Source of the DNA: Prostheceraeus crozeri
Lineage: Eukaryota; Platyhelminthes; Polycladida; Euryleptidae
Length of the DNA stretch: 64,000 nt
NCBI GenBank assembly: GCA_907163375.1
Contig: CAJQUW010008624.1
Span: 1 to 64,000, forward strand
Reading direction: 5' to 3'
In this document: positions 1 through 64,000 of the stretch, in pieces
How positions within the stretch are numbered: position 1 is the first letter of the stretch
Layout: each line of letters begins with the position of its first letter
Notes under the pieces: model-generated
Told to the model about the DNA's origin: nothing
Seen by the model: the letters and a program-made list of their open reading frames with translations, nothing else
The model's database searches: none
Translations under genes and position numbers: made by a program

Positions 1-1547
1 TAAAATAGAAGGCAAAACTGTACTTCAGTTAAATGAAATATATAAACACAATATTAGCCGCTAGCACATTTGTGCATTCACATGTGGGCTGTTTAGTTGT
101 AAAATAATGAATACGATGAAACAGCAAGCGGAGGGGGGAGGTGTGGAATAAGACGGAAAACAAGAGAGTGATCCTTCCAATAATTACAACTGTTTCTTTC
201 TCCCGGTAAATTCTGAGCTACCTTAACTTTCCGTCGGAAACTTGAGAGCAGGGGGGAAAAGTAAGACGAGCTACAGCTGGACATTTACAAAGAATGAGCC
301 CAGGTAACCAAATTCGTGCATCTGAGTAAGTCATAATTATTTAGAAGTCTTTGGCCTCCACTGAAATCCTTATTGCCTGGATTAGACAAAACCGAAACGG
401 GATAATATTACGTAAATTCAGACTCAACGAAGAGTTCAAGTTTCCATCCATTACCGAGCCAATGGATACGGGACTCTTGACTTCGCTAGGAGGAGACGGA
501 TGTATGCTAGTAGGATCAACAATGAGGGAGTGAATCAGATACAGCTACTTATCATTCAGTGCTGCCAAACTCGAAGAACTGAAAGATACGACGATCGCGA
601 TGCTGAATGTCGTCCACTATTCGCCTGATAACCCACATCCATGCACTCATCGATATTGCAAGAAATCAATCATAAAAGGATAGAAGCCTTCACCGCGGTT
701 GTGCATACCTTCTTTCTTTTGTTTTTTAAGCTGTTTTCATTGTTCTTAGCAAGTTTTGGATCCACTCTCAAATTTTCTTTCTTCTTCTCCTGGACTTCAT
801 CCTTGTTTCGGCGTCGGATCACTGCCGATTTTTTGATATCCTCTCTTCCTCCACATCATTTTGAAAGAGATACGACCTCGTGTGTCTGTTATAGGGGCAG
901 GAAGTGGTGAGGTATGCCGGAAGGTAGAAATCCAGCAGATCAATTTGATGTGACGTCACAAGAAGCGGGCGATGAGTATTCAATGGGACTAGTGGCGCGA
1001 TGATCATAAGGAATTCATCACGTCATACTACACAGGTGGTAGATAGCCACAGTAGGAGATAAAAACATATGTTTCATAGCTGCCTGACCATTAATTTCAA
1101 GATTATGTAAGGTTCTCACTAACACAGCAACTCGTCGGTCACAATGAGAAAATGAAAATCTACAAGCGTTCTCAACAAAAGAACCATCTGCTTTTAATTA
1201 AATTCTGATCTCAGACATATCTACCCACCGTACCAATTCTAGGTTCTAAATCATGTCATGTATTTTATTGAAGTGAATCACCTTTAGCAAATTTTTCCAA
1301 CATGAGAATGTTTGTGCGTGTCGTGTAGGACTAGGAAATGTAACTGTGCGTAATCCGGAATGCTGGTTTAAATAAAACTCTACAATAACAAAATCTATTC
1401 GATAAGAGTAATTTCAAAACCTACTGTGTAGACAATGTCAGAATTTCTTAATTATTGATAGTTCGCTGCAATGAGATAAATTCAATCATATTAACGTGAC
1501 ATTAGACAGACAAAATCAATCAATACGGTATGTGAAAGCCGCGTGAA
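1..1547. other. No recognisable gene
   Basis: Both strands were read for transposon proteins, tRNA-like boxes and inverted repeats. Only short open frames with no recognisable motif were found, on both strands between about 93 and 1007. It is AT-rich non-coding DNA as far as can be seen. Confidence 0.5.
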
Positions 1548-2336
1548 AGGGAAACTTGCTTTTCTTTTTTAATTTACTTTTCAATCTTTTTTGAAAAATT
1601 TTCACACAAAAAAATCGATGTGGTTGAATGAATACTGACGTCGTTTTTTTCAAGTAGATGTGTCAGCAAGTCGTCTTACATGCAAGTAACAAAACAAAAT
1701 TTAGTTTTGGCTGTCTATCTTTGATTTTTGGAGCCTCAACAATGCTTATCTCATACTCCGTGTTACCTGTATTTTAAAATGTTGATCAATTTCTGAGTTA
1801 CATCTATTACAGTTATGCAAATGTTCATTAATTGCTGTCGGATTCTATTTATGTTCATCAATTCGCTGCTGAAGTCGACCTCTAGTTTTGCCTACTTGGA
1901 CCTACTTAGTTTTGGCTTTTAGTATTGGCTACTTGGATCGCCCAAGCATGAAATTCATAAACAAACACACGACTTCATCAGTGGAATTGACTTACTTTTA
2001 AGTGAGAAATACGATTTTACTTTCCACTGTTTAAGACATGGATTTGTAGTTTAGTAGGAGCACCTCGTAGGTAGGTTTACGATATATAGAGGTTTCGAAA
2101 CCAGGATCAGTTTTTATGAAAACATCAAGGAAAGCAATCTAGCTGTTACCAATTTCGGTTGTGAATTTTAGATTAGGGTGTTCTGTTGCTTATTTAAAAA
2201 CTATGAAGATCATTAATTATAGTTATTGAATCAAATACACACATACAGTCATCTACGTAACGGGATAGTACAAAGGAGAATGGGATTCGTTCATCCATGT
2301 TTGTTACAGAGTTGCCATGAATAAATTAGCCAAAAT
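1548..2336 (-). pseudogene. Penelope-like element fragment (RT palm plus GIY-YIG), inverted copy
   Basis: PLEs code for one protein: a telomerase-related reverse transcriptase followed by a GIY-YIG endonuclease. Read on the minus strand from about 2336, the fragment shows ILANLFMAT (end of RT motif B), then RYVDDC (the catalytic YVDD of motif C, about 2248-2259), then FLDVFI and SIYRKPTY of the thumb. Near 2023 the thumb is joined directly to the linker and to GIY-YIG sequence (VGKTRGRLQQRIDEH, NCNRCNSEIDQHF), so several hundred bases are missing in between. Several frameshifts and stops are present, so it is dead. The distal part, 1548-2023, is an inverted copy of 2734-3208. The N-terminus and the first RT motifs are absent. 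Family assignment is confident; the clade is not. Confidence 0.8.
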
Positions 2337-3208
2337 CGTAAACCTACCTACAAGGGACTCCTATTAAACTACAAATCCATCTGTCCTAAACAGTGAAAAG
2401 TAAGTCTTACAACAGGTATGTTACATCGAGCTTCTATAGTGTCCAGTTGTTGGAGAGCTTTTCATAATGAAATCAATAAGATCAACGACGTATTTGAAAG
2501 TAATGGCTATCCGAAATGTGTGATAGAATATATTGTGCATTCTTTATTGAATTAAAAAAAGTCGAGATTTAAACATGCAAGCAGTCGAAGATAAGAGTAA
2601 TGATAGTGGTAATGGTAATGGAATAATCTACACTGTCATACCGTACATAGAAGTAATATCTGAAAAATCAAAATAGTTGAAAAGAATACGTAAAAAATAT
2701 ATCGTAGACGCAAAAGTGACTTTTAGCACAAGCAAAGTAAAATCGTATTTCTCACTTAAAAGTAAGTCAATTCCACTGATGAAGTCGTGTGTTGTTTATG
2801 AATTTTCATGCTTGGGCGATCCAAGTAGCCAATACTAAAAGCCAAAACTAAGTAGGTCCAAGTAGGCAAAACTAGAGGTCGACTTCAGCAGCGAATTGAT
2901 GAACATAAATAGAATCCGACAGCAATTAATGAACATTTGCATAACTGTAATAGATGTAACTCAGAAATTGATCAACATTTTAAAATACAGGTAACACGGA
3001 GTATTATATAAGAATTGTAGAGGATCCAAAAATCAAAGATAGACAGCCAAAACTAAATTTTGTTTTGTTACTTGCATGTAAGACGACTTGCTGACACATC
3101 TACTTGAAAAAAACGACGTCAGTATTCATTCAACCACATCGATTTTTTTGTGTGAAAATTTTTAAAAATGATTGAAAAGTAAATTAAAAAAGAAAAGCAA
3201 GTTTCCCT
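2337..3208 (+). pseudogene. Penelope-like element fragment (RT thumb plus GIY-YIG), plus-strand copy
   Basis: This copy starts abruptly at RKPTYKGLLLNYKSICPK, inside the RT thumb. It continues through INDVFESNGYPKCVIEY, VIPYIEVISEKSK and KVTFSTSKVKSYFSLKSKS to SCVVYEFSCLGDPS, the usual PLE linker before the endonuclease. A frameshift follows, then the GIY-YIG core VGKTRGRLQQRIDEH and the cysteine/histidine motif HLHNCNRCNSEIDQH (about 2852-3000). About 200 bp of presumed 3' UTR follow to 3208. Unlike the minus-strand neighbour it keeps the thumb-to-endonuclease segment but lacks the catalytic palm. Stops interrupt the frame (for example after DEHK). It meets the other copy head to head at about 2336/2337. 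Confidence 0.8.
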
Positions 3209-6200
3209 GCGATTCGTCCTTACAACGGAGAATACAGCGGATTGGAGAGTATGAAAATACATCTCATGAGAAGAATTCATCAGGAGCGTTTAAGCGCATT
3301 TTCATGTAACACTTATCTCAGAAATCCAATAGCCAACGATAATAATGTAGAAACTCAATCAAATTCTCACAAATTATCTAAAGTGACTTGGTAAAAAAGA
3401 CTGAAGTGCGATTAGTTTCTTAATAAACTTTTAGAGCTGGTAAAATTCTTATGCATTCAAATATACATCATGGCATCACACAAGTCACATGCGACGATAG
3501 AGTCATGCGACCTATTATCAAATTTACGGAATTTCATTTGTATAGTTAATTACATAGCTGTTACGTCTCGGTTACGATCTTTCATTTGACCGAATATTAT
3601 TGCTGTTCTGCTATAATTTCTGCAGAAATTGGACCGGATACACAGTCGAACAGAGCACGAATACCACAGATGATGACAGCAGATGAAATTACAACATATG
3701 ATGATGTAATGTCTTGTTAGCCGTCTTAGCTTTGTCTTCCAATCACTAATTACTGTTTAGTATTGTCTCAGCGTATGCATTTGTGAATATAATAGCGAAT
3801 TCAGCAATTACTTCAGGATAACTGTAAAACGTGCCAACTTGATATGAGAAGCAGTCACTTAAGGCAATGAATTTGCTTCCTGCTGCTAGGAACCGCGAAT
3901 TCTGCATACAATGCACCCAATTTCCGTGCTTCTCTGCCGGCTGCAACATATGCAAAGTATTTATACTGAGCTCTACCAGGGTAAAGATATCCTAAATCAT
4001 TCCTAGTCCATTGTTTTAGTCACAGCACATGCTTGAAACGCAACCAAGTTACTCAAATTCAAGTCTTCTCAATGCAGTGCATCTATATTTTCCGAAAGAA
4101 GATTCAGGTCCGAGTATGAGGAGGACAATATATATGATATGAACTCGGGAAGGAAAAAAATATAGATTTCCGAGGCTGCGAAGAATGCGCTGAAGTGATT
4201 AAATAAAAAACTCTGAAATGTTCAGCACTTGCCCTCAAAATTCCATGTTAATGTTACATAGCTTGCGACATTTGTTTAAACATTTCTAATGCCTAACATA
4301 ACACAAACACAATACACACTATGTTTAGTTTGACTCATACTAAGTCGGAAGTGGGAAGCGGGAGTCTTCAAACAAAAGCCAATCCATCCAATCACTTAGG
4401 ATTTTAGTTCGCCGGTCGCAATGATTTTGATGGAATGTAGATCTATCGAAAAGCTTCCACTACAGATCTTCACTGATTGGCCAATACTAAAAAAGCTTTC
4501 TCCCTTAACCATTAAATGCACTTGTGATAGACATCTACTTAAAGTCGATTCAACCAAAAGCTCAACTATTGGGAACTAGACAAAACTGCGAGTACAAACA
4601 TATTGTACCTCCTAGGCTATTATGGAATTTCTTTTTTCTTTAATTCAAATGCATTTGTGAAGCAAATGTCGAATTAGCAGGCAGCTAATGCAATCACATT
4701 CTCTTCATTATGACCATTTCATTATGTCTTATAATAATGATCATTCGGGTAATTCAAAAGCATTCTGATCGTATGCTGATATAGTATGCTTATACAATGA
4801 CGAACTATAAAACTATTATGACTATTTTCAACCTATTGGTATAAGAATCAACCAGATATTTTACCTAAATTACATTAGAAACAAATTCAATTTTTCATAG
4901 CAGCTGGTTTCAATTAATTTCATCAAAATTCATTGTGCTAAACACCAAGTCAAGTCTCTAGTCACTGAGCCACGCAGATACAAGACTTTTCAAACTCATT
5001 TTCAGTCATAGCAATATAAAATATTACACTTTTTCACTTGCCAATGCGTTGATATATCATATCGCCTGTTTACAGAAAGACAAGAAGCTCAAGATTATTC
5101 ATTAATTTTTTTAAAATTTCAATGCTACTTTTGTACGATTCATTGCTTTTAGCCAGGACTACGGAGCCCGTGTAACTTAAAGTTAAGTCCGAGTCTGGAA
5201 ATTAGTTTCCAATAGAACCGGAGTCTTATACATGCAGAGGGTGCAACTTCATATAAATGAAAAATCGCCTCTGGCTTTCCGTGGAATAAAAAGCTTTCAG
5301 CCACAAAATCGCTTAAGCGATTATTCAAAAACTTCATGGTTTATTTCTATTAAATTACTCAAAACGTAAGAACACTGTAGCTCCAAAAGGCTTTCAAACT
5401 CAATTGTCATAGACTTGGATAATTGATGTGAAAATATATTGTTCAACTTAATAGCATGCGTAGTATTGAGAAACATAACGTGGGATGACATTATCCTCAG
5501 TATTGAATTAAAGCTGCGGAGAAATTGGTCTGCCATTTCTTTGCACTAGTGATGTGTTGTCTTATGTAATATTTCATATACATGTACCATTGGACTTATA
5601 ATAAGAAATAGATGTGACTTTACTTAGGCCTTAAATTGTCTTATATAGTGGATATACTGTAGTAGTTGACATTATCATGATAATTTATGCTATCATAATT
5701 TTGTTTTAAATGGAGTGAGTATCTGTATATTACACTCTTGTACATGAATAAGCAAGCATAACTTGCGAATTTCGGTGAAAGTCTTGACAACAAGAATTCG
5801 ATGAGAAAATAGGACTTAGCAAAAATCTAAAAGTTTTGCCGATTTCGAACTCGGCTGAAAATGGCTGTCTCGGTAGCCCTGCTTCAAGCAATCTTTCAGT
5901 CGAGCTTAAACATGAATGTGATTTGTAATTACCATGCTGCAAGAACCGTGCAAGGATATCAATGACACCTACAGCAGCAGGTTGATTACTCGTAAATAGG
6001 GCTACAGCTAGACTTACATTTCAGAATTTATGAGCCCTGAAATTCATTTAAGTGATGAACAAATTCTTAAGTTTTCCAAGTCGTCTACATTGGAATATAA
6101 TTTATGAGCTTACCGGCTGTGAATGACAGGAAGCAATGTAACTGTTGCATATTTCAAGCGATGAAAAGTTCCCAAGTTATAGTTCAGCTTTTCTTTGTAG

Positions 6201-7073
6201 GATTTTGGGCAATGCGTTAAGAAATCAATTCTTATGGAATTTAATCCTTGAATCTCTGAATAGATACAATTATGCTGGGGGTAGCGTTGACCCATTCGTT
6301 GCTTCTGTTTACACTGAATTAGTGACTGAAGTTAGAGTCAATTACTGCTGACCATTGAATAGCGTCAAATTTAATGTATCCGTTCATCATCTACTACAAT
6401 TTGCAACTTGCGAGTTCTCTATCGACTATAAATGAATCGTGTGAATGAACTGAGTGAACAATCATAGGCTGTGAAACTTTAATGGATGAGTGACTGCTTT
6501 CCCATCGGGTTATTGGTCAGAGATGGAACCCGATCCAGCTCTTCAGGACTCAACGATCTGGTGGCCGGCAGCCTTCAGACCAGTCCGGAACAACGGAGAC
6601 CGGGTTTGGTAACTGGCAGAATGGTATAGACCCAACTCTAGACTTCCTTCGCATCAATTTAATGTAAGGTTGCATCTTACTTCAGGCCATTCTCAGGCTA
6701 ATATAATACACGAATCTGGTTACTTTAAGTTAAGGCTGCAAGCCGATGTCAGGAACCTGTATTGAGGATCTCCGTAGTGATAGAAAGGCATCAGCACGAT
6801 ATTGTCTCATAAATCAACTTCAGCGCTATGGGATGAGAAATTCAAACTCTAGAAGTTTGTATAACAGAGGTGATGCATCACGTGAACTACCAGCATAACT
6901 CACGGTTTATCGAACTTTCTCGGTAGTTGCGTTCGATATGCGGTCGTCTTTATGAAATCTTTGTTGTAATTGATATTCTACAAATTATCACCGATTGTCT
7001 GTCACCATGTTCGTATTTGATTTACAACCATTAGTCGCGCATTTCGGAGTCATCTACGAACAAAAGCCTACAT
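3209..7073. other. No recognisable gene
   Basis: This stretch of almost 4 kb has only short open frames with no motif I recognise. The 106-bp region at 6510-6615 is locally GC-richer than its surroundings but I could not assign it. No tRNA-like boxes or paired terminal repeats were seen. Confidence 0.45.
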
Positions 7074-9449
7074 CAGGGTATAACGGTTTCGGATTTTCAT
7101 TTTCCCTGACTTTTCCAGGTTTTTCAGGTAACTCAAAAAAAATTCCAGGTCGCCTTTTGGGTTTGATCGAGTCTCAATTCAAGGTAGTTTCCATGTTATG
7201 ATGCCTAGATATATTCATTTCATTGCGATTGATGGAAAGAAATCAGTATGGAAACAGATAATAGGCATGTAGTTCTCCTAGTTATGCACGGTACATGAAA
7301 AGATAGAACGTAAAATAAAATAATGTTTAACACAGTAGGTCGTATATTGATAACAATCATCATGATTGTGTGATACAAAACCGGTCATTAAAAACAACCC
7401 GTAAAAATGATTTAAACTGAATAACCAAGTAGTACTGACTAGTAAAAATTACAGACCTTTTGGTATGCAGCTCTGGGAAGGAGAAAACAAGATGGCAAAA
7501 AAGACTACCCTGTTAACTAAGTATAAAAATGCAAGAACGGATATTACACTGCACAAGAGTCAATTTGTTACTCTCATATTAGCCTCTGTGATAAAAATTG
7601 ATTAAGGTACGGTATTCAACATTTAAGTTTGTCAATTGTCGTCCAATGTTCAAGAGGATTTGAAAAATGATATCCTGTGATTATTGACACATTATGTGTG
7701 TGTAGGTGTGTGTGATTTTAACCACTGGTTTTAGTTGGCAAAAAATCGACCCTGTGTGTAAACCAACCTGATTAAAACAAAATGAGCAAAAATAATTGCG
7801 CCAAGACATGTCAGAGTGATTACTTTTTCAATGCGTTTATATCTTCATCGATTTGGTCAATTTCAAGCAAAAGTTTCTTTGATTTCTATCATCTTCCGTT
7901 TTCGTTCATGGTTTTCTTTCGAACATGATGCAGAATTTTTCGCTTCGTCCTTTCTCGCTTCTCGATAGAGAGTAGCCGCGTTTCTGGCTGACAGGATCAT
8001 CCTCTTTGTGACCTCAAACTTTCGCGCATCTCCACCGTAAATTGCTCTTGTATGATCTTAGATGATCCGTCGAGTCGATCAGAACTTTCATTGAACGATC
8101 GAAGAAGGGTCACTTTCCGTTCTTTTGTTGTCACTGTTTCGTACTGACTCTTCACTTGATCAGCATCAAGTCCCGAAATCCATTTGCTAGCAACCAACTC
8201 ATTCAGTGCATGATCCAAAAGAACGAATTTCCGCACACTTTCCGAGGCCATGATCAATGGATCCAGACATGCAGAACCTTGCACTAGAAGACACTTCAAC
8301 GGGCACCTTTTCTGCAAAGATTCCCTTGAGAAATTCCCTGGAAACCTTCAAGAAATCGATTATTTGCTTGTCAGAGATGCGCGAGCCACACGCTCGAATC
8401 GCGGATTATCCAAGCAATCCGCAGCAAATCCAATGTCAATGTCCTTCAAGCCCTGAAGCGATCTTGAGTCATCGGAATACTCAATTTCTGAACTGTGGAT
8501 CGAGTGTTCATGACACTAGGCTTCACGAAACGCTTCAAGAGAGTATCTATGACAATTTCAAAAGCTTCAAACAAGAACGGTACCATCGGCTTGTCTGCTT
8601 GGAATCTGACAAGAAAAATTTCCAAGTCTTTGGCGACCGCAACAAAGATGCACAATCTTGCCTTCAGTAGAGGATCTTTCAACATTTCCTTCATCGCTTT
8701 GTACGAGTAAAATCAGCTTCCTTCCTGAATTTCGTGACATTTTCGACGTAAGCCTCCAGATTTGGGATTTCCTCGATAACTTTTTCAGCGACAGCTACAT
8801 TTTCAGTTCAACGAGTGGCACAATATTTTGGCGGAACTTTAGGACTTTTTGTCACCGAATAGTGCAGGTAATCTGCCCGTCGTGACGGAAGATTTTTGAA
8901 AGCTTCCCAGCACTACGTAAGAACTTCATGATGTTGATACTTTTGTCTCCAGTGCGTAAAGCTCCATCAACAATGTGCAGAGAACAAGTTCTCATCTCAA
9001 GGAAATCAGTTTCGTGCTCTCGACCCTCTTTCATCAAGCGAACTGTCGCTTGATTAACATTTGGTCCATCCATGGCAATCTGCAACAGTTTTGAGGTGTC
9101 AAGGCGTTTCAATGACTCATTCAGGGCTTTGAACATCTGGGATGACGAGACATGTCCAAGAAACTGAGAAGTGAGATATCTTGTCATCACTCGATCATCT
9201 AGCCAAAGACGCACATGGACATCCATCCGCCCCTTGTGGGAAACTGGCTCTGATTCATTATTCTGGTTCAAAGCTGACAATTTCATTGACAAAAATCCAC
9301 CAAGAAGAAAAAAGTCAGCTTTATTCCACGCCTACAATCAAACCTGGAAATTTCCAGGTCGAAATGCAAATTTCCCTGACTTTTCCAGTCAAACTATTTT
9401 CCCCTGACTTTTCCAGGTTTTTCTGGTTTTCCAGTCGTTATACACCCTG
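7074..9449. mobile_element. hAT-type DNA transposon, decayed, with 5-bp target duplication
   Basis: The left end begins CAGGGTATAACG and the right end finishes CGTTATACACCCTG, an imperfect terminal inverted repeat opening with the CAGGG typical of many hAT elements. TACAT directly flanks both ends (7069-7073 and 9450-9454). A 5-bp duplication is shorter than the usual 8 bp of hAT, but 5-bp-duplicating hAT groups are known. Subterminal CCTGACTTTTCCAGG-like words recur at both ends (about 7106-7150 and 9340-9435), as expected for transposase binding sites. Transposase remnants fill 7997-9292 on the minus strand. Length is 2376 bp. Confidence 0.75.
7997..9292 (-). pseudogene. hAT-like transposase remnant
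   Basis: Three blocks lie in order on the minus strand. 9292-8852 contains MDGPNVNQATVRLM and, about 30 residues on, CSLHIVDGALRTG, followed by MKFLRSAGKLSKIF. This is the pattern of a widespread family of hAT-related transposases in invertebrates, with a conserved DGPNVN and a C-x-L-H motif. 8694-8446 and 8317-7997 are further downstream parts (PLLKARLCIFVAVAKDLEIF; SACLDPLIMASESV). Stops and frameshifts separate the blocks, and the C-terminal ERGFS dimerisation motif is not seen, so the protein cannot be functional. It lies entirely inside the 7074-9449 terminal repeats. It belongs to the same broad family as the protein at 54186-55900. Confidence 0.65.
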
Positions 9450-9549
9450 TACATCTATAATATACTCTGAAATACAATACTCTGTACAAAAAAGTAAAGA
9501 TGATGTTCAACCGCATGTTATGACCATTGAAGTATGCTGAAAATTAATA

Positions 9550-10350
9550 TCTTCAAAAATAGCAACTGTAAAACATCAAAAGAACCAAACTAAAATCAAG
9601 GCCGGTCCGGACTGGTTTCCGGTTTCGGAATTGTTGGGAAGGTCGGAGGTGAGAATACTTCTGTCTGAAAGCACCTCCTGCCAAGTTCCTTCTCTCTTTT
9701 CGAGTAGACTTGACAATATGGTGAAAGGATCGCAAGTCCTTCCCACAATCAACATTGCTACGTACGGAGATGACAAGGCTGTTCTAAATTAAGTATGAAG
9801 ACTGCATAAACAGAAACATTTCGGAAAATTCTATCAAAGAGAAGGTGTTGACATGCAAATTGACTAGGCGAGTTCCGCAATGGATCAATGGGTGCTCATC
9901 CGGTATTAGTGTCAGCGCATCTATCCTCTTCACAATCACAGTGGAGCTACTTTTCCAACATCTTTGATACTTAGTCAATCATCAAATATGCGGATGAGGT
10001 CACTATGAGTACACTCCAGGTACACGCCTTCAGGGAATCTTCAAGTCAAATGGGATGGTATAGTCCACTTGATTGAATTTTATCATTTCTACATTGAGCT
10101 ACGTGATAAATGTGAGGTTGTTGAATTCATGACCAGCAAGTGTCTCAGAAACTTACCTTAGCCTTGGAGGATCCCATCGAGTCACTCGTCTTTCTACTTG
10201 TTTGGAGGGTTGGGGAAGTTGATAATTGAAGGCATCATACTTTCTTTAAAAAAGTCAGAATTTATAGATTACAAATAAGTATTTTTTCACACTTAGGGAC
10301 ATTGATAAATGTATCATATCTCACGATTTATGACCACCACCGATGAGTAG
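9550..10350 (+). pseudogene. Possible LINE reverse transcriptase remnant
   Basis: Conceptual translation across frames gives SASILFTITVELL and, soon after, IIKYADEVTM. These resemble the end of RT motif B and the catalytic (F/Y)ADD motif C of LINEs, with the second Asp replaced by Glu. Downstream, weakly LINE-like text (EFMTSKCLRNLP) continues to about 10150. No single frame is open for more than 66 codons. There is no clear 3' tail. The assignment rests mainly on the spacing of the two motifs, so confidence is low to moderate. Confidence 0.4.
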
Positions 10351-10466
10351 CACCTCCATAAACTGCATTGGTTTCGGATGCGGTATTAAGTGATAACAGG
10401 TGAATGCAACATCCTCTCCACGTGCATGCGTTAAGCCAGTGTCTTCCTGGCCAATTCACACTATCA

Positions 10467-10570
10467 ACGGATGGTCCGCCGGCCTTGTGGTTAGAAGGCA
10501 AGTTTACGTGTCCTCAGGCTCCAACGTCGCTGGTTCGAACCTGCCCACGACTGATGCGGCCATACTCTAC
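10467..10570 (+). repeat. tRNA-derived SINE head
   Basis: GGCCTTGTGGTTAGAAGGC (about 10481-10499) matches an A box and TGGTTCGAACCTGCC (about 10531-10545) matches a B box of RNA polymerase III promoters, at tRNA-like spacing. The flanking bases do not make a full tRNA cloverleaf, so a SINE head or tRNA relic is more likely than a functional tRNA gene. No tail repeat was identified. Confidence 0.6.
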
Positions 10571-10599
10571 GGTGGTTGCATGCATACAGGCCTATGTTG

Positions 10600-12300
10600 A
10601 ATTCTGATAAAAATCAAAAACCTTTAAATATATTTCATTTGGTAAATCTAAGGCTCTCTACAATTAGGAAAACAGTTTCAGTGATGTCACGGAAGATCTC
10701 AGCATGTAAACAAGTACACATCGAGATCGATGTTTCTGATTCATCAGTAAGATATCAGCAAAAAATATCGCAAGTGGATCGAGATTTAGGAAATGAAACA
10801 TGAATATCCAAGAAAATTGGGCACTCTCAAAACACTGGTGGGAAAATGTGATGACCGATGTGGACACATGAAATTAAATTACAAAAATTATATGCATACT
10901 TCACAGTAGAAGTTCAACACTTTTTGCATTTCATTACATAAGAAAATACGCACATATTAAAACTTCAATTATGAACGACACCAACAATAAAAGTGCAATT
11001 AGATTCATAATTGAAAACAATACAAATACATGACATTATCGAAATCCTTAACCAATTTTCTTAGGCGGTCTATCCCACGTTTTTAAAAGATGCTGATATT
11101 CATGCACACACGGTACATACCGGTAAAAAGGGGAACACACATGTTTCGGTCATCCGAGGACACAAGGATGAAAAATGTGTTCAGCATCAGTGGTCGGACC
11201 AGCTAAGCCGCGAAAATTTACGCAGGGGCCGATATACGCAATGCCATAAATAAATAGTATAGTACGAGTGTACGAGAGTCGAAGTGAGGCACGAATTTGG
11301 CAATAGGTGGCCTGGATAAATTTAGGTCAGAACAATTAAGAAGTTTCCAACAGTCAGTTAAAGTACTCTTTTGTTCATAATCAATAGAGCCTAGTAGTTC
11401 TGCTTTTCAATTACAGCAGCAGCTACAAGTTTTGAAGTTCACTATGATGTGATCGGTCATAATAGTTGGTTTTGTATTGTCTTACTGGTGCCATCAAATG
11501 AGTACATGGAAATAAATCTTAATTGCAGAAATGGTTTGCATTTTATCATAATAGCTTTTGAGATGCAGTACATATAGCCTCAACAAAACACCGGTAAAAC
11601 AAATCGTCCGAAACCAAAACAAGACGTAGCTTCACAATGGTGATCACAAAAACACTTGAGAAGAAGACAATGTTCGAAGTTGTTCAGACTAAATACGCTA
11701 TAAAAAATCACAAAACGTCCGATAAATTTTCAAATATAAAAAAACTCGTAGATAAAAAAGCATGAACCAGAATTCAAGATCCAAAATTCAAAAATCGCTG
11801 ATTGTGTATATACGATTAGCCTAAATAATTACGATAGAGATATAAGCAACGATTACAAATATCAAGACGTAGGTCAATTAACAAAACACTTACACTGGTG
11901 ATAACTAATCGATGGACAAATTTATAGTAAACTATAACAAGTACATCAATGAAAACAGAAGACAAAAACCGACATCTGACAAAACATGCATGCTGTCAAA
12001 ATTCAATAAATGCACTTCAGATCTTAATAAACATATTGAGCCAGCCGAAGTAGCTTACCTATCAAAAAGAGGTAAGAAAGAAAAGCTAGGAGAAAGTACA
12101 TTCACTAAGAAATTGTCGAATTAAACTTAAACATGTCACTCCTTATTGTGTGATCTTCAATGTTACATATTCGAATAAAAAAGGGGTCATAAACTAGTAT
12201 CTAAAAATCGAGGTTACTAGGACGAAGAGATTACGAAGACGCAGGTGAGTGTATAATGATTAAGTCGATGTAATTTGCACAACCTAGTAGAGAATTCAGT
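10600..12300. other. No recognisable gene
   Basis: Mostly AT-rich sequence. The only structured item is a hairpin followed by GAAAC on the minus strand near 11110-11165 (see findings), which resembles a PLE-type end. The 70-codon frame at 11912-12124 is lysine-rich and unrecognised. Confidence 0.45.
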
Positions 12301-12409
12301 CCTTTCTAAATGTCATCTTGTGAATCATCTTCCTTCCTTTTCTTGCCTGCTTTTCAATAATTCATTTCTTTCGATTTAAATGTTCTTCCTAAGCTGCTGC
12401 TGCTTCTCT

Positions 12410-13340
12410 TTACCGACATGCCTCCATCTCCATCTCTTCTACCTTTCTTTTTTTCTGATTCTTGTTATTTAACCGCTCCTTCACCAGCTCCTCTTCAATT
12501 CGCTTCGCAGCTTTTTCATATTCCTTCTCGTCAATTCTCTTCTTCTCCTCGATCTTCCGTTCTTCGCAAGCTCTTCTGTCGCTTTGTGCCATTTCACGCA
12601 GCTCATCCGTGATAGACACTTTATGGCACAACATCTTGATCGAATTCAGGTGCGATTTCGGGAAGGTAAGCGTTCGGATACTTTTTTGGTCAAGGCTTGG
12701 GCGTTTTTTGTAATAATATCTGACAGCAAACTGAAGAGTCTCTCCACATTAGCATTTCCGTGTGGCATGATCAGACAGTAGGACGAGTATCACTAGAATC
12801 GGAATGCTTATTTGTGACGCAATCCTCATCCAAAATTCCTGTACATTCTCGTTTGTTGAGGACTATACCTGAAGTCTGACACTTTGCAATTCGTACCTCA
12901 GTTCAGCCAACTCGTATTCCTGTACGACATTCCTCAGCTTCTTAGCAACATTGACCGCCCATGTTTCTAGATTGACGGAAATAATGTTCTTCGGATCAAG
13001 AAATCGCAAATTCCGTAACAATTTGTTCTCGAAAAGAAAGTGCACAAGTTGTTCAGTACAGCAAACATAGAAGATAGCAAATACAGAAAGCATACAGATC
13101 GATTTTCAAAGGAATCGATATGAAATTACTCAAAATATCCTCAAACAGTACTTTCAGCATGAGAATTTCGTACAGTAGTAATATGATTTTATCCAATAAA
13201 AATAATTTCGAAGGGAAGGTATTTTTCGCCACATTTACGCAGCAGGTCCGACCGCTGAACAGCATACAGAGCATGTGTGTCAACATGAAACATGTATTCA
13301 GCAGCCTTTTTGAAATAATGTATATGTGTTGTCTAAGCTA
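12410..13340 (-). pseudogene. hAT transposase C-terminal remnant with lysine/glutamate-rich tail
   Basis: Read on the minus strand, NLRFLDPKNI and NLETWAVNVAKKL (about 13030-12900) are followed after frame breaks by EFWMRIASQ and then by MPHGNANVERLFSLLSDI (about 12770-12720). The last is the signature of the hAT C-terminal dimerisation domain, (H/S)GNA(D/N)VER(L/V)FS. Downstream, 12634-12410 is open and almost entirely charged (ERKIEEKKRIDEKEYEKAAK), predicting a long helix or coiled coil. At least three frame changes separate these parts, so it is a relic. No terminal repeats were found that bound it. Region 13340-13090 may hold further upstream remnants. Confidence 0.65.
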
Positions 13341-13829
13341 GAAATGAACGGAAATAATAACTTATAAACGTCTGCCTGTTCCCTGAATACTAAATAGGTT
13401 GACCGGTTGCCATATACCACTTACTTTCTACCCGTGTCACGTGAACTGTAAGGTGAAATATTAATGAATGATTGTAACTTGTATGTATCAAGCAATATTT
13501 CAGTGATAGCTAACAAAACTTTGGAGCCATTGACAGCATTTCAGATAAAGACACGTCATAAAGCTGTTCTCAGAATCAGAAAACTAAAAAGGCTCATTTC
13601 CGTCAGAATTAGAAAATTGATCTTTCGATGTTTCAATATTAATCAATAATATATTCGAATTAATAAGTCAAAATAAAAAAAATATTCATTCAAATTGCTA
13701 TTGGAGGACTGAGAGCCCTTTGGGGAAAGACATTGTGACACCGGAGATGAGGCACTATGGGGCACTGAAAAATCCGCGGCAAAAATCGGGACGATATTTG
13801 ACTTCAAACCTTAACGTTTCCTCACGTTT

Positions 13830-14285
13830 CTCATTGATCTTAAATTTGAAGTAGGATTGGCTTGTAGCTTAACCAACGTGAGAGACAAACCATGCGGTCA
13901 CATCCATTGCTACTTCATCGAAAGAATCGAAACCTACACGGTGTGCACTGGAGAATTTTAAAGAGGAGTGTACATGCACGATAGACCTGCTACAAATTGC
14001 TCGACGTCTAACTCCTCAGGTAGGTGGTTCCAAACTTAGATTTTACCCGCTTCAACAGTTGTGATTCAAAGGACGTGTTAACGGCCATCCGTGATTCACC
14101 TGATCCTGATCACAAATCCATCGACGATTTTCGTGTAATCTGGCCATATTCTATGATTTTGTGACGTCATGGTCTTCCAAAAAAGTTCACTAACTTTTCT
14201 GAAGAATCATAAAATTCACAAAATTCCGACGGCTTTGAATTTTTTTCAAAATCCACAAGGTTCACAAACCGTGCGAATGCTTAAT
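13830..14285 (+). repeat. Dispersed degenerate repeat, copy 1
   Basis: This stretch shares ordered blocks with 52330-52860: TTCATCGAAAGAATC, the word TTGCTCGACGTC, TCTGGCCATATTCTATGATT, and an AT-rich tail with repeated AATCATAAAATTCACAA-like text. In the first 120 bp the two copies also translate to similar peptides (SSKESKPTRCALENF here, SSRESxSSRRALECS there, both ending in IARR), which hints at an ancient coding origin. I do not recognise the family. Confidence 0.5.
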
Positions 14286-14449
14286 TGGAAGTTTGATCCT
14301 GAAAGTCAATAATCAGAATTTATAGAGCAGGAAATCCGGGACATCCGATCCTCACAGGCAAAAATCTGGACGTCCCGGAGAAAAACGATACAAGATCGAG
14401 TATCTCATTTTGAGGGCAAAAAATCGGGACACTTGGCAGTCCTGCTACT

Positions 14450-16527
14450 GATTATCTGAGTTTGAAGGTACAATGCTGCATCATTCCTTTAAGTCGAAAT
14501 CCTAATACGTGCATAATAATAGCTAGACATGATAATAGGTAGACAGACTTTGGTGCCCTGTAACTTCTTCGCACAAACGCCATGCGGATTTTTTGGCTTC
14601 ATTATACGATCATGTAAGGCATTTGAAGCATGGAGCACGAAATGATGGATGAGGGATGAAATGTATACAGGAAATTGTCAAAATTGGGAAATGCATATAA
14701 TGACATTAACAGTGGAAAACTGAAACACAAAATCATTAAAAGGTGAAATCAAAGAAAGAGACTAGAGAGAGGGAATTACTAAATGGATTTATTTTTCTCC
14801 AATTCATCAAGCAAATGCATTGACTGACATATTTTCGCATGGAAAGTTGAAACTAAAATTGAATCCCTCCAAGCCAAATTCGTACTTCATAGCTAATTGC
14901 CATTTTCGAATAGCTTTTCATTCTAGTTGCAAGACAAACTGAAGCTTGATTGATGCTAAATCCATTTTACTTGTTGCTACGCGGCAGAGTGCATGAGAAA
15001 TTATAACAAGGCTTTGTGTCCGATGCACGAGGCGTTTTGAGGTTATCACATTGGAGCAAAGATTTAACACTGACGGTTCAGCATCAGTCTCCGGCTGTAG
15101 CAATTGAAACTATTCTTGATTTTCTGAATTTTCACTCTTTTCATGAAAGACCTCTGCCGTCCTCATGGGTATGGTGGGTTTCTTCAAATTTTGTTGAATT
15201 ATGAGGTTCATGAATTCAACCATGGGTAGGTGAGATAGTTTTTCACGAAATAAACTATATAAGTGTTGATAAATTGTGAAATTATGTGCTTTTGATATTC
15301 GATAAGCCAATGAATTTACACGGAAATCAGCCTACCACTATTGTTGATCTGATAGCAATCATATGAGCGCACATCTTTATAGTCAGCTTTTACAATTATA
15401 CATTTCGAAACTAAGTCATTTAGGTAGTACTTTCCAGACATCATTGTCTCTCGTATTTACACTGGCAATGTAACAAGTTATCCCTCTAAGTTTCTATTTC
15501 GTCGTACAACGTTTTCGCAATTACTGTAATTTCTCGAATATATTCCGTGGGTTACATGATTTCTTTGAAGTTTAAGTGCGACATACATGAATGGGTTTTC
15601 GAGTTTGTAATTCAAATGTCTCGATTCTTTTCCTGATCAAATACAGACAAGGTTATACTTGGAAATTAAGCTTCTCTCATTATGATATTGTACGATAGAT
15701 GAACACTCTTTCACAAGTCAGCAGACTTCTTCAATACAGCAAGAAGGTTTCATGCACTACATGTAGGCCTACTCACCATTTCAGTGCCAATTCTGTTGCG
15801 TTGACTCTAACACCAGCATGTCGTTCCAGAATTGCCTCTGATGAAGTAACATTATAATACTCGTGATACACTCGACGATGCATAGAGATAACCGTTAAAA
15901 CAAATAGACTATCGAGTATAATAATCAAGATTTGTGCAGTGTTAATTTGTCAAGTCGGAGAATGTTCAGGGATAATATGCGGATAATGTCCAAGGATATA
16001 ATAAAATGACACACTGTTCACTAAATTACCAAACCAGGTAGCAGATGGAACGTTGAGTTAGGTGTGAGGGACTCGACAGAATGAGTTTAATAAACGAAGA
16101 CATAAAGCAATCACACATGCCCACAAGCACAATCAAATTAACTTACCATATCTGTTCTTTTAACTTCGACATGGAGCAGGGGGATTTGGATGCACGAGAG
16201 TATTCAGTAGGTTCGGTGTCAGATGCTGGAACGACTACTGAAACGAGAAAACAGTCTATTGGCCAGAATCCTATGACCGCGAGTGAGCAGCAGATTTAAA
16301 TCGATGAATTCTAAAACATGAGGTTCCCTGTCATCTTCATAAAGGAGAAATAATCTCACTGACGGGACTTGTAAAATGAAATCTCATTTTACATTCTTCT
16401 CATACTACTGCTACATGGCCGTAAGTGAGTGCATATGCATTACCTTTTTTGTAAAGCAAACAAAGGAAGTAAGACCCATAAGTAGGATGAAGTCATTCAA
16501 ATAACGGGGTTCTTCTGTCTACACAGG
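14450..16527. other. No recognisable gene
   Basis: Short open frames only. A small imperfect inverted repeat (GCAGGAAATCCGGGAC near 14330 and GTCCCGATTTT-like text near 14440) sits just left of this stretch and could be a tiny MITE. Nothing else was supported. Confidence 0.4.
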
Positions 16528-16601
16528 CAGGGATTGCAAATAACCGGGGTTTTGCAACCACCCGGATCCCGGTTCCGGATCTTGATCCGGTGCAATCCCT
16601 G
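16528..16601. mobile_element. 74-bp miniature hAT-like element
   Basis: CAGGGATTGCA opens the element and TGCAATCCCTG closes it, a perfect 11-bp terminal inverted repeat. The flanks TACACAGG (16520-16527) and TATACAGG (16602-16609) form an 8-bp target duplication with one mismatch. The interior carries several CCGG-containing words (ACCGGGG, CCCGGATCCCGG, ATCCGG). Terminal CAGGG and an 8-bp duplication both fit hAT. It is far too short to code for anything. Confidence 0.7.
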
Positions 16602-16609
16602 TATACAGG

Positions 16610-18053
16610 CTGAGGAGAATTCAGATATCATTCCGGTTTATTAACACCTATTTCATTTCTAGAGTCATCAATTTCCAAGTGCACATCGGAGCCAAACCAT
16701 ACCATGATTCCCATCGTAAGTTATCGCGCGTAGAATAATATCGTCGAAAAATCGTTGCATTATTCCGGATGTTCCAACATTTCACTTATTGATTCTTTGT
16801 GTATCTCTAATGATACCTCAGAATAATGCTAACTTACTGTATCCTTTGTTGCGATGTTACAGAACATATACTTTTGTTGGACTTTTCTGCAGCTGTAAAA
16901 AATTGAAATTCCTCAACCACACGCTTCAATAAAATGACATTAAGTACAAAGTCACATTTAGTTGTGGGGTTATGAAATCCAGAGATAACATTCTTAAAAA
17001 TGCTTAATTTTTTTAATTCTTAAAAAATAAATGAAAATTTAGGCAAAACTTTGCTACTACTTAAACAGGGTCTACAGTGAAGATTCTATTACAGTATGTA
17101 CCGACGCACGAATTGAGAATAAGGGATGAAATTTATTGAAACAAAAAATGAAAGAAAAGATGCAGTGAAAAATGAATGAAAAAAAGCATTCTTGTATGAA
17201 ATAAAACTATTATTCCAGCAGGCAGAACGAGTTTCTGCAGGGAATGAGGCCGAAAATGAGACTTTCACAGAATCAATTCAATCTCCGCGTCTGCCGAGTT
17301 CTAGTTAGTTCCTATTCTTGTCAGACAGGATCAAAGAAAGACACATGTTAATCCAATGAGACGCAGATTGAAGTTTTTGACTGAAATGAAATGCTCCATG
17401 TTTTCTCTGATTAAGTGAAAAGTACCAAGCCCAGAGGCATAATTTTTGGCATGGAATGTCTTCAGGGCATTTCCTATCATGTTCACGTACCCCTGTCTAT
17501 GAAGCCAAACACATTCACATTTTGACAAACCGTGTTATGTCGGCAAGCACAAGCATTTTGAGCAATTTAATCAACATTTACCACTTTTTCGCATACATTA
17601 CCAATCAGAAACATATAAATGGATATAACATATAAATTATATCTTATATACATTACCATAACATATAATAGGAAATGACCATACGACATTCCTTGTCAAA
17701 AATTATGAATCAATATTCAGTGTGTTTTAGTTAACGGAAGAAAATATAAGTAATTTCATTTTAACCAATAACTTCAATATGTGTCACATTGGATTAAATG
17801 CGTTTTTCTTCGATGCTGTCTGACAAGAAGAGGGACCGGTTAGAACTCGGCAGACGCGTAGATTTGTGGAAGGGAACTGGTGTACTTCATTCTGTGAAAG
17901 TCCCATTTTCGGTCTCGTTCCCTGCAGAAACTACTACTGGCTGCGGGACTATATCTGCTGATGATAGTTGTCAAAATCTCATAGAACAAATAGGAGAAAT
18001 TCATAAAAAATAGGAGCGAGGAGCAATTAAATAGGTCGACCATTTCAAAAATG
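16610..18053. other. No recognisable gene
   Basis: AT-rich sequence with no recognisable motif. The open frames around 17331-17528 and 17798-18043 overlap on opposite strands and carry no domain signal. Confidence 0.45.
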
Positions 18054-18059
18054 GAAGCG

Positions 18060-19906
18060 CAGGCCTGTGATTAGCCGATGAGAAAAATTGAGGATTTTCC
18101 TTGAAAAATTTGAGGAATGCAAACGGAGCGTAATATGATAGTTGCAAAAAACTCAATTTTAGCATGAATTTTGCAACAGACTTCAAGTCATGAAAGTCAC
18201 AACGATGAAGGCAACCCCAGGGTTGACCACACCACAGTTTTTGAAGTTGTGTATATTACAAGGCGATATTAGCTTTGTCATAATCACTTCCCGTATTGTT
18301 GTGAATTTAATTTGTTGACCTCAAGTACTATCTGCTTAGAATATGTCGAACAGAGGATGTCAGATCAAGCTGCTGATATCGCTGTGCTTCACGCTATCGT
18401 CTCCAATTCAATGCTTGTCAGATTTGAATACTGTAATTTTTTGAATGTAGGAAATATCCTCAAATGAATGCATCTGGGGCTTTGTGACGATTAATTTTCA
18501 CGGACTTTAGACAAACTTTAGAGCAAACCACAAGCAGAGGGCCTAAAATCGTTGACGGAATGCTTGTGGCTCAAAAATGTCAGCAATTTATTATGAAGGA
18601 TACGCCACATTACACATTAATTTATTAATATTACTTTATGCCGCCTAAGTTTTGTTGGCTCTTGTTTGCCTGTCAGCACTTTGATTATCTAGATAGGAGC
18701 TTTGATCGCTCCTATCTACATTTAAATGAACATGAGGTATCTCATACGACACAAAACAACTGTCAGGAACACTTGCCAGTTAAGTTGTTGGTCGCATCTT
18801 GGCAAAGAGTGAAAGATTATCACCTCTATTCCAATGAAGTTCCGCAGTGACATTGACATCCACATCTTGCAGTAGACCCAGGTTGAAAATCCACCAAACC
18901 AGTAATAGGCCCTATGTGGTTTGAATGTCTTAATTAATGTAAGTTTGCATACTGCGATAAACTATGTGTGCATTACTTTCACACCAAGCTGTTTTCAGCA
19001 AATTATGAAAACGATCTATAAGTGAATAATTAATCCAGGATAAATGTCGGCCGGCAGACCTGGGAAAACGTAGCTGCAAACAGACTCATGGGATAGCAGA
19101 GTCTCATAGGCTTCCAATCCTCGCACGCTAGTGACCAAAAGGCAGATAGATGCTGAATTTAGAGGCCATCCACTTTACCCCGTCGGATGTGTTCATGTTC
19201 AGCGGAAATAAAATGAACGAGAATGAGTGAAACAAAATTTTCAGTTGATAATAGCACTGAAATCCAAATGGGATGGGATACCTATACGTTATCATATAAT
19301 GGATATAAAAGATCGATATTCTAAAGTTCTTTAGGAAGTACAGGCATGCATTTAGCAACCCTATAGTCGCAGAAACATATAAAGAAGGTTGTGACAAAGG
19401 TCAAGATAATTAATGAAAATAATTGAATAAGAATTTTATTGTTGGAATTCTACACAACATTATGAGGTTTGAAGAAAAAAAATTGCTTGTAGTGGTCAAT
19501 ATACAATTTCGGTATGTTGATCGCAGTGCTTCACTCATTGAATAAGTGAAAGTGTTGTAAAAAAGGAGTTCGGCAGACAATAACTTCAGACAACTTCTCT
19601 GATTAGCAAAATAAGTCCGGACGAACACGAACATCTGCAGCCCTGTAGCCTCCAGAAATGAAAACGACGTGAAACAAGAGCAAGATATAAATCATGATTG
19701 ATTGATGTTTAGCAGTCAGGATGTAGGATACATGTTATAGGATTCTATCTTAGCTTTTTGATTAGAAGTTTACATATCATCGCCATTCGTCAAAAAACAT
19801 TACATTATCCTACATTTAATCTGAAATTTCTCACATTTGAGGAATTTCGGAGGATTTGAGGAGTGAAAAAAATATTTGAGGAATCTGAGGAGTAATCACA
19901 GGCATG
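18060..19906. mobile_element. Non-autonomous DNA transposon, copy 1 (6-bp duplication)
   Basis: The element begins CAGGCCTGTGATTAGCC and ends TAATCACAGGCATG, giving 14-bp terminal inverted repeats with one mismatch. GAAGCG (18054-18059) and GAGGCG (19907-19912) flank it, a 6-bp target duplication with one change. Subterminal TTTGAGGAAT-type words repeat at both ends. Copy 2 at 36163-38025 is collinear over its whole length. No transposase is recognisable; the 70-codon frame at 18638-18850 is not open in copy 2. Terminal CAGGC plus a 6-bp duplication suggest a hAT relative, but this is inference. Confidence 0.85.
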
Positions 19907-20519
19907 GAGGCGAGACATTGTCAAATACGTCGACTATGTATTGATCGAGGAAAATCTCACAACTTTTGCCCAGATAGAATGTAAGAAATTCATTCACGGC
20001 CCGTGAATGATTTTACTGTGGTCCGCGAGAGTAATAAGGTAATGAATCTAAATTATTTCCAGATAAAGTAATTGAGTACATATAGTTCTGGAAATATAAA
20101 ATCGCCGTTTCCGAGTTCTCAAGTTTTGTTACATATCCGTAACCATGGCTGTTGAAGTCTTAAACAACGACTCTATTTAGTCATGATCGCCTACATCCAT
20201 GTATTTGTGTAAATTAATTCTTATTTGTCGCAGCTGCACCGATAATTCGTGGACGAAAGCGGATTAACTTCCCATGACGTTTTTGTTCTTTTTCTGCTGG
20301 TATACATACAAAAAGCCTATTCATGCAATGTAGTATTTCATCAGCCGGTTATGTGTTTTTCATGGAATATATATGTACAACAGAAGTTCGTGTTGCCTGC
20401 GAAATGTGAAAGCTTTCATAGTACAGAAAATTATTTTTAACCAAAAATAGTTTTTTTTCATTTCGAGGTCTCGGCATTGCGGTGATCCATAGAAAAATAG
20501 TTTGGAAAACATTTCGACC

Positions 20520-20965
20520 AAATGTCATTATTTATTGAAAGTTGGAACGAGACGATTCTATTAGGTGTTATACCGGTATATATTTTTTTGAGCAGCCATA
20601 TGTTTCAGCTACCATCAGTAGCCATCGTCAGGCTCGGAAGGAAATTAAAATATTTTTCTACATCAATACAAAAAATTCAAAATTTTCCCGCAGTCAGAGA
20701 TTGATGGAGTCTTTGTCATTTAAAGAATGCTCATTAAAATTGTTGAGTTTATACATATTCGTAGATATTTGTATACTGATGAAGTCCTGTTTGTTACATG
20801 TTCACGGCAGTGTATTTGAAGTTTTCTGAGTGTACTTCTAATATAAAAACTGCTACATTTATTGCATAAAATTTGATAAAATGCATTTTGACGTTGACAG
20901 ATACTTTTGTTCATGATTGCACAGTTGATTGTAGTTTTGTTGTTGCGAAAGTTGTTTAACAGCAT
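20520..20965 (-). pseudogene. Penelope-like element GIY-YIG fragment
   Basis: The open frame 20965-20720 contains ILCNKCSSFYIRSTLRKLQ, matching the GIY-YIG pattern CxxCxxxYIGxTxRxL, with the key Gly changed to Arg. CREHVTNRTSSVYKYLRIC follows, the EHxxxRxSxVxxHL part of the same domain. Below 20720, out-of-frame text continues on the same strand to about 20520 and is probably the C-terminal tail. The RT domain is missing. The YIR substitution and the loss of upstream sequence make it non-functional. Its sequence differs strongly from the PLE copies at 1548-3208 and 45862-46107, so it is a separate family. Confidence 0.65.
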
Positions 20966-21470
20966 TTCTTAATGTTCATAAATATACAAAACATTTTAAT
21001 AAATAGTATGGGAAATGAGTATGCATAATTATAAAATGATTGACAACTGATAATAATGTATATTGTAGAATGTAGAATGTCCTCCACTGGTCACTATGTT
21101 GTCCTATACTTCATCACTTGCAAGCCACTTTGACAGAAATTGAAGTTAAGATGTACGACTATTGCATTGAGAAGTAAAAATACTATCTGAAAATTGCATA
21201 AATCTACAGTAAAAATAAAAGTGGCCCACCAACATTTTACACAAAAAAATTGTCCCCTAGGGTAAACAAGTTGCGCACCACTGTCTTAGAGGAATCCCTA
21301 TACAAAGAAAAATAGGAAGCGTGAAGACTTTGACAAATACTAAATACAACTTTTGTCTATCAAAATCTGTGATCAAAAAACACGAAAGGGTGTGCTCGTT
21401 TACTCATCACCAATCTAATCTCTCTATCAGTCTTAAGTAGTTGGAGACTATGAATGAATGAACCTTGTTT
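20966..21470. other. No recognisable gene
   Basis: AT-rich DNA with no motif or repeat that I could support. Confidence 0.45.
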
Positions 21471-21474
21471 ATAC

Positions 21475-21632
21475 TCGGAAGCACATTATGCAAGGAGCCT
21501 TTCTTCCATGTGGCCGAGTTGTCATATAGCAGAGTGTACCTATTTTAACAGTCTTAGGTTTGACCCGACCAAGATTTGAACCAAGGTCTCCCGGACGCAG
21601 AGAGAACACTCTACCACAAGGCCAGAGCGTCT
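21475..21632 (-). repeat. tRNA-derived SINE
   Basis: On the minus strand the head reads GCTCTGGCCTTGTGGTAGAG (A box, about 21630-21610) and, about 35 bp further, CCTTGGTTCAAATCTTGG (B box, about 21585-21568), followed by GTCGGGTC. Downstream comes a non-tRNA body (CTAAGACTGTTAAAATAGG) like the conserved central domains found in several metazoan SINE families. This is the clearest polymerase III type element in the window. The 3' tail is not obvious. Confidence 0.7.
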
Positions 21633-21639
21633 GTAACTA

Positions 21640-22605
21640 TGACACCGATACAGTGGCTACTTTATCTAAGTAATCAACCGACAAGCTCTAACGACAACAG
21701 CTTCGACGTGTCAGTGTCCACACTCACCTGACTGAACTAGATGCCTGAGTGTTTTCCATGTCTCCAAATGAACTAATTAAAAGACCATCTCCGCAGAAGG
21801 TAGGGTCAAACAATGCAGACACTAAGTTTGCAGTTGCAATCATGAAGACGAAAGTATAGTAGAAGTTAGTAATTGCACTTACAAGTCTTGAATGCAGCGG
21901 TAAACAAGAGAGCACTGACTTCATCTGTGACCATTTTATTGCAGCCGCGAAAAATTGAATACAGAACAATTGCAAAACACGAAACAATTGTGTTGGTCAC
22001 ATGAACAGATTTCTTATCCTCATGAAAAGGCTGTCCTTTAAGTCGACGTGAATCAATCATCTTAGAAAATACACACAGGCCTCATAGCAAGTAGGTTACA
22101 CTTAATAGCATTTGGCTGCTTTTTTGAAGTTTCATAGTTCGAGAAAATGGAATCAAAATCATAGTAAAGCTTCACTTTTTGTGACGGCATTGCCATGAGT
22201 TTCTTTAAGATTTCCGCGACCCGATTAATCCGACAAATTTAAATATCATAGACTCCAACTGATAACATTTCGCCATAAATCACACTGAATTATCTTGTTT
22301 CTGAAGTATTTATCAGCTGAAGAGCATTCAAATTTAATCAGTTTTAATCACGCCAAATTGATTTCTTGAGGCATCTATTTCCAATTCCATTTTGCAGTCA
22401 GAGTGTACAAAACACATTTCACAAGCGACCTAAAAGAAACAATCTTCATAAAATCCATGTAACTGAGAAATCGGTGAATAATTATTAAGTCACGTGTTAA
22501 ATAATGCCATCGCAGCAGCGTCTAACCCTGGTGGAATCGAGAGGAAGCGACGAAAAATGAAAAAGCAAAGTTAAGTAAGTTAAATAAGCAATTTTCTCAA
22601 AGAAC
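21640..22605. other. No recognisable gene
   Basis: No recognisable coding motif. The minus-strand frame 21987-21724 is hydrophobic but has no family signature, and nothing supports it as an exon. Confidence 0.4.
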
Positions 22606-22645
22606 TATTTGGAAATCACATAATCAAATCGAAATTACTATATTA

Positions 22646-22899
22646 ATTCTAAAGAACAATGCGAAGAAAAATAATCAAAAGTTATTTGAACAGAATAATT
22701 ATTTCGCCGGTCTGGCCGCTTCAGCTGCATCATTTACATTACTAAGATAAATTCAAAGTTGTGATAATACTCGTACTATCAAAGTCAAGTCGTATTTCAT
22801 AGTCAAAGACCGATCGGCGAAATAATTATTTTGTTCTTTTGAACTTTTGATAATTTTTCTTATTCCGTTGTATCCGCGCGTCGACTTGTTCTTTAGAAT
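22646..22899. mobile_element. 254-bp MITE with TA target duplication
   Basis: Terminal inverted repeats begin ATTCTAAAGAACAA and extend about 75 bp, through AAAAATAATCAAAAGTT and AATAATTATTTCGCCG, with a roughly 20-bp gap in the left arm relative to the right. TA flanks both sides (22644-22645 and 22900-22901), as for Tc1/mariner-type MITEs. It splits the left terminal repeat of the outer 22610-26015 element. Confidence 0.75.
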
Positions 22900-23654
22900 T
22901 AGGGATCGTGCACATTAGGGATCACGTGATATGCTATACGCTTATACTGTTCTTTCAAATAAAATGCATTACCAATTAGAAGTTGTTATTTTATGAAAAT
23001 AGATGTTACTGATACCTTCTATCAGAAACACAAGCGGATTGAATGTAAAATAACGTCACATGCCTAACTGAGTGACGTCATATTCAAGAATCAAACGTTT
23101 TCTCTTATTGAAACGATGGGGTTGCATGGCCTTCTGTTGATTAGCCAGACTTTAGTGGAATGTCCTTCTCCCTTCCTCCATTTCTACTTCTTTATTCACA
23201 TGTAGCCTAAAAGTTGTTCTATCTTCAAACGATCTCTAGCTGTACAGGGTGGGCCATTTAAAACCGCCGATTATAATTCATTGCAACTTCTTTTTGATAT
23301 TCAATCAATTTCAATAAAATTTTCACACAAGTTACGTACAAACATGCAATTATGTCCATTATGTTTATTTAAACTCTAACACCCGTATGCACCAACGTAG
23401 AATAAAAGTTATGCTGCGAATAAATCGCGTACTAACTCATTCGCGTTGCACCAACGCCGAATTAACGTAAACTGAGAATAAAGCTATTCGAGAGCTAACT
23501 TTATTCCGCCCTTTAGTCGCGCGCAATGCACCAACAGCGAATATCGACTTTAGGTGGAATAACTGTCTCATTTATTCGCGGAAACTTAGTCCTGCTACAG
23601 AGCAGGTTTAAAAGGTAGAATAGTGATATTCTGGTTCATTCTGGTGAGTGAGCC

Positions 23655-23870
23655 ATGTCAGGAATGCGGCATTATTTTGATTTGAATGAATTCGGAAGGT
23701 TAGGAGAACTACAACGACGTCGAGACGTTTCACGTGCTCGATTTGATCCAATGACATATTATACAGATGAAGAATTTCGTCAGCGATATCGTTTCTCAAA
23801 GGAAGGTGTGGAGTATATATTAAATCTTATCAGATCATCAACACATTCTGCAACAGAGTCTGTAGCCAGG
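23655..23870 (+). pseudogene. Harbinger transposase N-terminal fragment
   Basis: The open frame starts at MSGMRHYFDLNEFGRLG and reaches RARFDPMTYYTDEEF followed by RQRYRFSKEGVEYILNLI. The last stretch is the conserved (D/E)EFRxRYRLSKxxVxxLL motif near the start of Harbinger (HARBI1-like) transposases. After about residue 70 the frame reads through unrelated DNA, which is the antisense of the Myb-like gene. The DDE catalytic domain, about 250 residues, has therefore been deleted. The start at 23655 is plausible but untested. Confidence 0.7.
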
Positions 23871-24255
23871 TTTTCCAAAGCGTCGGAATCAAATGGACTT
23901 TGTAAAGATGGCTCAACCTGTTCCTTGGGTATCATCGCCAATACCCTTTCTGTTTTTGGCGATAATGTCACTGCACAAGTCCCTCCACCAGTTTTTCTAA
24001 TTTCTCTCTTTGCTGCTGCACACTTCTTTTTACATTCCTGCTTTAATCTTTTCCACAAATTCTTCAAATTGTCGATATCTCTTTTAGTAGCGGACTTAGA
24101 ATTGAACTTTAATAGAACTGCGTCCCAAGCAACATCCTTCTGTTTTATTGCGTCGAGGTCTTCTTTTTCTCAATTGCGGTTATATTATCCGATATTACTT
24201 CTAACAACAAATTAATTTCCAAGGCAATTAGCGTTTCTTCTCCTTACTTTGGACA
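23800..24255 (-). pseudogene. Harbinger Myb/SANT-like accessory protein fragment
   Basis: On the minus strand, after one frameshift near 24160, the text reads AIEKKKT.., KQKDVAWDAVLLKFNSKSA and then NLKNLWKRLKQECKKKCAAA followed by KREIRKTGGG. This is the Trp-spaced Myb/SANT-like DNA-binding domain with the LKxLWxxLKxxxKK...KTGGG motif of the second protein in Harbinger elements, which helps bring the transposase to DNA. The likely start (MSKVRRRNANCLGN) is near 24254. The C-terminus is cut by the same deletion that truncated the transposase. Confidence 0.7.
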
Positions 24256-24612
24256 TAATTAACGAACTACTCGTACGAGTGTGGTAAGTGGCAGTGTACG
24301 TATGAATATTGAAGACGAGAAGCATCACACTGATGAAGGATTTTTTTAGGATTGGCGATTTAAAATCATCTTGCCAACAACCTGACTCATTCATCGCATC
24401 AAAGGGAAATCCACTGGAAACGATGTAATGAATGACGTCAAAGTCATAGATATCTCGAGCAGCGGAATAACTCAGCAGATTAGTAATTCCTGGAATAAAC
24501 TTTCTCTGTGCATCGCTATATTTTTTGTCGGAATAACTAACCATGGAAAAAGCGTTATTCCTAGAATTGTAATTCTGCGTTGGTGCATACGGGTGTAAGA
24601 AGACAAGATTTT

Positions 24613-25228
24613 TCACGCGATATGAACCTCGACATGACGGCCGTCAGTTTTTATCACTTTCTCCAACCGACACTGATGATATTCTTCCATCGTCCTGTGT
24701 CGCATCTCGCCAGTCACTTCGCCGAAAACAGTCACAATGCGCTCCTTCATTCCGTGATGTCCCTCGGACGAGTACCGTAGACATTGGTATCTATAAAGTC
24801 CCACAAGAAAAAGTCACAGGGCGTCAGATCCAGCGAACGCGCCGACGAGCGAATCGGATCTCCACGACCCATCCACCTGGCAGGAAACTTTTCATCCAAC
24901 CATTTACGAACTGCTTGAATTGCACCTTGCATGGATGTCACTTTAAGCATGTGAGGATCCGACGGACAGTTGTGCGACTCATTCCGAGACCCAACGATGC
25001 TCTACGAGTCGAAGTGTGGGGATCCTTGCTAGAATGCTCCCGAACTGCTTCGATATCCTCATCACTCCTCCGCGTTCTGTTTCGACTATGTGGTGCCTTC
25101 AAGACGCTTCCAGTGCTCATCAGCGCCGCATGCCACCTTCTAATGGAATCGCCTGACGGAATCGAGTCAAGTCGTGCCTTCAAGAATTCGATACGATACT
25201 TGCGCTGCACGAAAACAATACTCTGCAT
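24613..25228 (-). pseudogene. mariner transposase remnant
   Basis: The N-terminal frame (25228-24938) begins MQSIVFVQRKYRIEFLK. It holds a helix-turn-helix segment (GDSIRRWHAAL, then GLGMSRTTVRRIL), the paired DNA-binding region of mariner transposases. The next block (24950-24747) has PARWMGRGDPIRSSARSLDL followed by TPCDFFLWDF. This corresponds to the third catalytic region, normally PDLTPxDFFLW, here with Leu in place of Pro. The block carrying the first two catalytic Asp residues is missing, so an internal deletion has removed roughly 100 residues. A frameshift leads to the last part at 24804-24613. The protein cannot catalyse transposition. Confidence 0.8.
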
Positions 25229-26019
25229 TTAATCAAACCACGCTGCACACTTTGCGCGCTCTATTGTCATGAACGAAATGGTCTTTTGATGGAAATGAAG
25301 GATTTCTCGTGATTAGAAGTTTGAAATCTGCTGATTTCTACAGTAAACACCAATTTTGAAATTTTCTATCAATTTAACATAGCGATGATGTTGTTCTATT
25401 CAAATCATAAAACTAGGCTCTGTATGCAGTCTGCCTTCCACGCTCGCTAATAATGTTTTCTCATGAACGGAAAGTTAAAACTGTAGATATGTGGGAAGAA
25501 CTATTGTCAAACATTTAACAAATTTGACACATAAATGATATCTATTATCACAGATATTCGATCCCTGAAAACTTTTCACTGTTTCAAAATAAACGGTCAT
25601 CAAAATTTAACAAAGGAGATGTTTTTGAATACTACAGCTAAAATGACAGATACATACGTACAAAACTGCAGCATGTCAGAAAAACGTAAATTGCATGTTT
25701 GTACGAAACTTGTGTAAAAATTTCATTGAAGATGGCAGAGTGACAAAAGTTATAAGCAATTATAATCGGCGGTTTTATATGGCCCACCCTGTATATTTGA
25801 TCGCAGGTTCAAAAACAAGTAGAAAGTACGTTATATATTCAATAAAATTCAAATAAATGTATAGAATAGATCATGGAATTTTTTTTGGGGGGGGGGCAGA
25901 CCAGAATATCACGTGACATGGGAGGGGGGTTAATATTTCGTAAATTCGGTATCACGTAATATGTGCACGACCCCTTAATATGATAATCTCGATTTAATAA
26001 TATAATGATTAAGTCTCAT

Positions 26020-26990
26020 GAAGCTAACATGCATACAAGTCACTTCATGACTGAAGATTCAGAAAAGCAGGCTGCGACTTTTCAACCTTGTCTGGCGGTA
26101 ATTGCATTCCGTTGCTGGAACTTCAAAGAACAATTTTTTTCTGAGGCTTCTTGAATAGAAGAGACAACTACTACAACACTTGAAAAACTGAATTTCCACA
26201 AACTTTAGCTGTAATTATTTACGTTTCAGTGCTATTAAATTTAGCAACAATAATTAGAAGTTCTATTGTCCGGGTGTGATACCGTAGCATAGCTACACCT
26301 GTGAATTTGCTTCAAAGTATGTACCCTCACAGTCCTAAATTAAAAACACTTTTTGGACCTAGAGTAGCTTTTTCATAATATGCGACTAAGCATGACATTA
26401 TCATACAAAAGAATAGGCGTGTTCTTAGATTAAGCAAAAATAGCCACACCCACCATGTCAAAACAGAAAATGATGGCTAAATTCATGAACAAATTGGAGA
26501 GTGAGTCGAATCAAAAATTTCGATTATTTCACTCTCTCAAACTCGGCACCAAATAGGCAAGTTATAATTTTTGACGTGATCGTGCGTAAGTCTCAGTGAC
26601 TTGAATGACTTTTCGCACAAGTTCACAATTTCGATTTCTCTGCCGTCTGAAAACCAGCGCTCGACCGTGACCTGGTCATGAGAGAGAAGTTATGGCATGA
26701 CAATTTTCCATATCTTTTAATACTTTTTTACTACTGGGTGAGAGAAATGGTCCTCTCTGTCATCATGTCTGAATTATTGAACTGGTTATTCGTTTGTAGT
26801 GGATCTTCCTCCAGAATTGCAGAATGGTAGATCACACGCTTGAGCTTCAATCTTGTTGATATGCACCAACTCCACTAAACAGTGTTTTTCAATAAGAGCG
26901 TTACGTTTTCGGTGGCCATTTTCCTGAAGTCTAGGAAGGTCAAGCTTTTTGTAAAGTCAAACTTCAAAGGAAATTTGTTTAAATTGAAAT
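26020..26990. other. No recognisable gene
   Basis: No clear motif. It may contain the badly decayed upstream part of the LINE that becomes recognisable after about 27000, but I cannot show that. Confidence 0.4.
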
Positions 26991-26999
26991 TTCTCTCGA

Positions 27000-27937
27000 A
27001 ACTGTGTTGCCATAATTCAAATGTTTCCGCATGGCATCAGGAGTAAATCCGGGATTCATCTTCCACTATTTGTTGCTAATGTCCATTACAACTGAACAAT
27101 TGCAATTGCATTTCAATGCAAACATCCTGCTGGCCATTTCTTCCAACTTTCACTCATACCAAAATTGTTGCCCATGCGGATGATCTCACTCTTATTCACC
27201 TCTCTGACGATTCCACTCATGTTAATACTTTTTAAGTTGACATTGATTTGTTTTCTGCTTGGACTCGAACGAACAATTGACAATAAATGCAGAAAAGACG
27301 AATTGCCTGCAAATCAGTCGAGGCAATAGATTCTCAGTCTCCCATCTATGTTGATAATAAACCTGTACATTTTACTCACTCCATAATGATTATGGGGGTT
27401 CATTTTTCCGCAGATCTTTCATGGAAAGATGAATTTGACTGTCTGCATCGTAAATTGTGTCACACCATGTCGTTTGTTAAGCGGCTGAAATACAATGGCA
27501 ACAACGACGATATCATTTGGACTGCTTATGTGGGTCTGGTGTTGTCACAAGTTTCATTCCGCTGGCCTGTCATTTGCGACATTAAACAGCATAAATTTAA
27601 AAAGCTGGAGCAGCTTGATCGTATTGCCAGGCGGTGGGCTAATGCCCAATCAAAATTGCCTTTGAGAAAAACCCGGGATAACACCTGTGTCCGGGTTATT
27701 CACAAGATTGCAGCAAATTTACTGTGTCACCCTTTATTTTTTGTCGTTTTTCCCTTGATTTTTTTGTCGCTAGGTCTGGCAGCTCGAACGTCAGACACAG
27801 GAGAAAATTGATAGCCTACCAACGGCACATGTCGCTTTATATGAAATCTTTTGTCAAATTTTCTTGTTTTACTTGATTTCGTGCAGATGCTTTGTATTGA
27901 CCAATAAAGTATTTTTCTATTCTATTCTATTCTTCTG
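27000..27937 (+). pseudogene. LINE reverse transcriptase C-terminal half with pentanucleotide tail
   Basis: KIVAHADDLTLIHLSDDSTH (about 27165-27225) carries the catalytic (A/Y)xDD of RT motif C. The frame 27287-27811 continues with YVDNKPVHFTHSIMIMGVHF, then SADLSWKDEF and WTAYVGLVLSQVSFRWPVIC. This is the LGVxxDxxLxWxxH and thumb region of non-LTR retrotransposons, where RT is followed by a short C-terminal part. The 3' end is CCAATAAAGTATTTTTCTAT followed by repeats of TTCTA (to about 27937). Short 3' tandem repeats of this kind are typical of CR1-like LINEs. A stop and frame change precede 27287. 5' truncation is usual for LINE copies. Confidence 0.75.
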
Positions 27938-28620
27938 CAGTAGCTTTACAACAGAAATGAAGGGTTTTCAAGAAGCCACATTAATTTTATTCTGTGAAAA
28001 CATCTACAGCAAAAGCTCAGCATTCGTGCTGGACAATCAGGGGGCAGTGCTAATCGCAGTGGTCACCTAGTTCAAAAAAGGAAAGTACTGAACAGCATAT
28101 CTGGGCGAACCTACTTAAACTTATCGAACCGAGAAATAATACAATACAATGGATCCTTGAACATGTCGATGGCAATGTCCTTGCGAAGACAGCAATAAAA
28201 CTAAATCAAGGCGAAGAACCAATTACTCTGGAAGTGGCCAAAAGCGTGCTAAAGAGGAAAATGAAAGACAACGACATCAAGAATAGAGCAGATCGCTATA
28301 AAAAATAGAAAATTGACAAGGAATCGGAAAAGAAGCTATCCGGACATGAACGCAACTGTTTTGCTCAAAAAAGGATCTCATCACACAACGCTAGTTCTCA
28401 GAGCTATCAGCATCGAATAAACAAGACAAACGACTCCAGCTGCCTGATTGCAAAGCACAGGAAGAAACCATCCTCCATCACCTTGTTGAATGTCCAAGAT
28501 GGCACCAACAGCGCTTGAAATCCTTCAATATTCCCATCCCTAATCCCAACAGCATTACAACAACGGCAACATCGGAATGATTGAGAAGAACTGGCCGCAT
28601 AAACCAGCGCTGATGAGCCT
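27938..28620 (+). pseudogene. LINE ribonuclease H and C-terminal zinc-knuckle fragment
   Basis: Directly after the pentanucleotide tail comes SSFTTEMKGFQEATLIL (catalytic Glu region of RNase H), then SSAFVLDNQGAVLIAV (the DSQxAL region with Asp). About 80 bp on is NTIQWILEHVDGNVLAKTAI, corresponding to WxPxHxGxxGNExAD. After a stop, PDCKAQEETILHHLVECPRW resembles the CxxC-xxxxHxxxxC motif that ends many LINE polyproteins. This marks an RNase-H-bearing LINE (I, R1 or Jockey groups) distinct from the LINE before it. Catalytic Asp positions are partly lost and several frames are needed. Confidence 0.6.
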
Positions 28621-29617
28621 CGACTCGGGCGGTGGACAAGAACGACTGAACTGAAAAATCTTGACATCAATTGTTTCAGAGGATGATGAAGATGCTGATA
28701 GAGAAAGCGAATCATAGGATGATCAGTTTGATACAAAAACGTACAAATGCCTTGAAATCTGGAACACATTATCAGTGATGCCGGGAAGAATCAAAGAATT
28801 CTTCCAAAATTCCTTCACGCAAGCTGATTCATGGACTTACATTTGTCAAACTCTTATTGATTTACTTTCATCACTTTCAGTAATAGAAAACATAAAATTT
28901 TAAGGTTGTTGAAATCTTATGTGAGGGCCCACTTGCAGGATAGGAAGGAAGAAAGATGATTAAACGAGCTTTCAACTTAGCTATCCTAGACCTGCTTTCA
29001 TATAGGCTTATGAAGGATACTTCGGGAGAAATCTTCGCTTTAAATTCGCAAGGTTATCAATTTGCTTGGATTGATTAAGCAACTGGCTGGATGCTTACAG
29101 AACCAAAGTTCAATGCTAGTCAATGCTTTTGTTATAATACATAAACATAATTCACTATTTCATCTTGAGGCGGTGATATATTGTTGAACCCGCGATATTC
29201 AGTGCGGAGGTCAAAAACACACTCTGCATGTTGCGTAACGCATGTCAAGAACGTATTTCAAACTATTTCGCTGATTGCTTGCTGCTGTCATACAATTTAG
29301 AACAAGCTTGACAATCTTGTAATACAAATGCTGCTGTATTTTTGATTTCTGAGAGGAATAGAGTCATTCGCGTTCGGCAGTCTTTGCTTATTCAAAAATA
29401 ATTCAACAAAGAGGAAAACCCTTTCACTAGAAGCAATCCTGCGAGCAATCTAAAGCTTCCGCTTGAAAACAACTGAAAACAAGTCCGGTAAAACCACTCT
29501 TTAAAAGAGAAGGAAGTACACGTTTTCTAATCAAGCATTAAATCATAAACATGAAAATCAGAGAAGCATGCTGTGTAGAAATATATATCAGCTGTATAGA
29601 CGCTGAGCTATAGAAAT
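28621..29617. other. No recognisable gene
   Basis: No supported motif. The minus-strand frame 28769-28407 lies opposite the LINE fragment and is a shadow of it. Confidence 0.45.
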
Positions 29618-30080
29618 CCATCGAGCCCTTACGGAGTAAATCATGTGAATGTTTCACGCATGCATTGCATTTATGATGTTGGACTAGGCCTATTATGTAA
29701 TTTTGTCCTCTCTATAGCTCCTTAAATGCTAATTGGGCGAATTCGATTAACTGCTTTTATGTCACTGGAATATTGTTTTGTTAGGTACATACATTACCTA
29801 GGAAATATATCGAGCCCTTACAGAATAAATCATGTGAATGTCTGACATATGGGTTGCTGTGTATGTATATATCTTACTGTATATGACTGTCCTCAAGTAC
29901 TATTTAGGCGATTTTTTAGTTCATGTTATGTTAATAGGGTATTGAATTGCTGCGTACAAACGACATCTGATTAATATATTGAACGCTTGTTCAGTGAATT
30001 ATACTTTGTTTCTTGCGGGCATTGCATGTAATGTTCATTCGTGCCTAATTTAGTTGACAACTTTTCGTTGTTACTTAACC
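29618..30080 (+). repeat. Degenerate tandem repeat, about three units of 170-190 bp
   Basis: Unit 1 begins ATCGAGCCCTTACGGAGTAA (about 29619) and unit 2 begins ATCGAGCCCTTACAGAATAA (about 29807). A more diverged unit 3 begins ATTGAACGCTTGTTCAGTGA (about 29978). CATGTGAATGT follows the first two starts, and the later parts also align loosely (GGGCGAATTCGATTA against AGGCGATTTTTTAGTT). It is non-coding. Confidence 0.65.
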
Positions 30081-30084
30081 CTAA

Positions 30085-32685
30085 AGCGGTTGCTCATTTT
30101 TTTCACCTCATCCGGTTGTTTGTCAACATTTTGTGAACAGAAAATTTTACCTCATATTGAGCTAATTTTCAAACGGAAAGTGTAGTTATGTCTTTATAAT
30201 CTTCTCCTCAAAACAGGGCATTTTTCGCCATTTTTTTCTTTTTTGAGTTCTTTACAGTCAATTCATTTTGCATTGCTTGTGTACATGTGATGCAGGATAC
30301 AGGTAATCATAATATCATATTTGCTGTTTCTATTCAAAATATAATAATAAAGAAATATTATATGATTAGATGCGCACAACGACTGAGTGGATCCTTGCTG
30401 CATATGAAGCATCGGCGAGGAACGCTGACTGTAAGAGAACATGAAATGTTTTGTTCTTCTTTGAAACCTAGCACTGCATCAGCCTATACAATGGCCTTTG
30501 GTACGTGATTACGTGAGTCGCAAAGGGTTTTGCAAGCTGAATGCGCAACCTCTTTCAAGTCATGCTTTCTTCTTCTTTAGTATAGCCATCTTACTTCAAA
30601 GGCAATTCCCATTCAATGCTTATTCAAACAGTCGATATCAATCATATACCGATAAGGACCATCTCACAGACTTCTACTGATGACATGTGTCTCCACCATT
30701 TCGTCCTTTACATCACATAGATCCTTATCTACCTGAAGTATCTATGATCATTTATGAACAGAGTTTTTCTGTTTCTATCACAAGGCTATCCTGAATAAGA
30801 GGAGCTCAATCATGTGTGAAACGAAATCTTATGATAACTGAAATCTTATCTATGATCTTCTACTGATACCTATTCACGAAACCATGCGATAACCGAAACA
30901 CGAAGATGATCGGGTGGTTATATAGCCTTGATGGTTGTGAACCAGATCACCTGCAATGCAGGTGAATCACATGAATACAGGTACTTGAATATCTGAAGAA
31001 ATTACACTACGATAAACTGTAGACATATGGTTCTATTGCATCATATAGTTCGTAATAGGACAGGAGTGCATAAAACCACGTCCGCAGAAAAATAGTTTTT
31101 GGCTCATATACGAGCTAAATAAAATTTTATGATGATGCGAAAATAACTTATGCTATTCATGGACATGAAATATTAAGTCCACAGAATAATTATTCTAGTA
31201 GCTATGGTGCTTGCAAGTTGAAATGTTGACATCGGGCCTGTTGTTGACATGCTTAAGAATAAAATTCAGCTTGGGCATCATACATACGGTATGTACAGTG
31301 TAAACTGTTCGTTCGAGAAATTTTGCATTTTCAATCCATCAATGAGCACAGCACTTCAATGGAAGTGTCTGCTTTGCTTTCATTGGTGAGTGTAAAGTCT
31401 CTTCGAGCTGGAGTTCCGTCGAGCAATGTATGCGAAGAATACCGTGCTTTTCATGCACCCATTTTTATAGGCACTTCTGTAGGGGCTGCGTACTGATGTG
31501 TGACGTCTACAAGAAACAAGACTGACTAAATCAGAACAGTGATCTGAAGTTATCAAGAAACATAATGCTTCACCCGAAATGGTAAGATGCGATGAATTTT
31601 GAGAAAAAAATTGAAAAAAGATAAAATTTTCCGCACATGTTCTGAATTTCCTTTCATTCGTGAAATTAAAAATTCATCTCACTATTAGAAATTACATTAA
31701 ATTGTATGTCTGATTTTCCTGAGTTTCGAGATTTGGCATTAATCTTAATTCTGCAGCATTCGGAGTTCTGTGGGAGTCGTTGAGGGAATTTCACATAACA
31801 TCGGAATTACCTTATATCAGTAATATACATGTATATCAATATGCTGTTATATTCTGCTAATATAAAATGGCACAATGGAGTCCCCTCCAAAAATGCAGTT
31901 TTATTGAATTGAGAATTGGCCTCGGCAAAAGTTCAAAGAAAAATATTCATAAATAGAAAGTCGTGACATTGGATTGATCCACCAATCACCAAGATCTCTC
32001 GCAGGCGATCTTATATCACATGCTTACTAGGGAGGCATAGGATGTGAAATTTTGATATCCGGAATCAACACAGATCAATAGTATACACAGTAGGGATAGA
32101 CCGGCTTCCCGAGTCCAGACACGTACTAGGCCAGTTTCCAGGACCTCGTCGAGGTACGGAACCGCGTCCGGGTACTGATTAAGCCATTTTCGAGGCAATG
32201 ATGCTGTCCTAGTTAATTTCCAGGCACAGTCTTGTTAACAGTGTTGAACGATAGCATATCCAACTCATTAGACCGTAGTTTTTGATTACATCATTAGCTT
32301 CTGTTAAAAAATTAAAAGACTCAATCTCGGTATTGAATTGCTCAGGAAGAATTCTTCTCATTAGAACACATTTGTAATTCACAGCTTCACATAAACTTAC
32401 AGTAAGAAGGCATATATAAGATTTCAACCCCACAATCCCAATCTGCTAGTGTTATGGAGAAAATACATGTGTTCCTAAGTTTGATTAATTTACCATTTTG
32501 GTTGTAGCTACAGCTGGTATGCTTATGTTTTAACAAACTAGATCCCGAGGTAGAGTTTGCACCCTACTGACCCCCGAATCTCAGGAAATTGTGGATTGAA
32601 AGTGCAAAAGTCAGGAATCTGCATGCACACTGCTACTCTCAATGTTGCCATTATCAATTTGTGCTTAAAGCGGAATCTAACCTTG
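30085..32685. other. No recognisable gene
   Basis: AT-rich DNA with short open frames only. A small palindrome (TCACCTGCAATGCAGGTGA) lies near 30948. Nothing indicates a gene or transposon. Confidence 0.45.
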
Positions 32686-32689
32686 CTTT

Positions 32690-33108
32690 AAGTTTACGGC
32701 CCATTATAGCGTAGTAATTTATTGAAGTTAATGTCAAAGTCAGAGTAAAACCAACCGAGTTAACTTTCACCTGGTCTTTTCAAAACTGACCCAGGAAGTG
32801 ACAATTTTCTGAACATGGCTAAATTGTGGTGTAACAGCGATTACTATTCAATTGCCATGCGACAGTGATGAGGGCTCTGTACATCATGTTCTAAAGGCCA
32901 ATCATGTGTAGTCAGAAAGATTATGTGTTGCAGTAGGCTCTGCCATGGTAATCGCTGGTCCACCACAATTTAGTAATGTTCAGAATATTGTCACTTCCTG
33001 GACACGGATAAGCAATCAAAAGATCACATGAAAGTTAACTCGGTAGGTTTGACTTTGACTTCAACTTCAATAAATGACTTCGCTGCAATTGGACTTAAAT
33101 TTCCTTTT
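32690..33108. mobile_element. Foldback MITE, about 420 bp
   Basis: Two arms of about 150 bp (32690-32846 and 32946-33108) are inverted copies. Shared words in order include TTTATTGAAGTT, GTCAAAGTC, CGAGTTAACTTTCA, CCAGGAAGTGACAAT and GCGATTAC, each with its complement on the other side. Only about 100 bp separate the arms. A target duplication could not be fixed because the outer ends are diverged. It is non-coding. Confidence 0.7.
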
Positions 33109-33109
33109 C

Positions 33110-35890
33110 AAATTAGCTTCAAGATACAAATGCTTCTTTCTTTAAGTCTTGTAAATCCCGATTCTATATGCAAGTAAACCGACTTTTGAAAATTCCATAT
33201 TATCAACATGCATCTACGCTATGTAACAGCATTTATACCATTCCACTCATTGTAAATAGAATAATTAAATATTGAGTTTCATCCTCAGTTGAAAACTTGG
33301 AAAGGACCTGAATAGCTGACATATCATCCAATATCAGGAATCATCAACAGGCCTAGTTGCAGGCATGACCGCATAAATTTGAGATTAGTATTTATGATAA
33401 AACTTCAAATTCTACTCATCCATTTGATTTAATCCTGGGATTGAGATTTTCGGAGATTTTGGAATCCTTTTCTTAGTCCCATGAATGACTTAACCTGATT
33501 CTAATGCCGGAAGTTAGTAAAGATAACTATAATACATATTTATAGAAGAACTTCAGCTAATCCTGTTCGACACCTTAATGCTTCGTTATCTTCATGTAAA
33601 ATTCATATGCATGACCTTGTCTCGATTGTATGATTACTAACAAATGGGTGTAGATACTGCAGAAGGTTTCATCTGCTAGTAGAAAGGATACTCCGGACGA
33701 ATTATCTTCATTTTTTCATGAGAATTAATTTTCAAGCACATTTCATTAAATACACATGATATTCGTGAATATTCATTTTTTACAATGTTGATGGACATGC
33801 TGAAGTGAATTAAACATTGCAATGCATACAATCACATGCACTTAAATAGGTCGAAGCGTTACATATTACAGTGGAATATCACAGAATTCAATACATACTG
33901 CATAATATAGAAACATGATGGCATAGATGACTTCCTAATCAAGATCCGCGAGCATTAAAATCTAGGCCCAGCCTAAGCCCGTGGGGTAACCGGAGGGCTG
34001 GTTCCAACTCAGAAGGAAAGTACTCTGAAAATCCTCAGTTTGGCCTCTAATATTGGATTATTCATCGTCTGTTGAACATTTGTAAAATAATTGCATTTTC
34101 CGGTCGTCAAGATGGATCGAATACCTCCGATTTCGATCTCATCACCGGAATCAACAGCCTCGACGCACTTCCGCAAATCATTGAGAAGCGTTAATGCTGT
34201 CTAGTAAAGTACAAACACACACCGGTAGATAAAAAACGAAAGTCTCTAAGCCTCTTAAATAAGAGCAAGTAAATATTGTCAAAAATGGTCTTGCCAAAAT
34301 TTCATATGTAAAATATGTTAAATAAATTTGTGGAAGGATGCATTCTTCATCAATGGAAAAATGCTTGAATTCAGAAGCTAGTCAATTCAATAAGCATACG
34401 AAACACATTGCTTCAAGAAAGGATTATAAGCACCAAAAAAGTGTGTACCTAAGTGGGAAGTACAGAAATACGCACAAGAAGTGCATTCTAGACACCATGA
34501 TGATACAAGTCGGCCTTTCTTCCATTTTTGTTCTCTCAATGATTCTTTATCTCATATACGGGAGCTGCTCATTGTGATAATGACTCAATTCTTTGAATTT
34601 CTATTAAAGCGGGAACTCGGGATCAGGAATTCCTATGTTCAAGAAAGATGTAATGAAAACATCCACTAAATGTTGCTGAGGATGGAGCTGAGTATAAGTC
34701 ACAAAAGATGAATATTGGCGACTTATATGATTAATTAATACATAGATCACGGAAACAAACTGTATCACATCATCAGTCACACCTCCTTGAATGTTGATAG
34801 GTTGAAGAATTCGAATTATAGCTATTACTTACTGACTTGCACATGAATATCTTTTGGTTACCTATCTAGGGGAAGATCACTGTTACAGATACAATTCCGT
34901 CCACGTTTCAGATTGGAAAAACATATTAGGTAAGAATCGTATGTCTCTACAATAAGTACATCAGAAATCTTAATCACACACCAGCAGGCAGTCATGTTTG
35001 ATCATAAAAGCTGACATTATTTGCGATTCTACAGCATGATAATATAAATTAAACTTAGTTTTATATTTCACTCTCTTGGCGTGCATATGTTTCTAGAACA
35101 AATAGGAATATTAGAGCTTCATACTGGCATAAGTTCTTTCATATCAACAAACGTAGTAGTTCAAGGAAAGTCAAAGCTTTTAGCATACAGCTGGTGCTAG
35201 AATCGCTAACATTAAGTTTGAATATTGATTCCTCTCGAGATAAAGTAAACGTATAATATGAATGACGTCGTGACAGAGTTGCAACTTTTGAAAATTATTT
35301 TACTTGAAAAAGTAAATAATGTTCTTAAAAGAGCCAACATGAATGGAACAAAGCAAAAGTCCAAAATGTATTTTCAAGTGATCGATGTCAAATTTTTGAG
35401 AATGGCAAACAAGCGGTTCTTCAAATTATAATACAATTATAAGACCTTCTTCAGATTGTTATGGTAAGTAGTTTCAAATGAGATAATATAATGAAGAAGT
35501 CAATAACTATTAGAATGTACACAGATAATTTCTAGGACCATGAGGAATCATCAGGAAATCAAAATAAAGTATTCAGAATATGCTACATTTTCGTACTTTG
35601 ATGATTAATTCTTGGAACAATAGTTTAATTCGAAACACAATACAGGTAATGAGGAATTACAGCTTGCTGCTCGATGCCAAAAATCAAAGCTCAGTAAAGT
35701 TGTGTCTCAACGAAAAGGAATTGATTCTCTGTCAACAATGTAAGGCCTACAATATCCCTACATTGAGTCCACTTCTTTAATCACTTATTTATGAGATAAG
35801 AGTTTGTCACTTCTGTTCTAATAACTGCATATTAATTGAGAAGGGATGTATACATACACTGGGTAAAAGCTAATGGCCTGTATTAGAAGC
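33110..35890. other. No recognisable gene
   Basis: No recognisable domain or repeat. The frames at 34338-34577 and 35580-35780 are short and have no family signature. A B-box-like word (GGTTCCAACTC) near 34000 lacks a convincing A box. Confidence 0.45.
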
Positions 35891-35896
35891 GATATA

Positions 35897-36010
35897 CTCT
35901 GATCTCATAGTTCAGTGATTAAGGAAGTGGACTCATAGTTGGATGCCGGGCGAGCTGACCCACGGACCGTCAGCTTTCGCTCGGTCAGTGGGCCGATTCA
36001 GTTTAGATGA
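35897..36010 (+). repeat. Possible tRNA-like SINE head
   Basis: ATAGTTCAGTGATTAAGGAAG (35907-35926) is a good A-box match. A B-box candidate (CCGGGCGAGCTGACC) follows about 20 bp later but is weak. A hairpin using GACCCAC and GGTCAGTGGGC follows. It lies just left of the 36163-38025 element. Confidence 0.35.
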
Positions 36011-36162
36011 GTACTCTAAAACTTTTCAAAAGGTCATTACACAAGAATACCTTATTTCTTTAATCGTCCATTTCTGATTGAAGTCGTCGTTCATTTTCAA
36101 CACACATAGCACCATTTTGAAGCATGTGATGATGAGAAGTGCATGTTCAATATTAACAATTG

Positions 36163-38025
36163 CAGGCCTGTGATTAGCCTATTAGAAAAATTGAGGAATT
36201 ATTTTGAAAAATTTGAGGAATGCAAACGGAGCCTAATATCATAATTGCAAGAAAAACTCCAAATTTTAACAGGGATTTTGGGCCAAACTTCATGAAAAAA
36301 GTCATGAAGAAGGCAACCCCAGAGTTGACCACACTCCATCACACATTTTGAAGTTATATGTATTACAAAAGGATATTGGCATGGTCATAATCACTTCCTG
36401 TGTTGTTGCGAAATTAATTTGTTACCTCAATTACTATCTGCTTAGAATGTGTCGAACAGAGGATGTCAGATCAAGCTGCTGATATCGCTGTGCTTCACGC
36501 TATCGTCTCCAATTCAATGATGCTTGTCAGATTTGTAGACTGAATTTTTTTTTAATGTAGGAAATATCCTCAACTACATGCATCTTTGTGACGATTACTT
36601 TTTACGGATCTTAGACAAATTTGGGAGGAGAGCAACCCATAAGAATAGAAAGCTTAAAATCGTTGACGAAATGCTTGTGGTTAAAAAAAGGCAGTAATTT
36701 ATGAAGGATGCGCTACACACTAATTTATTAATATTACTTTATACTGCACAAGTTTTGGTGGCTCTTGTTTATCTGTTAGCGCTTTGATCAAATCGCTCCG
36801 ACCTACATTCAAATGAACATGAATTCTCTCATACGACACAAAAACTGTTAGGAACAGGCTTGCCAACTAAGTTGTTGGTCTCATCTAAGCAAAGAGTGAA
36901 AGATTATCACCTCTATTCGCATGAAGTTCCGCAGAGATATTGACATCTACATCTTGCAGTAGACCCAGGTTGAAAATCTGCCAACCCAGTAATATGTGGT
37001 TTGATGAATGTCTTAATTAATCCAAGTTCGCATACAACGATAAACAATCTGCGCATTACTTTCACACCAAGCTGCGTTCAGCAAATTATGAAAATGATCT
37101 ATGAGTGGATAACTCATCCAGGATAAATGTCGGTCGTCAGACCCTCAAAAATGTAGCTGCAAACGGACTCATGGGATAGCAGAGCCTCATGAGCCTCCAA
37201 CCTCCGCACGCTAGTGACCAGGAGGCAGATAGACACTAAATTTGGAGACAATCCGCTTTACCCCGTCGCATGTGTTCATGTTCAGCGGAAATAAAATGGA
37301 AGAGAATGAGTGAAATAAAAGCTTCAGTTGATAAGAGCACTGAAATCCAAATGGGATGGGATACCTATACGTTATCACATAATGGATATAGAGGATCGAT
37401 AGCCTAAAGTTCTTTAGGAAGTACAGGCATGCATTTGGCAGCCATACAGTTGCAGAACCGTATAATGAAGGCTGTGAAACCGGTTCAGATAATTAATGAA
37501 AATAATTGAATAAGCATTTTACTGTTGGAATTCTACACAACATTATGAGGTTTGAAGAAAAAAATTGCTTGTAGTGGTCAATATACAATTTCGGTATGTT
37601 GATCGCAGTGCTTCACTCATTAAATACGTGAAAGTGTTGCACTAAGGAGTTCGGCAGACAATAACTTCAGACAACTTCTCTGCATAGCAAAATAAGTTCG
37701 GACGAACCTGAACATTTGCAACCCTGTAGCTTCCAGAAATTAAAACGATGTGAAACAAAATCAAGTTATAAATCATGATTGATTCATGTTTAGCAGTCAG
37801 GGTGTAGGATACATGTTATAGGATTCTATCTTCGCCTCTTGATTGGAAGTTTACAGATAATCACCATTCGCTAAAAAACAATACATTGTCCGACATTTAG
37901 TCTAAAATGTGTCACATTTGGGGAATTTCTCTTAGTTTAGCTATATTTGAGGAATTTTTGAGGATTTGAGGAGTGAAAACAATTTTTGAGGAATCTGAGG
38001 AATTTGAGGAGTAATCACAGGCCTG
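36163..38025. mobile_element. Non-autonomous DNA transposon, copy 2 (perfect 6-bp duplication)
   Basis: The element begins CAGGCCTGTGATTAGCC and ends AATCACAGGCCTG, with a perfect terminal inverted repeat. CAATTG flanks both ends exactly (36157-36162 and 38026-38031). It is collinear with copy 1 (18060-19906) over its full length, with scattered substitutions and small indels. Clusters of TTTGAGGAAT words lie inside both ends. No frame longer than about 60 codons is shared with copy 1, so it is non-coding and depends on a transposase supplied elsewhere. Confidence 0.9.
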
Positions 38026-38034
38026 CAATTGAAA

Positions 38035-40435
38035 TTCAATCGTGCACTTCAAGCTTATTCAAAATCAAAGAAGATCAAAGTTTAGAAATTTCCAATTATA
38101 GAGGAAAGTGGCAATGCCAATTAATTGATTGAACAAAATATAATTGATTGATGCATTAACAATCAATTATTTGCAATTTCTGCTGCATATATCAACAAAT
38201 TGATTCAACTCAGAGTGACCGATTACAGCTATCACTTGTAGTAATGCACGCCATGACTGAATATGTTTGTGCGAATGTCTATACCAAATGCACTTGTTTC
38301 CGCTCTCATATAAAGCAAGAGTTCAAACATTCACTAACTTGAACATAAAAAGTCGATACATATCCATTACTGAGCTGTGATTCACCCATTTCCATGTCTG
38401 AATTTATCAAATTGCTGTACAGTTAAGACAAACTCTATAACTATTATACCGCGATGATGTTCATCAGCAAATATACGACACAAGGCTGGCATTTATGACA
38501 GCGGTTTTATGAGCGGTTATGAGGAACGGTTTTATACAAGCGCAAACTTTAAGTGATATTTACAACTAAGTCAATCTGACCACTTGTGATTTCAAACTGT
38601 TCGAGGGCATATATCAACATTTCCAAGGTTTGTGTGACGAACTGCAGCCGTGGTAATTCATCATGCTCAAATAGGCCCAACGAATGCAACCTTCATTCCT
38701 CAATAAACCGGCAGTGGTAAACATATATAAGTCGATTTGATTGCTAGAACACAACGGCATTGATGTTCAAGATCTTTATTTGTGTAGTGCGAGTACTTTT
38801 ACGACAAGTCGTTACACATTTTCGAGAGAATAACCATTAAAGCACAGAATTAAACATTTTGTTTATCTGCTTCGGTTTGCTAGAGGTGTGATTAATACGA
38901 AATCGACGGCACATCGAGGAACTTAGTGAGTGGGCAAAAAGGAATTCCTAATACCTTACAGAGATAGGAAAAAAAGTCGTGCGTCACTTGCGGATTAATG
39001 TGAGTTCATGCAAAATGCTTCGATTGCCAAAATTCCTTCAGATTCGAAGAATTCAGATCATTGGACACAAGTTTTCTCCATAATGTTGGCCTTTCCAATC
39101 ATTATTAAAAAAAGTAGCAGGCGTGCGAAAATTAGTTCACTTGATGATTTCACATCCTCTTCTCACTGCATAGTGCATACACTGAATCGAATGTTAGTCA
39201 CACAGCGATGTGTGTTTTGGTGTGTGCGAAGTGATATCGCAGCACGCACGCATCTCTCCCTGGCTCTGGTGTCCTCCACTGACAGCTGATTGTTTGCCAT
39301 TTCCAAAAGCAAGCGATACACGAATTATCCATTAGAGAAGGAGCAAGTTGTGTGATGTGATGTGCCATTTCGATATTTAGGTTACATATAACACTTCCTT
39401 TCTAGGAAACCGAAGCGCCCGCAGATGAATCTAATTCTGTGCATTAGAGCATTAAGATGGTAGGACAGCTGAGAGTGTTTAAATACCGACTCACTACTAC
39501 TTTAATTTCTTTATTTAGTAGTGAGTTTGAACTCATAACATGTTCCTCTCTCGCTCTATGCGTTGTTATACATCAAGTGCACATGTACTGTTATTGATTA
39601 ATAATCGTGTACTGGAACGACAGGCATGCCACGGTCTGTCTGTCAGTGTCACTTGGTCAGAGCTTGATAATGGTCTGTGAAGCAGATCGAAAGCGCTTGC
39701 AAAAATAAAACCTTAATTTCCTGACATCCGGAATTTTGAAGCCTCTAATCATTCTATTAGATTGAATTATACATACATGTACACAGAAAGGGTGACAGTC
39801 TCAAGAATTGTTGGAATGTAGCCCATATCGAAAAAAGAAAAGACGTCTTCTACAATCTACAGTGGTCAGGCCACAGATTTTTCCATTTTTTCGCAGCTCT
39901 ACAAAATTATCGCAGGCGGGAGAGACTGATAGTCCAATATGTCTTGTGCAATTTCCTCAAACTTTGATATAGCTACAACGCAGTGATTCAAATGGCAATT
40001 AAGTGCTTGCTTGTAATAAGAAAGATTTTCCAAAAGTAGAAGACTCTTTTACTGGAAAAACACAATGTAGGATTCTTTCATAAAAATTATAAACATTGCT
40101 TTCTATCCATATTTAAAATATCGCAACCCAAGTTAAGATGAAAATAATGTAACCTACATAATTATTCCTAATACATAAAGATTTTTGCAAATGCGGACGT
40201 TTTCAGGCGTCCAATTGAGGTCCTTTTAGGGACTCGCAAAATGCTAGTACTTTGCGGACGACCTTTAAGGATGAGTCTTGTGGCTTGTTTGAGTATTGAT
40301 CCAATAAAGAGCACTATATTCTGCAATCCACTACCAATCTTCAAAATGTGCACATTAGGCCTAGCCAGATCATACAAAGCCCTAGTGATTGAGGCTATGC
40401 TAACAACAAATGTTAATTGATGTGTCTTCATTTTT
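38035..40435. other. No recognisable gene
   Basis: No supported coding motif. A hairpin followed by GAAAGCG and then AAAATAAAACC occurs at about 39668-39712 and resembles a PLE-type 3' end (see findings). The 93-codon frame at 39008-39289 is unrecognised. Confidence 0.4.
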
Positions 40436-40439
40436 TCAG

Positions 40440-40510
40440 CTTGTATATGTGTATATATTTTGTATATATTCATATATACATATATACATATATATATACA
40501 ATATATATAT
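40440..40510. repeat. TA-rich microsatellite
   Basis: Alternating TATATA with TACATA interruptions. It abuts the left direct repeat of the 40511-42717 element at the nucleotide. Confidence 0.9.
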
Positions 40511-40667
40511 ACAGTAATAAAAGCCCAAAAGAAAAAAATCTAAACTTAGGAAATATCCCAACCGGTTGCGTCCCTTTCTGGGACTTTTCAAGGGATTAAT
40601 GATTTTTATTTGAATTTTGCATATTGTAACTCACAAGATCATAGTTGGTACATAGACATGAGTTTGT

Positions 40668-42529
40668 CAGTTAGTAATACGTATGTCCTCTGTGTGCATA
40701 TGAACTGTGCTGGTCATAGCATGAAGATAATCTTTCCATAGAATTCGAGTTTCTGATGCTATACCTATCATTGTCCTCTCTATTTCGCCAAATACATTTT
40801 TCTTGCTTATTGAAATGTTTGAAGTTATTTCGTTCCTTAATTCTCCAGTTGTTGCGATAGAATCCTCCATAATTATTATTAGGATCGTCATGTTTTCTGT
40901 TGATATTCATTTGTTGTTTTCTACAGTGGTTGCAGTTCGCATTTCTTTGTTACAAATTTATTTTCACTATTCATTGATATTAAATGCTTATCCGATTCAA
41001 AAAATTTTCGTTTACTATTCCAAATGTCAATACAGTACTTCTTTTCTGTTTACGTTACATATTTCATTCCATTGGTCTTCACGGGGCTTTGCTTCCTTGT
41101 TATTATAACAGTCTTTCAGATATTCCACTATTTCAGAATCTATTCTTTCTACGGTTTTCGTCTTGATGTCTGCTATTAATCTTAATCTTTTAATTTCAAA
41201 TTCACATTGATTAATGCATTGCTGTTTTCGAAGCTCTCTCTCTTGTTCATAATTTTGAGTCACCGGTATTTTGAAAAATTTCTTCTAGTCCTGGGGCTGA
41301 GGGGGGTTGAGTGTGCAAAAATATGTCCCCGCATTTTGACTCTTGATTCTTGTAAAGGACCCCTAGGATGATGAAAAAAACTTGGGTAGACATTCCAGAT
41401 CGAGGATCTTGACCCCTAAAATCAAAATGGCGTCCAAGATGGCCGCCACGTCATTGTTGTCATAATAACAGAGCATAGAAGTCACAATGCATAGTGATAA
41501 TGGAGTCTAATCCTAGGTTATCAGGGTCAAGGAATCTATTGAGACTATTGTTGACTCCATTATCACTATGCTATGGCACTTCTGTAACCAAAAGCATCAA
41601 ACTAGCATAAAAATGAATATTTCTTGGATTTTGGTGGCCTCATGGGGCGGCCATTTTGCATTTATTTGACCATGAGATGGTTGAATTGGCTTGTAAATAG
41701 TCTCAATAGATTGCTCGACCCTGATAACCTGAGAATAGACTCCATTATCACTATGCTATGGCACTTCTGTAGCCAAAAGCATCAAACTAGCATAAAAATG
41801 AATATTTCTTGGATTTTGGTGGCCTCATGGGGCGGCCATTTCGCATTTAATTGACTATGAGATGGTTGAATTGGCTTGCACATAGTCTCAATAGATTCCT
41901 TGACCCTGATAACCTAGGATTAGACTCCATTATCACTATGCATTGTGACTTCTATGCTCTGTTATTATGACAGCAATGACGACGTGGCGACCATCTTGGA
42001 CGACATTTTGATTTTAGGGGTCAAGGTCCTCGATCTGGAATGTCTACCCAAGTTTTTTTCATCATCCTAGGGGTCCTTTACAAGAATCAAGAGTCAAAAT
42101 GCGGGGACATATTTTTGCACACTTAACCCCCTCAGCCCCAGGACTATTCGGGATTCTTTGAATATCTCCTTTTAAAGCATTTTCGTATATTTCGGCGATT
42201 GACTTATTTCTGAGGGCTTCATAAAAAGCAAACTTTCTTTGTTTGATTTTCTTATTCCAATCTATTTTTGAAATTGATATTCGTGATAGCTTCTTGTTCA
42301 TATCAGTCATTTCCACCTTGATTTCCTCTTTCAAATGTATCATTTCTTTTGTGTCATTTACCATTCTGTTCAAATCTAATTTTATACCTAACTGATAGGC
42401 TGTCAAAAGTTTATAAATTGATTGTACTACATTCGTCAATCCATCAAATTTGTTTTCTAGACTTTCCATCTTATCAAAAAGAACTTGTGCCTTTTCCTTC
42501 GCATTAGATTGTCCCTTCCAGGAATCCAT
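40668..42529 (-). pseudogene. Coiled-coil and zinc-knuckle protein, interrupted by a MITE
   Basis: The minus-strand frame starts MDSWKGQSNAKEKAQVLFDK at 42529. It is rich in heptad-like Leu/Ile/Lys/Glu (MESLENKFDGLTNVVQSIYK; MTDMNKKLSRI), predicting a coiled coil over about the first 100 residues. It runs to DIQRIPN at 42146, where the MITE enters. Beyond the MITE the protein resumes as FKIPVTQNYEQERELRKQQ, another helical stretch ending EDQWNEICNVNRKEVLY. After frame changes comes NCNHCRKQQ and an Asn/Arg-rich tail (NNNYGGFYRNNWRIKERNNF). The layout recalls Gag-like or ORF1 RNA-binding proteins or the poorly conserved N-terminus of PLE proteins. No family was recognised. At least two frameshifts besides the insertion make it inactive. 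Confidence 0.55.
41288..42144. mobile_element. 857-bp MITE with very long, nearly identical terminal repeats
   Basis: The arms are about 255 bp (41288-41541 and 41887-42144), starting GTCCTGGGGCTGAGGGGG, and almost identical. TA flanks each end (41286-41287 and 42145-42146). The centre holds two tandem copies of a unit of about 188 bp beginning GACTCCATTATCACTATGC (near 41550 and 41738). A third partial copy of the unit is formed by the right arm. GC-rich words such as CAAGATGGCCGCC stand out against the AT-rich surroundings. It has no coding capacity and interrupts the coiled-coil ORF. High arm identity suggests recent insertion or arm homogenisation. Confidence 0.9.
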
Positions 42530-42715
42530 TTTTGAAGTAAAATAATGAAAAAAATAGTAGGTCAAAAATGGTCAATCAATACAGTAATAAAAGCCCAAAA
42601 GAAAACAATCCAAACTTAGGAAATATCCCAACCGGTTGCGTCCCTTTCTGGGACTTTTCAAGGGATTAATGATTTTTATTTGAATTTTGCATATTATAAC
42701 TCACAAGATCATAGT

Positions 42716-42717
<2 letters not shown>

Positions 42718-42772
<55 letters not shown>
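42718..42772. repeat. (TA)n microsatellite
   Basis: Nearly pure TA dinucleotide run between the right direct repeat of the previous element and the first base of the mariner-type element. The final TA serves as the target site of that element. Confidence 0.95.
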
Positions 42773-42775
<3 letters not shown>

Positions 42776-44331
42776 GGTGTCCGTAAATTCGCTTGACTTT
42801 TAAATTGAATATCTACATGAGAAAACAATAAACTTTTGTGTCACAAACCATGATATATTACGCAACATTAAGGGGAATTTACGAATCTAACCATAAGAAA
42901 TGAATATTCGATTATTTAGCTGCTAAATTTTACATTCTGCATGCAGTCAATTTTGTAATGAATATTACATGCACAATTATAGTTTTGGTGAATTCATTTC
43001 AGTTTCAGTAAATGTTTAAGTCAATTCGCCGTATTGTCAATTATTTCAATTAACCTTACCCAGGAGACATAGCTCAAAATTTTCCCTTATTCAATTCTAT
43101 GAAACTTTCATCACCAGCCATGACGACATGCCTAGTCATTGATTGATTCATATCGTATCATCTTCAATTGAGAACGTCAAAGTAATCAGCCTTCATGGCA
43201 TAGAATTGAAATATCCCATATCCATGACGTGATGGTTTTCGCTAACCAATGACAAAGACGTGTGTGTCAACCAATAGGTTTAGTCTGCATCATAGAGTTT
43301 CCTCATGCTATGTTCGAAATCCCACTGTGAAGTGGTACAATCGCTGCCTATCGTATTCACAATGGATCCTCAGACTCGGATAGAGATAGTTCAGTGCCTC
43401 TATAATAGAAGTGATACAGCTGCTCTTCGAAAGTTTAAGATTCAAAGGCACATTCAAAAAGATCCTTTTACAACAGCATCGATTACAAATATCATCAAAA
43501 AGTTTGAAGAAACTGGCAGTGTTCATGATAAACCTCGCAGTGGTTGTCATACAGTGGATGAATTGACAATTGCAACTGTGAATCGCGTCGTCGAGGAGAC
43601 TAGTTCAAAATCAATGCTAGGAGTCACGTCAGTTCGCAAAGTGGCGGAAGAGGCTGGTATCATTTCAAAGACTAGTGTCCATAAAATCCTTCGGCATGAA
43701 CTAGGACTCTACCCGTACAAATTACAAGTCGTGCAAGCACTTGAGTCGGCCGACAAGACAAAGCGCTGTGAGTTTGCGAGATGACATCTCGACAATCAGA
43801 ATGTAATCGATGACATTGTCTGGTCTGACGAGGCGTATTTTTCACTCGATAGGATCGTTAATGCGCACAATTGCCACATCTAGTCAGATGTCAAGCAATC
43901 AACATGCATCTCAAATCGCGTGATAAGTCGAGGATGTGACCGAGAGTGTCCTCTACGTTCACCTGATCTGAATCCTCTCGACTTTGGGTTCTGGAGATGG
44001 ATGAAAGCGAAGATATACGATCATGTTAAGCCACAAAACCTGGACCAGTCGAGTGAGAAGATCACTGACATCTGCAATGAAGTCACAAGTGAAGAACTTG
44101 CCGCTGGTGTTTTCGATACTATTCGGCGATTGACTGCACTGATTGATTGCGACGGCCATCATTTCGAACACTTCATTTGAACATTTTAATCAACAAATAT
44201 TGGCTTCTTATTGCTAGATTCGTAAATTCCCCTTTATGTTGCATAACATAACATGGTTCGTGATGAAAAAGTTTATTGCTTTCTCATGTAGATATTCAAT
44301 TTAAAAGTCAAGCGAATTTACGGACACCCTG
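42773..44331 (+). mobile_element. mariner/Tc1-type transposon inserted in a TA tract
   Basis: Terminal inverted repeats of about 50 bp begin CAGGGTGTCCGTAAATTCGC and continue through TTGACTTTTAAATTG and ATATCTACATGAGAAA. TA lies on both sides. The 1559-bp length is normal for the superfamily. A second pair of matching words (GGGGAATTTACGAATCTA near 42872 and its complement near 44215) lies just inside. The transposase is on the plus strand but has internal damage. Confidence 0.9.
43362..44180 (+). pseudogene. mariner/Tc1-type transposase with stop and internal deletion
   Basis: The likely start is MDPQTRIEIVQCLYNR (43362). The N-terminal helix-turn-helix region includes ITNIIKKFEETGSVHDKPRS (the second half of the paired domain and its GRPR-like linker) and VRKVAEEAGIISKTSVHKIL. 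After EFAR an in-frame TGA (43782-43784) interrupts the protein. Translation past it gives VWSDEAYFSLD, the first catalytic Asp region (WSDExxF). The region of the second catalytic Asp is missing near 43900-43940. The third region, RSPDLNPLDFGFWRWMKAKI, is intact with its PDLNPxDF signature, and the C-terminus ends HFEHFI. It would not be active without the missing middle Asp. Confidence 0.85.
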
Positions 44332-44333
44332 TA

Positions 44334-44347
44334 TATATGCACATATA

Positions 44348-44388
<41 letters not shown>
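44334..44388. repeat. (TA)n microsatellite between two transposons
   Basis: Alternating TA run with a CACATATAA interruption. It is the continuation of the 42718-42772 tract, separated from it by the 1559-bp transposon. Confidence 0.9.
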
Positions 44389-44392
<4 letters not shown>

Positions 44393-45512
44393 TTGTTTCA
44401 TAAAAAATGGATCACCCTTAAACATCGCCTTAACTTCAACTTTGTCTAACTCCGCCAAACTTGAACGAATTTCTCTGAAATTTGGAAGATATGTCAGTTG
44501 TGCTTACTAATATCATTGTTGGAAATTTCAAGCATGAATATTGAGTTGTTTTCCTGTTATAGATAAAAAAGTAGTAGATAATTTGATCTTCATTTAGCAA
44601 TGTTACACAAAATCATACCTCACTCTTATAAAATTACATTTGTTTCCTTTGTTATGTAATGTGTTGTTCTACAAGCCAAAAGCTATCAAGCAAAACAAAA
44701 ATAAAGAAAATCGGTCAATCAGAGCCAGTATAGCACCATTATTCATCAACAATAATATAACTGCTACATGTGATTAACTGGACTTCATGTTCCATAGCTT
44801 CCTGACTTCGTTGCGGTGGTGTTGGCAGCACTCCTGATTGCTTTCAGCTAGAAATCTATCTCTTACCGGTTGAAAACAATACAAAGCACAAATGAACAAT
44901 AACGAGATCGCATTCACAAAAGACAAAGTGTCACCCTTGCTAGAACTAGGCTGAACTTCACATACAGCAAGGAACCATGAATTCTGAACGCTATGTGAAT
45001 GTTTTACGAATGAACATTGGCCAAATGACAGATCAACTTGGTGATCCATCGACTTGGTTATTTATGGATGATAATGCTACGTGTCACAGGAGTAGTAGAG
45101 TCAACTTATGCAAGTCTCAATTAGGGCTTATGACATTATCTTGGCCAGCTCGTTCTCCTGATCTGAATCCCATAGAAAATGTATGGAGTATTCTAAAACG
45201 TAACGTTCGTCGTTCACTGCTACCTACAGATGGCGTATCACAACTTATGTCACTGTTAAAAAGAGAGTGGAGAAAGTTAGATCAGTCAAAAATCAACGAT
45301 ATCATCGAATCAATGCCTAGACGAATTGGTAATGTCATTGACAATAAGGGTAGGGCCACAAAATATTAGCTTCTTAAGAACCGTTACTGCATCAGATTAT
45401 ATAAGGACATTTAAATATAGGGACATGAAATAACATGAAAATGCTTTCTGTATCATACTTATGTTTTATTTAGTCAAATTTTAGGATGATCCACTTTTTA
45501 TGAAACGGACTG
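44389..45512 (+). mobile_element. Tc1-type transposon, 5' half damaged
   Basis: The left end reads CAGATTGTTTCATAAAAAAT and the complement of the right end reads CAGTCCGTTTCATAAAAAGT, followed on both sides by GGATCA. The terminal repeats are about 33 bp with a few differences. TA flanks both ends. The 1124-bp length is below the usual 1.3-1.7 kb, consistent with loss of the DNA-binding half of the transposase. Both outer edges are TA microsatellite. Confidence 0.85.
44977..45369 (+). pseudogene. Tc1 transposase C-terminal half (DD34E)
   Basis: The open frame covers the second catalytic region, WLFMDDNATCHRSSRV, and the third, WPARSPDLNPIENVWSILKR. Exactly 34 residues separate the Asp before NATCH and the Glu of IENVW, the DD34E spacing that defines Tc1. 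The C-terminus (LLKREWRKLDQSKINDIIES then MPRRIGNVI) is typical. The paired-type DNA-binding domain and the first catalytic Asp are not found upstream between 44400 and 44960, so this is a truncated, inactive copy. The Met at 44977 is probably internal rather than the true start. Confidence 0.85.
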
Positions 45513-45526
45513 TATATATATATATT

Positions 45527-46107
45527 AAAATAATTGAAGTGAAAACACATGGAATGCACAAGCGCTTTCTATATTCTTCAGGTGCAAAGTGAAACAAAAA
45601 GCAAGATCATCATAATTTCAAATATACATTCATCATAGATATGGATGTTGCAAGGTAATTTACATAGTAGGACATGCACATGCATAGTAAATAGAAAAAT
45701 AACTTTGTTATAGTCTATTATGCCAAAATACATCAACGATATCTAATTTATGTATTAGATTGAAACATAGATTTAAGTATAGAAGAACATATATGCGAAC
45801 TAATATAAAATGCATCTCATATCAAAAGTGAATGAATTCATAAGAAACGTATAAAAGTGATTCATGAATTTAATTTTGGATGAAAGCGATCGATAAAATA
45901 TTTTTCTTTACATTTACGTTCAATTTTGTTTTCAGAAAAAAGCTTGTAAAAAGGAAAGATTGACATGTTGCCCCTACCACACGTTTCTAGATGTTCACTT
46001 AATTTAATTTGTCTATAATTGGCATTCAAAATTTGTTGTTTGTGAACCCTTACTCTGGTTCTTAAGGATGTCCCAGTTTCTCCGATATATATATATGTTG
46101 GCGCCAC
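45527..46107 (-). pseudogene. Penelope-like element GIY-YIG endonuclease fragment with 3' UTR
   Basis: The minus-strand frame 46107-45862 reads TYIYIGETGTSLRTRVRVHK, the YIGxTxxxLxxRxxxH core of a PLE GIY-YIG nuclease. It continues LSEHLETCGRGNMSIFPFYK and KCKEKYFIDRFHPKLNS, including the catalytic Glu region (KExxFIxxxxPxLN). The frame is uninterrupted to its natural-looking stop. About 320 bp of 3' sequence follow to the TA tract at 45513-45527 and include CCTGAAGAATATAGAAAGCG. The upstream linker and RT are missing: the copy is 5'-truncated exactly where a TATATA run begins (about 46095). Only the first half of the GIY motif is lost. Confidence 0.8.
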
Positions 46108-46109
46108 TA

Positions 46110-46812
46110 GACGTCATTTTGCTTCTCGCATTTCGGAATATAGGCTATATATATATGTTTTATATTTTATTCTGCATAGATTAGAAACTCGACCCCAAAT
46201 GAGTTAATCTTTGTAATAACTTAATCTTTATAATAACCGCAACATTTCCAGTGGCTACATTCAGTAGTTGGGCAGAATATACACATTTGACATACTAGGT
46301 TTTCAAACCAGAGAAAAGAGTCGAAGTCGGAACCTTCTTGCAGATACAAAATCGAGGTAATAAACACGACTGAGTACATTCCCGGATGCATGGTGAAGAA
46401 TTACTAACTGAGCAGAAAAGCTGGCAGACTTTATTATCAAATTCTGACAGCAACTTTCTCACGGCTCTTGTAATAGCAGCTCGGTAAGTACGGTGCTCAA
46501 TATGGCGTTCATCTTGTCATAGATGATGTGTACTTGCTTACATAGTGAGGAATTCGATTCTTATCAAGCAAATAATATTAAATGATGCATTAATCACAGA
46601 ACATGCTTCCCTAAGCACCTCTATCATGGAATGAAGGCCCTTCGTTCTGCAGATATCAAAAAAATGAATTGTTTGCTCAACTTAACTTCACAGTGATTAT
46701 GACTCAAGTTTCTACTTCAGTTGATAATTGCTACCTCTACTTGTTTATTATCACACAAGTTTCCAAATAGACAGAAAATGCCTATGCCATGACGTCGACA
46801 AGGACAGACTCC
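46110..46812. other. No recognisable gene
   Basis: No recognisable motif. A short TATATA run near 46148-46160 matches the tracts bounding the preceding elements. Confidence 0.45.
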
Positions 46813-46814
46813 TA

Positions 46815-47469
46815 AGGCCGCTGTTACACAGAACAAGGCGTCTTCCATCTTCCATTTGGGATTTCCCTTTAATTGCATGTAGAAAAGAATCACACAGAAA
46901 AAGTCATCAGCTGTAAGTCATTTCCCATCTTCCATGGTCAATCACGCTGTCACACAGGAAAAGTTATAAGGCGTCGTTCATCGGACATAAGGCATGAAAT
47001 TGTGCGGCTGATGAAGTTCATTTCCATCTGCTATCAGGCACCAGCCGCAGAACTGTTCTAAAATTAGAATAACATGAAGTGACGTTTGAGGGAAGATATA
47101 AGAAGCAGTGATTTGCGAAGAGTGCGGAGAAATCAGTTCTTTGTTCACCACGCCGGACGAAGACGCGGATCAAGACAATCAAGCACTTCTAAATATAGTA
47201 CTATATTATTATAAATACACTGTTCTATATTTAGAAGTCCTTGAGACAGTGTAGTTATAGCAACGTTTAACAGTAAAAAATAGAGATGATGTGTTGGAAA
47301 TGGATTTCCCTACTGTTACTGCGTTCTGTGGAAGATGGACGATGAACAGCGGAAGGCGGCAGATGAAAATCGTCTCACAACGCCTTCTGGAAGACGCCTT
47401 ATGAAGAATGTGCAAAAAGGCGAGTGACATGGAAAATGGAAGACGCCTTATTCTGTGTGACAGCGGCCT
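46815..47469. mobile_element. 655-bp MITE with TA target duplication
   Basis: The left end reads AGGCCGCTGTTACACAGAAC followed by AAGGCGTCTTCCAT. The complement of the right end reads AGGCCGCTGTCACACAGAAT followed by AAGGCGTCTTCCAT, so the terminal repeats are about 45 bp. TA flanks both sides (46813-46814 and 47470-47471). Related GGCGTC and CACACAG words recur inside the left half (46890-46985). The centre carries a hairpin of ACTTCTAAATATAG and its complement (about 47186-47241). No transposase is present. Confidence 0.8.
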
Positions 47470-47474
47470 TAAGA

Positions 47475-48035
47475 GTCTTATGATGCTCCTTCCCTCTCAC
47501 TTTGAAGGCTCAGATTCTAACTTGAAACATTACGTCAGCAAAGACATCACGGCAAGTTCATGGACGCACATAAAGCATGATATTCACGAGGTTAACAGGA
47601 TTCTTACTACGTCTGCAGGTTACGCAATTAAATAATCAATTCTAATCTAGTTAATCAAATCTAGTTTGTTGATCATTTACAAAGCGATCAACCATTTTAG
47701 CAATTTGCACCCAAGCGGTATATCATCACTCGTATGTATCTGCATATAATGTACCTGTCGATGCACTGCCAAAAATTCGTCATTAGAAACTTTTGATTCT
47801 CACTTTAATCAAAATCCCTTGAATCTCTAAATTTCATAAAACTGCTCTTTATCTACTTAATAATTTGATGCAAATATTCTCTTACCTTCATCATGGGAAA
47901 TTAGAGAAAGGCATTTCAATATTTCAATTACATTACTTCATTCAATAAATTTAATGACTTTCGAGTTTCAAATAATGACACGTTAGTTTTGAAATTTATC
48001 GATTGACGGCAGATCGCTGAAATGATAATCATTTC
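47475..48035. other. No recognisable gene
   Basis: AT-rich DNA with no supported feature. Confidence 0.45.
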
Positions 48036-48039
48036 AGTG

Positions 48040-48110
48040 TTTTGTGGTCTCCGTGGCACAGTGGCCAGGTGCTGACTGTGATTTTCTGGTCGTGTGGTCG
48101 AACTATGGGA
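48040..48110 (+). repeat. tRNA-derived SINE head
   Basis: GGTCTCCGTGGCACAGTGGC (48046-48065) matches a tRNA 5' end and A box, and TGTGGTCGAACTATGGG (about 48093-48109) is a degenerate B box about 35 bp later. The line-up with common animal tRNA-SINE heads (GTGGCxCAGTGGTxAGxGCxCTGGACTGTG) is good. No clear body or tail was defined. Confidence 0.55.
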
Positions 48111-48249
48111 TTGTCATTGAAGTCGGCGGGAGGGACATGCGGAATAGACGCAAAAATCGTTTCATCTAGGGTCTATCGATGTCCTACAAGCCGCAATGTG
48201 ACAGCAATGACGTTGAAGCTTCATAATGATGATAATGATACCAGATCAA

Positions 48250-50985
48250 ATGCATGAGCGCTTCAGTTTTTAATTGTATTTTGTCATGAATGTAGTTTGA
48301 ATCCAATATCAGACATTTTGTTACGGGGATCTTACAGCTTCCTGGAGGCAAAATTCCATCGCTTGTTGTCTGTACTGATGACCGCAACAGATAAATATCA
48401 TTGGTAATGTAAAAGTATATATATACAGCGATTCCGATATACACGGCACATTCAAAATTTCCGCGTAGGTCTCATATTTTCCAAAAAAATCCACGCAAAG
48501 CTTTTTGATTTACTATATTTTTGCAACTTTTCATGAATATTACATATAATGATATACCTCCTTTTTATTAGTGCTTTACGTCGACTTTTGACAGTGCAGT
48601 CTTTCAATTTGACTTTATTGGAACACGACGCTTACGGTTCGCATGCCCTACCTAATGTACATTTGATCAGTCTCTTACCACTCCAACTATCCTTGACGAT
48701 TGACAATATGTCAATTGCTAATTATACTCAATAATATCATTAATGCATTTGTTGTCAGGAATTATACATGCGAACTAGTAACAAACATGGGAAAAGCAAT
48801 ATTCATACAATGTAGAAATTTCGTCTTTAAGGGTCGACTGAATAGTTCAGACTGATCCACTGATCATGATCATTTGAGCTTGAGACATTGGTCATTGTTT
48901 CAAAATTTTCTTCAAATGCATGAATGTGCTGCACAGACAAAAATCGTCAAGAATTCGTGATGCGAAAGGTCGAAGTATTACATGTAGCTCTGATCCATAT
49001 TCAGCAGAATAAAAATCAAACGCATAAGACAACCAATCAGAACAAATCAGACCGATGAGGGTAATTTTTGCTTTTGCTGCTGCCTCCATCAGGCAGTGCG
49101 GATCAGCCGGATAGGTTTGGGTCAAGCGTCTTTTTTCACTCTTTTCTTCTACAGGTAAAGCTGACATTTGCTCGAACGTCACAGAAGCGGCTTCGGAGGG
49201 AGCGGTCAATCCTGGACATTAGGAAGGAATTGGTTGTCAAAAGCCCACTGTAATATGTAATCTGTCCTAAAATTTTGTTGGGATTCTATTGAGCCAATTC
49301 ATGACACAATCGGTGTCCGCATTCCCATGACGAAGTACCAGAAAGCCCAATGCGATTCCGCAGAGTAACCCATGCTTTGTTCTGACTTGCTCGCTGGTCC
49401 AAAATTCTACAATGCCGCCCTCTAAGTTAAATAATCGTCAATTATGAAACTAAGGCTTTGTATTCTGATTGCATCCGAATCTAAATGTCCACTTTCTGTC
49501 AGCCGTTTTGTTGCGACAACGACATCATCTTCCTCTATCTCACTTCATATTGTAGGATCCAAAAACTGAATTGACCTTAGTTGGGGTCGTCCAATGGGCA
49601 TGTAGTGGATCAGACCTTCGGGAGTTTGGAGTAAAAAGTCCGGAGACATTCAAAATACACTGCCGAATTACGAGAATGGTGCATGCAGGATCCTCCGATA
49701 TAGATGACATGTGCATCTTTTTTAGCAATGAAATAGCTCCTCCCTTTTCCTCGCAAATGACATTTGCGCTGTCACACATCACGGCTTTCAAGCTATCCAA
49801 TGATCGGCAATATTAACTTTTTTAGTGTTTTTCTTCAAATTTCAGACATTTTACGAAAATTGGCAGTTTATTGATACATCCGCGCAGAAATGGCAGCATT
49901 TCTCGATTTCCGCACAGCTGTAGCATCGCTGCATATAATATAATATGCAGAATTACAAATGGTACATGTAGCAAGGCAAAACAAGCCAATTTTAGGATTA
50001 GATGTACTGTAGATCGCCATTTCACGAATTACATATTATGTTAGCATAAGTTGGCTAATAATCAATTAAACGTTAGCGGAAGACCAAGACTGACTCCTTT
50101 CCTTGTTCGAGTGATGGTATTTTTCTGCTCGATAGCCAAACTAAGTCGCGTGTTGGACTTAAACTAAATTAACTAAATTTATTGGAGTTATGAATTCGCA
50201 TCTTGAACTTGCTCCACCGTCACTTCTATGGCTAATTTCGCCTATGCTATTTTGTCATGTTTGATTCAACCTGATTCAGAGGCAGCATTACCGTCTTTAA
50301 GTGTCAATGCGCATTTTGATAGGTTTCATAAGCATCTCCACTTTGAATTTCCAAACTCGTCAATACTATTTTATGCTTCTTCCCAATATTTCTCTTGATC
50401 TAGCTTCTGATTGTCCAGTCGAACCTTGGAATGCTGTGTTCAATGCAGACTTCAGTGACTCCAGAACTGTTAGGACAAGCCGGATATTGAAGATAGCGAA
50501 ATTCGGATTGCGACAGCTATCCCGTTGGAGCATGGTTGCGTCTTCTAGAGCCGATGAATCAAAGGAACGAGACGTTTTAGGTTGCTGACACATGCCACAA
50601 ATTACCAACACAGGCATTCTTAAATTTGTGCGTCACTTTAGCAAACTTCATTATTCAATATATATGACATGCCTTCCGTTTCACCATCGTCTTCCTGGCT
50701 GACTTTCTATTTTGAGGCTTTCCTGTATCGATTCTAGCCAAATTCACAGCAAACTTCAATGCGTCACAAGAAATTCAGTGTCTTGTCCTGTTAGCAATTT
50801 CTTGATAAAAATGTCTGCATTAATTCGAGTAACAGATATGTCAATGCTGCATGTAAGACATGAATCATAGGTTCTCTTCTTCGGAGCTTCAGCAAGATTT
50901 CCTCATAGCACTTGCGATTTGTGTGCAGCGGTCAATTTACTAAACGGCACCTTTGAATTCTTCCTGTGATGGAATATATTAGAGA
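48250..50985 (-). other. Possible decayed unknown protein; otherwise empty
   Basis: Three minus-strand frames without overlap to a known gene lie in order: 50617-50366 (PVLVICGMCQQPKTSRSFDS), 49800-49540 (SLKAVMCDSANVICEEKGGA, then ISLLKKMH) and 49209-48892 (TAPSEAASVTFEQMSALPVE). The middle one is faintly like the D-x-x-N....GG segment of some transposase-like families, but I cannot name one. Stops separate the frames. It may equally be chance. Confidence 0.2.
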
Positions 50986-50989
50986 AAAT

Positions 50990-52253
50990 ACTAATAATAA
51001 TAATCGTTTATTCTTCGATAATGAAAATCACAGGGTACATGTACGTTACAAAAGATGTGGTTGTCATTCAAAGCGAACAAAAGTAATAGAGTTGCAGTTG
51101 AGAATTGATAATGAAGTTAAGTGGAATGGATTCAAAGTCACGATATAAGTTATACAATTCAAAGTCGATCTGACTAAGGTCACACCAAGGACTCGTTGTA
51201 AAATTTTATACAATAGGGCACAAACGAATTCGCACGTCTCTGTGAATGAATGAATGACACATTGTTTTAGATGCCGTAAACGGGGTAGAATTTGAGGATA
51301 CAGGTGACACAGAAGGTTTTGAGGATTCGATAGTTTTTCAAATGTCTTCAAAGCTTTTTCTTCTCGTCTAAATTTCAATATAGGAAACCGATCGCATTTA
51401 CATTGAGGACCGCAAATAATTTTGTGAGCTCGCCTATTTATTCTTCCGAGTTTCATACTATTTTTATCACTTAAACACAAATAAACCTCCGAGTTGTATT
51501 CAAGAATACTGCGCACTCAATAATAATATTCTTGAATAAGTTCTTCTTTTGTTATAATGTTCCGTAGATGTCTGATGATATAAAGCCTTTTGAAGATATG
51601 ATTGATGTGCTGGTCCCATTTCATTGATTTGTGAAGAGTTATTCCCAGAATTTTGAATGATTCACGCAAAGCTAATTGGTTTGTCTGAAAGGAAGGTGGA
51701 TTCTGGCCAACGATCATCCCTTGAGTTTTTCCCAAATTCAGAACCAGGCCATTGTAAGAACACCAGTGTTTTATACTTTAAGTTTTGCCTGAAACAAATC
51801 GTCGTACCTGGATTCATACGTAAGTGGACAAGCAATCATGACATGATCAGCGAATTTCAAAACTTTTGAGGCTTGATTGGCAGATGTTGTGGAACCGACG
51901 TGAGCTGCAAAAATGTATGGTCCTAAAACCGACCCTTGAGGAACCCCAGATGTAACAAGAGAAACAAGACTGCAATACCCATTATTCAAGACTACCCTCT
52001 GTTAACGATTTCTGAAATAGTCAGATAAACATATCATGCAAGAATGAGGAATGCTTGACACAGCTTATGTTCGAAATAGGGCTTCATGATCAAGCTTATC
52101 AAATGCCTTTTGCATGTCGAATGATATCAGCATAGCTCCAATAATGTCAGGACTATCAAGCTGCAGGGTCACATAATCAAACAAAGCCAGATGTGCGTAG
52201 AGCGTAGATGAACAAGGTCGAAAGTCATACTGATTTCTACCATATAATTCCAC
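50990..52253 (-). pseudogene. LINE reverse transcriptase, 5'-truncated, with trinucleotide tail
   Basis: Four minus-strand frames cover the RT in order. 52253-52065 has NQYDFRPCSSTLYAHLAL and ISFDMQKAFDKLDHEALF (motif A, with its catalytic Asp). 51989-51771 has LVTSGVPQGSVLGPYIF (motif B) and LKFADHVMIAC (motif C, where the second catalytic Asp is His). 51735-51517 has ESFKILGITLHKSMKWDQHI (LGIxxxxxLxWxxHI). 51516-51064 has the thumb with RRAHKIICG. The 3' end has AATAAACGATTATTATTATTA (about 51011-50990), an AATAAA-like signal and a short (ATT)n tail typical of CR1-like LINEs. Frame breaks and FADH show that it is dead. The endonuclease domain is missing. Confidence 0.85.
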
Positions 52254-52329
52254 AATATAAATACTGCTGAAAGTTTACTCATAGATAAAAAAATTCGAAG
52301 TAAAACTGTCTACAGGCTAAGTCGAAAAA

Positions 52330-52860
52330 TACGCAATGCGGTGATGCCCGTTGGCTTTTCATCGAGAGAATCATAATCTTCACGGCGCGCCCTTGAGTGT
52401 TCTAAGAAGGGACATGTAGATACGTGCAAGAAGGTACATGCAGATCTACGAATTGCTCGACGTCCAGTTCATCAAGTGTCTTTACACTACTGTACATTTA
52501 TGCATTTTGTGCAAAGAGCATGATCTCAGTTTCAAGAACGTGGATTAGAAGGAGGTGTTCGAGTTTGGCCCGTCTATCACAGAATCATTATCAAAATTAT
52601 ATTCCTATTTAAAACAAATTCTTTTAAGGAACTTCGTAAAATTTGGCCATATTTCATGATTTTATGTTGGACGATCAAATTTTGTGATTGGGAGGCATGA
52701 CTTAATGATGTTCAAAATCGTAAAAGCAAGGCATCTGCAGAAATTTAGCTATGTTCTTTCAAAAATTCACGAACTTTCATAAACTTTTCTGAAAATCGTG
52801 AAATCCACAAGATTTTAAGGGCCTTGAAGCCATTTTTTAAAATTCACTACTTGATGTATG
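52330..52860 (+). repeat. Dispersed degenerate repeat, copy 2
   Basis: This is the partner of 13830-14285, in the same orientation. It shares TTCATCGAGAGAATC, TTGCTCGACGTCC, TTTGGCCATATTTCATGATTT and an AT-rich tail with AAATTCACGAAC and AAAATCGTGAAATCCACAAG. It begins just upstream (minus-strand sense) of the truncated LINE. The family is unknown. Confidence 0.5.
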
Positions 52861-52864
52861 AAAG

Positions 52865-53422
52865 AGTTTTCATACATGCCTCATATCAGGGCAGTCGCCC
52901 AACTCCGAAAATTGGAATTCGTGAATATTGCGGCATATAAGTAGTATTGTTAGGTTCATAATTAAGCAGTACTTAGTTAGTGAGCACAATCAGCTGTAAA
53001 TGGCTTCAACAGTTTCTTACTTCTCACGCCACCGAAGTCCGATTGGTTTTCACTTTTGAATTTGGACATGACTTCGTGTGAGACCGATTGACTGCTGAAA
53101 ATGAGAGAATTCACTTTAAGAAGCAATACATGAAATGCCAACATATTCAATACTTTTGATATTATAGATAACTTTAAAACTATCTATATTTTGGTATTCA
53201 TTCTTTTTAGTAGCTTTACATAAACAGCAAGCATTCGATTTTCGTTCAACTTGTTACCGTTGTTGTTGTTATACATTTTTGTGTTCTGTGAAATGTATAT
53301 ATTTCTCAATATAGAGATTTGCTTTCCTCTTTGCCGTGTTATATTGTCATAAGCTAATGACCATTGGCAAGTATAAACTGAGTCTGTTTAAAATCAGCGT
53401 CACATGCTTGTGGGAAGCAACC
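52865..53422. other. No recognisable gene
   Basis: AT-rich DNA with no motif found. Confidence 0.45.
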
Positions 53423-53430
53423 ACTTAACG

Positions 53431-56410
53431 CAGGGTTGCCAACTCACATCGACAAAAATAGTGACCATAATTCGTGGTTTATGTAGAATTTGAAAAAAAC
53501 ATGATTTTAATCTGTTTTACGCAAGTTGATCAATATTTAATCTATAAGTCGTTTTTTGTTTATTTCCATGTCATATTATCACAAAATGCAGTGTATACGT
53601 GTATAACGAATTTACTATAAGTTGATTCAAATAATAAATTTATCTTATTTCGGATACATTATCAAAATGTTAAGTAATTTCTATGAAGTTTGTTCTTTAC
53701 AATGAACGAGTATACATGTATAAAAGATTCTTTAACATTATGTACATTTACATGAATGATAAATAAAAATTGCGGATATATACTGATTACTGACTTCTCT
53801 CTGTATTTTCTTATACTTATCAAGGATTCTTCGGGATATTTGTAAGGTTAAAAAATCACAATATAATGAAAACAATTAGCAGAAGTAAATATACTTCCAA
53901 GAGTACTACCGAAATAATTTCGAAAACAGACAAGAACCAAAGATGCGACGGAAGACATAGTCACATTTCACAGATCGTCAACATAATTTAATTGCACTTC
54001 AAAATGTGAAATTTTTATTTTTACAATTTAAACGATGCACACAATTTTTACGATTACAAGGAAAGGCAAGGGAAGACCGAAAAAGGTTTTTTTAGTCAAT
54101 TCGAGAACATTGAATCGATTACAGTTTCAGAAATTCTGTTGCAACGGGTAGACACACTTAATTGCTCCAAATGCAGGCGACGTTTTTATTCCAAATGCTC
54201 CACTCGCTGTCTCGTCTCATTCAACTCTTTGTCCACCGCTTGAATGTTTCTTTTCAGTTCATTTGGTGTGTCTTTTGAAGACGCCAACAGATTCCTGAAG
54301 GGAGCGCGTTTGAGAAGCACATTCAATTCTGCACAAAGCCAATTGTTTGGATTCGTTCTTGTACTGTGTTCCAGCCTTTTGTATCCGTTCCAACAAACGT
54401 TCGGGCGGAACAAAGCATTCAAAATTGGAGCGGTCAAAGCGGTCCCTCACGAAACGAACAGAATCATAAAGCAAGGATCGCATCCTAATTTGATTCAAAC
54501 ATACAGCGGATTTCATCACAGAAAAGCCACGTTCGACTTCCATGTCGTGAGTAACGACCAGCAGAAACGATTCAACTAAGATCATCAGCTTTGGAAATGA
54601 GTTTGAGTCATCGACAACAGTTAACAAAGTATCATCTGGATGTTTTGACTGCATGTCGCAGAGTTCATCGATGACAGCCAAAGGTGGAACATGGAATGCT
54701 TTGGAGAGCTCAGCAAATTTTTTCTTGTCAGTGTTTGTGATGTTCTTCAGCTTCGCGTAGAAAATGTAAGATCCAAGAGTTGCATCCGTTTCAAACACCG
54801 AAGGTACAACACCTCGTTGTACGAGTCCCACAGATCTTGGACTTTCTTCAAATCTTGATCATCGGATAAAAGCAATTTGGCTTCGACATGGCGATGCGTT
54901 TCAGAGAAGAAAAGCGAATCGTTTTTCGATTCTACATTGATCGGTTCATCGTTCCAATCAAACAATTCGTCACAGTAATCGTTTGGTTGCAAAGAGATGG
55001 AATTTCCCATCCGACATCGCAACTTTGACAGGAAACTCAAAATGAGTTCCAAAGTTGCATGTACACCCAAACCATTGGCCTGTGTTGAAGATGTGAGATC
55101 ATAAAGAGGTTTATGGTGAATGACGAATTGGTCGAGATGAATCAGCAAGAGTGGTTGACTGACAATACTTTTCAGATCACTGCTGCTGCATATTTTTACC
55201 AGTTTGCAGACGACAGGAAACTGGTCAAGAAGTGTTTCCAAAACTCGAAAAACATCCAAGAATCTCGTGGGGCTGAAAGAGTAAGAGCTTTTCAACCCAA
55301 GAACTTTTGTGCTGTGCTTGAAAATGAGCCTTGCTTTTGGAGTGGACATCAGAAAATCAGAGAATAACTCAGCAAATTTGACAAGAGTCTTGAGAATTCC
55401 CTGGGAATTATTTTTTATTTCGTCCTTACTCAGCAAATGGATGTTGTGACAACTGCAACCAGGTAGATCAATCAGATTTCCAGCGACCTCTTTCAACCGA
55501 GCAGAGACACCTGTTTTGGAGTCTTGCATCGTTGCACAATTGTCAGTCATGACATGTTAGAAAGATCAAGGTTTAAGATTGACAAAGTCTCGATGATTTC
55601 ATGAAATATTCTTTCATTGTTCATCATCTTCAGATCGTTAATTGATTTCACGTTGTCGTTCAGAAGAAAATCATTTTCAACATCAATCTCTGGCTCTAAT
55701 TCAACTGTCTCAGATATCGTGTAGTTCTTTGTCGAGATTCCCCGAGGAAACTGAGATGAAGTTCGAGTCGAACCTTGTCATTGTAAGTAGATTCGTCCAA
55801 CTGAATACCATATTTCTTTAATAGGCCTACATTGTCACATAATTCTTCCCGAAAGCAAAATTTAACACATCACACTGCGCTGGCCTCACTTGATAATTCC
55901 GCACTGAAACTCTGAAAAAGGAAATCCTAAAATAAGAATTCTATTCATTGGCATTTACTGAACATGGCAACGTAGGAATCATAATAAGCTCGTAATACGC
56001 GTAACGCTTTACGGTTCATCTAAGTGTCCAGATGGTGGCTATATTTATTAAAATGAAAAAGAATAGAGCAGGTCGAGCAAATGAATGCATATATAAGAAA
56101 ACAATATTTAATTTGTGTCAAATTTTTGTACTAAGTGTAGTTTGGGTATTTTTGTTCTGTATTTGTTTCTCTTCATTCTGAAATACGCCCATTCAGGTCT
56201 AACATTAATACGAGCGCATACAGAGTTGAGCTTAATGTATAGATACTCTATGTGTATATATTCATACTTAAATTAGTGATTTTTTATTGTTCAATACTTT
56301 TTAGTTTTGAAATAAGGGGTCACCATTTTTTAATGACTTGGGAAAAAATAGTGACCAAATAGTGACCTTTAGTGACCGGTCACTAAATAGTGACCGAGTT
56401 GGCAACCCTG
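53431..56410 (-). mobile_element. hAT transposon with perfect 8-bp target duplication
   Basis: The ends are CAGGGTTGCCAACTC and its perfect complement GAGTTGGCAACCCTG. ACTTAACG occurs immediately outside both ends (53423-53430 and 56411-56418), the 8-bp duplication characteristic of hAT. Inside each end are repeated TAGTGACC-type words, densest at 56350-56400, probable transposase binding sites. The transposase lies on the minus strand between about 55900 and 54186. At 2980 bp this is close to full length and is the best preserved DNA transposon in the window. Confidence 0.95.
54186..55900 (-). pseudogene. hAT transposase with few frame breaks
   Basis: The longest frame, 55550-54747 (267 aa), opens with TDNCATMQDSKTGVSARLKE and LIDLPGCSCHNIHLLSK. 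This is the catalytic-domain segment with an invariant Asp and the CxxH motif before the inserted helical domain. The next frame, 54831-54259 (190 aa), overlaps it and holds HDMEVERGFSVMKSAV, the ERGFS dimerisation signature near the hAT C-terminus, then FVRDRF. The last ~25 residues (54437-54186) are in another frame and end ETRQRVEHLE. Upstream, out-of-frame text at 55560-55720 (ELEPEIDVENDFLLNDN; IETLSILNLDLS) continues the same protein. The initiator Met and any BED zinc finger were not identified. One to three frameshifts inactivate it. Confidence 0.8.
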
Positions 56411-56419
56411 ACTTAACGA

Positions 56420-59400
56420 TATCCAGAGCATGCTTCATCATTTATTATCAGTAATATTTGTCCTACGGTAACGATGGACTAAGCAGAATCATAATTAGAT
56501 ATTAGATGTATGAGAAATGATGATAGGAAAAAATACAGAAACACGTCCAGAAAGATACATCGAAAGAAAACTCTTGAGTTGTGTCCATAGAGTAAGCATA
56601 TTTGGTAGAAATTCATTAATTAAATACTCAGTATTAATTAAATCCTCAATGTGCACACAGTTTCGTATTTTATTAAATGAACTTGAGTTGAGACCCAATG
56701 CCACGTGTGAGATATACACACCTGTACACTTTTGGAGAAACTTAAACGGATTTGACTGATCATAGCAGCAATATAGAAGCAATAGTAGTATTTTACAAAT
56801 CCTGTCATGTCAACCTTGGAGAGGTAATATAGTTTTTTTAAATTAGCAGTTCAATGGGTTAATCAATGGGTTATACTAATCAGAGTATTTTCTAAAGCGT
56901 GATCATATCACAAACTACCTGCCACTGTAAGAGCAAATTATCATAATCAAAGACAAATTTATAATTAATTTCAAAGGATGTAAATGGGGGTACATATTAC
57001 TATTCCGATTCAAGAAAAGAAGCATAAATTTTGTGAATAAAATCATGCCGATGAAAATTGAATTATAAACTTGAAATTTCAGCCGAGAAGCACAATGATA
57101 TCACAACTTCTCCATGAAGACTTGCATTATGATGTTGTTCATGAGATTTCCTTGAGAATCAGCTTTATTTCCGCTTAATACCTGTAAGTAAATATTCATC
57201 CCCTTTCATATTTTATAAGTTTCATACTACTTATGTAGCCGTTCCACGTCGCTAGTACATAAACACAGGAATATTTTGCAAAAATGTGGCTTCTTTATAA
57301 ATATTTTTTTAAGTAAAAAAAGTATTTTTTTGTAGAACGCAAGAACGCAATCTCCACAAAAACTAAATCTTTTAATGTAAAAATCTTCACTGTTTGCTGA
57401 CAGTTCTGAGTCGACACTCTGCCCACTAGATATTTACTTGAAATATATAACTTATATATCTTTACTTTAGATATATCAATCACTCAACTTACCGTATGGG
57501 AAAGACAGAATATGAAAATGTCGACGTTTGTAGACACGTCGGACTGGGATAGAACTGAGCGCCGTTTGTAAATGGAGCAAAATAACATTGACGGCAGCAG
57601 TATTTAATGAATGCTTAGAACGTGTCGCTTTTTGCCAATACCTATTTATTGCTATTAAATCATTTTTACGATAATCGGCTTTGCCACATCATAGATATTT
57701 ATCATCTACTTTAATATGATTGATTCCCATGTTAATACGCTTTCACCTGAAAATCCAAGACATCTGACATCTGGTACCGAAATAACAGCGGAACGTGAGA
57801 AATAACTTTATCTCCTTATCTTTGATTTAACCTCACTTGACTTCATCACTTGGTTTGACTAAATCGATTATGTGTCAGACATTTTCACCGTCTGATAAAA
57901 GCACGCTAAGGACGCCACGGACGGAACTTCATAAAATAAATTGACAGCAATGTGGATTTCATTGCAACTACGTGTTCCAGCCGCAAGCAAATATATCCAC
58001 ATGCACTTCGTGCTCTATCTGTCGTTATGTGACTCAATGGAGAAATACAGCAGCACAACGCGTGCTTGAAGAAATTTTCAAAAAAATCAGTGTACCCATT
58101 ATGACATAATAATAATGTTGACATACGAGTATAGCATTTTCTGGTGCTTCCTCATTGAATATTATTATTCATTGACTAACATTTATAATATGATGCATTG
58201 TCTTTCCATATTTTTAGACATCAGCTCTTTTAACCGGTGTTCTGGTGAACAACTTCATGGACCACGGCAAAAGATTTGGATGGAGCGAAGACACTACTTT
58301 TAAATTCAGGTCCTTCGTTTATCATGAAGAGAATGAGATGAAGAATAAAGAAGACATGACTCGTACAATGAATGTAATAATACCAGATGAGAAACACATG
58401 AGCTTGACCTAATCAAAAATTTTTCGATAAAATCATCAGAGTTGAATAAATAATACACGTATGTGCCACGGTCGACTCATCCGATGAGGGCAATCCTCAT
58501 ACGATGATGAAAATCATCCCAGCAGCCATTTATGATAGAATATAATGCTTACTAATTTAAATTATTAGTTAAAGTAGTCCTAAGGAGGACTGATGGCGTT
58601 CTTCAATCCGCAAGTGTACAAAGGCAATGCTACTGTAACCATTGGATTAATCAGTTCTTAAAAGAACTCAATGTAGCTTTCTCGTGGCAACGAATTAAAA
58701 TTGATCAGCTTTGGCCCAATGTCTGGTAAAAATGGAAATCTTAAGACTTGTAATACTACTCATTCTTGCTGTTAATATACTAATACCATAGATTCCAAAC
58801 ACTGCCGTATATACGTTCAAAACAGACTTCTAATATACTGTACCGACTACAGATGCTGATAGTGGAAATAGAAAAGGACAATGGTCACCATAGGTTAAGG
58901 AAATTAAAAATGGATATCATGAAACAACAGGAGATCGATGAATAAAATTTGGAAAAGTGGAGGTAAAACATGGAAATACAACGATGCTACTACACCGATT
59001 ACAAGTGAACTATATCTGACACTACACATGGTGGATAATGGTAATAGTGGATAAGTGGAAAGTGGATAATGGAGGTAAACAATAGAACTACAATGACACT
59101 CTACTACACCGACTGCAATGAAACTATACACACTATCCCTAAGACTATACATGGAAAATACTATTTCTTCACTTGAATTTGTTATCGCCAGTTTCTTCAT
59201 CCGTCTATAATACTTCATGTAATCCCACATTTCTTCATTTGAAATACAATACATCGACCACTACTTCAGCCACCGATTAAGGAATATAAAACATAATGCT
59301 GCAGTCCGTCAGTCATCAGCAGGTACTCGTCTAGTTGTGTTTCGACCCCTAACCTGAACACTCAAACGCAGACGAGCGGGGTCTCACACATAGTGACTGA

Positions 59401-60280
59401 CAAAATACTGAATAGGTAATGATATGTCTTGAAAGATATGTCACAAAGATAAATCAGACATCATTCAATTGTTACGTTTCCCACATGTAAAATCATCCTG
59501 TCATAAAATTCATCTCTTCAATAAATACAGTATGCTTTTTGCGATCGGCACATGTAAGCAAATCCTGTTCATCAATCTTTGCCTTTTCGATTCCCATAAG
59601 TAAATAGATCCTGTTCATCCTCGAATCCCATGAACATGTAATCGCTGTGTGATAAAAATGTAATCCGCCTTTACATAAACTTCGCCTCATATATGAAGAC
59701 TTAACAATGGGAGCTCTCTCATCTCCCGTAAGCCACGCTAAGCTCTCTGTATTCACTCTTCACCGCCTAATCAACTATAACTTATACATAGATAATCAAC
59801 TTATAACATAATGTTATGTGTTATATGTTATATCAACATGTGTTATAACATCAACTAATCAACTTATACATATACATGAAATTTAAAGAAATTTTGTAGA
59901 CCAATATCATGCGGGCATTTAAGATTTAATCACTCACAATTATCTTGAAATTAGACCCAGGTTTACTAGCTTTTCAAGGATAAGTTCCTGTTTTCTAGAC
60001 ATTCCATGATGGCATGATGATGTTGATCATTTGATTTTGAGAACATGCATTTTTGTCCGACGCTACCTATGACATAAAACCGTCCTTCTGGCATTCCCAA
60101 TCATGGACATCTAGAATATTGACCATATCGTAATTGACGGAATTCTCTTCACATTTACTCGTGCACTTCAATGTAGGCAAACAGCAGGTTGCTTCCTGTC
60201 AGTGATCCTTTCGTCCATCCCTCACGCTTCATCATCTTGAGCTTGATAAATTCACGCTCAGTTTGATACGTCTTAAACAG
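56420..60280. other. No recognisable gene
   Basis: No recognisable protein family. The uninterrupted frames at 56517-56759 (+), 58904-59254 (-) and 59493-59756 (-) lack motifs. A GACCCC/GGGGTC stem followed by GAAAC lies on the minus strand at about 59345-59390 (see findings). Palindromic GTTATA/TATAAC words cluster at 59805-59870. Confidence 0.4.
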
Positions 60281-60285
60281 TCCTA

Positions 60286-62174
60286 AGGGTGGTTTCCCAT
60301 GGGTCGTAGGCAGAGCTGGAAAAATTCCACTGAAATTTTTTAATTCCAATTCCAATTCTGGAGCAGAAATTTCAATTCCAATTCCAGTCGAAACAGTTCA
60401 ATTCAATTCCAATTCCAATTCCATAATAAGATTCAATTCCGATAATTCCAAGTCGCGTATAGTGTCTTATGTTAATGTATCTAGCGTTTGTTCGTTTCAA
60501 TCTAACCTATGTGCCCTTATCCCATCCCCGTTGTTCCTGTGCGCCGTTCCTATGTACGTTTTCATGTTAATAGCTCAATTTCTTGTGTACACGTATATAT
60601 GTAACCGGTCAGGCTACGCCATTTTCGATTCGTAAACGAGATATTCAATATCTCGCGAAAAAAAGAAAAGAAAGTTACCGGTCAGCAAAGAATCAAACGC
60701 TGAGAGAGAGAGAGAGAGATGAGATGCGAATAAATCTAGTAATAAATTGACAGAAGAAGGAAATTCAGTGTGCGAATAACGTGATTGTTGATGAAAGAAA
60801 AGACGACGATAAAAATGATACCATGAAATTTGATTAACGGTCTATGTTAAAAAAGGAGATTAAAAATTCCGTGATAAGAACGAAATGTGGTCGGGTCGAA
60901 AGCTAACGAGCAGAGATTAAAGGAAACTCTTTCAATTTTCAAAGGAGTGGTTTTATCGTCAAGTCTCAAAAATTTGCATAAATTAGAAACGATGAGAAAT
61001 TGACACAACAACAACTACCAACAACAACACATACGACATCTTCAGTAGCTGTTAGAACAACTCCGGGCTCTCGCGGTGTAACATAACTACGAAAGTAACA
61101 ACAACAACACAGCAGCGTATACGGCAACACATCAGCGAGCGCGATTGAAGATTGACGGTATAAGTGACACTATTGATATTTATGATATTATTTTGGTATA
61201 AATGAGTCCGATCGAATTGAAGTGAATTCAACATTAAGAAGTGAACTATAAGTGTAAAGTTTTTCTTTTATCGTTGCGCATCGTGTCTATATAACTAGTC
61301 TTTATAATTAATATTGTTAACTGTTGTGATTGGAAGTTGAATGATAGTTCATGTAATAGAATAATCAATTATTAGAATAATCTGTTGACACTGTCTATAT
61401 TATGATTTGAACTGACAGGGCTGCTGCCCTTTAATGCAGCGCTAATTTTCCTCTTTTCAAACCAATTGTTTTTCGTGTGTACAACAATTAAGTTAATCTC
61501 CAATTTTTGTGCTTATCCTATCAAGAACTAAATTCAACAATTGTTTTATTTTGATTAATTATCTTACTTGATAAATAACTAAATAACAGATTTTCATTGT
61601 CTGCTTAATCACTGAAATAACATTGTCCGGGGCTGTAGGCCCATCAAAGTCACAAAAAATATCCTTTATTCAACAATAGAATAAAGCTACCTCTGTCGAT
61701 CTATCTGTCTCTTATCTCTGCGTGCAGTTAACACAATGGCCGAGTACTGTGATTTCAATTTTTGCACAAATAGATTTATCACAGGTCTATCGAAAAAGTG
61801 GAATTGAGGTTTATCAAGGTCAATTCCAATTCCAGTAGATTTAAATATCGTCGATTCCAATTCCGACTTTTCCAATGGGTCGTAGGTAGCTTCACCGTCT
61901 ACGGTGTCGCGTGAAAGTTGACGTGACAGTTATCTTCACTTTTCTTGCGACAAGAACGCTCAACGTTCATGGCGCTGCAATATTTGAAGTCACAATGGGC
62001 ACCGCATTACATGCGACGTCGCAAGGGTGACACGCACGGTAAAGCAGCAGACATTGATTGGAAACCGTCTTACGAGTTGAAGCGCAGCTGCGTGAGACAT
62101 GGACCAATCAGAGCGCGCTATCGCGGAAGACGGTGTTACGATGTACGACGAGCCACCAATTGGAAACCAGCCTT
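60286..62174. mobile_element. MITE-like element split by a later insertion
   Basis: The left end reads AGGGTGGTTTCCCAT and then GGTCGTAGGTAGC (resuming after the insertion at 61887) and TTCACCGTCTACGG. The complement of the right end reads AAGGCTGGTTTCCAATTGG and then CGTCGTAC and ACACCGTCTTCCGCG. These are imperfect terminal repeats of about 55 bp. TA lies on both sides (60284-60285 and 62175-62176). After the 60311-61874 insertion is removed, about 325 bp remain, a normal MITE size. It is GC-richer than its surroundings. Confidence 0.65.
60311..61874. mobile_element. hAT-like insertion with AATTCC subterminal repeats
   Basis: ATGGGTCGTAGG occurs on both sides (60299-60310 and 61875-61886). 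A hAT 8-bp duplication (GTCGTAGG) would be contained in this. The left end begins CAGAGCTGGAAAAATTCC, hAT-like. The right end is less regular (complement TTGGAAAAGTCGGAATTGG). Both ends are dense in CAATTCCAATTCC words (60340-60450 and 61800-61868). No transposase is seen. The interior has a 19-nt perfect palindrome (60637-60655) between two ACCGGTCAG words and a short (GA)n at 60702-60718. Confidence 0.65.
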
Positions 62175-62239
62175 TAGAGCATGGATGCAGCGTGTCACCG
62201 TGTGTGTGTGTGTTGAGTGGGAAACTGATTGAAAGTTAT

Positions 62240-62890
62240 CTATTCGCTAATTATATATATATTCGTATGCTAGAAGACAGTGCAAAGAATAAGCAGAAAT
62301 ACAAGAAGTCAAAATTTGAAGTTCTTCAGCCACAAGATAGCGTCATTGGAGGCCTGGTGTAGATATTTTAGTCCGCCACGGAAGGATTTGATCGGACAGT
62401 TCTCCACGATGTGCGACATCGTCTGCACCTCTCCACAGGAGCATAAAGGGGATTCTCGAGCTCCCCAGCGATGTAGAGAATCCTTACAAGGGCCGGTACT
62501 TTTTCTGAAACGGTTCAGCAGGGTCCACTGGGCTCGTTGAAGATCAAAACGGATTTGCATTGTTGGGTCGTCGATCAGGAATTCATTTTGCACATTGCTG
62601 TTCTGCCAACTCTCCTTCCAAGCCAGGTTCAAGTCGAATTTTGAACAGGGGTTTTTTCTCCAAATCGCAGGGCAGGTGGATTCCGTAGGTCTTCGTGAAT
62701 GGGAAGGTCGGGGTTGCGCTGAAGCTTCTCCAGGAGGTTTGATGTTGCCTTCTCTCTCCGGAGTGGTGGAGGGGGGATGTTGCAAAGCACTGGTAGCCAT
62801 GCCGTATTAGTGCACCGGATTGTCTTCGGTGACCATGCGGAAATGCATGACAGACAGGATTGTTCGGTGTGACAGATTATCACCAACAGA
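62240..62890 (-). pseudogene. LINE 3' end with cysteine-rich C-terminus
   Basis: The frame 62886-62629 contains TNTAWLPVLCNIPPPPLRRE and KATSNLLEKLQRNPDLPIHE, matching the conserved NIxPPxxRRxxA spacer after the RT domain of a LINE group found in several invertebrates. The overlapping frame 62800-62309 continues with FDLQRAQWTLLNRFRKSTGP, then CSCGEVQTMSHIVENCPIKS, the C-terminal CxCG...QTxxHIxxxCP zinc-binding motif. It ends GGLKYLHQASNDAILWLKNF. One frameshift near 62700 joins the two. The copy is 5'-truncated (no RT, no endonuclease). The end lies in a TATATA stretch near 62250. Confidence 0.8.
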
Positions 62891-64000
62891 TTTTATGTGT
62901 GAAATCGGCCCAGATCATTCTCAAATTGATCTATCAGAAATATGTGTCTTTGGCGGCAGAAGTTTTCCCAGTCATGTTGGTACGATAAATTTCTATGATT
63001 ATAATTATTTTCAAGTTAGAAGAATGGTTCCTTTTACGTAAGTCAATGCAAGATAGAGTACGTCTCGGATGACATTATGTGAACTAAAGATGATCTTATT
63101 TCCTTCCTATGACACCGTGTCATTGATTAATAATTTATAAGCTAGGTTGCAGGAAGAGATGGTTCTGGGTTTATAAGATATTCTGAGCAATAGAGCAAAC
63201 TATAAACAACATCAAAACTAAATTATGATGCCACAGGGAATAAATTATATCATCTGATTTTCAATGTGACTGCATGCCTTGCATTGATGCGAGTTTACGA
63301 TCATAGTAACTTGTTGTGTAATCTGATATAATCAGAAGTCAACTGTAAATATAACACGAATTCCTTTCATGTCATCTTCACCGAGTGCAGCAGATGAAAA
63401 TGCAATGAAATGAATGGTTCATTGGTAATAATAACAATCATAAATGAATGTGATACATATCCACTTGTGGAGTGCAACGTATACACGTCACTACAAAATT
63501 GATGTTATGTACTAGTGTTACGATTTTCAGATTCCCTTGGCTTTATGCTCTGATCGGAAATTGTAATCATGCTTTTTTATTCCTACTAGGAAAAAGAATT
63601 CCTTTTCTTATTTTCCTAGTATCTTAAAACCGCAACATTACACGTTAGTAAGTTTCCGTAGGATACATCTACCACATTCTCTTTAGAGACCTATTTTGAC
63701 CTCATTGTGATGGTCTCATGAACATAATTGATTAAATGGTGTTCCATGATACCGAACGCATTGCAGCAAGATAGATAGGCTCGAACCCACAGAATTTGAC
63801 AGGTCGTCTCTTCTTCTGTTTGACTAGAAAGGAAACATGGGAACATGTAACGTTAATGACATGGCACAATCTGCCGACGTTATACCATAGCAATCGAACA
63901 ATGAGCAGCCAGTTCAACATTAAACACGCCAAATTGTGCGAAATCTCAGTGACTGTTATCAACCGGATCACACAGCAAAGAGACACAGTCGATATTAAGT
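62891..64000. other. No certain gene; one candidate exon
   Basis: The frame running through 62880-63036 (DRLSPTDFMCEIGPDHSQID, ending FQVRRMVPFT) is followed directly by GTAAGT, a strong splice-donor match. Nothing else supports an exon and I recognise no domain. The rest, to the window edge, holds no recognisable feature. Confidence 0.2.

Follow-up and report, generated by a model that had tools for sequence, protein, structure and literature searches.

A probable ORF1-only, non-autonomous Penelope-like element with a hammerhead-like motif in the genome of the flatworm Prostheceraeus crozeri

Among LINEs, HAL1 (half-LINE-1) and HeT-A keep the ORF1/Gag protein and borrow the reverse transcriptase (RT) in trans, and the biology of Penelope-like elements (PLEs) is poorly understood. 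As described in parts of PMC11167929, PLEs cut and extend both target strands, use an AT-rich target and start reverse transcription at two internal sites, which bound an optional tail of 30–40 bp. Their pLTRs occur in direct and inverted orientation, head-to-head being the most frequent arrangement, one inverted pLTR may carry a 31-bp tail, and PLE pLTRs flanking a mobilised host gene have been recorded (sections of PMC3846280). Compact PLEs carry RT and EN in one ORF or, with two ORFs, lack EN (PMC6431247, in part), short nonautonomous Penelope elements are mentioned in butterflies in a section of PMC6685494, and PLEs have been proposed as the helpers of animal retrozymes in a passage of PMC7761336. 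No description of an ORF1-only PLE was found among the open-licence papers listed.

The DNA analysed here (the window) comprises the first 64,000 nt of contig CAJQUW010008624.1 from the P. crozeri assembly GCA_907163375.1. It contains a unit, bounded by direct repeats (Table 1), that is very probably the decayed copy of a non-autonomous PLE with ORF1 only, here termed half-PLE. Neither RT nor endonuclease nor integrase was found in the unit, as already stated in a previous sequence-only reading of this DNA; this holds for the translations and for Pfam, where the pieces reach no cut-off. As no RT plus GIY-YIG ORF is present, the unit was not filed as an autonomous PLE. In a self-comparison of the window the two repeats, 137 bp each, proved to differ at three positions and, in agreement with that reading, neither to start with TG nor to finish with CA; no further convincing copy of the repeat was found in the window among the matches listed. 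Its sense strand is the minus strand, on which pLTR (with the hammerhead-like motif), leader/tail, ORF1 and pLTR follow each other, and an AT repeat precedes the 5' pLTR in element sense. The window 3' pLTR has an untailed, 'type A' end, the end types having been defined on a set without the window copy.

Table 1. Features of the half-PLE copy (positions in the window)
Feature	Position	Strand	Basis and remarks
5' pLTR (first direct repeat, element sense)	42581..42717	-	137 bp; three mismatches with the 3' pLTR
Hammerhead-like motif, 5' pLTR	42625..42666	-	Anatomy scan; covariation in relatives; unreported by Rfam
Leader stretch, equal to the optional tail ('type B') at the 3' ends of other copies	42542..42580	-	Tail in 21/38 repeat copies
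ORF1 N-terminal piece (MDSWKGQ...RIPN), coiled coil	42146..42529	-	Translation, relatives, profile
Nested fold-back (inverted-repeat) element	41286..42146	.	Arms; absent from L005; TA each side
ORF1 middle piece (IPVTQNYEQ...EVLY)	41030..41269	-	Translation; profile match
ORF1 C-terminal Asn/Arg-rich tail piece (QRNANCNHC...GHTYY)	40674..40949	-	Translation; profile match
3' pLTR	40511..40647	-	Ends ...TTATTACTG, then TA-rich repeat
Hammerhead-like motif, 3' pLTR	40555..40596	-	Anatomy scan

The single reading frame initially proposed was not retained: minus-strand coding is split by the fold-back element and, downstream, by a frameshift and stops. The fold-back element proper (41288–42144) has arms of 167 nt at 93% and two internal 185-bp direct repeats, and the insertion is missing from other copies, the flanking ORF1 pieces abutting in L005. 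The near identity of the two repeats had been read as a sign of recent formation. The three differences stand, but at repeat position 107 the upstream copy of the window is unlike each of the other 20 loci in the comparison, and pLTRs may already differ within a template array, so that their divergence is not a clean clock. Elsewhere in the window, a DDE_3 transposase match (44977–45369, E 1.7e-11) is probably a Tc1/mariner-type remnant, and weak HTH matches below cut-off lie at 43305–43784.

Like Penelope/Poseidon-type PLEs, the half-PLE combines direct and inverted pLTRs, an optional tail, an AT-rich target and 5' truncation with a hammerhead-like motif before the ORF, and its ORF1 appears homologous to the frame before the ORF2 of a local PLE; it differs from them in having a single ORF1 of ~350 aa, without RT or endonuclease. 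With animal non-LTR retrozymes it shares non-autonomous tandem units, a hammerhead-like fold and a palindromic loop, whereas its coding unit of ~1.2 kb (about 1208–1311 bp) and its conserved protein set it apart from that class. By analogy, it would be the PLE counterpart of HAL1 and HeT-A, with pLTRs and a hammerhead-like motif in addition. The Terminons/Athena PLEs of bdelloid rotifers resemble it in being PLE-related, with HHR motifs and coiled-coil structural ORFs, but they are giant, telomeric and EN-deficient, with RT present (PMC6431247, in the part consulted).

Copies were searched in the host assembly (2.05 Gb, one genome), part of the candidates being scored. For the 137-bp repeat there are 583 candidate places; scoring 40 of them gave at least 92% identity in every case, and the unit is thus multicopy rather than single-copy. 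A complete direct unit, present in L005 and in duplicates of it on contig 11096, has its repeats spaced at 1221 bp, approximately as in the window unit minus the fold-back element. Repeat copies adjoin AT repeats. Among 20 loci with context, picked partly for pairs already showing and hence giving no unbiased rate, 12 hold head-to-head pairs with the outer ends in or just past the repeat, two (L043, L045) hold opposite pieces with one usual 3' end missing, and six, the window included, show a single orientation. Copies in head-to-head pairs are 5'-truncated; in L037, L038, L040 and L041 the arms meet directly or share no more than 2 nt, each with its own truncation point, and in L048 one end of the pair lies inside the repeat. 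One half-PLE copy (L035) also has a 24-bp tandem expansion within its ORF1 tail region (3321–3520).

The 3' ends were typed on the 60-nt 3' flank of each of 38 repeat copies: 21 are tailed (~40 nt), eight are untailed, five run into the body and four are of other kinds. Seven of the eight pairs with both ends typed have one tailed and one untailed end, C3729 being tailed at both; in this tally the duplicated C11096 copy was counted once, and C6285 and C13485 each had one unfitting end. As in PLEs, the pLTRs of half-PLE copies are found in direct and/or inverted orientation together with 5' truncation, the tail is optional, with two kinds of 3' end ~40 nt apart, and the target is AT-rich: of the 29 ends that are either tailed or untailed, 27 (all but C10445 and C2831) are followed by TA-rich sequence by eye. 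The AT-repeat flanks, the head-to-head 5'-truncated pairs and the two 3' end kinds are the published PLE signature, and the two 3' end positions may represent RT start sites by analogy with the PLEs described in part of PMC11167929. A non-autonomous PLE with pLTRs, one of the classes considered beforehand, thus gains support from the pLTRs, the tails, the head-to-head 5'-truncated copies, the AT-repeat targets and a motif shared with PLEs of the same genome.

Candidate partner PLEs are indeed present in this assembly. Their RT piece has 12907 candidate places, of which 150 were scored, some being open over 757–759 aa. The ORF2 of L089 (758 aa) and of L090 (757 aa) comprises an RT plus a GIY-YIG-like domain, both matching below the Pfam cut-offs (RVT_1, E ~4e-6, 27.1–27.3 bits vs 29.6; GIY-YIG, E 0.0011–0.0095, 16.7–19.7 bits vs 22.6), and a profile alignment of L089 ORF2 with PLEs whose RVT_1 and GIY-YIG matches exceed the cut-offs spans 580 columns at 29%. 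Downstream of ORF2 lies a motif of the same kind as in the half-PLE (segments separated by slashes), GCCC/GUGAGAG...GAAA/CCGGU/UU/GGGC in L089 and GCCC/UUGAAAA...GAAA/CCGG/UC/GGGC in L090. Partner copies end with the tail (L087) or without it (L089, L090, L094), and one half-PLE copy adjoins a PLE end bearing such a motif (L061, L087).

At their 5' side the partner loci inspected look truncated, and the partner PLEs are known here in pieces; the longer relative that had been suggested, with a coiled-coil ORF followed by RT and GIY-YIG, was found in pieces only. An Asn/Arg-rich frame end precedes and overlaps ORF2 in L089 and L094, with a shorter piece in L091, and the ORF1 profile gave no significant match on L087, L088, L089–L091 and L094. 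In L095, the Asn/Arg-rich frame before ORF2 has a 51-residue match to the conserved ORF1 domain at 43% (34.6 bits, the highest score among 5000 shuffles being 11.8), and hhalign of this fragment against the ORF1 family gave 96.8% (E 2.4e-10, 51 columns). The link between ORF1 and ORF2 consists of this one match and of the Asn/Arg-rich frames overlapping ORF2; on the L095 match, the window ORF1 protein appears homologous to the ORF1 fragment of a bicistronic PLE.

The N-terminal piece of ORF1 returned 151 matches in the host assembly, from 150 scored of 1125 candidates, many of them in uninterrupted frames of 330–404 aa. Tandem copies, which the sequence-only reading had recommended looking for, were found as head-to-tail arrays of related subfamilies, with periods of ~1208 bp (C13438, at least 31 units; C3501; C4935), ~1218 bp (C12950, at least 22 units; C4781; C2965), ~1251 bp (C6670), ~1276 bp (C5217) and ~1311 bp (C8310). 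Array units (L051–L053, L056) contain ORF1 only, without an RT plus GIY-YIG ORF. Alignment of ten translated relatives delimited a conserved domain of ~235 aa and a variable tail, relatives with a plain start and stop being 336–374 aa long and L057 running to 393. Between subfamilies, identity is 47–65% in the domain (dN 0.22–0.43, dS at least 1.57 or not computable) and 19–39% in the tail; the close pair L062/L051 is 92% identical (dN 0.037, dS 0.070). Within subfamilies dN/dS is ~0.25–0.55 in five of six pairs, with few changes, and the sixth differs by a single nonsynonymous change and by no synonymous one; three of these pairs are neighbours in one array or insertion. The intact ORF1 of the array subfamilies is under purifying selection. 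In the subfamily of the window, the N piece looks neutral, with 17, 18 and 17 differences at codon positions 1, 2 and 3 and with changes that are nonsynonymous in 40 cases, synonymous in 7 and stops in 5; the middle piece (29, 15 and 6, respectively) and the C piece (40, 14 and 5) are closer to mild constraint. With its broken ORF and the neutral substitutions in its own subfamily, the window copy is dead.

An AlphaFold2 model of the relative A1 (mean pLDDT 63.7, pTM 0.44) shows a confident helical domain at ~10–234, with predicted helices at 13–85, 91–120, 140–186 and 189–222, and a disordered tail; ORF1 is thus modelled as an all-helical coiled-coil domain followed by a basic Asn/Arg-rich tail. 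Helix 13–85 lends support to the long coiled coil first described for the window, and the character of the Asn/Arg-rich tail is conserved in nine relatives (Asn 11–26%, net charge +10 to +14). The CNHC letters of the proposed knuckle are present in the window C piece but are not a conserved feature, since CxxC occurs in one of nine tails of relatives (L058, of the window's own subfamily); a zinc knuckle was consequently rejected as a family feature. The protein was assigned to no known host or virus gene family: Pfam gave no family above cut-off for the window pieces or the ORF1 of relatives, PDB searched by sequence gave a non-significant best E of 0.044 for the N piece and no match for A1, and the fold search with the A1 model in PDB and BFVD gave 0 matches at E≤0.001. 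These Pfam and viral-fold results are also what was observed, on the protein side, for a possible HDV-like or Obelisk RNA replicon. Relatives of the N piece, the middle piece or A1 were not found in viral_contigs, nor relatives of A1 in genome_contigs.

The minus strand of the repeat reads AUCCC/UUGAAAA/GUCCC-AGAAA-GGGAC/GCAA/CCGG/UU/GGGAU. In canonical hammerheads, positions 3 and 8 are C-G. The window core (UUGAAAA...GCAA) departs from the canonical CUGANGA...GAAA, and Rfam reported no hammerhead even at E 10 in 40300–42900; for its altered core and the silence of Rfam the motif is called hammerhead-like. The three-helix fold of a type I hammerhead is recognisable in eight hand-segmented motifs (six half-PLE subfamilies and two neighbours, chosen post hoc), where 85 of 88 cells pair and compensatory changes occur in stems I and II; among 5000 column shuffles, none reached 85 paired cells and 326 reached the number of pair types. 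Loops are palindromic in seven of the eight (CCGG, CATG, CTAG). Core positions 3-8 are U-A in six, U-G in one and A-U in one; the pair fails in L087 and L089 (G and A), both outside the eight-motif count, the L058 motif combines C3 with A8, and the PLE motifs of L090 and L094 have UUGAAAA with GAAA. A C3G/G8C double mutant of a PLE hammerhead regains part of its activity, as a passage of PMC11167929 describes.

A relaxed hammerhead anatomy (at most three core mismatches), in a scan written after the motif had been seen, matched only the two repeats in the window, and 20 simulated windows gave 13 matches, one with a stem I of 5 bp. A strict scan detected the motif in 9 of 20 relatives' leaders, against 2 of 4000 simulated and 0 of 20 antisense leaders. 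Those nine belong to only two subfamilies (six of the C13438 type, three of the C5217 type); by eye, the remaining 11 seem to be truncated or rearranged. At loci L051–L062 the strict scan matched 8 of 12, the matches in L054 and L061 being the end of the upstream neighbour, and a looser scan matched 11, all but L059. The exact DNA pattern of the motif had 0 matches in viral_contigs.

Other origins were weighed against the half-PLE. Direct terminal repeats around one ORF and a coiled-coil, basic-tailed protein could also be those of a Gag-only derivative of an LTR retrotransposon, moved by an LTR element. This is very improbable, as the ends are not TG...CA, PBS and PPT were not seen by eye, copies often form 5'-truncated pairs lying head-to-head and with two 3' end types, a pattern foreign to LTR integration, and in L095 an ORF1 fragment precedes the ORF2 of a PLE. 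The LTR-type reading, TR-GAG included, was rejected on the ends, the truncation and the head-to-head pairs; what stands of the Gag-only retroelement suggested beforehand is the apparent homology of the protein with the ORF1 fragment of a bicistronic PLE. We give practically no weight to an immobile host satellite or tandem gene family, long and regular as the arrays are, given the dispersed 5'-truncated copies with fixed 3' ends on many contigs. An independent lineage, with the ORF-only element as the ancestor or as the source from which PLEs acquired their ORF1, would suit the several subfamilies at 47–65% identity whose unit lacks ORF2, and a partner ORF1 only 43% identical over 51 columns. 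We consider it unlikely on parsimony only, the same kind of motif and tail being found in PLEs with ORF2.

Closer to the half-PLE, and overlapping with it as regards mobilisation, is a coding retrozyme with a different RNA stage: a self-cleaving circRNA would encode its own nucleoprotein, multiply as circRNA and occasionally be reverse-transcribed, rolling around the circle, into tandem arrays. The long head-to-tail arrays, of at least 22 (C12950) and at least 31 units (C13438), speak for it, as does the hammerhead-like motif with its mostly palindromic loop, which can be likened to the newt-type motifs, with a weak helix III bearing a palindromic tetraloop and cut as dimers, described in part of PMC7229834. 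It is nonetheless a rather doubtful option, in that the animal retrozymes published in the consulted parts of PMC7229834 and PMC7761336 are ~170–400 nt long and non-coding, the hammerhead-like core is altered, and tandem arrays are normal for PLEs too (PMC11167929, in part).

Returning to the half-PLE, it would be what is left of a PLE after the loss of everything but ORF1 and the cis signals (we infer this reduction and its order of loss), and more complete Penelope elements in this genome probably mobilise it in trans. In the proposed mechanism, the tandem arrays would be transcribed and the hammerhead-like fold, a putative ribozyme, would cut the multimeric RNA into units, probably as dimers, while the ORF1 protein would dimerise via its coiled coil and bind RNA via its basic tail. 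The RT/endonuclease of bicistronic PLEs in the same genome would then nick AT-rich DNA on both strands, reverse transcription would begin from two internal sites close to the start of the ORF, and copying from both target ends would yield two cDNAs that join head-to-head.

More tentatively, and with some doubt, half-PLEs may be long-lived coding retrozymes, i.e., PLE-derived ORF1-only lineages whose RNA-binding protein is kept by selection for cis action on its own RNA, which a recoded hammerhead (3-8 C-G changed to U-A, U-G or A-U; palindromic helix-III loop) processes and a bicistronic PLE copies bidirectionally. If this were true, the PLE ORF1, and not RT alone, would be a selectable unit of PLE propagation. 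As a natural ORF1-only derivative, the half-PLE would imply that ORF1 is worth keeping without RT. It would moreover represent a minimal cis-acting unit (pLTR, tail, motif and ORF1), and its genomic copies record both ends of an apparently bidirectional insertion. The rule of one tailed and one untailed end makes the resolution of PLE insertions testable, and the altered but covarying hammerhead-like fold makes the role of the pLTR hammerhead testable.

The same genome contains a second PLE group (L063–L066, on C7452, C6593, C1740 and C1207), with RT-GIY-YIG ORFs of 734–741 aa (split in L065), ORFs upstream and a tandem spacing of ~3.1–4.0 kb on three of the four contigs. Detected earlier than the others, with the GIY-YIG profile, this group was initially taken for the partner PLE; it was set aside, as the upstream ORF of L065, the only one compared, is unrelated to A1 (hhalign probability 0.1) and a motif scan of the four loci gave nothing convincing. 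A separate GIY-YIG match (G000:C6269:69544-69795) lies within an open frame reported as 3625 aa.
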